The notes under the pieces: model-generated | Databases searched by the model: none | What the model saw: only the letters and a program-made list of their open reading frames with translations | Told to the model about the DNA's origin: nothing | Assembly: GCA_024641475.1 (NCBI GenBank) | Contig: JAHECZ010000028.1 | Span: 1-33,394, forward strand | Source of the DNA: Gammaproteobacteria bacterium | GTDB lineage: Bacteria > Pseudomonadota > Gammaproteobacteria > UBA6429 > Thiohalophilaceae | Length of the DNA stretch: 33,394 bases | Direction of reading: 5' to 3' | Shown: one piece after another, positions 1 to 33,394 of the stretch | Layout of the letters: each line of letters opens with the position of its first letter | Numbering within the stretch: position 1 is the stretch's first letter | Made by a program: the position numbers and the translations under genes

Positions 1-309
1 TATCTGACGATCTTTGGACTCGATGAAGTGAAGTGGATGTTCATCAATGCCGTACTGGGGCTGTTTGGCATTTATTGTCAGGTTGGCTGGTTATTATCGG
101 TATTTGGCAAGGACATCGACAATTATCCCTTGTATGTCCACGTGATCCCGTTTTTATATTTCGTGTTTTACTCATTCCTGTTGCGTCATGCGGTGCTGGA
201 TATGTTTGACGTCAAGGAAGATGACACCCGCAAGCGAAAAATCGAGTACGGTTATATCGCTGCCTCGCTGGGCATTAGCGGGGTTTTCTGGGTGCTGGAG
301 AGACTCTAA
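1..309 (+). CDS. Membrane protein, 3' part only (5' end outside the window)
   Basis: The reading frame is open from the first base and ends with TAA at 307-309, so this is probably the C-terminal part of a longer gene. A GTG at 28 could be a start but has no clear ribosome binding site. The visible part holds about three hydrophobic segments: one around 'VLGLFGIYCQVGWLL', one around 'IPFLYFVFYSFLL', and a last one at the C-terminus. A charged loop rich in Asp, Lys and Arg lies between the last two. I do not recognise the family and suggest no function. It is followed convergently, 21 bases later, by a hypothetical gene on the other strand. That it is a membrane protein is fairly sure; the start is not. 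Confidence 0.6.
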   Translation, partial: YLTIFGLDEVKWMFINAVLGLFGIYCQVGWLLSVFGKDIDNYPLYVHVIPFLYFVFYSFLLRHAVLDMFDVKEDDTRKRKIEYGYIAASLGISGVFWVLERL

Positions 310-330
310 GCAAGAATTTATGGTGACGCG

Positions 331-750
331 TTACGCCACTGCATGAGCCTGTTCGGTATTTAATGAGGTGAATAAATGTCGCACCACCGCGTTACATTCG
401 GTTTGTTGCGACGTTAGTGCATTTAATTTTTCACAGACCAAACCTTTCACCACGGACAATTGTTTATGGTTGTGTTGATCGGTAAACAGCGGGAAAAATT
501 CCAGCCACTGTTCGTCCGTGTGTGCTTCGACCCGGGCAATGATGCGGTTGATTTCTTCGATACAGTCGCGGCGCGCGAACAGTGTCAGCATATCGTCTAC
601 CAGGGCATGCGAGCCGTCCGCTAATAATAAATGCCCTGCCGCACTGAACAGTTCCGCCGCTTCGGTGTGCCAGTAATTTCCCATATGCATCAATGGGAAC
701 AGCAGGTTGGCGATGTTTTTAATAACTTGATCATGTTGTTTTGAATTCAT
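331..750 (-). CDS. Hypothetical soluble protein, 139 aa
   Basis: A 139-residue protein with no signal peptide or membrane segment. It is predicted to be mainly helical, with many His, Gln, Leu and Ala residues. It begins 'MNSKQHDQVIKN', and an 'AGHLLLADGSHALVDDML' segment lies near residues 38-55. The ATG at 748-750 is preceded on the minus strand by GAGGTAACC, so a GAGG ribosome binding site sits close to the start. It stands alone: the upstream region (751-1041) is non-coding and the downstream neighbour is convergent. I do not recognise the family. Coding is supported by length, start context and ordinary composition only. Confidence 0.6.
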   Translation of the reverse strand: MNSKQHDQVIKNIANLLFPLMHMGNYWHTEAAELFSAAGHLLLADGSHALVDDMLTLFARRDCIEEINRIIARVEAHTDEQWLEFFPLFTDQHNHKQLSVVKGLVCEKLNALTSQQTECNAVVRHLFTSLNTEQAHAVA

Positions 751-1041
751 GGTTACCTCGCCGCGTCAGTGCATGCTTCGAAACTGATGCATGCCTATCG
801 AGTCTATTAGACATGAGTATAGTCAATCTATAAAGTAGGGATGTTACTACCCGGGTGTGATAGAGTTGGCAATTTGAGAGCTGATTCCGTAATTTCTATA
901 GTGTATTTAGGTAGTCTTACTGCAAAGGCTATGTAAATCCGGCGTATAGGGTAACGATATGAATGTTAGGTCAGTATCGGTACATTAATTAGTAAATTTA
1001 TAACATGGTTGTTAAATATTTCTTCATTGGGTGGGGGTAAC
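751..1041. other. Non-coding divergent spacer
   Basis: About 290 bases separate two divergent genes. The right two thirds are AT-rich and probably hold the promoter of the CPBP-family gene. No ORF of convincing quality, terminator or tRNA was seen. The string GTACATTAATTA occurs here (about 980-991) and again at about 2517-2528 upstream of the lipoprotein gene. This may be chance. Confidence 0.5.
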
Positions 1042-1710
1042 ATGGAGCGATTGATTCGCGCGATTTCTCCCAGGGTTGAGTTCACTATCGTGATACTCAT
1101 TGCCTTCGGGTCATTTATGTTTTCGAGTGTGCTGATGTTTATAAGCCCACGATCAGGAGCACCCATATCTGAGTCGCACCTTATCTCGCTGATTATCTAT
1201 GAACCCATTGCCATGTTAGTTCTCTGGAGATTCCTGTCCTGGCGTGACTGGACTTTTCAACAAGTGGGCTTTGTCCCCTCGATTAAAGATAGTGGTATTG
1301 GCGTGGGTATCTTTGCCGGGACATTTATTGTTCACGCGCTAATATGGGTTATTGCCGGTCACTACATCATTGAGATGGGAGGGCAGGCCAACAAGATCGT
1401 TATGCCGAATTTGAGTGCCAGCACAGTTATAGTTGTATCCATTCTTAATCCAATTTTTGAAGAAGTGTTTGTCTGCGGCTATGTCATTACTGCATTAAAA
1501 AAAGTCCGCAGTATGTCATTTGCGATAAACGTCAGCGTTGGAATACGGCTGACTTATCACCTGTATCAGGGTGTCGTTGGCATTATCGGGATTCTGCCGC
1601 TGGGGATCATCTTTGCCTATTGGTATGCAAAAAAAGGCCGGTGCTGGCCATTGGTAGTGGCGCATGGATTATTTGATTTCATTGGATTGATGATGTACGC
1701 TAAAGTCTGA
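1042..1710 (+). CDS. CPBP-family intramembrane protease homologue with altered EExxxR motif
   Basis: A 222-residue membrane protein with several hydrophobic helices. It has the three conserved blocks of the CPBP (CAAX protease/bacteriocin-processing, Abi) family: 'EEVFVCGYV' at residues 140-148, 'RLTYHLYQG' at 169-177 with His173, and 'HGLFDF' at 208-213. The family cleaves prenylated or other membrane-bound peptides using two Glu and two His residues. The usual motif 1 is EExxxR, but here the Arg position (145) is Cys, encoded by TGC. The start at 1042 is chosen because a GGTGGGGG ribosome binding site lies just upstream; an in-frame ATG at 1009 has none. The substrate is unknown. A MITE-like element begins 34 bases after the stop. 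Confidence 0.8.
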   Translation: MERLIRAISPRVEFTIVILIAFGSFMFSSVLMFISPRSGAPISESHLISLIIYEPIAMLVLWRFLSWRDWTFQQVGFVPSIKDSGIGVGIFAGTFIVHALIWVIAGHYIIEMGGQANKIVMPNLSASTVIVVSILNPIFEEVFVCGYVITALKKVRSMSFAINVSVGIRLTYHLYQGVVGIIGILPLGIIFAYWYAKKGRCWPLVVAHGLFDFIGLMMYAKV

Positions 1711-1743
1711 TCGAAACGGTCGCGGTAAAACCGCAGTCCTAAA

Positions 1744-1865
1744 CTAAATAACTGTTCTCAAATGGTGTCCACTTACTACAAACTGTACGCGAAATAATAA
1801 ATTCCACGTCATGCCGGCGCGCTTCTAGCGCCAATACTGGACACCATTTCGGATTAGTTATTTAG
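1744..1865. mobile_element. MITE-like element, copy A (CTAAATAACTG...CAGTTATTTAG family)
   Basis: A 122-base non-coding element with imperfect terminal inverted repeats. The first 28 bases (1744-1771) match the reverse complement of the last 28 (1838-1865) at 24 positions. It is a close relative of 27390-27513 over its full length, and its right end matches 20729-20785 in inverted orientation. Outer bases read C-TA-AATAACTG at the left and the mirror, TA-G, at the right. This fits a TA duplication at a CTAG target, as known for IS630/Tc1-mariner elements. It encodes no transposase, so it would be moved in trans. Its right tip overlaps the stop codon of the lipoprotein gene. Confidence 0.8.
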
Positions 1866-2506
1866 TGATAGCTAACCGTCAGCACCGGTGCAAATTTGGA
1901 TCGATCGATTCCCGTCGTATCGTCAATTTCAAACAAGCCATAATACGGCACAAAATCCTGCAGGATGCGCAACTGCAGGTCGGACAGGCCTCTTGCCTGT
2001 GCTTCGATCATTAATGAGGTGATATCGATACTGACGTTGTGACCTACATCCGCTGAGGTAATCGGTATTTGTGGGCGTGTGCTTGCCAAGGGTGGTTGGA
2101 CGTTACGGTCATAATCAGACGTGACTAATGTCGGTAATGGATACGAGATGAGATCGATGAGCAGCGGTACGGTTCCTGGACTGGGCAGAACGCTATTAAC
2201 ATAAATATCCAGGTAAGCGGAATCAATCACGGCGCCGTAGGGTACACCGACTGCTCCGCCCAGTGGAAAATCCAGAAAAGCGCGGTACTCCGTTAACGTG
2301 TTCTGATCCACACCGGCAAAAAGACTCTGCGTCCTTCCCTGTAATACGCTAGCTGTGTTTGACGACGTTAGCGAAATCTCGCCATTGAGGGAATGGTCGC
2401 TGAGTATCGACGTGGTGGTAACACTTTGTGGCGCTGTGCCACCGCCGCATGCGGTGAGCAGCAGGCTGGTGATGCCAATCAGTATTATATATAGAGTCCG
2501 TTGCAT
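1862..2506 (-). CDS. Exported lipoprotein, DNRLRE-like domain
   Basis: A 214-residue protein. An N-terminal lipoprotein signal with lipobox 'LLTAC' puts the lipidated Cys at residue 20, followed by 'GGGT'. The body, from about residue 45, resembles the DNRLRE/CBM96-like beta domain: 'EYRAFLDFPLGGA', 'GAVIDSAYLDIYVNS' and 'VSIDITSLMIEAQARG' follow the pattern seen in secreted wall- or matrix-associated proteins. Family assignment is from pattern recall and is moderate. The ATG at 2504-2506 fits the signal peptide. The TAA stop (1862-1864) lies inside the terminal repeat of the adjacent MITE-like element. It is divergent from the PhoD-like phosphatase gene, so both may be exported products expressed from the shared 2507-2673 spacer. 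Confidence 0.7.
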   Translation of the reverse strand: MQRTLYIILIGITSLLLTACGGGTAPQSVTTTSILSDHSLNGEISLTSSNTASVLQGRTQSLFAGVDQNTLTEYRAFLDFPLGGAVGVPYGAVIDSAYLDIYVNSVLPSPGTVPLLIDLISYPLPTLVTSDYDRNVQPPLASTRPQIPITSADVGHNVSIDITSLMIEAQARGLSDLQLRILQDFVPYYGLFEIDDTTGIDRSKFAPVLTVSYH

Positions 2507-2673
2507 TTACGTATCCGTACATTAATTATCGATGATGATGCGATAGTAAAGGCTGAATCTGAATATGGACTGAATTGCCTTGTGTAAACCAATATTTTTG
2601 TTGTCATCGGTCCTTCATTCCACTGTCATTCCTCACCCCTATAGTCAGATGCTCATTTACAAGGAGCATGCTT

Positions 2674-4245
2674 ATGTCTTTATTTGGTAAGAAATCAGTT
2701 AAAGTTTTGCAATTGAGCAGTATGGCGACTGCATGTGCTGCGGCACTGTGCATGTCTGCTGTAACTTGTACATTTGCCGCCCAACCAGTGATGGAGCAGG
2801 GTATTCAAATCGGGGATGTCACATCCGGTAGAGCGACGATCTGGAGTCGTGCTGATCATGCCGCACGGATGTGGGTCGAATACGCCTATAATCCGGAGTT
2901 TTCCAATTCAATGAAAGTACGTGGACCCTATGCGCTGGAGACAACCGACTTCACGGCGCGCCAGGATCTGGTGAATCTACCCGATGGCAGCGATGTCTAC
3001 GTCAAGGTCTGGTTTGAAGATTTATCCAATTCCCGCGAGATGAGTGAACCGGTCACGGGACATTTTCATACCATCGGTAAACATGAAAACATTCGCTTTG
3101 TCTGGGGCGGGGATACTGCCGGGCAAGGTTGGGGAATTAACGAAAGCTTCGGTGGTATGAAAATTTACGAAGCGATGCGGCAAGTGCAACCACAATTTTT
3201 TATTCAGAGTGGTGATAGTATCTATGCCGACGGAATCATCAAACCGGAACAAATGGCCGAGAATGGCCAAGTCTGGACCAACCGCGTAACACCGGCAGTG
3301 AGCAAGGTTGCTGAGACACTCGAGGACTTCCGTGGTCGTTACAAATACAATTTGCTCGATAGCAATCTGCGTCGATTCAATGCCGAAGTGCCCTCCATTT
3401 CACAATGGGATGATCACGAAGTCGTGAATAACTGGTCGGATTCCAAGGATCTGACGAACGACAGTCGCTACACCATCAAGGATATTCCATTGTTGGTGGC
3501 ACATGCTGCCACGGCCTATCATGAATTCGCACCGTCGCGTCCACATGATGCCGAGGAAAGCAATCGTGTCTATCGCAAGATTGCCTATGGCAAATTACTG
3601 GATGTGTTCGTGCTGGACATGCGCAGCTATCGCGGTCCCAATACCGCTAACCTGCAAACCACACCCGGTGCAGAAACTGCCTTTCTGGGCGCAACGCAAG
3701 TGGCCTGGCTGGAAAGCGAGTTGAAAAAATCCGAGGCCGTGTGGAAAGTCATCGCCGCCGACATGCCAATTGGTTTAAACGTCGGTGATGGTGTGGATGC
3801 GCAAGGTATTGCGCGTTGGGAAGCGGTGGCCAATGGCAATGATGGTCCTGCCGCAGGTCGTGAACTGGAAATGGCAAGTCTGCTGAGTTATATCAAGCAT
3901 GCTGACATTAACAACGTGGTGTGGTTAACCGCGGATGTGCATTATGCAGCGGCACATTTTTATGATCCGAAATATGCTGCGACGAAGGATTTTGCGCCAT
4001 TCTGGGAATTTGTTTCCGGACCGCTCAACGCCGGATCATTTGGACCCAACAGTATCGATGGCACGTTCGGACCACAAGTGGTTTTCAGCAAAGCACCCCC
4101 GGCCGGGCAAGCCAATCTGTCACCGTATGCTGGTTTGCAGTTTTTCGGGGAAGTGAATATCGATAAAAGAACCAAAGCCATGACCGTCGATCTCAAGGAT
4201 ATCAATGGTGCTAGCGTGTTTAGTAAAACGTTGAAGGCTGAATAA
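2674..4245 (+). CDS. PhoD-family alkaline phosphatase/phosphodiesterase, exported
   Basis: A 523-residue protein with a signal peptide (about residues 1-36, ending 'TFAA'), an N-terminal fibronectin-like domain ('IQIGDVTSGRATIWSRAD') and a PhoD metallophosphatase domain. Metal-site motifs are visible: 'GGDTAG' at 145-150, 'GDSIYADG' at 180-187, 'WDDHEVVNNW' in the middle, and 'LTADVHYAA' near the C-terminus. Family members release phosphate from phosphomonoesters or phosphodiesters outside the cytoplasm using Fe/Ca. The frame is open upstream to 2575, but 2674 is chosen because AAGGAG lies 7 bases before it; the ATG at 2668 is too close to that site. No Pho box was recognised upstream. Confidence 0.9.
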   Translation: MSLFGKKSVKVLQLSSMATACAAALCMSAVTCTFAAQPVMEQGIQIGDVTSGRATIWSRADHAARMWVEYAYNPEFSNSMKVRGPYALETTDFTARQDLVNLPDGSDVYVKVWFEDLSNSREMSEPVTGHFHTIGKHENIRFVWGGDTAGQGWGINESFGGMKIYEAMRQVQPQFFIQSGDSIYADGIIKPEQMAENGQVWTNRVTPAVSKVAETLEDFRGRYKYNLLDSNLRRFNAEVPSISQWDDHEVVNNWSDSKDLTNDSRYTIKDIPLLVAHAATAYHEFAPSRPHDAEESNRVYRKIAYGKLLDVFVLDMRSYRGPNTANLQTTPGAETAFLGATQVAWLESELKKSEAVWKVIAADMPIGLNVGDGVDAQGIARWEAVANGNDGPAAGRELEMASLLSYIKHADINNVVWLTADVHYAAAHFYDPKYAATKDFAPFWEFVSGPLNAGSFGPNSIDGTFGPQVVFSKAPPAGQANLSPYAGLQFFGEVNIDKRTKAMTVDLKDINGASVFSKTLKAE

Positions 4246-4271
4246 GCTCGTCGCGACCCATGCTGGAATAG

Positions 4272-4302
4272 GAGGGGCCTTTACGTAAGGTAACGGCCCC
4301 TC
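4272..4302. terminator. GC-rich hairpin after the phosphatase gene
   Basis: GAGGGGCC (4272-4279) pairs with GGCCCCTC (4295-4302) across a 15-base loop, 26 bases after the phosphatase stop. There is no good T run on either side, so it may be a pause or mRNA-stability hairpin rather than a strict intrinsic terminator. Confidence 0.5.
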
Positions 4303-4400
4303 GTCCTGGATCACTGATTTCCCGCCAAATTACCTTGTAGTTCACCAGGGATAAGCTATAACTGACTATATTACTTGGTAAATCTGGCCTGGACGAAATA

Positions 4401-5027
4401 ATGAAACTGGAAGCGTTACACCCCTCGGCGGACAATGAGCAAGCCAGAATCAGCGAACTGAAGTATCTTTTGCAGCAGCCTTCATATAAAGATGAACGGC
4501 CGTGCCGGGGTTGTATTAAATCCTGTCCGTGCAGTCAGTCAACATCCTGCACCTGTCTGTGTGATCCGGCCTGCGCACATGCGCCTCTCGCCATGTCTGT
4601 CGAACCCGCCCGATTTCCGATTGAGGGTAAAATTGTTGGCCTGGTGTTTGGCCTGAACAGTTTACGGGTGTTACCACCGTATTGGTCGTGTGAAGGGCAT
4701 CTGTTGCCAAACGGTGACATTCATCGGGTGCCACAGGTCTGGTTTTATTCGCGCTCCAATATCTATCCCAAACTCATCGCAGAATATATTCATAAACTCA
4801 GTATTGATAAAATCATTCGTTACCCTTGGCATGTCTGTCTGGCGTACACCGATAATAATCTGGAAACCGGTTTTAGCATCGAGCCAAACAGCAAGTTTAT
4901 CGAACAACCCGAATTACACATAATGCAGCAGGATGCGCAAATCATCGCAGCGAATATGCTGGTGGGTATCCGCTCGATAGCGCATGACTATATTCACAAA
5001 TATGAATCACGGACGAACAAGAGATAA
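4401..5027 (+). CDS. Hypothetical protein with cysteine-rich N-terminal cluster
   Basis: A 208-residue protein without signal peptide or membrane helices. Residues 35-58 contain eight Cys (35, 38, 42, 44, 50, 52, 54, 58), in CxxC, CPC and CTCLC arrangements typical of a metal or Fe-S site. A further Cys sits at 97 in the short block 'PPYWSCEGH'. The rest looks like an ordinary alpha/beta domain ('KIVGLVFGLNSLRVLPPYW', 'WHVCLAYTD'). The start at 4401 has only a weak GGAC-type ribosome binding site. I do not recognise the family, and a metal-binding role is an inference from Cys spacing only. It lies alone between the phosphatase and esterase genes on the same strand, with spacers of over 100 bases on both sides. 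Confidence 0.7.
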   Translation: MKLEALHPSADNEQARISELKYLLQQPSYKDERPCRGCIKSCPCSQSTSCTCLCDPACAHAPLAMSVEPARFPIEGKIVGLVFGLNSLRVLPPYWSCEGHLLPNGDIHRVPQVWFYSRSNIYPKLIAEYIHKLSIDKIIRYPWHVCLAYTDNNLETGFSIEPNSKFIEQPELHIMQQDAQIIAANMLVGIRSIAHDYIHKYESRTNKR

Positions 5028-5143
5028 TCGCGCGCTCGGTATCGGCCGGGTCATTGCTAAAAAAATAATCGGCAGCTATCCTTTTACAGGCAAAAAGCCT
5101 TCATCTTTGCATCTCCCCGGGAACCTAACGAGGTGTAGCGTTA

Positions 5144-6064
5144 ATGTCATATTTCAATAAACGAGTTTTGGCTGTCGCTCTGACTGGGTTGTTGGCAACG
5201 GGCTGTGTCATCAGCAATGCTGCTGATGAACAACGTCAATTGTTGAAATATAACGGGAGTGAACGCAGCTATCTCATCCATGTGCCGGGTAATCTAGCGA
5301 AGAATAATCAAATGTTACCGTTGGTGATGGTATTACATGGCGGTGGCGGGAATGGCGACAACGCCCAACGGATGACGGGTTTTAGCGCCAAGGCGGATGA
5401 ACAAGGTTTTATCGTTGTCTATCCCAATGGCTCCGGTCGGTTCAACAACAAATTACTGAGCTGGAATGCCGGCCATTGCTGCGCATATGCCATGAAGCAC
5501 AAAATCGATGATGTGGGGTTCATCAATGCACTCATCGACAAACTGATGCAGGAGTATCCGATCGATCCCAGGCGGATCTATGCGACCGGCATGTCCAATG
5601 GCGGGATGATGACGCACCGGCTTGGCATCGAGCTCGCCAACCGCTTCGCGGCGATCGCACCGGTTGTCGCCACCGTCTTTGGCGATGAAGCCAAACCGTC
5701 GCAACCGGTTTCGGTGATCATGTTAAACGGCTTGCTGGATAAATCCGTTCCTAATCAGGGTGGGCAACCCGGTGGTCGTTTCAAAGAGGAATGGGATGGT
5801 ACACCCGCAAAACCGGCAATCGAACAAGCGGCATATTGGGCAAAGGTCAATAACTGTAAGCAACCCGATCAGAAAGATCAGAAGTCCTATACTTTGACAG
5901 CGTATCATTGTCCGTCGGGTCAGGCTGTCGAGTTATATCTCTTCAAGCACAATGGTCATGCCTGGCCGGGCGGCGAGCAGGGCAGTCGGCGTGGTGATAA
6001 ACCTGATGCATCAGTGAATGCAACCGAGCTGATTTGGGATTTTTTCAAAACACATCCGAAATAG
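5144..6064 (+). CDS. Exported lipoprotein esterase of the PHB-depolymerase (LpqC-like) family
   Basis: A 306-residue alpha/beta hydrolase. The lipobox 'LATGC' puts the lipidated Cys at 21, so the enzyme should be membrane-anchored outside the cytoplasm. Family features are the oxyanion-hole segment 'HGGGGNGDN' (65-73), the nucleophile elbow 'GMSNGG' with Ser151, Asp199 in 'GLLDKSVP', and His272 in 'NGHAWPGG'. Close families include secreted poly(3-hydroxybutyrate) depolymerases and feruloyl/acetylxylan esterases; the substrate cannot be told from sequence. The ATG at 5144 is preceded by a GAGGTG ribosome binding site. It ends 4 bases before the convergent diguanylate cyclase gene. The size is normal for the family. 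Confidence 0.88.
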   Translation: MSYFNKRVLAVALTGLLATGCVISNAADEQRQLLKYNGSERSYLIHVPGNLAKNNQMLPLVMVLHGGGGNGDNAQRMTGFSAKADEQGFIVVYPNGSGRFNNKLLSWNAGHCCAYAMKHKIDDVGFINALIDKLMQEYPIDPRRIYATGMSNGGMMTHRLGIELANRFAAIAPVVATVFGDEAKPSQPVSVIMLNGLLDKSVPNQGGQPGGRFKEEWDGTPAKPAIEQAAYWAKVNNCKQPDQKDQKSYTLTAYHCPSGQAVELYLFKHNGHAWPGGEQGSRRGDKPDASVNATELIWDFFKTHPK

Positions 6065-6068
6065 TAAT

Positions 6069-7004
6069 TTACGCCGCCAGTTTCACCCGATTGCGCCCAC
6101 CATGTTTGGCGGCATACAACGCTTCATCCGCACGTTGCAATAGCGCCTTGAAATCAGCATCGCTGGATTGCAGTTCGGCAACCCCCAGACTGGCAGTGAC
6201 TTCGATCAACATGTCACCGGCAAGATAGGGATATTTATTAATGCGCAGTCGTAACCGTTCGGCCAGATACAGCGCGGATTTGCTTGGGGTATCCGGCAAT
6301 AAAATCGCAAATTCCTCGCCACCGATGCGTCCCATCAGATCCGTGCTGCGGATAACTTCCTGACAGGCCTCGGCAAAAATCTGCAACACCTGATCCCCGG
6401 CGGGATGGCCATAGCGATCATTCACCTGCTTGAAGTGATCGATATCCAGCATGATGACGGATAACGGCCGGCTGTAGCGTTTGCTGCGCGCATATTCCTT
6501 TTCGGCCTGTTGGTGGAAGGCAGGGCGATTTAAGGCACCGGTTAGTGAATCGAACAGCGCCAGCGTCGTTAGTTGCCGCTCAATATTCTTGTGACGGGTG
6601 ATGTCGCGGGCGACAAACGCAAAGTGGCTAATCTCGCCGGAGTCGGTACGCAAAGGAGTGACGGACATATCCAGCCAGCGGGTCTGGTTGTCCTTGGTGT
6701 AGTGCAGGATCTCGGTCCGAATGGCTTTGCCTTTTTTCAGATTGGCGCGGATCTTTTTATAGACGGAGATGTCAGTCTCAACACCATTGAAGAGCAGCGG
6801 CGACTGACCTATCAGCTCGGTGGCCAGGTAGCCCATGTGCAGTTCAAAAGCGGAGTTAACATATTCGATGAAGGGGCCGCCTGGTTCGTGGAGGCGGGCG
6901 TCCGTTAGCATCACCAGGTCGGTGGTGCTCTCTATCAGGGTCTTGAAGAGCTGTAGCAGTATGGTTCGTTTCCTCGCTCGTGAGGTTCCAATATGTATCG
7001 GCAA
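6069..7004 (-). CDS. PAS-GGDEF diguanylate cyclase
   Basis: A 311-residue cytosolic protein. A PAS/PAC domain covers roughly residues 16-142 ('LIESTTDLVMLTD' to 'FVARDITRHKNIE'). A GGDEF domain follows, with the active-site loop GGEEF at 228-232 and the allosteric inhibition site RSTD at 219-222, five residues before it. An active enzyme with c-di-GMP product inhibition is therefore expected, made from two GTP and tuned by whatever the PAS domain senses. No EAL domain or membrane helix is present. The only in-frame start near the natural N-terminus is TTG at 7004, with no clear ribosome binding site, so the start is uncertain. The gene is monocistronic. Confidence 0.9.
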   Translation of the reverse strand: MPIHIGTSRARKRTILLQLFKTLIESTTDLVMLTDARLHEPGGPFIEYVNSAFELHMGYLATELIGQSPLLFNGVETDISVYKKIRANLKKGKAIRTEILHYTKDNQTRWLDMSVTPLRTDSGEISHFAFVARDITRHKNIERQLTTLALFDSLTGALNRPAFHQQAEKEYARSKRYSRPLSVIMLDIDHFKQVNDRYGHPAGDQVLQIFAEACQEVIRSTDLMGRIGGEEFAILLPDTPSKSALYLAERLRLRINKYPYLAGDMLIEVTASLGVAELQSSDADFKALLQRADEALYAAKHGGRNRVKLAA

Positions 7005-7172
7005 GTTGCGCGAATACTTAAAAATAATTAAATGGGGGGCGACGAACAGAATTCAATGATCTAATTTTGACGTTGTGCAACAGACTCACGCCAGGTTGGC
7101 GCAATGCCAGATTCTCACCGTCAGAAAGTGCGCTATAGTAGCAACGTCGATTCGATGCAGCAGGGAGGGAGT

Positions 7173-7607
7173 ATGCCGGAGTTCGTCAAACCCGTGAGAG
7201 ATCAGACAACGATTGATGCCGAACACCTGCGCCTGCTGGCGATCTTTCATTTCGTCTCAGCCGGGTTCGCATTACTCGGGTTGTTATTTATCGCCGGGCA
7301 TTTCGCGCTGTTCCATACCTTGTTTGACAACCCCAAGCTGTGGGCGGATTCAAAGCAGGGCCCGCCGCCGCAGGAGTTCTTTACTATCTTCAAGTGGGTG
7401 TACGGCGTGTTTACTGTCTGGTTCCTGGGTTCCGGTATCGCGAATGTTGTGTCGGGATTTTTCCTGCGGGCCAGAAAGCACCGTACCTTCTCTCTGGTCG
7501 TCGCCGGTTTCAATTGCCTGCACATGCCGCTGGGGACAATCCTCGGGGTGTTTACCTTTATCGTATTGCTGCGTGAGTCGGTGCGTGCGAGTTATAGCAG
7601 CGAATAA
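7173..7607 (+). CDS. Small integral membrane protein, unknown function
   Basis: A 144-residue protein with about four hydrophobic segments: 'FHFVSAGFALLGLLFIAGHF', a helix near 'VYGVFTVWFLGSGIANVVSGFF', and two near the C-terminus. A short soluble loop containing 'KQGPPPQEFF' lies between the first two. The frame extends upstream to 7104, but the ATG at 7173 is preferred because GGGAGGGAG lies immediately upstream. It is followed 27 bases later by another small membrane protein and then an exporter, so the three may form an operon. I do not recognise a named family and give no function. Confidence 0.7.
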   Translation: MPEFVKPVRDQTTIDAEHLRLLAIFHFVSAGFALLGLLFIAGHFALFHTLFDNPKLWADSKQGPPPQEFFTIFKWVYGVFTVWFLGSGIANVVSGFFLRARKHRTFSLVVAGFNCLHMPLGTILGVFTFIVLLRESVRASYSSE

Positions 7608-7634
7608 TGATGTGTCACGATCTACTTTGATTGG

Positions 7635-7976
7635 ATGCAGGACATGAGCAATACGACAAGTGAAACGGATTCCATTGCCATCAACGAGGTGCAACTGCTG
7701 TTAGCCGAAAAGCGCACGTCGCTGGCAGTGATGCGTACCGGTATTGCGGTGCTGGCACTGCCGCTATCGGTATTGAGTGTGCTGATTGCTACGTCAAAAT
7801 ATTACGACATTTTGAATGTATTACATTTCCTGGTTCCGCTGGGTTTTTTAAACCTGGTGTTGGTGATGTTTGGCGGCTATTTGATTGTTCGCGCCATCAT
7901 CCAAATGCGGCGCTATGATCGCCTGATTCATGCGCTCAAACTGAAGTACAGTGTGATTGCAGAATTTATTGAATGA
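7635..7976 (+). CDS. DUF202-like small membrane protein
   Basis: A 113-residue protein with a short polar N-terminus and two hydrophobic helices, about residues 34-54 and 64-90. The segment 'LLAEKRTSLAVMRTGIAVL' fits the DUF202 pattern of paired RT motifs before the first helix. No function is known for the family. The start could be 7635 or, equally plausibly, the ATG at 7644, which has GGA eight bases upstream. The final TGA overlaps the ATG of the next gene as ATGA (7973-7976), which suggests translational coupling to the DMT transporter. Confidence 0.7.
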   Translation: MQDMSNTTSETDSIAINEVQLLLAEKRTSLAVMRTGIAVLALPLSVLSVLIATSKYYDILNVLHFLVPLGFLNLVLVMFGGYLIVRAIIQMRRYDRLIHALKLKYSVIAEFIE

Positions 7977-8836
7977 TACGTACCATGTCGTATGCTCGCA
8001 TCACTTTATTAACTATTCTTGCCATGATTGCCTTTGCCGGCAATTCGTTGTTGTGTCGTGCTGCACTCAAACAAACCCAGGTCGATGCGGCAAGTTTTAC
8101 CAGTATCCGCTTGCTCTCTGGCGCTTTAATGCTCTGGCTGATCGTGCGCCTGCGCCATGGCGCGTTAAATGGCAGGGGTAACTGGTACTCGGCGTTGGCA
8201 TTGTTTGTGTATGCAGCAGGATTTTCGTTTGCGTATGTGAGTCTGTCCGCGGCCACGGGGGCATTACTACTGTTTGGCGCGGTGCAAGTAACCATGATCA
8301 GCAAGGGAATCTTCAGTGGTGAGCGATTACGCTTGATGCAACTGCTTGGACTGGTGTTGGCATTTGGTGGCTTGATTGGATTGTTGTTGCCCGGATTATC
8401 AGCACCGCCATTGTTTGGATCAGTATTGATGTTGATGGCGGGCCTTGCCTGGGGTGTGTATTCGTTACGCGGTAAAGGCGCGGGTGATCCCACTCAAGTC
8501 ACCGCCGGTAACTTTCTGCGCGCAGTACCATTTGCAGTGATACTGAGTGTCATCACGTTCTCACGCCAATCGATCGATACCGCCGGTGTGGGTTACGCCA
8601 TAGCGTCCGGCGCCGTGACCTCCGGTATCGGTTATGCCATCTGGTATACGGCATTGCCCGGATTAAAAGCCACCACTGCGGCAACGGTACAACTCAGTGT
8701 GCCGGTGATCGCTGCATTGGGCGGTGTTTTGTTTCTTGGTGAAGCCATTACATCCCGATTGGTGTTAGCTTCTATCGCGATTTTGGGTGGTATAGCGTTG
8801 GTGATTCTCGAGAAACGTCCAGTCGCGACAAAATAA
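7973..8836 (+). CDS. EamA/DMT-family exporter
   Basis: A 287-residue polytopic membrane protein of about ten helices in two EamA repeats, the standard size for the drug/metabolite transporter family. The first repeat starts at 'ILAMIAFAGNSLLCRAAL' and the second at about residue 145, with 'GLAWGVYSLRGK'. The last helix, 'SIAILGGIALVILEKR', is the typical DMT ending. Members export amino acids, metabolites or drugs with cation coupling; the substrate cannot be predicted. The ATG at 7973 overlaps the preceding stop codon (ATGA). An internal ATG at 7985 is an alternative start. It is probably cotranscribed with the two small membrane protein genes upstream. Confidence 0.88.
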   Translation: MIRTMSYARITLLTILAMIAFAGNSLLCRAALKQTQVDAASFTSIRLLSGALMLWLIVRLRHGALNGRGNWYSALALFVYAAGFSFAYVSLSAATGALLLFGAVQVTMISKGIFSGERLRLMQLLGLVLAFGGLIGLLLPGLSAPPLFGSVLMLMAGLAWGVYSLRGKGAGDPTQVTAGNFLRAVPFAVILSVITFSRQSIDTAGVGYAIASGAVTSGIGYAIWYTALPGLKATTAATVQLSVPVIAALGGVLFLGEAITSRLVLASIAILGGIALVILEKRPVATK

Positions 8837-8900
8837 ATGTTAACAACGCAGGCTACATGCGCTGTCGGTTCATTATGCCGTTCTGTGCTACGCTGATCGC

Positions 8901-9440
8901 ATGAGCCTGACTCAAAACAAGTGGTGGTATATCCTTATGTTCGCCTGGTTATTCTCCGCCAACAGCCACGCTGCAGATTTAACGGTCGGACAAACCGCAC
9001 CGGATTTTGCGTTGGTCGATCAACATGGCAAGACCCAACGCGTGTCGCAGTACACCGGCAAATGGATCGTGTTGTACTTTTATCCCAAGGATGACACGCC
9101 CGGTTGTACCGAGGAGGCCTGTCATTTTCGTGATGACATCCAGCAGTTACAAAAGCTTGGTGTGCAGGTATTGGGCGTGAGTCTGGATTCCGCAGCCAGC
9201 CACGCGGAATTCAGTAAAAAACACGGTCTGCCGTTTCCGTTACTGGCCGATACCGACGGTGCCGTCTGTGCGAGTTATCAGGCCTTGTTTTCATTGGGTC
9301 CCATTAAATTCGCCAAACGCCACTCTTTTATCATCAATCCGCAGGGCAAGATCGCCCGCCTCTGGCGTACGGTCGATACGGCCCAACACAGCGCCGACAT
9401 TATCCAGGCCGTCAAGGAACTGCAGGCTCTATATAAATAG
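8901..9440 (+). CDS. Periplasmic peroxiredoxin, BCP/PrxQ type
   Basis: A 179-residue protein with an N-terminal signal peptide (residues 1-24, ending 'NSHA') and a complete AhpC-TSA/PrxQ domain. The active site 'DTPGCT' carries the peroxidatic Cys69. Cys74 follows in 'EEACHFRD', the five-residue spacing typical of the atypical two-Cys BCP subfamily with an internal disulfide. It should reduce hydrogen peroxide and organic peroxides using thioredoxin-like donors. Most BCP proteins are cytosolic; the signal peptide here implies the periplasm, and an exported thiol donor would be required. The ribosome binding site before 8901 is weak. The spacing of 64 bases from the exporter gene suggests a separate unit. 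Confidence 0.9.
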   Translation: MSLTQNKWWYILMFAWLFSANSHAADLTVGQTAPDFALVDQHGKTQRVSQYTGKWIVLYFYPKDDTPGCTEEACHFRDDIQQLQKLGVQVLGVSLDSAASHAEFSKKHGLPFPLLADTDGAVCASYQALFSLGPIKFAKRHSFIINPQGKIARLWRTVDTAQHSADIIQAVKELQALYK

Positions 9441-9532
9441 AGTAGGCAGCGGTCCGCGCTGTTGTTCCGGTGAGGGTAATTTGTTTATGATTCACCGCTT
9501 GAACAGTAACAAACGTGTGATGAGGTTCGTCG

Positions 9533-10231
9533 ATGGGTGCACAGTGGAAAGCCAAGGGTCGGGAAGCGGCGGCGAGCGTCAAGGGTAAAATCTTTACCAA
9601 GCTGGCCCGTGAAATCATGGTGGCGGCCCGGGCCGGTATCGAACCGGACATGAATCCCCGCTTGCGTACCGCGATTGAACAAGCCAAAAAACATTCGATG
9701 CCGCGCGATACTGTCGAGCGCGCCATCAAGAAGGGCGCCGGTCTGGATAACGAAGGCGTGCATTACGAAAAGCTCACTTACGAAGGTTTTGCGCCGCACC
9801 GCGTGCCGGTGATCGTCGAATGCCTGACCGATAACACCAATCGCACTATTTCGAGTATCCGCGGCTTATTCCGCAAAGGCCAACTGGGCGCCTCGGGTTC
9901 GGTGTCGTGGGATTTTGATTACCTGGGCGTGATCGAAGCCACACCAAATGCGGCCAATGCCGATCCGGAATCAGCGGCGATCGAAGCCGGTGCGCGTGAT
10001 TTGGAAGCCGGTGAAAATAACGTGAGCTTGTTTCTGACCGAACCCACCGACCTGGATGCGGTCTCCCGCGCGTTGCCCAACTTTGGCTTTGCCGTGCAAT
10101 CCTCGCAGCTGGTCTGGCGTGCCAAAAATCCGCTGAGTCTGGGTGACGCTGAACGTGCCGAAGTCGAAGCCTTTCTCGAAGCGATCGACGATGATGATGA
10201 TGTGCAGAATGTTTACGCCGGTCTGGCGTAA
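9533..10231 (+). CDS. YebC/PmpR-family DNA-binding or translation factor
   Basis: A 232-residue protein of the YebC/TACO1 family. The N-terminus carries a family-like '[12 protein letters not shown]' block (about residues 18-29), followed by '[12 protein letters not shown]', 'YEGFAP', 'TDNTNRT' and '[10 protein letters not shown]', and a short acidic C-terminal '[13 protein letters not shown]'. YebC members act as transcriptional regulators, and recent work on the family points to help at polyproline stalls. The usual N-terminal 'AGHSKW' is replaced by 'GAQWKA', and the gene is not next to ruvC, so this may be a second paralogue. GAGG seven bases before the ATG supports the start. It ends 4 bases before the convergent rluF. 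Confidence 0.9.
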
Positions 10232-10235
10232 TTAA

Positions 10236-10985
10236 TTATTCTTCATCCGCCGAGGCTTCGGCGGTCTTGCTTGAATTGACCAGCATCGCCTCGATCTGCG
10301 CCATTTCCTGGTTGTTCAATTCGCGCCAGTCACCGGATTTGAGATTGCCCAGTGACACGTTCATGATCCGTACGCGCACCAATCGCGTGACGTAATAACC
10401 AAGGTGTTCGGTCATGCGGCGGATTTGCCGGTTCAGACCCTGGGTTAAAATAATATTGAAACTGGCATTGGAGATTTGTCGTACTTTGCACGGCCGCGTC
10501 ACGGTATCGAGGATCGGCACACCCGATCCCATCGCACGAATAAATTCCTTGGTAATGGGTTTGTCGACATTCACCACGTATTCTTTTTCATGGGCGTTAC
10601 CCACGCGCAGAATTTTATTGACGATGTCGCCATCGTTGGTGAGAAAAATCAATCCTTCGGAAAATTTATCGAGTCGTCCAATCGGAAAAATACGCAGGCG
10701 ATAATTGATGGCGTCAACGATATTACCTTCGATGGTTTGATCGGTGGTACAGGTGATGCCCAGTGGTTTGTGATAGGCCAGATACACCGCACGGGGTTTG
10801 GCACGCAGCGGTTTGCCATTCACGACTATCCGATCCGCGTCGCTGACCTTCATGCCCATTTCGGCACGCTGGCCATTGACGCTAACCAGCCCCTGCTCGA
10901 TCAATCGATCCGCCTCGCGCCGCGAACAAATGCCGGTTTCACTGATGAATTTGTTAAGGCGGGTGCCGGTGGCAGGAGTGGTCAT
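10236..10985 (-). CDS. rluF: 23S rRNA pseudouridine(2604) synthase RluF
   Basis: A 249-residue protein with an N-terminal S4 RNA-binding domain ('RLNKFISETGICSRREADRLIEQG') and a RsuA/RluB/E/F-type pseudouridine synthase domain. The catalytic Asp lies in 'FPIGRLDKFSEGLIFLTNDG'. 'HEKEYVVNVDKPIT', 'GVPILDTVT' and 'GLNRQIRRMTEHLGY' follow E. coli RluF closely. It isomerises uridine 2604 in 23S rRNA. The frame opens at 11054, but the ATG at 10985 gives an N-terminus aligned with known RluF and is preferred even though no clear ribosome binding site precedes it. It is convergent with the YebC-family gene and lies downstream of the anti-sigma gene on the same strand. Confidence 0.9.
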   Translation of the reverse strand: MTTPATGTRLNKFISETGICSRREADRLIEQGLVSVNGQRAEMGMKVSDADRIVVNGKPLRAKPRAVYLAYHKPLGITCTTDQTIEGNIVDAINYRLRIFPIGRLDKFSEGLIFLTNDGDIVNKILRVGNAHEKEYVVNVDKPITKEFIRAMGSGVPILDTVTRPCKVRQISNASFNIILTQGLNRQIRRMTEHLGYYVTRLVRVRIMNVSLGNLKSGDWRELNNQEMAQIEAMLVNSSKTAEASADEE

Positions 10986-11079
10986 ATAAAAGCAATAAAT
11001 CCAGCAAGGATGTGTGCGTGCAGGCATTATAGACAAGCCCATCCTGAATTGCATGTGGCCAGATCTGACAGACGGACTA

Positions 11080-11850
11080 TTATTTGTTAGGTGTTGTTGA
11101 TGTCAAAAGTACTTTGAAATTTTGTAATTGCACCAGATTCACATCCGAAACCAGCCAATAGTTCATGCCATCCTGTGACCAGTTAAGCAGGTGATAACCG
11201 TTTTGCGTGATACCGGAAGAGACGCGTGGTATCACCTTGGTTTGTGCCGGGTAGATAAACAGGCTGATGAGGTGCTGGCGATGCCGATATACCAGCGTGG
11301 CGACGGCGCGATGTTCCAGGTAGTCCATGCGTCCACCGATTAATGGAAAGCCTTCGGTGGTGAGATCGCGCACCGGCGGAGAAAAATCCAGTTTGCCATT
11401 GAACCAGGGTTTGACGGTGTGTTGATCCGACGAGGCGACATCGGTCAAGTGATTGGTGATCAGGCCGCGCACGTGGCTGGCAATCACCTCATCCGCTAAC
11501 CGTTCCGTGGCCGAAGGTTGCATAAAATAAAAACCGGCGCTGATGACAACTGCCATGAACGACGCGGCAATGGCACTGAGATTCAGCCAGCGTCGCGGAC
11601 GGCGTGTAACACTTAACGAAGTGGCTGGTGTCGATGGCAAGGCAGCTTTAATACGTTGCGCAAGTTCAGCGGGCGCCTGAAAATAGGTGAGCTGTTGTTG
11701 CAAGGCGGTGCGTTGCATTTTCTGCTCCTGATAGATGACCTGGCAGGCGAGACAGTCACGCAAATGCGCTTCCACCGTCATGGCATCGTGCAGACCAATC
11801 TCCTGATCCAGTAAGGCGGTAAAAAGTTCGCGTGCGCTATCACACTTCAT
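11080..11850 (-). CDS. Membrane-bound anti-sigma factor, zf-HC2 type
   Basis: A 256-residue protein. The N-terminal anti-sigma domain contains the zinc motif HxxxCxxC ('AHLRDCLAC') preceded by a Cys near the N-terminus ('MKCDSARELF'). A single membrane helix follows near residues 100-125 ('IAASFMAVVISAGFYF'), then a periplasmic domain with no recognised fold. Such proteins hold the partner ECF sigma factor inactive until a signal outside the membrane arrives. The ATG at 11850 lies within the end of the sigma gene (11 bases overlap), and GGAG sits seven bases before it, so translation is coupled. The frame extends upstream to 11904, but that part belongs to the sigma gene. Confidence 0.85.
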   Translation of the reverse strand: MKCDSARELFTALLDQEIGLHDAMTVEAHLRDCLACQVIYQEQKMQRTALQQQLTYFQAPAELAQRIKAALPSTPATSLSVTRRPRRWLNLSAIAASFMAVVISAGFYFMQPSATERLADEVIASHVRGLITNHLTDVASSDQHTVKPWFNGKLDFSPPVRDLTTEGFPLIGGRMDYLEHRAVATLVYRHRQHLISLFIYPAQTKVIPRVSSGITQNGYHLLNWSQDGMNYWLVSDVNLVQLQNFKVLLTSTTPNK

Positions 11851-12391
11851 AACAGAGCTCCACGGTGTGAGGTTGCAGGTACGCGGCCAGTTGTTTGCGG
11901 CCACGCGCCAGTCGTGACATGACGGTGCCGAGCGGAATGTCCATCAATACGGCGATTTCCTTGTACGCCAGGCCTTCGAGATCGCGTAACACCACCACCT
12001 CACGAAACTCCAGCGGCAGGTTACTCAAGGCTCGATTGAGTTGTTGCGTAGCATCGTGTTGCGACAAAATAGTTTCCGGGTTGCTGTGTGTGGTTTGCGC
12101 ATCAGTGTGTAAATGACCGTGTAATTCCTCATCATAGGTGGCGTGCAGTTCGTGCTGGCGATGTTGCCTGAACCAGTCGTAACAGGTATTACGTACGATA
12201 CCGAGTAACCAGGCGCGTTCGTTGCCGCCACGAAAACTTTCGAAATAGCGAAACGCGCGCAGAAACGCCTCCTGCACGATATCCTGGGCATCGGCATCCT
12301 TATGTACCAGCCAACGCGCCAGATTATAGGCCGCCGACAAATGCGGCAGTAACAGCGTTTCAAAGCGTTGGCGGCGGGTGTGTTCAGTCAT
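11840..12391 (-). CDS. ECF-family RNA polymerase sigma factor
   Basis: A 183-residue protein with sigma region 2 ('AYNLARWLVHKDADAQDIVQEAFLRAFR', then 'RAWLLGIVRNTCYDWFRQ') and region 4 ('LPLEFREVVVLRDLEGLAYKEIA', 'IPLGTVMSRLARGRKQLA'). Regions 1 and 3 are absent, as expected for ECF sigmas. It should direct RNA polymerase to a small regulon when released by the anti-sigma factor encoded directly downstream, with which it overlaps by 11 bases. The frame opens at 12433, but the ATG at 12391 is preferred because a plausible ECF-type promoter (12421-12450) would otherwise lie inside the gene. It is divergent from a Tat-exported phosphoesterase and cupredoxin, which are candidate targets. Confidence 0.9.
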   Translation of the reverse strand: MTEHTRRQRFETLLLPHLSAAYNLARWLVHKDADAQDIVQEAFLRAFRYFESFRGGNERAWLLGIVRNTCYDWFRQHRQHELHATYDEELHGHLHTDAQTTHSNPETILSQHDATQQLNRALSNLPLEFREVVVLRDLEGLAYKEIAVLMDIPLGTVMSRLARGRKQLAAYLQPHTVELCYEV

Positions 12392-12420
12392 CGGCAAATC
12401 CGGTTTCTCCCCAATTATAC

Positions 12421-12450
12421 ATATACGCCCCAACCAGAGGTTTTATTCCC
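12421..12450 (-). promoter_or_regulatory. Candidate ECF-type promoter of the sigma gene
   Basis: On the minus strand, GGGAATA (-35-like) is followed after 16 bases by CGTATAT (-10-like). ECF sigmas favour a GGAAC-type -35 and a CGTC-type -10 at this spacing, and they often drive their own genes. A start near 12414 would leave a leader of about 23 bases. No equally good motif was found before the divergent phosphoesterase gene. This is inference from motif shape. Confidence 0.35.
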
Positions 12451-12579
12451 GGATAATAAAAATAAATTCAGAGACGAGTTGGGGAATTAATTCATCAGAT
12501 CCGTGGTAGTGCGGTTAGGGAAGTTAACTCTGCAAAGCCTTCCTCACAGAACTTACCTATCAAAAATAAGGAGCAAGCG

Positions 12580-13479
12580 ATGACAAATCGGCGTGATTTT
12601 CTGAAGTTAGCAGGATTAGGTGGCGTGGTTTTCGCGTCAGGGTTGAGTCGTTTTGCTATTGGTGCGGACGGTAAACACGCCAGTGGCGCGATGGCGGAGG
12701 ATTTCTATTTCGTACAGCTATCCGATACCCATTGGGGATTTTCCGGCCCACCGAATCCCGAAGCCAAATCGACGCTAAAGAAAGCCGTGGCGGCAGTGAA
12801 CAGTCTGGCCACCCAACCGGACTTTGTGATCTTTACCGGCGATCTGACCCATACCACCGATGATCCGAAAGAACGGCGTAAACGTCTGGCGGAATTCCGC
12901 GATATCGTTGCTGAGCTCAAGGTTAAACAGGTGCGGTATATTCCCGGTGAACACGATGCGTCACTGGATAAAGGCGAGGCTTATCAGGAATTTTTCGGCA
13001 ATACTCACTACACCTTCGATCACAAAGGCATTCATTTTATTACATTGGATAATGTGTCCGATCCCGCCGGTCGTATCGGTGACGAACAGCTGGCGTGGTT
13101 AGAAGGGGATCTGAAGGCTCTGGCCAAGGACGCCAAAATCGTCGTATTCACGCATCGGCCGTTATTCGATCTGTATCCGCAATGGGATTGGGCGACACGC
13201 GATGGCGCCAAGGCGATGGATTTATTAATGCCGTATCAGAATGTCACGGTGTTCTACGGGCATATCCATCAGGAGCATCATCACATGACCGGGCATATTC
13301 CCCATCATGCGGCCAAATCGCTGATCTTTCCGTTACCGGTAGCCGGTTCACAACCCAAACGCGCACCGCTGCCGTGGGATGCCGCGCAACCATTCAAGGG
13401 TTTGGGATTTCGCGAAGTCGAGGCAGACGTCAAACCCAACAAGTTTGATATCAAAGAGCTCACGATCAAAGCGAGTTAA
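12580..13479 (+). CDS. Tat-exported metallophosphoesterase
   Basis: A 299-residue calcineurin-like phosphoesterase. The N-terminus is a Tat signal ('RRDFLK' at 4-9, then a hydrophobic stretch to about residue 29), so the folded, metal-loaded enzyme should reach the periplasm. Metal-site blocks are 'SDTHWG' (Asp49, His51), 'GDLTH' (87-91), 'GEHD' (123-126), 'THRP' with His192, and 'GHIH' (227-230). The third block normally reads GNHD; Glu replaces the Asn that usually contacts metal and phosphate. AAGGAG eight bases before the ATG supports the start. A cupredoxin gene follows after 3 bases, so the two are likely one operon, divergent from the ECF sigma gene. The substrate is unknown. Confidence 0.88.
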   Translation: MTNRRDFLKLAGLGGVVFASGLSRFAIGADGKHASGAMAEDFYFVQLSDTHWGFSGPPNPEAKSTLKKAVAAVNSLATQPDFVIFTGDLTHTTDDPKERRKRLAEFRDIVAELKVKQVRYIPGEHDASLDKGEAYQEFFGNTHYTFDHKGIHFITLDNVSDPAGRIGDEQLAWLEGDLKALAKDAKIVVFTHRPLFDLYPQWDWATRDGAKAMDLLMPYQNVTVFYGHIHQEHHHMTGHIPHHAAKSLIFPLPVAGSQPKRAPLPWDAAQPFKGLGFREVEADVKPNKFDIKELTIKAS

Positions 13480-13482
13480 GCC

Positions 13483-13851
13483 ATGGTCAAACAACAACGT
13501 AACCTGCTTTGGTTGGGATTAGTGGCGCTGCTCGGTGGCGGTATGATCGGTGCGTATGTGTTCGCCACGCCGACAGAGCAGGTAATCAAGATCAATTCGA
13601 AGAAATTCGTGTTCATCCCCAACCAGATCACGTTGAAAAAAGGGACGCCGGTGATTCTGCAATTCACTTCGGAAGATGTGATGATGGGTTTTTATGTGCC
13701 GGAACTGGGCTTGCGCACGGACGTGATCCCCGGTCAGGTGCGTGAACTACGGGTGGTACCGGAGAAGATCGGCAACTTTGCGTTTGTCTGTGATGTGTTT
13801 TGTGGCAGTGGCCATGAAGACATGAACGGCATGCTGAGTGTGGTGGAGTAG
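13483..13851 (+). CDS. CuA-like cupredoxin (cytochrome oxidase subunit II-type domain), one ligand replaced
   Basis: A 122-residue protein with an N-terminal membrane anchor or signal ('LLWLGLVALLGGGMIGAYVF') and one cupredoxin domain. The C-terminal loop 'CDVFCGSGHEDM' supplies Cys103, Cys107, His111 and Met114 in exactly the CuA spacing C-x3-C-x3-H-x2-M. The upstream histidine expected in 'DVxHxF' is Met68 ('EDVMMGFYVPELG'), and the Glu of 'CxExC' is Val105. 'FYVPELGLRTDVIPGQ' otherwise matches oxidase subunit II well. It could be an electron carrier, a copper carrier or a modified CuA site outside the membrane. It starts 3 bases after the phosphoesterase stop, so it is probably coupled to it. 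Confidence 0.85.
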   Translation: MVKQQRNLLWLGLVALLGGGMIGAYVFATPTEQVIKINSKKFVFIPNQITLKKGTPVILQFTSEDVMMGFYVPELGLRTDVIPGQVRELRVVPEKIGNFAFVCDVFCGSGHEDMNGMLSVVE

Positions 13852-13904
13852 CAATCTTGTTACGAGCGGCACGGGGTTAATGGCGGGTAATGTATTGCCA
13901 GTCA

Positions 13905-14798
13905 TTAATCCCAGTGTTGTTTCAGAAAATCGATCATCACTCGCACTTTGTTCGGTAAATGCGCGCGGCTGGGATAGAGCAGCCACACAGCGGTGTCAAA
14001 GTCTGTTGCTGTAACGTCGTAGGTTGGAAACAAATCGATTAGTCGACCATCGCGGAGGTCAGTATCGATCAACCAATTCGACAGCATGACGGGCCCCATG
14101 CCGGCGATCGCGCAGGCGCGCAACGCAAGCGCATTGAGGATGGTGATGTCGCTATGAATAGGCACTGCTTCGATCGCACCCTGGGTGTCACGGAACAGCC
14201 AGCGCGAGCGAAAGTCCGGTAACGCAAACGCCAGGCACTCGTGGTGCTGTAAATCAGCAGGATGTACAGGTGTAGGATGTGTTTGCAGATACTCCGGGCT
14301 GGCGCAGACGCGATATTTTGTATTGACCAATTTAGTTACGATGTAATCGGTATTGGCTGGTTGGCCAAGGCGCAATGCCAGGTCAATACGTTCGGAAACC
14401 AAATCAAGCACGGTATCGGTAAATAACAATTCCAGTTTGACATCCGGATAACAGCGGCGAAATTCCGGTAGCAAGGGTACGACACAGGTATTACCAAACG
14501 CAACCGATGCTGTCATACGCAAGGTACCGCTGGGGCCAGTGCTAATCCCGCGCGCTTCGTCGCCTGCACGCGCAATTTCTTCAAGTAGAGGCGCCATCTG
14601 TGCCAGATACAGTTCACCTGCTTCGGTGAGGGTAATATTGCGCGTCGTGCGTTGCAGCAGTCGAACGCCAAGTTCTTCTTCCAGCAAGGCCATCGCACGC
14701 GATACTGACGAAGGGTCGATATCCCGATCCCGTGCTACGGCGGCAAAATTGCCGCGGCGTGCGACCTCGACAAACAAACGCAGGGTAACCATGTCCAT
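13905..14798 (-). CDS. LysR-family transcriptional regulator
   Basis: A 297-residue regulator. An N-terminal winged HTH spans residues 1-60 ('FVEVARRGNFAAVARDRDIDPSSVSRAMALLEEELG', 'LLQRTTRNITLTEAG'), followed by a LysR substrate-binding domain of normal length. It resembles the large CrgA/AaeR-like subgroup, for which no single effector can be named. On the same strand upstream lies a peroxiredoxin gene, separated by 178 bases that include a hairpin terminator. The regulator therefore probably has its own promoter. Whether it controls that peroxiredoxin is not shown, but TGCAT-type repeats upstream of the peroxiredoxin are candidate binding sites. The ATG at 14796-14798 fits the family N-terminus. 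Confidence 0.9.
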   Translation of the reverse strand: MDMVTLRLFVEVARRGNFAAVARDRDIDPSSVSRAMALLEEELGVRLLQRTTRNITLTEAGELYLAQMAPLLEEIARAGDEARGISTGPSGTLRMTASVAFGNTCVVPLLPEFRRCYPDVKLELLFTDTVLDLVSERIDLALRLGQPANTDYIVTKLVNTKYRVCASPEYLQTHPTPVHPADLQHHECLAFALPDFRSRWLFRDTQGAIEAVPIHSDITILNALALRACAIAGMGPVMLSNWLIDTDLRDGRLIDLFPTYDVTATDFDTAVWLLYPSRAHLPNKVRVMIDFLKQHWD

Positions 14799-14890
14799 TC
14801 GTACAGTATAGGGATGAGTCTATTGGACAACAATCCATTTATGACAAGCGGAGAAAGGCAGTGCATAGCGGCGATAAAAGCACTTATGCA

Positions 14891-14934
14891 AAAATAAAAT
14901 AATTAAAATACAGCCCCCTATACGAGGGGCTGTA
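14891..14934 (-). terminator. Intrinsic terminator after the peroxiredoxin gene
   Basis: TACAGCCCC (14909-14917) pairs perfectly with GGGGCTGTA (14926-14934) across an 8-base loop. On the minus strand the hairpin is followed by the T-rich tail at 14891-14908. It lies 43 bases after the peroxiredoxin stop and before the LysR gene. Confidence 0.8.
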
Positions 14935-14976
14935 AAATGATCATTGAAAATATCTCGTACTACTCAAGGCGCAACA

Positions 14977-15642
14977 TCACGCATCAAGTGCATCAAGAAT
15001 ATCTTTGGCTTCCACCCGTTGCCGATAATCACCGCCTTCTGATGCGGCGAAGCTAATGATGCCGTTTTTGGCGATGACAAACGTGGCGGGCACCGGCAAC
15101 TCGGCGGACTTATCGGCATAAAACGAATGGAAATCGTAGCCCAGTTCGGTCATCGCCTGGATGGATGATTGAGGATTGGTGATGATGGCGGTGAATTGCC
15201 GGGCTACCTTGTTGCCGATGTCGCTGAGAACTTCGAACTGTAGTTCATTGGTTTGTTTCTGATTCAAGGAGTGATCCGGTGTCATCGGTGAAACGGCAAC
15301 GAGCTGCGCACCCGCTTCGGTGATTTGCGGCAGAATTTGCTGATAGTTCTTTAACTGTAAATTACAGTAAGGACACCAGCCGCCACGGTAAAACGTTAAG
15401 ACGACAGGACCTTGTCGCAGTAAATCTTGCAAATTTATGATATTGCCTGATGCGTTCGGTAGTGTGAAGGCTGGCGCCATGTCTCCTGCACGCAACTTGA
15501 TCGGTGACAAATGTTGTTGCCCCAATTGCCTGGCATCGTTGCCAAAAATGGCGAGTTTCTCCGCCGGCAGCATTTGTCCGAGTTGCTGGACAAGTCCTTT
15601 GAGGTCTTCTTTATAAGATGGAACATCGATGATCTTAGACAT
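14977..15642 (-). CDS. Peroxiredoxin-like AhpC/TSA thioredoxin-fold protein
   Basis: A 221-residue cytosolic protein with an AhpC/TSA domain. A helical N-terminal segment of about 45 residues leads into 'GDMAPAFTLPNASG'. The active-site block is 'RGGWCPYCNLQL' with Cys90 and Cys93, a CxxC in place of the single peroxidatic Cys of classical peroxiredoxins. This is the usual form in the AhpC/TSA group often annotated as peroxiredoxin-like. It probably reduces peroxides or disulfides. The frame extends to 15741, but the ATG at 15642 has AGGAG eight bases upstream and is preferred. A terminator follows. Repeated TGCAT half sites lie 75-110 bases upstream of the start. Confidence 0.88.
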   Translation of the reverse strand: MSKIIDVPSYKEDLKGLVQQLGQMLPAEKLAIFGNDARQLGQQHLSPIKLRAGDMAPAFTLPNASGNIINLQDLLRQGPVVLTFYRGGWCPYCNLQLKNYQQILPQITEAGAQLVAVSPMTPDHSLNQKQTNELQFEVLSDIGNKVARQFTAIITNPQSSIQAMTELGYDFHSFYADKSAELPVPATFVIAKNGIISFAASEGGDYRQRVEAKDILDALDA

Positions 15643-15714
15643 GTTGACTACTCCTGTGTTGATGGGGATGTGGTCAGCGTAGTCATACGTGTAGAAGCAA
15701 TAAACCGGAGCGGA

Positions 15715-15748
15715 TGCATTACCACAATGCAATTCTTGCATTAATGCA
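15715..15748. promoter_or_regulatory. TGCAT repeat cluster upstream of the peroxiredoxin gene
   Basis: Three sites lie within 34 bases: TGCATT (15715-15720), TGCAAT (15728-15733), and the perfect 12-base palindrome TGCATTAATGCA (15737-15748). The palindrome plus the T before it also fits the T-N11-A form used by LysR regulators. The position before the peroxiredoxin start suggests an operator; the binding protein is not known. Confidence 0.4.
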
Positions 15749-15785
15749 TCAGAGAGCGACAGGGATCATCCAGGCACCCGCAATA

Positions 15786-16577
15786 CTATTCGGCGTCGTT
15801 CGCGCAGCGAAACCCAACTGATCCATAGATCGTGTCGCCGCTAATTGGTGGTTTGACATTGCGATATGATGCGCGCAGGTTTTTGACTTTTTCGTCCCAG
15901 GAGGCACCGCGGATGACTTTGCCGTCGCTGTGTTTGGGATAGTCGAGTTCACCTTTGGCGTAATGCGCCAGTGCATCTTTGGCGTAACCATTGGCGACCC
16001 ATTCACCGGCGTTGCCGTACATATCGTAAATGCCCAGGGTATTCGGCGCGCGCGATGCGACTGGCCAGGTGCGATCTTCGCCGCAGCCATCTTTTTCACC
16101 TTTGACGGAGCCGGTGGTCTTGCCATCGTTGGCGATGGCTTGGGTGCAATTGATCGATTTACCGGTGTAATAAGGCGACGTGGTACCAGCGCGCGCAGCT
16201 TTTTCCCATTCGGCTTCCCACGGCAAGCGTTTACCCTGAGTGGCACAATATTTTTCAGCATCGACCCAGTCAACGCAATTCACCGGATGATTATCGCGAG
16301 ATGGCGCGGCGTAATTACAATATTGATTACGGGTGTGGTCCTTTGGGACCGCGCACTTACCTGTGTTCACACAGTCACGATATTGCGCGACGGTGACTTC
16401 GCGCGCATCGATGCTGAATGCGGGCACCTTGACGGTAACGGCGGGTTTTTCATCGGTATCGCAGAGTTTATCTCCGGAAGAACAACCCATGCGGAAGGTT
16501 CCCGCTGGCACGGTGATCATGTTGTCACCCCACGCCAGTGTGGTACAGAGTAACAAAACGTATCCCAGGTTGCGCAT
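15786..16577 (-). CDS. Exported SUMF1/formylglycine-enzyme-fold protein
   Basis: A 263-residue protein with a signal peptide of about 17 residues ('LGYVLLLCTTLAWG') and a SUMF1/FGE-sulfatase domain. Typical blocks are 'TVPAGTFRMG', 'VTVAQYRDCV', 'HPVNCVDWVDAEKYC', 'RLPWEAEWEKAARAG', 'YGNAGEWVANGY', 'IRGASWDE' and 'GSVGFRCA'. True formylglycine-generating enzymes bind copper through two Cys near the 'SYRN' region. Those are absent here, so formylglycine formation is unlikely; many bacterial relatives are structural or serve other roles. Several extra Cys may form disulfides in the periplasm. AAGGAG sits close before the ATG at 16577. No sulfatase gene lies nearby. Confidence 0.85.
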   Translation of the reverse strand: MRNLGYVLLLCTTLAWGDNMITVPAGTFRMGCSSGDKLCDTDEKPAVTVKVPAFSIDAREVTVAQYRDCVNTGKCAVPKDHTRNQYCNYAAPSRDNHPVNCVDWVDAEKYCATQGKRLPWEAEWEKAARAGTTSPYYTGKSINCTQAIANDGKTTGSVKGEKDGCGEDRTWPVASRAPNTLGIYDMYGNAGEWVANGYAKDALAHYAKGELDYPKHSDGKVIRGASWDEKVKNLRASYRNVKPPISGDTIYGSVGFRCANDAE

Positions 16578-17100
16578 CTATATCTCCTTGAGAAATCAAG
16601 CGACAACGGTAGCTGATCCAGTGTCAGTCTGCCAGCACCGTTTTAAATTATGTGACAGGTTGCATCAGTCTGATATTTTCATTTTATATTTATCGCAAGC
16701 CAATTTTGCGATGGCGTGCGAACTGGTAACTGCAGCCCCCACGGTAATGAGTAACGCGATAGCGGAGTGACATAGCGACAAACAGTAAGGCATTGGTTAT
16801 GTATGAGAAGACCTGCGCAGTGCGTGAAAACTTGCAAATTAAATAATGCTGGATAAATTTCTATCGTTTTTGTAGTTAACATAAATTTGTGTAGGTGAGG
16901 GGAATGGAACAGCACAAAAATTGTGGGAGATCCACGTGTATTTGCGGGAGTAGAGCAAGGTTAATTTGTCATCGTTTCCTTGTTTTAAGCCGGGTTTTAA
17001 GTAGTATGTATTTATATATAGAATGGTAATTAGTAAAGTGTATTGGATAAGCGCGCCGCAGCGCGTTGGTTGATGTCAATGTTGCCAAGGTAGCGTTCAG
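16578..17100. other. Long divergent intergenic region
   Basis: About 520 bases lie between the divergent SUMF1-fold gene and hybrid kinase gene. The last 150 bases are AT-rich (including a stretch reading TTATATATAG near 17010) and could hold the kinase promoter. I saw no terminator, RNA gene or convincing ORF. A 78-codon frame on the minus strand (16679-16915) has no ribosome binding site and looks non-coding. Confidence 0.5.
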
Positions 17101-19893
17101 TTGCACAAATTCATTGAAAATTTACGATCGGCCATGGTTCTTCGGCCAGGCATCGGCCGGCGTCTGGCGCTGTGGATTCTGGCGTTCAGTTCGGTGGTGA
17201 CGCTGGTTTCAACAGGCTTGCAGTTGACGCTGGAATTTAATCGTGACGTGGCGGGGATCGAGCGGATGATCGAGCAGATCCGCGAGAGTTATTCCAACAG
17301 TCTTGCCAGTAGTTTGTGGGTGACCAGTAAAAGTGATGTGCAAATCCAGCTGGATGGGATAATGCGCCAGCCCGACATGCAATTTCTTCAAGTACGCACA
17401 GAGTCAGATCAGATTTTTGCCACGGCCGGGACACGCTCCGATCAGCATATCGTGCAGCTGGAAATTCCACTGTATTTTATCCACCGCAATTCACCACACT
17501 ACATGGGCAAGCTCATTGCCGTAGCCAGTCTGAACGGGGCCTATCTGCGCCTGAAAGACAAGGTCGTGGTTATTCTGTTAACACAAACGATTAAAACATT
17601 TCTGGTTTCGTTTTTTATTTTATTTTTATTTAATCTGTTAGTGGGACGGCATTTGCAAAAAATTGTCCGGCATACCGAATTAGTCGAAGCGGGCAAGCAC
17701 AGTCCAGTGCTGGTGCTGGATCGCCAGAGCAAATTCGATACCCGGCAGGATGAGTTATATCAACTGGTTGCTGCCTATAACCACATGAATTTGCGTTTGA
17801 CCAAGGCGTATCAACTCAAGCAGGAGAGCGAGGAGATCACGCGTTTGATGATCGACGCCGTGCAGGACTACGCTATTTTGCGCCTCGACACACACGGGTT
17901 TGTGGAAACGTGGAATCAAGGCGCTGCGCGTATGTTTGGTTATGATGCAGCCGTGATAATCAATCAGCCGCATGCAAAGTTTTTTCTGCCCGAAGATACG
18001 TTTCATGGCAGGCCGAAACAATTGCTGGAGCAGGCGCAGCAGTGGGGCAGCGCTAAAAGTGAAGGTTGGCGCGTGCGTAAAGACGGCACAACGTTCTGGG
18101 CTGAGGAAACCTGCACGACATTGTCCGATGCCAACGATCAACTGCGTGGCTACTCGACGATAGTGCACGACATAAATGAGCGCAAATATGCCGAGCGGGA
18201 TCAGCAACGTCTGCTGCGCGCGTTGCGCTTGCTCAGCGATTGTAATCTGGCACTGACCCAGGCCGACGATGAGCAGACGCTGTTGGATGATATTTGCCGA
18301 CTGATTGTTGACACTGGTGGCCATATCATGACCTGGGTTGGGATTGCCGAACAGAACGCGGCAAAGACGGTGCGGCCGGTGGCGAGGGCTGGCAAGGATC
18401 AAGGTTATCTGGATGCGATCCATGTATCGTGGGATGAGTCAGCGCCAAGCGGATGCGGTCCGACGGGTACCGCGATCCGAACGGGCAAGACGCAAATCAA
18501 TCAGGATACGCACAGCAATCCGGCCCTGGCTCCCTGGCGAGAGGCCGCGGAGAAAGTGGGCTACCTGTCGAGCATCGCACTGCCGTTAATCAGTCATCAG
18601 CAGATTTATGGTGCGTTGACCGTTTACTCGCGGGAGCGCAATGCGTTTGCTGCGGAAGAGGTTGCGCTGCTGGAAGAGCTGGCCACTAACGTCGCCTTCG
18701 GCATCGAATCACTACGCACCCATGGACAACGAGTCGCTGCCGAGTCCGCGAATGTGGCCAAGAGTGCGTTTCTGGCCAATATGTCGCACGAAATACGTAC
18801 ACCACTGAATGCTATCACCGGGATGGCGCATATTCTTCGCCGCACCAGTATTACCGCGGAACAGGCGGGCTTGCTCGACAAGATCGATATATCCAGTGCG
18901 CACCTGCTGGATATTATCAATGTCATTCTCGATCTGTCCAAGATCGAAGCAGGCAAATTTCTTCTTGAGGAAACCGAAGTCAATATCGATAACATTGTTT
19001 CCAACGTTGCTTCCATGCTGCACGATCGGGCGCAGCAAAAAAAATTGCAGTTACGTACCGAAGTTCAGCCGTTAGGCATACATCTGCGGGGTGATGCCAC
19101 CCGGATACAGCAGGCGTTAATTAATTACACCAACAATGCCATCAAGTTTACCGACAGCGGTAGCATCACGCTGCGCACCAGGCTTATAGAAGAAACGGAT
19201 GAGCAGGTGCTGATGCGTTTTGAGGTGCAGGATACCGGCATTGGCATCACCGCAGAGGTGGCGTCACGCTTATTTGCCGATTTCGAACAGGCTGATAATT
19301 CCACCACACGCAAATACGGCGGCACCGGGCTGGGGCTGGCGATAACCCGCAAATTGGCGCAGATCATGGGTGGCGATGCCGGTGTAACGAGTGTACCGGG
19401 TGTGGGCAGTACATTCTGGTTCACGGCGCGGTTAAGAAAAGGTACTGCGCCAGTAGTTTCAACCGTAGCGTCTGTGCCGTTAGATACCGCCGAATCGCTG
19501 CTGGTTCGTGAACAGCGTGGTCGGCGGATACTGTTGGCCGAAGATGATCTGTTTAACCGTGAAATTGCCTTGTATCTGTTGCGCAATGTCGGGCTGGAAG
19601 TCACTGTGGCAGAAGATGGTGTCAGTGCCGTCAAGTTAGCCGAACAAAACAACTATGATCTGATCCTGATGGATTTGCAGATGCCGCGCATGGGGGGAAT
19701 CGAAGCAACACAAGCAATTCGCAAGCTGGCATCAGGCGGCAGCGTACCGATTCTCGCCATGACGGCCAATGCATTTGTGGAGGATAAAACCCGGTGTTAT
19801 GCCGCCGGGATGAATGACTTCATTACCAAACCGGTCACGCCGGCAGTGCTATATGGAATTTTACTTAAATGGTTATCGCAGGGTTCGCGGTAA
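17101..19893 (+). CDS. Hybrid sensor histidine kinase (TM-sensor-TM-PAS-GAF-HisKA-HATPase-REC)
   Basis: A 930-residue membrane sensor. Helices at about 22-44 and 156-181 enclose a periplasmic domain of about 110 residues, followed by a HAMP-like linker. A PAS/PAC domain follows (247-362), then a GAF-type domain (373-538), HisKA with His563 in '[12 protein letters not shown]', HATPase with 'DTGIGI' and 'GGTGLGLA' (662-780), and a receiver with Asp858 and Lys910. The attached receiver implies a phosphorelay needing a separate Hpt protein. The proposed start is TTG at 17101; an in-frame ATG at 17134 is an alternative, and neither has a strong ribosome binding site. A periplasmic binding protein gene follows after 26 bases and probably serves as co-sensor. 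Confidence 0.9.
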
Positions 19894-19919
19894 TCTGTCA
19901 ACAGGAGAAAGGAGTCAAC

Positions 19920-20732
19920 ATGCAAGCTGGATTAAATCTGAAACTACGTCTGTATATCAGTACAGCATGGGTATTATTAGCAGTGCTGCACAGCAGCGAT
20001 ATTCTGGCCAGTGCGCTGCCGGATTGTTCCCGAACTCTGACGCTGGCTTATCATGATCATGGCATGTTGTATTCCACAAATCTGGATCAAGGCATCGATA
20101 AGGATGTAGCCGTAGAGATGATCCGCCGTAGCGGTTGCAAGGTCGAGATAAGCGTGATGCCGCGCTCGCGGATCTGGTTATGGATCGAATCCGGGCAGCT
20201 GGATTTCAGCATGTCGGGTATTACCAATCCGCAGCGAGACCAATTCGCCGGGTTTGCCTGGTATCTGTATAACAAATATTATTTTCTGGTGCGCAATGAC
20301 AGCCAGGTTAAAAGCCTGGCGGAATTCGAAAAAAATCCCAGGCTGGAGATGGGAGCCATCCGCAGTTTTCGTTACAGCAAGAATGCCAATGAGCTGGTCG
20401 ATCGACTTACAGCACAACATCGCGTCACCGAAGTCCCTAATCACGCGCAATTGTTAGGCATGATACAGCTCAATCGTATTCAGGGGATGATCATCGAACC
20501 GTTTAATTACACCCAGGTAGACAGTCATGCCTTGCAGAAGATCACCCATGTCATCGAAACCGGTGATCCACCGGTATTGCATGGCTTGATTATGTCAAAG
20601 AAATCCCTGTCGGCAACCGAACAGGCCAGGTGGCGTGCCATCATCGATGATATGCGCAAGGACGGTACGATGTTAAAAATCCTGAAAAAATATTTCGATA
20701 CTAAAATGGCCGAGGCGATGGCGAATTTCTAA
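19920..20732 (+). CDS. Periplasmic substrate-binding protein, SBP_bac_3 type
   Basis: A 270-residue exported protein. A signal peptide covers about residues 1-32 (ending near 'LASA'), followed by a type 3 solute-binding domain: 'LTLAYHDHGMLY', 'GIDKDVAVEMIRRSG', 'SRIWLWIESGQLDFSMSGI' and 'WYLYNKYYFLVR' follow the amino-acid-binding pattern. No ABC permease or ATPase gene is present, and the gene sits 26 bases after a hybrid histidine kinase. A sensing role is therefore more likely than transport. The ATG at 19920 is preceded by AGGAGAAAGGAG. The stop codon TAA (20730-20732) is formed by the tip of a MITE-like element, directly after the last Phe codon. Confidence 0.85.
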   Translation: MQAGLNLKLRLYISTAWVLLAVLHSSDILASALPDCSRTLTLAYHDHGMLYSTNLDQGIDKDVAVEMIRRSGCKVEISVMPRSRIWLWIESGQLDFSMSGITNPQRDQFAGFAWYLYNKYYFLVRNDSQVKSLAEFEKNPRLEMGAIRSFRYSKNANELVDRLTAQHRVTEVPNHAQLLGMIQLNRIQGMIIEPFNYTQVDSHALQKITHVIETGDPPVLHGLIMSKKSLSATEQARWRAIIDDMRKDGTMLKILKKYFDTKMAEAMANF

Positions 20733-20868
20733 ATAACTGTTCCGAAATGGTGTCCAGTATTGGCGTTAAAAGCGCGCGCCGGCATCCAGAGGTTTGGAAC
20801 TTGAAAAAGACTGGATTCCCGCCTGAAGTTTATACCCGATAGGGTACGGGAATGACGCAAGATGAATT
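20729..20868. mobile_element. MITE-like element, copy C (partial, joined to a REP-like palindrome)
   Basis: The first 57 bases (20729-20785) match the right end of the copies at 1744-1865 and 27390-27513 in inverted orientation, starting with the same CTAAATAACTG tip. The matching far end is missing. Instead the sequence continues into a different palindromic repeat: ATTCCCG (20815-20821) pairs with CGGGAAT further on, with TACCC-GATA-GGGTA nested inside. This is the type of dispersed 'GGATTCCCG...CGGGAATGACG' repeat common in proteobacteria. The right border is approximate. It lies between two convergent signalling operons and may also act as their terminator. Confidence 0.65.
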
Positions 20869-20924
20869 AATCAGAGCTTCATTAGGTGGTTACCGTAAAA
20901 ATAGCCAGCGCAGATTCGACCCGG

Positions 20925-21314
20925 CTATTTTAACCATTGCACCAGTGTCGACAGCAACAACGCCTTCGTGAATGGCTTGGTGATATAGTCCTGCATACCC
21001 GCATCTTTACAACGTTGTCGATCTTCGTCGGAATTATTGCCGGTCATGGCCACGATGGGCGTGTGCTGATAGCCCGGGATTTGACGAATACGCTGAGCAG
21101 CTGCAACGCCAGTGACATGTGGCATTTGTATATCCATCAGGATCAAGTCGTAATGTGTTTGTGTGGCCAATTCCACGGCGATAGCACCATTTTCTGCTAC
21201 ATCGAGTTGCAATCCCGGTTGTTTGACTAACAACTCCATCACCAGTTTCTGAAGAAAAGGTTCGTCTTCAGCCAGCAATATGTGTTTGCAAGCAGAGTTG
21301 TTCGGTTGTTGCAT
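20925..21314 (-). CDS. Single-domain response regulator (REC only)
   Basis: A 129-residue CheY-like receiver: acidic pocket 'LLAEDE' (13-18), phosphoacceptor Asp61 in 'LILMDIQMP', a Thr in 'AMTGNN', and Lys113 in 'YITKPF'. There is no output domain, so it probably shuttles phosphate to or from the Hpt domain of the kinase two genes upstream, or binds a target protein. It resembles the receivers attached to hybrid kinases more than motility CheY. The ATG at 21314 has AGGGA about seven bases upstream. It is the last gene of a five-gene minus-strand operon, 29 bases after the REC-HATPase gene. Confidence 0.9.
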   Translation of the reverse strand: MQQPNNSACKHILLAEDEPFLQKLVMELLVKQPGLQLDVAENGAIAVELATQTHYDLILMDIQMPHVTGVAAAQRIRQIPGYQHTPIVAMTGNNSDEDRQRCKDAGMQDYITKPFTKALLLSTLVQWLK

Positions 21315-21343
21315 TGTTATCCCTGTATGAAGGTTCTAATCAA

Positions 21344-22285
21344 TTAGTTAATTGTGGTTGTCTGGTCGTTGTTATTCGTCGCGAGCGGCCGGGTTGCCGG
21401 TATATGGACGGTGGTAATGACGGTGTTGCCATTGCCGGTATATTCCAACATATCAAAATGCAGCATTTTGGACATTGCGATGCCTCGGCCATGCAGGTGA
21501 AAGGCGCGTACCGGGCAAAATTCCAGGTAGGGTTTCCAGTTGAAACCTTTGCCCTGATCCCGAATGGTAACAACATAGGAGTCGGTAGATTTTTCCAGAT
21601 TGACTGTGACTGCACGGGATGCATAGCGCGGCATCTTTAAGCGCAGATTAATTTCCTGTTCCCAATAATTTTCTTCCAACAGTCGACCTTTATCCGCGTA
21701 GGAAATGTCCAGATTGCCGTGTTCGATTGCATTGATGAGCAATTCGACATAGCCATTCAGGCTACGATCCGGATCGGGACTGGCATTGGCAAGTAACAAG
21801 GCGAGATCCTTGGCTTCAGCAATCGTGCGACAAGTAAATTCGGCACGCGTCAATAGAATCAGGCCTCTGGTATGTTCGGTTAGCCGGTGTTTTAAATCCA
21901 GTTGTTCCTGTGCATCTTGCAGGGTGTTCTTGATAACCTGTTGCAGGATGACATCGGAAGCAGGTTTCATTAAATAGTAAAAGGCGCCCGCCGCCAGACC
22001 GGCAGCAACATCATCTTCATTCTTGTCGCCGGTCAGCAGAATCACAGGAATATCTTGCAAAGACTCACTGGCGCGAATGCGTTTTAAGAGCGCAATGCCA
22101 TCCAGTTTGGGCATTTGTTTGTCGAGCAAGACCAAATCAAACGGCTGCGGCGCTGCGGATAACAGTTCCCAGGCGGATTCGCCGTTGTCGGCGGTAGTGA
22201 CCTGATAGCCGGCAGTTTCAAGCGAGCTGCGTAGCAGAGCCAGGAAAAATTCATCATCATCGACAACCAGTAAATGCCTAACCAC
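21344..22285 (-). CDS. Receiver-HATPase protein (REC + SpoIIAB/RsbW-like ATPase domain)
   Basis: A 313-residue cytosolic protein. The N-terminal receiver has phosphoacceptor Asp55 ('LVLLDKQMP') and Lys107. A linker helix follows, then a C-terminal HATPase_c domain of the anti-sigma kinase kind, with N box '[11 protein letters not shown]', G1 'DQGKGF' and G2 'HGRGIAMSK'. There is no HisKA domain, so it should not be an ordinary histidine kinase. RsbW-like ATPases bind or phosphorylate STAS partners, and the receiver would gate this. In-frame ATGs exist at 22315 and 22300, but the GTG at 22285 has GAGGAG seven bases upstream and is preferred. It overlaps the kinase stop by 8 bases. No STAS or PP2C gene is seen nearby. 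Confidence 0.85.
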
Positions 22286-25200
22286 GTGGTGACTCCTCAT
22301 TTTTAGCAAAATCATGCGTTAATGTAGCGAGATAAGTAATTACAGAAGCCATTTCTTCCTGGAATTCAGGAACAAGTGACGATACGGTTACTGCGTCACG
22401 ATTTTTGCCGGTGTGTTCGAGTTGTTCGCACAACTCCCCCAGCTGCATCGCTCCCACGGTGCGCGAAGACGATTTCAACTTGTGTGCATGGTTGGCAAGT
22501 TCAGTGAGATTGCCATCGGCATAGGCGGTGGTGATTTCCATGCCGATCTGTTGTGCGCGGACGCGATAGTCAGCGAGAAATTTGTGGATGAGCGCGGTAT
22601 TGTCACCGACATACTCTTTCAGGATATTCACATCAACCGGTACGGTGAACTCTCTGGTGGCAGAGACTGTGGTAGCGGGACTGTTCAGTGGCTGTTTTGC
22701 TGGCCCCCACTTTTGCAGTGTCGCCTTGAAATCGGCCAGCATCACCGGTTTGGCAAGAAAGTCGTCCATACCCGCTGCGATACAACGTTCGGCTTCACCT
22801 TTCATGGCATTGGCCGTGAGCGCGACGATCGGGGTTCGCGCGCGCTCACTTTTGATTTCTTCCGCACGAATCGCGGCAGTGAGTTGATAACCATCCATAG
22901 TTGGCATATGCAGGTCAGTGAATAGCAGTCCATAGTTGCCGGTGATCCAGCGTGAATACGCCTCGCGACCATTTGCGGCGATGTCAGCGTGGTAGCCCAT
23001 CAGTGCCAGCTGTTGGCGTATGACCTCCTGATTCGTTTCGTTATCTTCTGCAACCAGGATCAGTTGCGAGTTGTGTGTGTTAGCCGTCGGTATCTGTGTC
23101 GTGCTTGCGGTATCTGGATGAATAGCAGATATCTTGGCGGGCAGTTGCGAGATCTGTGCAAGGGCAAAAGGTAAGCGGAGAATAAAGCTGCTGCCGACAT
23201 TGGGTGTGCTAATCAAACGAATTTCACCGCCCATCAGCTCGGCAAGGCGACGGCAAATGACCAGGCCCAGGCCACTACCACCATAGTGACGCGTTGTCGT
23301 GGCATCTGCCTGAGTGAATGGGGTGAACAGGCGCTGTTGGGTTGCTGCATCGATTCCAATGCCATTATCCTGTACGCTGATTTCAAGCCAGATACGATCT
23401 GGTTCCTGATTGGCTACTTGCGCATGGATTTTAACCTGAGCTTGTCGTTGCAGGTTGGTCGAAAATTTAATGGCATTACTGATCAGGTTTGCGAGTATTT
23501 GACGCAAGCGCAACATGTCGCCATGCACAGCGCCAGGTAGTTGTGAATCAACCTCATAGGTAAGCGCAATGTTATTTTGCAGCGCTGTTGTAGAAAACAG
23601 ACCGCAGGTACTCAGGATGATCTCGCGTACCGAGAACGGTTCCGGTGAGAGCGTGAGCTTGTCTGCCTCAATTTTGGAAAAATCCAGAATGTCATTGAGA
23701 ATATCCAGTTGCAAATACGCCGATTCACGAATCGTCATGGCTAATGTATGTTGATGTTCATTCAGGGGGGTATGTAATAACACATCGGTCATGCCAATTA
23801 CTCCATTCATAGGCGTACGGATTTCGTGACTCATATTGGCCAGAAATTCTGTTTTGGCCTTGTTGGCAGCTTCTGCGGTAGTTCTGGCTGTGCGTAGTTC
23901 AGCTTCAACGAGTTTGAGTTCGGTGATGTCCTGCACCGACCCCGTTGAGTACAAAGGATTGCCATCGGCGGCATAGGCAGTACGGCAGCGTTCCGTCACA
24001 TATTTGATGCGACCATCGGGCATCTGCAAGCGATGGGTAATGCTGTACGGTGTTTTGTCTTGTATGGATTTAGTATAGGCTTCCGCCACCGCATTCCGAT
24101 CGTCCGGATGTATCACAGCAAGAAATGCGTCGTAAGACGGGGTGAAATTTGTTGTATCGATCTCGAAGATACGATGCACTTCGTCTGACCACTGCAGCGT
24201 ATTGGTGAGTAAATCCAGTTCCCATTGGCCCATATGGGCATATTCCTGGGTTTCGGTCAGGCGCCGGTTTACGGTAGCGAGTTGCTGCGCTGTCTGCGCC
24301 AGCGCGGCACGCGCGTTAGCCTGGCGTAGATAGGCGTACGCCGCCAGGATGATCAGTGCAACTGCTGCCAACAAAAAGGTAATGATTAACCACGCAAGCT
24401 GACGCCATTCAACCAAGGCGACATGTTCAGGTTCATAGGTTGCTACGCTGACGGGATAACCTGGAACAACGTTAAGCGTGATAATATGAGGATCGATCGC
24501 TGGAGTAATGTCACTGCTCAGCAGTTTGGCGGTATCGGTACGTCCTATCAGTTCTTTGACGAGTTGCCATACAGTTGCCGCAATTTCGCTGTGATTGCCC
24601 GAGCTGGATTGAGTTGCCAGCACATGGCCATCACTGCGAAAAAGAATAATTTGTAGCACATTATCGTGCAAGACATCGTCAAATAAACGCGTGAAACGAG
24701 TGGCACTGAAAGCAGCGAAGGTAATGCCGAGAAATTTACCGTCAGGAGACTCGATACGTCGGCCCAGAATAATGATCTCTTGCCCGGTCACTTTGCTTTT
24801 GATGGGTTCAGAGATCACTTGCTTGGCGCCAGCGCGTAAGTGTTGGAAATAGGATCGATCAGAAAGATCCACAACAGGTTGCGGCCACATTCTTGAGCCG
24901 GATAAATGCCCATTGGCGTCGGTAAATGATAGTGATTCGATGTCGGTCGTGTGAACCAGCAAACTCTGCAAGTGATCATACATCGCACGTGTCGATACGT
25001 ATTTCTCAAGCTCGGCAGAGTTGCGGATGTGTGCATGCTCAATTTCTTCTTGGAGTGACGACAGAATCAGATCGGCACCAAATACGATGCGTTGTACTTG
25101 TTGTGCCAGCATCAGGCTGATATTCCCCATGTCGTCCAGTTCGTTTTGCAATGCTGTGGTTCGTGTCGTGCGCAGCATGGTGCTGGAAAAAATCAGCAAA

Positions 25201-25316
25201 ATCCCTATCACCAATGTTGCCAGTCCTGGCACCAGGTAACGCGGCTGCAAAACTGTCGACGGGAGTCGTGTCAATTTCATGATGGCCGTGATGTTGTTAT
25301 TTGCCGGGGCAGTCAT
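22278..25316 (-). CDS. Hybrid histidine kinase with Cache sensor, PAS, REC and Hpt domains
   Basis: A 1012-residue membrane protein. Helices at about 28-47 and 306-330 flank a periplasmic double-Cache-like sensor of about 255 residues ('[16 protein letters not shown]', '[14 protein letters not shown]'). Inside the cell follow PAS (358-466), HisKA with His497 ('[12 protein letters not shown]'), HATPase ('DNGIGI', 'GGSGLGL'), a receiver with Asp801 and Lys856, and a C-terminal Hpt domain with His945 in 'HAHKLKSSS'. This gives a complete phosphorelay chain in one protein. The ATG at 25316 overlaps the stop of the binding-protein gene (ATGA); an ATG at 25280 is an alternative. Its partner outputs are probably the receiver proteins of the same operon. 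Confidence 0.92.
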
Positions 25317-26530
25317 TTTGGCGGCCTCGTATATAAACGGAAAGCCTGATTGTGAATTTCAACAGCAATGACCGGTTGGACCAGTTGGCCGGTCTGATCA
25401 AAATAACTTTCGGCATTGACACCAAACAGCGTGCCACGCCAATTGGCAATGCAATTGCGCAGCTTGACGCGGTCACTACCCGCGCTGTTCAGGCAGGGAG
25501 CAGCGATATATTTGATTGCACGGTATTCCCAGGCGGCCCGCACCGGGCTTTTGTATTTTTTCTGTTCGACAAAATGCAGGTACTGCTTATTCCAGACGTT
25601 TGCCGGCGCATCGGAATCTTCATGAAAATGGCTCATCAGAATCGTGCCTTCGGATGCGGCAGATGCTTCGGCAAATAGCTGTTCATTCGCCAGACCACCG
25701 GTACCGATGAAACGCGCAGTGATACCGAGTGCACGCGCCTGTTGCATGATCTTCGGTGCAGCCGGTAAGGTACCAAACAGCGCAATGCCATCCGGGTTGA
25801 TTGCCTTGATTGCCAGTAATTGAGTTTTAAAGTCAGTTCGTGAGGAATTGTAAGTCACCACGTCCAGTACTTTTACGCGATATTTCTCAAGTGCCGAGAT
25901 AAACACATCGCGATTACCTGTGCCATAGGCATTATTGTCATGGATAATTGCGATGCGTTTCAGACCAAGATCAGTAATGGCTAATTGCGCCAGTTGCTCC
26001 GCCATCACGTCGTCCGATTGAATAACCCGGAAGACCCACTTGTTGGATGGCGAAGTGATCCGCGGATTGGTTGCGCCGACCACGATGTAGGGGATTGCGG
26101 ATTGTTCGGGAAAATTCATATGTGCGAGCACTTGCGAACTGCCCCAGCCGCCGACGATGAGGTCCGGACTCGTGCCAATCAGACGTCGCATGACGATCGC
26201 GGAACGCGCCGGATCGCTGGTGTCATCGACGATAGTGAGTTTGATTTTGCGGCCATTGATGCCACCCGCCGCATTGATTTCCTGCACGGCCATTTCTGCA
26301 CCCTGCACAATGCCGGCGCCATAACTTGCGCCCGCTCCGGTGATACCGGCAATCACGCCGATATGGATGTCAACCGCAGGTAACGGCTGATTGGCGCTAA
26401 TGGCAAACGGCGGCAGGCTCAATAAGCCGGTGCAAATCAACGCGTATAATTTTACGTGACATGGCTGACTGCGCCTGAAAAAATCAGAATTTAGATAGCG
26501 CAGGACATAATCACAAAAATAATTGGGCAT
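25313..26530 (-). CDS. Periplasmic binding protein, branched-chain amino acid (LivJ/Peripla_BP_6) type
   Basis: A 405-residue exported protein. A long N-terminus leads into the hydrophobic signal '[19 protein letters not shown]' (about residues 28-46), then a type 1 periplasmic binding fold: '[28 protein letters not shown]', '[12 protein letters not shown]', '[18 protein letters not shown]' and '[13 protein letters not shown]'. Relatives bind Leu/Ile/Val, amides, urea or aromatic acids. No permease or ATPase genes accompany it. Instead it sits 4 bases after an HTH-REC gene and overlaps the start of a Cache-type hybrid kinase, so a sensing role is more likely. The start is the only ATG upstream of the signal; no ribosome binding site is obvious. 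Confidence 0.88.
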
Positions 26531-26534
26531 GCGG

Positions 26535-27119
26535 TCAGCCTAAAACGGGTTCACGCAACTGAAACTGATCCAGCACCGCTTCCAGTGTTTTGAACGCAAT
26601 CGGTTTTAGTAAAACGGAATCCGCGCTTGCCTGCATGAATTCTGCGTGGAGTAACGGATCGGCGACGCCGGTAAGAATCACAACCCGGGTATTTGCGTAG
26701 TCGGGATTGGTTTTAATTAACCGGCAGACGTCGAGGCCATTCATGCCGGGCATGGCGTAATCCAGCAGCACTAAATCAGGTTGGTAAGCTGCGAGGGCGA
26801 TACCGGTATGAAAGCCGTCAATGGCGACACGGACGATCGCACTGGGTAACAGCGTTGCAAATGCATCGAGTAAATAACTGCGAAACAAGGGATCATCGTC
26901 CACGATTAAGAGTTGTGGATTGATCCCCGTCTGCTTGCGTTCGGCCAACAAGGCTTCCACGTCCTTCCAGTAAAAACGCCGATGTCCACCGGGTGTGACA
27001 CGGGATGACAGCCAGCCTTTGGCCACCCAGGAACGCACGGTAATCGGGGAGACTCCCAGTCGTTTGGCCACTTCGGCCGGGGTTAATAAATCATCGAGTG
27101 GTGTGTTCATATCATTCAT
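26535..27119 (-). CDS. HTH-receiver fusion regulator (MerR/BldC-type HTH + REC)
   Basis: A 194-residue protein with its DNA-binding domain first. Residues 9-60 form a MerR/excisionase-like winged HTH ('LTPAEVAKRLGVSPITVRSWVAKGWL', wing 'TPGGHRRF'). Residues 68-190 form a receiver with acidic pocket 'VDDD' (73-76), Asp120 in 'LVLLDYAMPG' and Lys172 in 'LLKPI'. Most response regulators have the opposite order. The frame runs upstream to a TTG at 27296, but that extension lacks domain features; 27119 or 27110 is preferred, both without a strong ribosome binding site. It is the first gene of the phosphorelay operon and probably its transcriptional output, possibly acting on its own promoter. Confidence 0.85.
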   Translation of the reverse strand: MNDMNTPLDDLLTPAEVAKRLGVSPITVRSWVAKGWLSSRVTPGGHRRFYWKDVEALLAERKQTGINPQLLIVDDDPLFRSYLLDAFATLLPSAIVRVAIDGFHTGIALAAYQPDLVLLDYAMPGMNGLDVCRLIKTNPDYANTRVVILTGVADPLLHAEFMQASADSVLLKPIAFKTLEAVLDQFQLREPVLG

Positions 27120-27348
27120 GCGAATTGTCGCGGTTGATGAATCGACAGAGGCAAGACGGAAATAATCGGGATGATTGGTTGATCGGGTTGCATCGTTTCT
27201 TCGCTCCTGGCGAAAATAATTGGAACCCATATCAATAAAGGCGTTGCGGCAATCGCGTCGCGCTGGGTCCGGGCGCAACTCAAAATGACAGGTCAACTAA
27301 CTATAGCTCACTAACTCAGCAGGATATCGAATATATCGGTTTTAGAGA

Positions 27349-27366
27349 AAATTTCTTGAGAAATTT
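27349..27366. promoter_or_regulatory. Palindrome AAATTTCT-TG-AGAAATTT
   Basis: A perfect inverted repeat with 8-base arms and a 2-base centre lies 230 bases upstream of the HTH-REC start, in an AT-rich spacer. It could be an operator for that regulator, whose MerR-like HTH would bind as a dimer. No T tract follows, so it is less likely to be a terminator. Confidence 0.4.
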
Positions 27367-27389
27367 GGGTGTCGTTCGGCAGGACAGGT

Positions 27390-27513
27390 CTAAATAGCTG
27401 TTCTCAAATGGTATCCACTTACTACAAGATATACGCGAAATAATAAATTCCACGTCATGCCGGCACGCGCTTTTAACGCCAATACTGGATACCAGTTCGG
27501 AACAGTTATTTAG
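27390..27513. mobile_element. MITE-like element, copy B (full length)
   Basis: A 124-base element nearly identical in layout to 1744-1865: the same tips (CTAAATAGCTG... and ...CAGTTATTTAG), the same interior string (ACTTACTACAA, ACGCGAAATAATAAATTCC, GTCATGCCGGC, AACGCCAATACTGG). Flanks again read C-TA at the left and TA-G at the right, so removing the element restores CTAG. It lies in the spacer between lysA and the phosphorelay operon, downstream of lysA and upstream of the HTH-REC gene. It carries no ORF. Confidence 0.8.
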
Positions 27514-27612
27514 TCACTCAATTAATTACAAGGCGGGAATAATAACTTATATATAGTATGTAAATAGGCGGGTCACACTGCGGCATTAAAACACCTGGAG
27601 ATGGAGCCAGCA

Positions 27613-28863
27613 TTACACCGTTAGTCGGTGCTCACCCGCAATCAGCTGTGACAGGGTTTCACGTTCACGTACTAAATAAGCGTGGGTGTTATCGACTATG
27701 ACTTCGGCGGCGCGTGGACGGGTGTTGTAGTTGGAGCTCATGCTCGAGCCATAGGCACCTGCGGAGCGTACTGCCAGCAGATCGCCTGCCTGTAACGCCA
27801 GGACGCGATCCTTGCCGAGGAAATCACCGGTTTCACATACCGGGCCGACGATGTCATAGTGCTGCGCAATGATGTCGGTGCGAGGGTTGACTGCGACGAT
27901 GTCGTGATAGGCGTCGTAGAGTGCCGGGCGCATCAGGTCGTTCATTGCCGCATCGATAATCGCAAAGTTCTTATGATCATTGTGTTTGAGAAATTCCACT
28001 TTGGTCAGCAAAATGCCGGCGTTGCCGACAATGGCACGACCGGGCTCAAGTAAAATTTTTAATTGGCGACCCGCCAATAAGGGTTGCAAGGCCTGGATAT
28101 AGTCGGCGGGTGATGGCGGAGTCTCGTCGCTGTAACAAATTCCCAGGCCACCACCTAAATCCAGATGTTGAACAGGAATGTTCTGCGCGGCGAGTTGATC
28201 AACCAGTGCTAACACCCGTTGCAAGGCATCGATGAACGGCGTCACTTCGGTGAGTTGTGAACCGATATGGCAGTCGATGCCGATAATTTGCAAGTGTGGC
28301 AACTTGGCGGCAAGTTGATAAACGCGCAGCGCATCCGTAATGGCGATGCCGAATTTATTTTCTTTCAAGCCGGTGGAAATGTACGGGTGGGTTTTGGCAT
28401 CGACATCCGGATTGACGCGCAGCGATATCGGCGCGCGTGTTTGCATACGCGTGGCGACATCATTGATGCGATGCAATTCCGCTTCAGATTCCACATTGAA
28501 GCAATGAATACCGACTTCCAGCGCACGTTGAATTTCATCGATGCGTTTGCCTACTCCCGAGAACACCACTTTATGTGGATCACCCCCGGCGGCGATGACG
28601 CGTTCGAGTTCACCGACCGAGACGATATCAAAACCGGAACCCAGGCGTGCCAACACATCCAGCACGCCCAGATTGGAATTGGCCTTGACCGCAAAACAAA
28701 CTAAATGTTCGTGTTGAGCCAAGGCAGAATCAAAGGCGTGCCAGTGCTGCTGCAAGGCAGCGCGGGAGTATATATAAGTGGGCGTGCCAAAACGTCGCGC
28801 CAGGTCCACGGCAGGAATACTTTCGACATACAATTGGCCGTTACGATATTGAAAAGGTTCCAT
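27613..28863 (-). CDS. lysA: Diaminopimelate decarboxylase LysA
   Basis: A 416-residue PLP-dependent enzyme that makes L-lysine from meso-diaminopimelate in the cytosol. Visible are the PLP lysine Lys60 in 'CFAVKANSN', 'GSGFDIVSVGELERV', 'HCHIGSQ'-type 'DCHIGSQLTE', the phosphate-binding 'LDLGGGLGICY', 'LLEPGRAIVGNAG', and the substrate block 'GPVCETGDFLG' with the active-site Cys of the partner subunit. Length and order are normal. The ATG at 28863 is 20 bases after the lptM stop, the common lptM-lysA arrangement in proteobacteria. dapF, the usual next gene, is missing: a non-coding spacer with a MITE-like element follows instead. Confidence 0.97.
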   Translation of the reverse strand: MEPFQYRNGQLYVESIPAVDLARRFGTPTYIYSRAALQQHWHAFDSALAQHEHLVCFAVKANSNLGVLDVLARLGSGFDIVSVGELERVIAAGGDPHKVVFSGVGKRIDEIQRALEVGIHCFNVESEAELHRINDVATRMQTRAPISLRVNPDVDAKTHPYISTGLKENKFGIAITDALRVYQLAAKLPHLQIIGIDCHIGSQLTEVTPFIDALQRVLALVDQLAAQNIPVQHLDLGGGLGICYSDETPPSPADYIQALQPLLAGRQLKILLEPGRAIVGNAGILLTKVEFLKHNDHKNFAIIDAAMNDLMRPALYDAYHDIVAVNPRTDIIAQHYDIVGPVCETGDFLGKDRVLALQAGDLLAVRSAGAYGSSMSSNYNTRPRAAEVIVDNTHAYLVRERETLSQLIAGEHRLTV

Positions 28864-28883
28864 GAAAACTCAGCCAGGTTAAT

Positions 28884-29021
28884 TTACGGTTTGGCGGCGG
28901 GTGCCGGGGTTTTATCCGGTAGATACAGCGGGCCTTTCTTGCCACACGCGGTCAGCGACATACTGCTGAGAAACAGCAATACCAGGGTGAGGAACAGACA
29001 CTGTGTTTTGATTCGGCGCAT
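28884..29021 (-). CDS. lptM: LptM (YifL-type) small lipoprotein
   Basis: A 45-residue protein. A short signal peptide ends in lipobox 'LTAC' with the lipidated Cys at 26. It is followed directly by 'GKKGPLYLP' and a Pro/Ala-rich tail, the hallmark of the YifL/LptM family. In E. coli LptM assists oxidative maturation of the LptDE lipopolysaccharide translocon at the outer membrane. The gene sits directly upstream of lysA on the same strand, its usual place. It is divergent from the hypothetical membrane protein gene at 29096, sharing a 74-base promoter region. Confidence 0.93.
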   Translation of the reverse strand: MRRIKTQCLFLTLVLLFLSSMSLTACGKKGPLYLPDKTPAPAAKP

Positions 29022-29095
29022 GATAAGCTTTAAAGGCAAAAAGCACAGCCTGGATTATACGCGGCTCACGGTTAAAACCCTAGTATGGAGTAAGC

Positions 29096-29749
29096 ATGAC
29101 CCTGACTTATCTGTTAACTGTTGTCATCACCCTGCCGGGCCTGTTGCTGTTGTTCGGCGGTGTCGGCAAATTATGGCATCGCCGACCGATCATGGGGAGT
29201 ATGCAAGGATTACTGGGACTGGTGTTGGTGTGTACCGGAATTATCACGCTGCTGGTGGGTATGAACCTCTATACCTATCACCGTCTAACCCAGGAAGCGC
29301 CGGTTGCCAAAGTAACGTTTGAGATGATTGCACCGCAACAGTATCACGTTACGCTCAGCGCGAATGGTGATGTGCCGCGACTGTTGCGTCTGAACGGTGA
29401 CGAATGGCAGCTGGATGTGCGCATGATCAAATGGCAAGGCGCGGCGACATTGATCGGTGCCGATCCGGTTTATCGAATGGATCGGTTGAGCGGGCGTTAT
29501 CGGCGTACCGATCAGGAGGTGCGCGAGTTGCGTACAATTTATGATTTGGGCGTGGAGCACGGTATGGATCTGTGGTCCGTGGCGAACAGTTATAAACGCT
29601 GGTTGCCCTGGGTGGATGCTATCTATGGCAGCGCGGTGTATATGCCGATGGCGGACAAGGCGGTCTACGAAGTGACAATTGCAAACAGTGGGCTGGTGGT
29701 GCGACCAACCAACGATGCCGCGCAGCAGGCGGTGAAGACATGGCAGTAA
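29096..29749 (+). CDS. Membrane-anchored protein of unknown function
   Basis: A 217-residue protein with two N-terminal membrane helices (about residues 3-22 and 36-57). A domain of about 150 residues follows, probably outside the cytoplasm, rich in beta strands ('KVTFEMIAPQQYHVTLSANG', 'WQLDVRMIKWQG'), with a helical 'YDLGVEHGMDLWSVANSYKRWLPWVDAIYGSAVYMP' region. Similar proteins have been labelled multidrug or cation transporters in databases, but nothing here supports transport. GGAG lies six bases before the ATG. It is followed after 41 bases by the sigma-54-type sensor kinase gene, with which it may be cotranscribed. Confidence 0.75.
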   Translation: MTLTYLLTVVITLPGLLLLFGGVGKLWHRRPIMGSMQGLLGLVLVCTGIITLLVGMNLYTYHRLTQEAPVAKVTFEMIAPQQYHVTLSANGDVPRLLRLNGDEWQLDVRMIKWQGAATLIGADPVYRMDRLSGRYRRTDQEVRELRTIYDLGVEHGMDLWSVANSYKRWLPWVDAIYGSAVYMPMADKAVYEVTIANSGLVVRPTNDAAQQAVKTWQ

Positions 29750-29766
29750 ACAAGCGCTAATTATTT

Positions 29767-29782
29767 CCTGCAAAGCAGGAGG
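29767..29782 (+). promoter_or_regulatory. Hairpin overlapping the kinase ribosome binding site
   Basis: CCTGC (29767-29771) can pair with GCAGG (29775-29779) over an AAA loop, covering half of the strong AGGAGG ribosome binding site (29777-29782). That site lies eight bases before the GTG start at 29791 and fixes it. The stem is short, so its effect on translation is uncertain. Confidence 0.4.
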
Positions 29783-29790
29783 ACCAACGC

Positions 29791-31725
29791 GTGCGTATTC
29801 GCACTCATATCATCAGCTGGATCCTGCTGGCGACGATCATTCCGTTGACGGCCGTTGCACTGGCGGCTATCTATTTTCTCGAACGCGAATACCGCGCCAA
29901 CGTACGTAATGAAATCAGCACCAGTCTGGATACGATTGCCAACGATCTGAAGCGGCATTTAGAGTCACAGCGCCTGTTGGCGGCGGGGCTGGCCAATTCC
30001 AACGTCGTACGGGAGTACCTGGCGGCCCTGGATCTGACGAATTTTGAGCGCATTGATTCGCGTTACAACATCGCCTGGGGCCGGGTAAATCATTACTTCG
30101 AAGGATTCCAGACTATCGTCCAGGGTAACTATCGCATGCGCCTGCTGGATGCGCAGGGCAATACGCTGGTGAAAGTCACCAACAATCGACGCAGTGCGCC
30201 GCTGTACGCCAGTTTTAGCGGTATGTATTTTGTCGAAGCAGAACTCAATAATGCTGACTTTGCCAAACAGCTCAAGCGTTTGCCAGTGGATGAAGTCAGT
30301 CGGGTGATCCTGCCGCATAATCAACAACAATCCGATGCCACGCTGATTTTGCCATTATATGATTATTTGCAACCATTGCGTTTACATAAAAGGTTGGTAG
30401 GCGCGTTTGCATTTACGTTGTTTGGCGAAGATCTCGATCGTGTTATGCACTATGCGCCGCGACTGTATAACGCCCAATTGTATATAGTGGAACTCAATCC
30501 CGAACAGGCTATGCGTAATGGTCTGGTATTATATGATGATGCGAATACTATCCAGCTCAGTCAACCGCGTGAGCAGCCGAGTTATGCGGCGCAATTGTAT
30601 GGTGAGCAGAATTTTGCGCATCTGAGTGATGGGCCTTACGGTATATATACGGATAAGGACCATGATCAAACTGTTTTTCATCTGGAAATGTCTCCCTACG
30701 AAAATCAATTCGTCAGTTGGGTAGTGGGTGTGCGTATTCCCAGTAAATATATTGAGCAGCCTTTTGCCCATGCGCGCTGGATCGTGATGCTGATGGGTGG
30801 TGTCGCGATTCTGATTAATTTGCTGGTAGCGACATTCGGTGTACAACGCTTTGCCGGGCCTTTGCATACCCTGTCGCAGAATTTACTGGCGTTTGCTCGT
30901 GGCGAACACAGTGAGCGGGCAAGTACTGCTTCGCGGGTAAATGAAATTCGTGATTTGGAATTGGCCTTCAATACGATGGCGGATTCGCTGGATCACGCTG
31001 CGGCTGAACGCGACAAGGCACAGCACATGCTGTTGCAGAATGCCAAGCTGGCCAGTATCGGCCAGCTCGCTGCCGGTATTGGGCATGAATTGAATAATCC
31101 ACTGAATAATATTTTATCGTACAGCAAACTCATTGAGCGTGGTCTGCCGAATGAAGCCACCGATCTGCGCGCAGATGTGCAGTCACTCAAAGGTGAGGCG
31201 CAACGAGCCGGGCAAATTGTGCAGGGCATTCTGAATTTTGCACGACAGGTGCCGCCGCATTTTGCACCCTTTGCGGTGTTGTCATGGTTGCAGGATACCC
31301 TCGCTCTGGTGACGCAGAGCGCAAAAACCGCAGGCATAACGCTTGCATATGAATGTGAAACGGATTTTGAAATTGCAGGCGATCGTAACCAGCTACAACA
31401 GGTATTGATCAATCTGCTGCTCAATGCGATTGCAGCCAGTGCGCGAAATGGCCAGGTATTGGTGCGCGTAACGGCCGATGATATTGAAATTCGTATTTAT
31501 GTGATTGATCAGGGAACAGGAATCAGCGCAGACCTCATGGACAAAATTTTCGATCCATTTTTTACCACCAAGACGGAAGGTGCGGGTAGTGGTCTGGGCT
31601 TGTCGATCAGTCATGGTATCGTCGAGCGCCATGGTGGCGAACTGGTTATCTACAATAATCTGGATCGCGGTATCACCGCCGTGATCCGTTTACCCAGGCA
31701 GATGGCGTATGACAACAGTATCTGA
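29791..31725 (+). CDS. Sensor histidine kinase, NtrB-like, probable sox regulator (TspS-like)
   Basis: A 644-residue membrane kinase. Helices at about 8-29 and 330-350 enclose a periplasmic sensor domain of about 300 residues with Cache-like blocks ('RMRLLDAQGNTLVKVTNN'). HAMP follows (350-403), then HisKA with His432 in 'GIGHELNNPLNN' and HATPase with 'DQGTGIS' (573-579) and 'GAGSGLGLS'. 'HELNNPL' is typical of kinases paired with NtrC-type regulators. The GTG start has AGGAGG eight bases upstream. The gene overlaps the start of the sigma-54 activator gene by 17 bases, so they form one transcription unit. By position before soxY it resembles the TspS/TspR system described for sox control in Acidithiobacillus caldus; the ligand is unproven. 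Confidence 0.9.
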   Translation: MRIRTHIISWILLATIIPLTAVALAAIYFLEREYRANVRNEISTSLDTIANDLKRHLESQRLLAAGLANSNVVREYLAALDLTNFERIDSRYNIAWGRVNHYFEGFQTIVQGNYRMRLLDAQGNTLVKVTNNRRSAPLYASFSGMYFVEAELNNADFAKQLKRLPVDEVSRVILPHNQQQSDATLILPLYDYLQPLRLHKRLVGAFAFTLFGEDLDRVMHYAPRLYNAQLYIVELNPEQAMRNGLVLYDDANTIQLSQPREQPSYAAQLYGEQNFAHLSDGPYGIYTDKDHDQTVFHLEMSPYENQFVSWVVGVRIPSKYIEQPFAHARWIVMLMGGVAILINLLVATFGVQRFAGPLHTLSQNLLAFARGEHSERASTASRVNEIRDLELAFNTMADSLDHAAAERDKAQHMLLQNAKLASIGQLAAGIGHELNNPLNNILSYSKLIERGLPNEATDLRADVQSLKGEAQRAGQIVQGILNFARQVPPHFAPFAVLSWLQDTLALVTQSAKTAGITLAYECETDFEIAGDRNQLQQVLINLLLNAIAASARNGQVLVRVTADDIEIRIYVIDQGTGISADLMDKIFDPFFTTKTEGAGSGLGLSISHGIVERHGGELVIYNNLDRGITAVIRLPRQMAYDNSI

Positions 31726-33103
31726 TCGCCCGGTCATTTTATTTGTCGATGATGACCCCAAGGCGGGTGAATTGATGCGGCGGTTTAGTGCTGATGCCAT
31801 GTATCGCTGTGAAGTCTTTCAGGATCCCACGCAGGCATTGGAATATTTCCGCCAACACGGCGCGCAACTGATTATCAGTGATTTGCGCATGCCCAAGCTG
31901 ACGGGTATCGAATTATTGGAGGCCATACGTGCGCAGGATGCCGCGGTGCCTTTTATCATTGTCACCGGTTATGCCGAAGTCGAGAGCGCCATTGAAGCCA
32001 TGCGTCTGGGTGCTACCGACTTCATCAAAAAGCCATTTGACATGGACGAACTGCGCCTGCAAATCGAGAAAACCTTGCGGCTCGAAGCGTTGGCCGAAGA
32101 AAATCGTCTGCTCAAGCGGCAACTTACCGATGAGCAACAGCGTTTCGGTATGGTAGGGCATGCGCCAGCCATGCAGCCGATCTATAACATCATCAGCAAG
32201 ATCGCCGACGTGCGGTGTAATGTCATTATCGAAGGTGAGTCCGGTACCGGCAAGGAACTGGTGGCGCGTGCAATTCATTATCAGGGCCAGAATGCGCAGC
32301 GGCCATTCGTGGTGATCGACTGCGGCGCGCTGAGCGATACGTTGCTGGAAAGCGAATTGTTCGGTCACGAAAAAGGCGCATTTACCGGCGCTGTGAAAAG
32401 TAAACCCGGTTTGCTCGAGTCTGCTACCGGGGGTACGGTGTTTCTTGATGAGATCGGCAATATTTCCGACAGCATGCAGATCAAATTATTGCGTGTGGTT
32501 CAGGAACAGCAGGTAACGCGCGTCGGTGGCATGCGGCCGATCAAGATCGATGTGCGGATCATCGTGGCGACGAATCAGGATTTGGAAGCGCGGGTCGCGG
32601 CGGGAAGTTTTCGCCACGATCTGTATCATCGTTTGAATGTCGTCAAGCTAACTATGCCGGCATTGCGTGAACGCCGTGACGATATTCCGGGATTGATCGC
32701 GCATTTTGTTAAGCACTTTAATCAGCAATACCAGCGGCAAGTGAGTGGTTTCGATGCCGCATCGATGCAAAAATTAATCGCGTATGACTGGCCGGGTAAC
32801 GTGCGTGAGTTACAAAATCTGGTAGAACGCCATGTGGCCTTGGCCGATGGTAATGTATTGCAAGTGGAGAATCTTGCTTCGCTCAAAGCCGGTGCCGCAG
32901 GCAAGCCGGCTACCAGTGGTCTTGATGATGACAATCCAACTCTGGAAGAATTGGAACGTCGCTACATTCTTAAAGTACTGGCGCAATGTCAGCACAATCG
33001 GGAAAAGACAGCGGTGATTCTCGGTATTAATAAATCCACGCTGTGGCGCAAGTTACAACAATACAAAGCATTACCCGACGATGCGAGCGAGGATGAGGCT
33101 TAG
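31709..33103 (+). CDS. NtrC-family sigma-54 activator, probable sox regulator (TspR-like)
   Basis: A 464-residue response regulator. The receiver (1-120) has Asp58 in 'ISDLRMP' and Lys107. The AAA+ domain has Walker A 'GESGTGKE' (176-183), the sigma-54 contact loop GAFTGA (223-228), Walker B 'TVFLDEIG' (243-250), and '[10 protein letters not shown]' downstream. The C-terminal Fis-type HTH includes '[23 protein letters not shown]'. The intact GAFTGA loop means it should activate sigma-54 RNA polymerase when phosphorylated by the kinase encoded just upstream. The only clear sigma-54 promoter in view lies 114 bases after its stop, before soxY, with a palindromic candidate binding site 47 bases after the stop. 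Confidence 0.95.
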
Positions 33104-33149
33104 CAACGGCCATTAACACCATTGAGGTCTGCGCAAAATGCAATTGTTA

Positions 33150-33166
33150 TCGTGCAATTTGCACGA
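33150..33166. promoter_or_regulatory. Candidate activator binding site upstream of soxY
   Basis: TCGTGCAA-T-TTGCACGA is a perfect palindrome with 8-base arms. Its centre is about 85 bases upstream of the expected soxY transcription start, the usual place for an NtrC-family upstream activating site. TGCAATT also occurs 14 bases earlier (33139-33145), which may mark a second, weaker site. Confidence 0.6.
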
Positions 33167-33216
33167 GTTAAATGTGTGAGCCAGGTTAACTCCTTGTTTT
33201 TATAAGCCGGTACAAT

Positions 33217-33232
33217 TGGCCCGGCAATTGCC
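33217..33232 (+). promoter_or_regulatory. Sigma-54 promoter of soxY
   Basis: TGGCCCG-GCAA-TTGCC matches the -24/-12 consensus TGGCACG-N4-TTGCW at 10 of 12 defined positions, including the critical GG and GC and their spacing. The start would fall near 33243, giving a leader of about 31 bases before the soxY ATG. A sigma-54 activator gene lies immediately upstream. Confidence 0.8.
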
Positions 33233-33256
33233 CTGATCAGGGTGAACTTAAGTTCA
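33223..33256. repeat. Three adjoining perfect palindromes across the soxY start region
   Basis: GGCAATTGCC (33223-33232), CCCTGATCAGGG (33231-33242) and TGAACTTAAGTTCA (33243-33256) are perfect palindromes of 10, 12 and 14 bases. They lie end to end from the -12 element to just before the ribosome binding site. They are candidates for repressor sites over the promoter or for leader RNA structure. Confidence 0.6.
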
Positions 33257-33273
33257 TATTTGGAGGAATTATC

Positions 33274-33394
33274 ATGCAACGTCGTAACTTTTTAAAAGGG
33301 ACCTTAGCCGGTAGTGCGGTCGCAGTGGCGGTCGGTGCGGGCTTATTGGGCCCCCGTAGTGTTCTGGCCGCGTGGCCCAGTTCGGCATTTGAAG
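33274..33394 (+). CDS. soxY: SoxY, thiosulfate-oxidation carrier protein (5' part only)
   Basis: The first 40 residues are visible; the gene runs off the right edge. A Tat signal ('RRNFLK' at 3-8) is followed by an Ala/Val/Gly-rich hydrophobic stretch and cleavage near 'VLAA'. The mature start, 'WPSSAFE', is the characteristic SoxY N-terminus. SoxY pairs with SoxZ in the periplasm and carries sulfur intermediates on a C-terminal GGCGG Cys during thiosulfate oxidation; that end is outside the window. GGAGG seven bases upstream fixes the ATG. The gene follows a sigma-54 promoter and an NtrC-family activator gene. Assignment rests on 40 residues only, but the pattern is distinctive. Confidence 0.8.
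   Translation, partial: MQRRNFLKGTLAGSAVAVAVGAGLLGPRSVLAAWPSSAFE

Follow-up and report, generated by a model that had tools for sequence, protein, structure and literature searches.

The window, by which is meant the whole stretch of 33,394 nucleotides analysed, encodes a small exported cupredoxin with the fold and ligand loop of a CuA centre, in which the first histidine ligand is replaced by methionine. This replacement is conserved among relatives and the gene is linked to one for a calcineurin-like phosphoesterase (MPE) bearing a twin-arginine (Tat) signal. Together the conserved swap and the linkage point to an undescribed electron-carrying partnership and not to a broken gene. Neither the fold nor the loop of the cupredoxin is out of the ordinary; what is new is its conserved Met-for-His ligand and its partnership with a phosphoesterase. 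The features of the cupredoxin gene are as follows.

13483..13851, forward strand: exported cupredoxin of 122 amino acids, with a CuA-type fold at residues 30-122
13678..13680, forward strand: codon of Val66, two residues N-terminal of Met68
13684..13686, forward strand: ATG codon of Met68, in the place of the first CuA His
13789..13824, forward strand: ligand loop CDVFCGSGHEDM, with Cys103, Cys107, His111 and Met114

The ORF, its coordinates and its residues are as described in an earlier sequence-only reading of this DNA. The protein has an N-terminal hydrophobic signal or anchor at approximately residues 8-28 (judged by eye) and possesses matches to the Pfam families Cupredoxin_1 (44.1 bits) and COX2 (42.4 bits), each above its cut-off. 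A search of the PDB gave CuA domains as best matches, including that of Thermus (2cua, E-value 1.4e-14). In three PDB alignments among the matches listed, 2cua being one of them, Met68 aligns on the His of DVIHGF, with Cys103, Cys107, His111 and Met114 falling on the remaining CuA ligands; this bears out the earlier claims that these four keep CuA spacing and that the His of the DVxHxF motif has become Met68. The canonical CuA motif is given as Hx34Cx3Cx3Hx2M in the available part of a paper on PmoD (PMC6189053). The cupredoxin reads M68-x34-C103-x3-C107-x3-H111-x2-M114, identical in spacing and differing in one letter, the first His. Its AlphaFold2 model (61 sequences) has a mean pLDDT of 87.3, with blocks of 92-98 from residue 31, and matches 2cua with a Z score of 15.0 and an rmsd of 1.4 over 94 aligned residues at 30% identity. 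Nitrosocyanin is also a near fold match (Z 14.4) and the quinol oxidase protein CyoA is among the matches of the model.

With the CuA domains of cytochrome c oxidase subunit II and nitrous oxide reductase, the protein shares the COX2-type cupredoxin fold, the CxxxCxxxHxxM loop and the exact x34 spacing. It differs from these in having Met for the first His, Val for the Glu of CxExC and a gene that stands alone. Because the first ligand fails, the site is not classed as CuA, in spite of its fold, its loop and the exact spacing of the other four ligands. The protein scores 68.8 bits against the CoxB equivalog, the cut-off of which is 147.7, and no oxidase gene was found among the 20 window proteins scanned. 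Against the nitrosocyanin family TIGR03096 it scores 16.4 bits (cut-off 142.85), while Copper-bind (PF00127), a domain matched by its distant counterparts in the same gene slot, is unlisted for it up to an E-value of 1, with filters that may drop weak matches.

The sequence-only reading was correct that Val105 stands in place of the Glu of CxExC, a position with Glu or Gln in all 54 COX2-like controls. However, as this Glu binds copper in CuA through its backbone carbonyl only, and as position 105 is Ile, Val, Asn or, once, Ser in Met68 and His68 relatives alike, the change alone leaves the copper set as it was. Val105 as a cause of altered copper chemistry was set aside, the His-type relatives being without the Glu too.

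Relatives were sought in GTDB release 220 (one genome per species) using the neighbouring phosphoesterase, and not the cupredoxin, as query, so that position 68 was not directly selected for. The best 80 of 140 confirmed loci were kept, the ranking being by similarity to the MPE of the window. In these 80, position 68 is Met in 42 and His in 38 with no other residue, and the codons concerned, ATG and CAT/CAC, have no base in common, differing at all three positions. Of the 80 loci, 79 retain all four other ligands, the exception (L070) stopping at a contig edge. The full cupredoxin alignment has 84 rows, these being the 80 loci, the window, a Cupriavidus campinensis plasmid, a Janthinobacterium lividum plasmid and G001, a genome of the same genus as the window; an Ilyobacter plasmid (L037, His type, 81.6 bits) and L038, which is the window again, were left out, and L040 to L043 gave no cupredoxin match and were dropped before counting. 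Here the counts are 44 Met and 40 His, again with nothing else, and Cys103, Cys107, His111 and Met114 are constant apart from the truncated L070 and a Cys103 to Ala change in the J. lividum plasmid (L035). Both Cys residues are retained in all 43 complete Met-type rows.

A control set of 61 rows was also aligned, 54 of which are COX2-like as called by match and loop rather than by annotation; every one of the 54 has His at position 68 together with a CxE/QxC loop. Set aside were both copies of the window, the Met row L130, the His-type family members L006 and L131, L002, in which the ligand positions gave no cupredoxin match, and L010, which has lost its ligands; rows L136 and L137 are identical over the ligand region shown. 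Since position 68 is only ever Met or His, the rest of the ligands are intact and the COX2-like controls all have His, Met68 appears to be a conserved alternative ligand, its binding of copper being predicted from this pattern. Position 66 follows the same division, being Val, Ile, Ala or Leu in all 43 complete Met68 rows (L070, a Met row cut before the loop, is omitted here and from the concatenated tree below) and Phe, Arg or Ser in all 40 His68 rows, while position 67, next to it, is highly variable. The combined pattern at positions 66 and 68 points to a ligand whose pocket has adapted to it and not to decay, with the caveat that the loci were sampled by similarity to the window's MPE. Met68, kept in 42 of 80 loci beside so variable a neighbour, is not a chance find.

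The check proposed in the sequence-only reading, an alignment of homologues, found Met68 in 42 of 80 loci, and the CuA-type ligand set in which the replacement sits appears functional. The same reading had held that homologues with His68 would suggest a recent loss of function. Such homologues do exist, one of them in the same genus (G001), but Met68 is as common as His68 and recent loss is rejected by its conservation. A more general proposal is that metal binding has been lost altogether, with Met68 marking a decayed or purely structural domain. The expected His is indeed absent, the quinol oxidase relatives (CyoA) retain the fold and have lost CuA, and control row L010 has lost its His and both Cys together. 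This is nevertheless very improbable, as no complete Met row, however deeply diverged, has lost any of the other ligands and Met is the sole substitute, whereas loss of the kind seen in L010 alters several ligands at once.

When a Met-type profile was searched against 398 Pseudomonadota genomes, matches were found in 83, with three of these strong (the window's genome, G554 and G524; E-values of 1e-35 or better, the next best being 3.5e-19). The strong matches in G554 and G524 both adjoin MPE and sigma factor genes, and the 27 weaker matches that were examined are COX2-like.

With regard to the history of the two forms, four Met/His changes are needed on a tree of MPE only, and three on a concatenated tree from which cupredoxin columns 64-68 and 105 were removed. 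On the latter, the data do not reject one clade holding all Met rows (p-AU 0.171), leaving a repeated origin of Met68 unsupported, and the state at position 68 is old and stable. The window has Met68 but G001 of the same genus has His68, and Collimonas humicola carries one Met operon (L072) as well as one His operon (L114), so one form may not simply stand in for the other.

The cupredoxin gene lies at the end of a small cluster with the following features.

11080..11904, reverse strand: zf-HC2 anti-sigma factor (profile matches)
11840..12391, reverse strand: ECF sigma factor, divergent (profile matches)
12425..12449, reverse strand: motif GGAAT-N17-CGT, one base off, facing the sigma gene
12483..12507, forward strand: ECF-type promoter-like motif GGAAT-N17-GGT, directed toward the MPE and cupredoxin genes
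12580..13479, forward strand: Tat-exported calcineurin-like phosphoesterase (MPE), 299 amino acids, just upstream of the cupredoxin
12949..12951, forward strand: codon of Glu124 of GEHD, replacing the metal-binding Asn of GNHD/E

Owing to the position of the promoter-like motif, the sigma gene likely starts at ATG 12391 rather than at TTG 12433. The pairing with a phosphoesterase, regarded as unexpected in the sequence-only reading, turns out to be customary. A cupredoxin gene lies downstream of MPE in all 80 of the best 80 of 140 loci found with MPE as query, with sigma and anti-sigma matches each present in 74 of these, some of the stretches being cut by contig ends; the sigma gene is mostly divergent as in the window and downstream in some loci. 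In the reverse direction, with the cupredoxin as query, MPE adjoins four of the five family cupredoxins (G001, C. campinensis, G554 and G524) and is absent beside that of the J. lividum plasmid. Chance pairing is rejected by these counts in both directions. Sigma factor, anti-sigma factor, MPE and cupredoxin form a module with shared promoter-like motifs, in which the pairing is the rule. No MPE was found in the 12 kb J. lividum stretch (L035, region of interest 4680-6276), where an IS4/5-type transposase gene takes its place, and this module, with Cys103 changed to Ala and MPE gone, may be decaying. Second, fragmentary C-terminal copies of the cupredoxin, which were not counted, lie downstream in two Ralstonia loci (L118, 8411-8611; L091, 6980-7417), as if left by duplication. 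The window also has AhpC/TSA peroxiredoxin-type genes flanking the module at some distance (8901-9440 and 14977-15741) and a gene for an FGE-sulfatase-type (formylglycine-generating-like) protein (15786-16577).

Between the sigma and MPE genes, GGAAT-N17-GGT is found toward MPE in 33 and toward sigma in 35 of 42 regions, these being the regions of at most 650 bases among 51, with related regions inflating the count. At most 5 were found in shuffled regions (three shuffles, keeping base content only). No GGAAT-type motif was found by regular expression at the G001 locus (L039). A scan of genomes with GGGAATA-N15,16-CGGTA gave two matches in the window's genome (G000), two in G001, one in G554 and none in G524 or G362, while its backward control gave one match each in G524 and G362. 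The G554 match alone is located at the operon. All four matches in G000 and G001 are of the longer-spacer form, and the two motif copies of the window differ from this pattern and are absent from its matches.

MPE possesses a Metallophos domain (52.8 bits) and a twin-arginine signal (TAT_signal_seq, 22.0 bits, above its cut-off), and its export is predicted. Conservation indicates D49, H51, D88, E124, H192, H228 and H230 as its likely metal residues. Class III cyclic nucleotide phosphodiesterases are characterised by the motifs D-x-H, GD, GNHD/E, H and GHxH, and MPE has all of these with the exception of GNHD, which is GEHD. The Glu is present in all 92 aligned MPE rows, other phyla included, while Asn is found in the four with a readable motif among seven other phosphoesterases of the window's genome. 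A gene for one PhoD-like phosphatase is located in the window at 2575-4245, about 8 kb upstream of MPE. The model of MPE has a mean pLDDT of 71.8, both ends being weak, and its fold matches are GpdQ (Z 23.0, rmsd 2.8) and Rv0805 (2hy1; Z 20.2, rmsd 2.9), with purple acid phosphatases at a Z of approximately 17. GpdQ and Rv0805, both dimetal phosphodiesterases, are like MPE in fold and in six of the seven metal residues, and MPE differs from them in its Glu for the Asn of GNHD, its Tat export and its pairing with a copper or haem protein. As the active form of purple acid phosphatases has mixed-valent iron, a natural reading would be that the carrier sets the redox state of a dinuclear centre in MPE. 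However, since calcineurin-like enzymes are hydrolases that require no electron partner, the carrier may serve something other than MPE.

The same slot is filled by other carriers elsewhere. A search of the 398 Pseudomonadota genomes with an MPE profile identified MPE in 18, the window's genome included, and the gene beside it encodes a CuA-type cupredoxin in three (Met in the window and G554, His in G524), an amicyanin-like blue-copper cupredoxin in 14 and no carrier in one (G407). The amicyanin-like proteins have the same slot and neighbours as the window cupredoxin but differ in having a plastocyanin/azurin-family domain with the one-copper set of His, Cys, His and Met (motif judged by eye). 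In G362, which belongs to a previous sample of the class (369 genomes), a dihaem cytochrome c occupies the slot. A plasmid of Gemmatirosa kalamazoonensis (L128, 4812-6242) encodes a 476-residue ORF in which Metallophos (110-303) is fused to Copper-bind (400-475), the cupredoxin part being of the blue-copper kind. Because a haem protein can be swapped in and one such fusion exists, electron transfer to or from MPE is favoured over copper delivery. A Mycobacteroides plasmid (L124) has the order sigma factor, Rieske protein, amicyanin-like cupredoxin, MPE; the Rieske protein (3706-4410) is in the anti-sigma position, has a probable membrane helix (by eye) and is possibly a redox-sensing anti-sigma factor.

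It was suggested in the sequence-only reading that the protein might be a copper carrier. Put as a role in carrying or buffering Cu(I) in the periplasm, so as to load or protect other proteins under copper stress, with a copper-responsive sigma factor, this proposal is unlikely, mainly on account of the dihaem cytochrome, which has no copper (one genome), and the blue-copper cupredoxins (14 of 18 genomes) in the slot, the latter usually being electron carriers. In addition, no copper pump, CopC/D or PCuAC is named among the families listed for the 20 window proteins scanned, and one window histidine kinase has a heavy-metal-sensor match far below the cut-off. On the other hand, the sulfur-rich ligand set favours Cu(I), the Met-type profile also matches pneumococcal CupA (2mry/4f2e, E-value 2.3e-7), and the distant His-type CuA-loop cupredoxin of the Ilyobacter plasmid (L037, 4878-5270), in a stretch where no MPE was found, sits among multicopper-oxidase and heavy-metal genes. 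The available part of a review (PMC7558416) describes CupA of Streptococcus pneumoniae as a cupredoxin having one bis-thiolate site and a second that is rich in Met. As a cupredoxin with a sulfur-rich binuclear copper site it would resemble the window protein, but it is a Cu(I) chaperone for the CopA exporter and that part of the review describes no MPE module.

The number of coppers bound is a separate matter. A mononuclear site, type 1 or red-copper-like, would have Met68 holding no second copper and one Cys spare, making the protein a one-copper carrier. One-copper amicyanin-like proteins are indeed present at most Pseudomonadota MPE loci (14 of 18 genomes), nitrosocyanin is the near fold match noted above and the first Cys is Ala in J. 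lividum. We consider such a site quite unlikely, as all complete Met rows keep both Cys, which one copper does not need, and L035 has a transposase gene in the gap left by MPE and so is perhaps decaying. PmoD is a precedent for a CuA centre formed with a Met, its atypical CuA being built in a homodimer and abolished by loss of a Met (PMC6189053, available part), although this centre involves two molecules and a different part of the fold, and PmoD is without the Cx3Cx3Hx2M loop.

We tentatively prefer, with confidence just short of even, the explanation that the CuA-derived Met-for-His cupredoxin is a dedicated electron carrier of the GEHD-type MPE under a divergent ECF sigma factor. It builds on what is observed, namely the residues, their conservation, the linkage, the carrier swap in the slot, the one fusion and the conserved promoter-like motifs. 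According to this explanation the protein would be a free-standing cupredoxin of the periplasm, descended from the CuA fold, with a putative copper site of two Cys, one His and two Met in which Met68 acts as ligand in place of the first CuA His. If the site is binuclear, one copper would receive a Cys2Met2 set, presuming that we have correctly assigned which CuA His binds which copper. The cupredoxin may carry electrons to or from the Tat-exported MPE encoded directly upstream, for example so that a dinuclear iron centre stays in the redox state in which it is active, and the divergent ECF sigma factor, once released by its anti-sigma factor, would drive expression of the pair.

Counted against the carrier role are the MPE of G407, which is without a carrier, and the context of L037, which suits copper handling. 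Nor do the gene neighbourhoods reveal an electron route for the Met type, a monohaem cytochrome c gene being present in none of 42 Met-type loci compared with 17 of 38 His-type loci. As all 17 fall within one clade of 23 rows, with the loop CDNFC, the link between monohaem cytochrome and His68, though real, may be a single event. A looser scan for CxxCH gave 20 of 40 His loci and 6 of 43 Met loci, the latter matches being mostly chance frames by eye, with a plausible cytochrome on the other strand in L080.

A wider extension of the electron-carrier explanation is that this is a redox-coupled system, in which a Glu-modified calcineurin-fold dinuclear enzyme is switched or driven by a swappable periplasmic carrier under an ECF sigma factor. 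Evolution would then have exchanged the carrier among blue copper, CuA, Met-for-His CuA and haem, and the Rieske protein in the anti-sigma slot of the sigma counterpart on the Mycobacteroides plasmid would belong to the same scheme. This extension is rather unlikely on present evidence.

To our knowledge, ligand changes in CuA have been studied mostly in engineered proteins, and the Met68 form would be the first centre in nature to combine a CuA loop with a thioether for the first imidazole. The literature searched, which omits most subscription journals, gave no description of a Met-for-His CuA or of the MPE-cupredoxin module; on CuA ligands, the same search returned work on PmoD and nitrous oxide reductase and no natural Met-for-His CuA. 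The family provides a natural Met/His series in one genomic setting, with both forms present in C. humicola, in which native proteins would allow measurement of how a single ligand affects potential and copper number. The exchange of carriers beside MPE, for its part, points to an unrecognised redox role of a calcineurin-fold enzyme.
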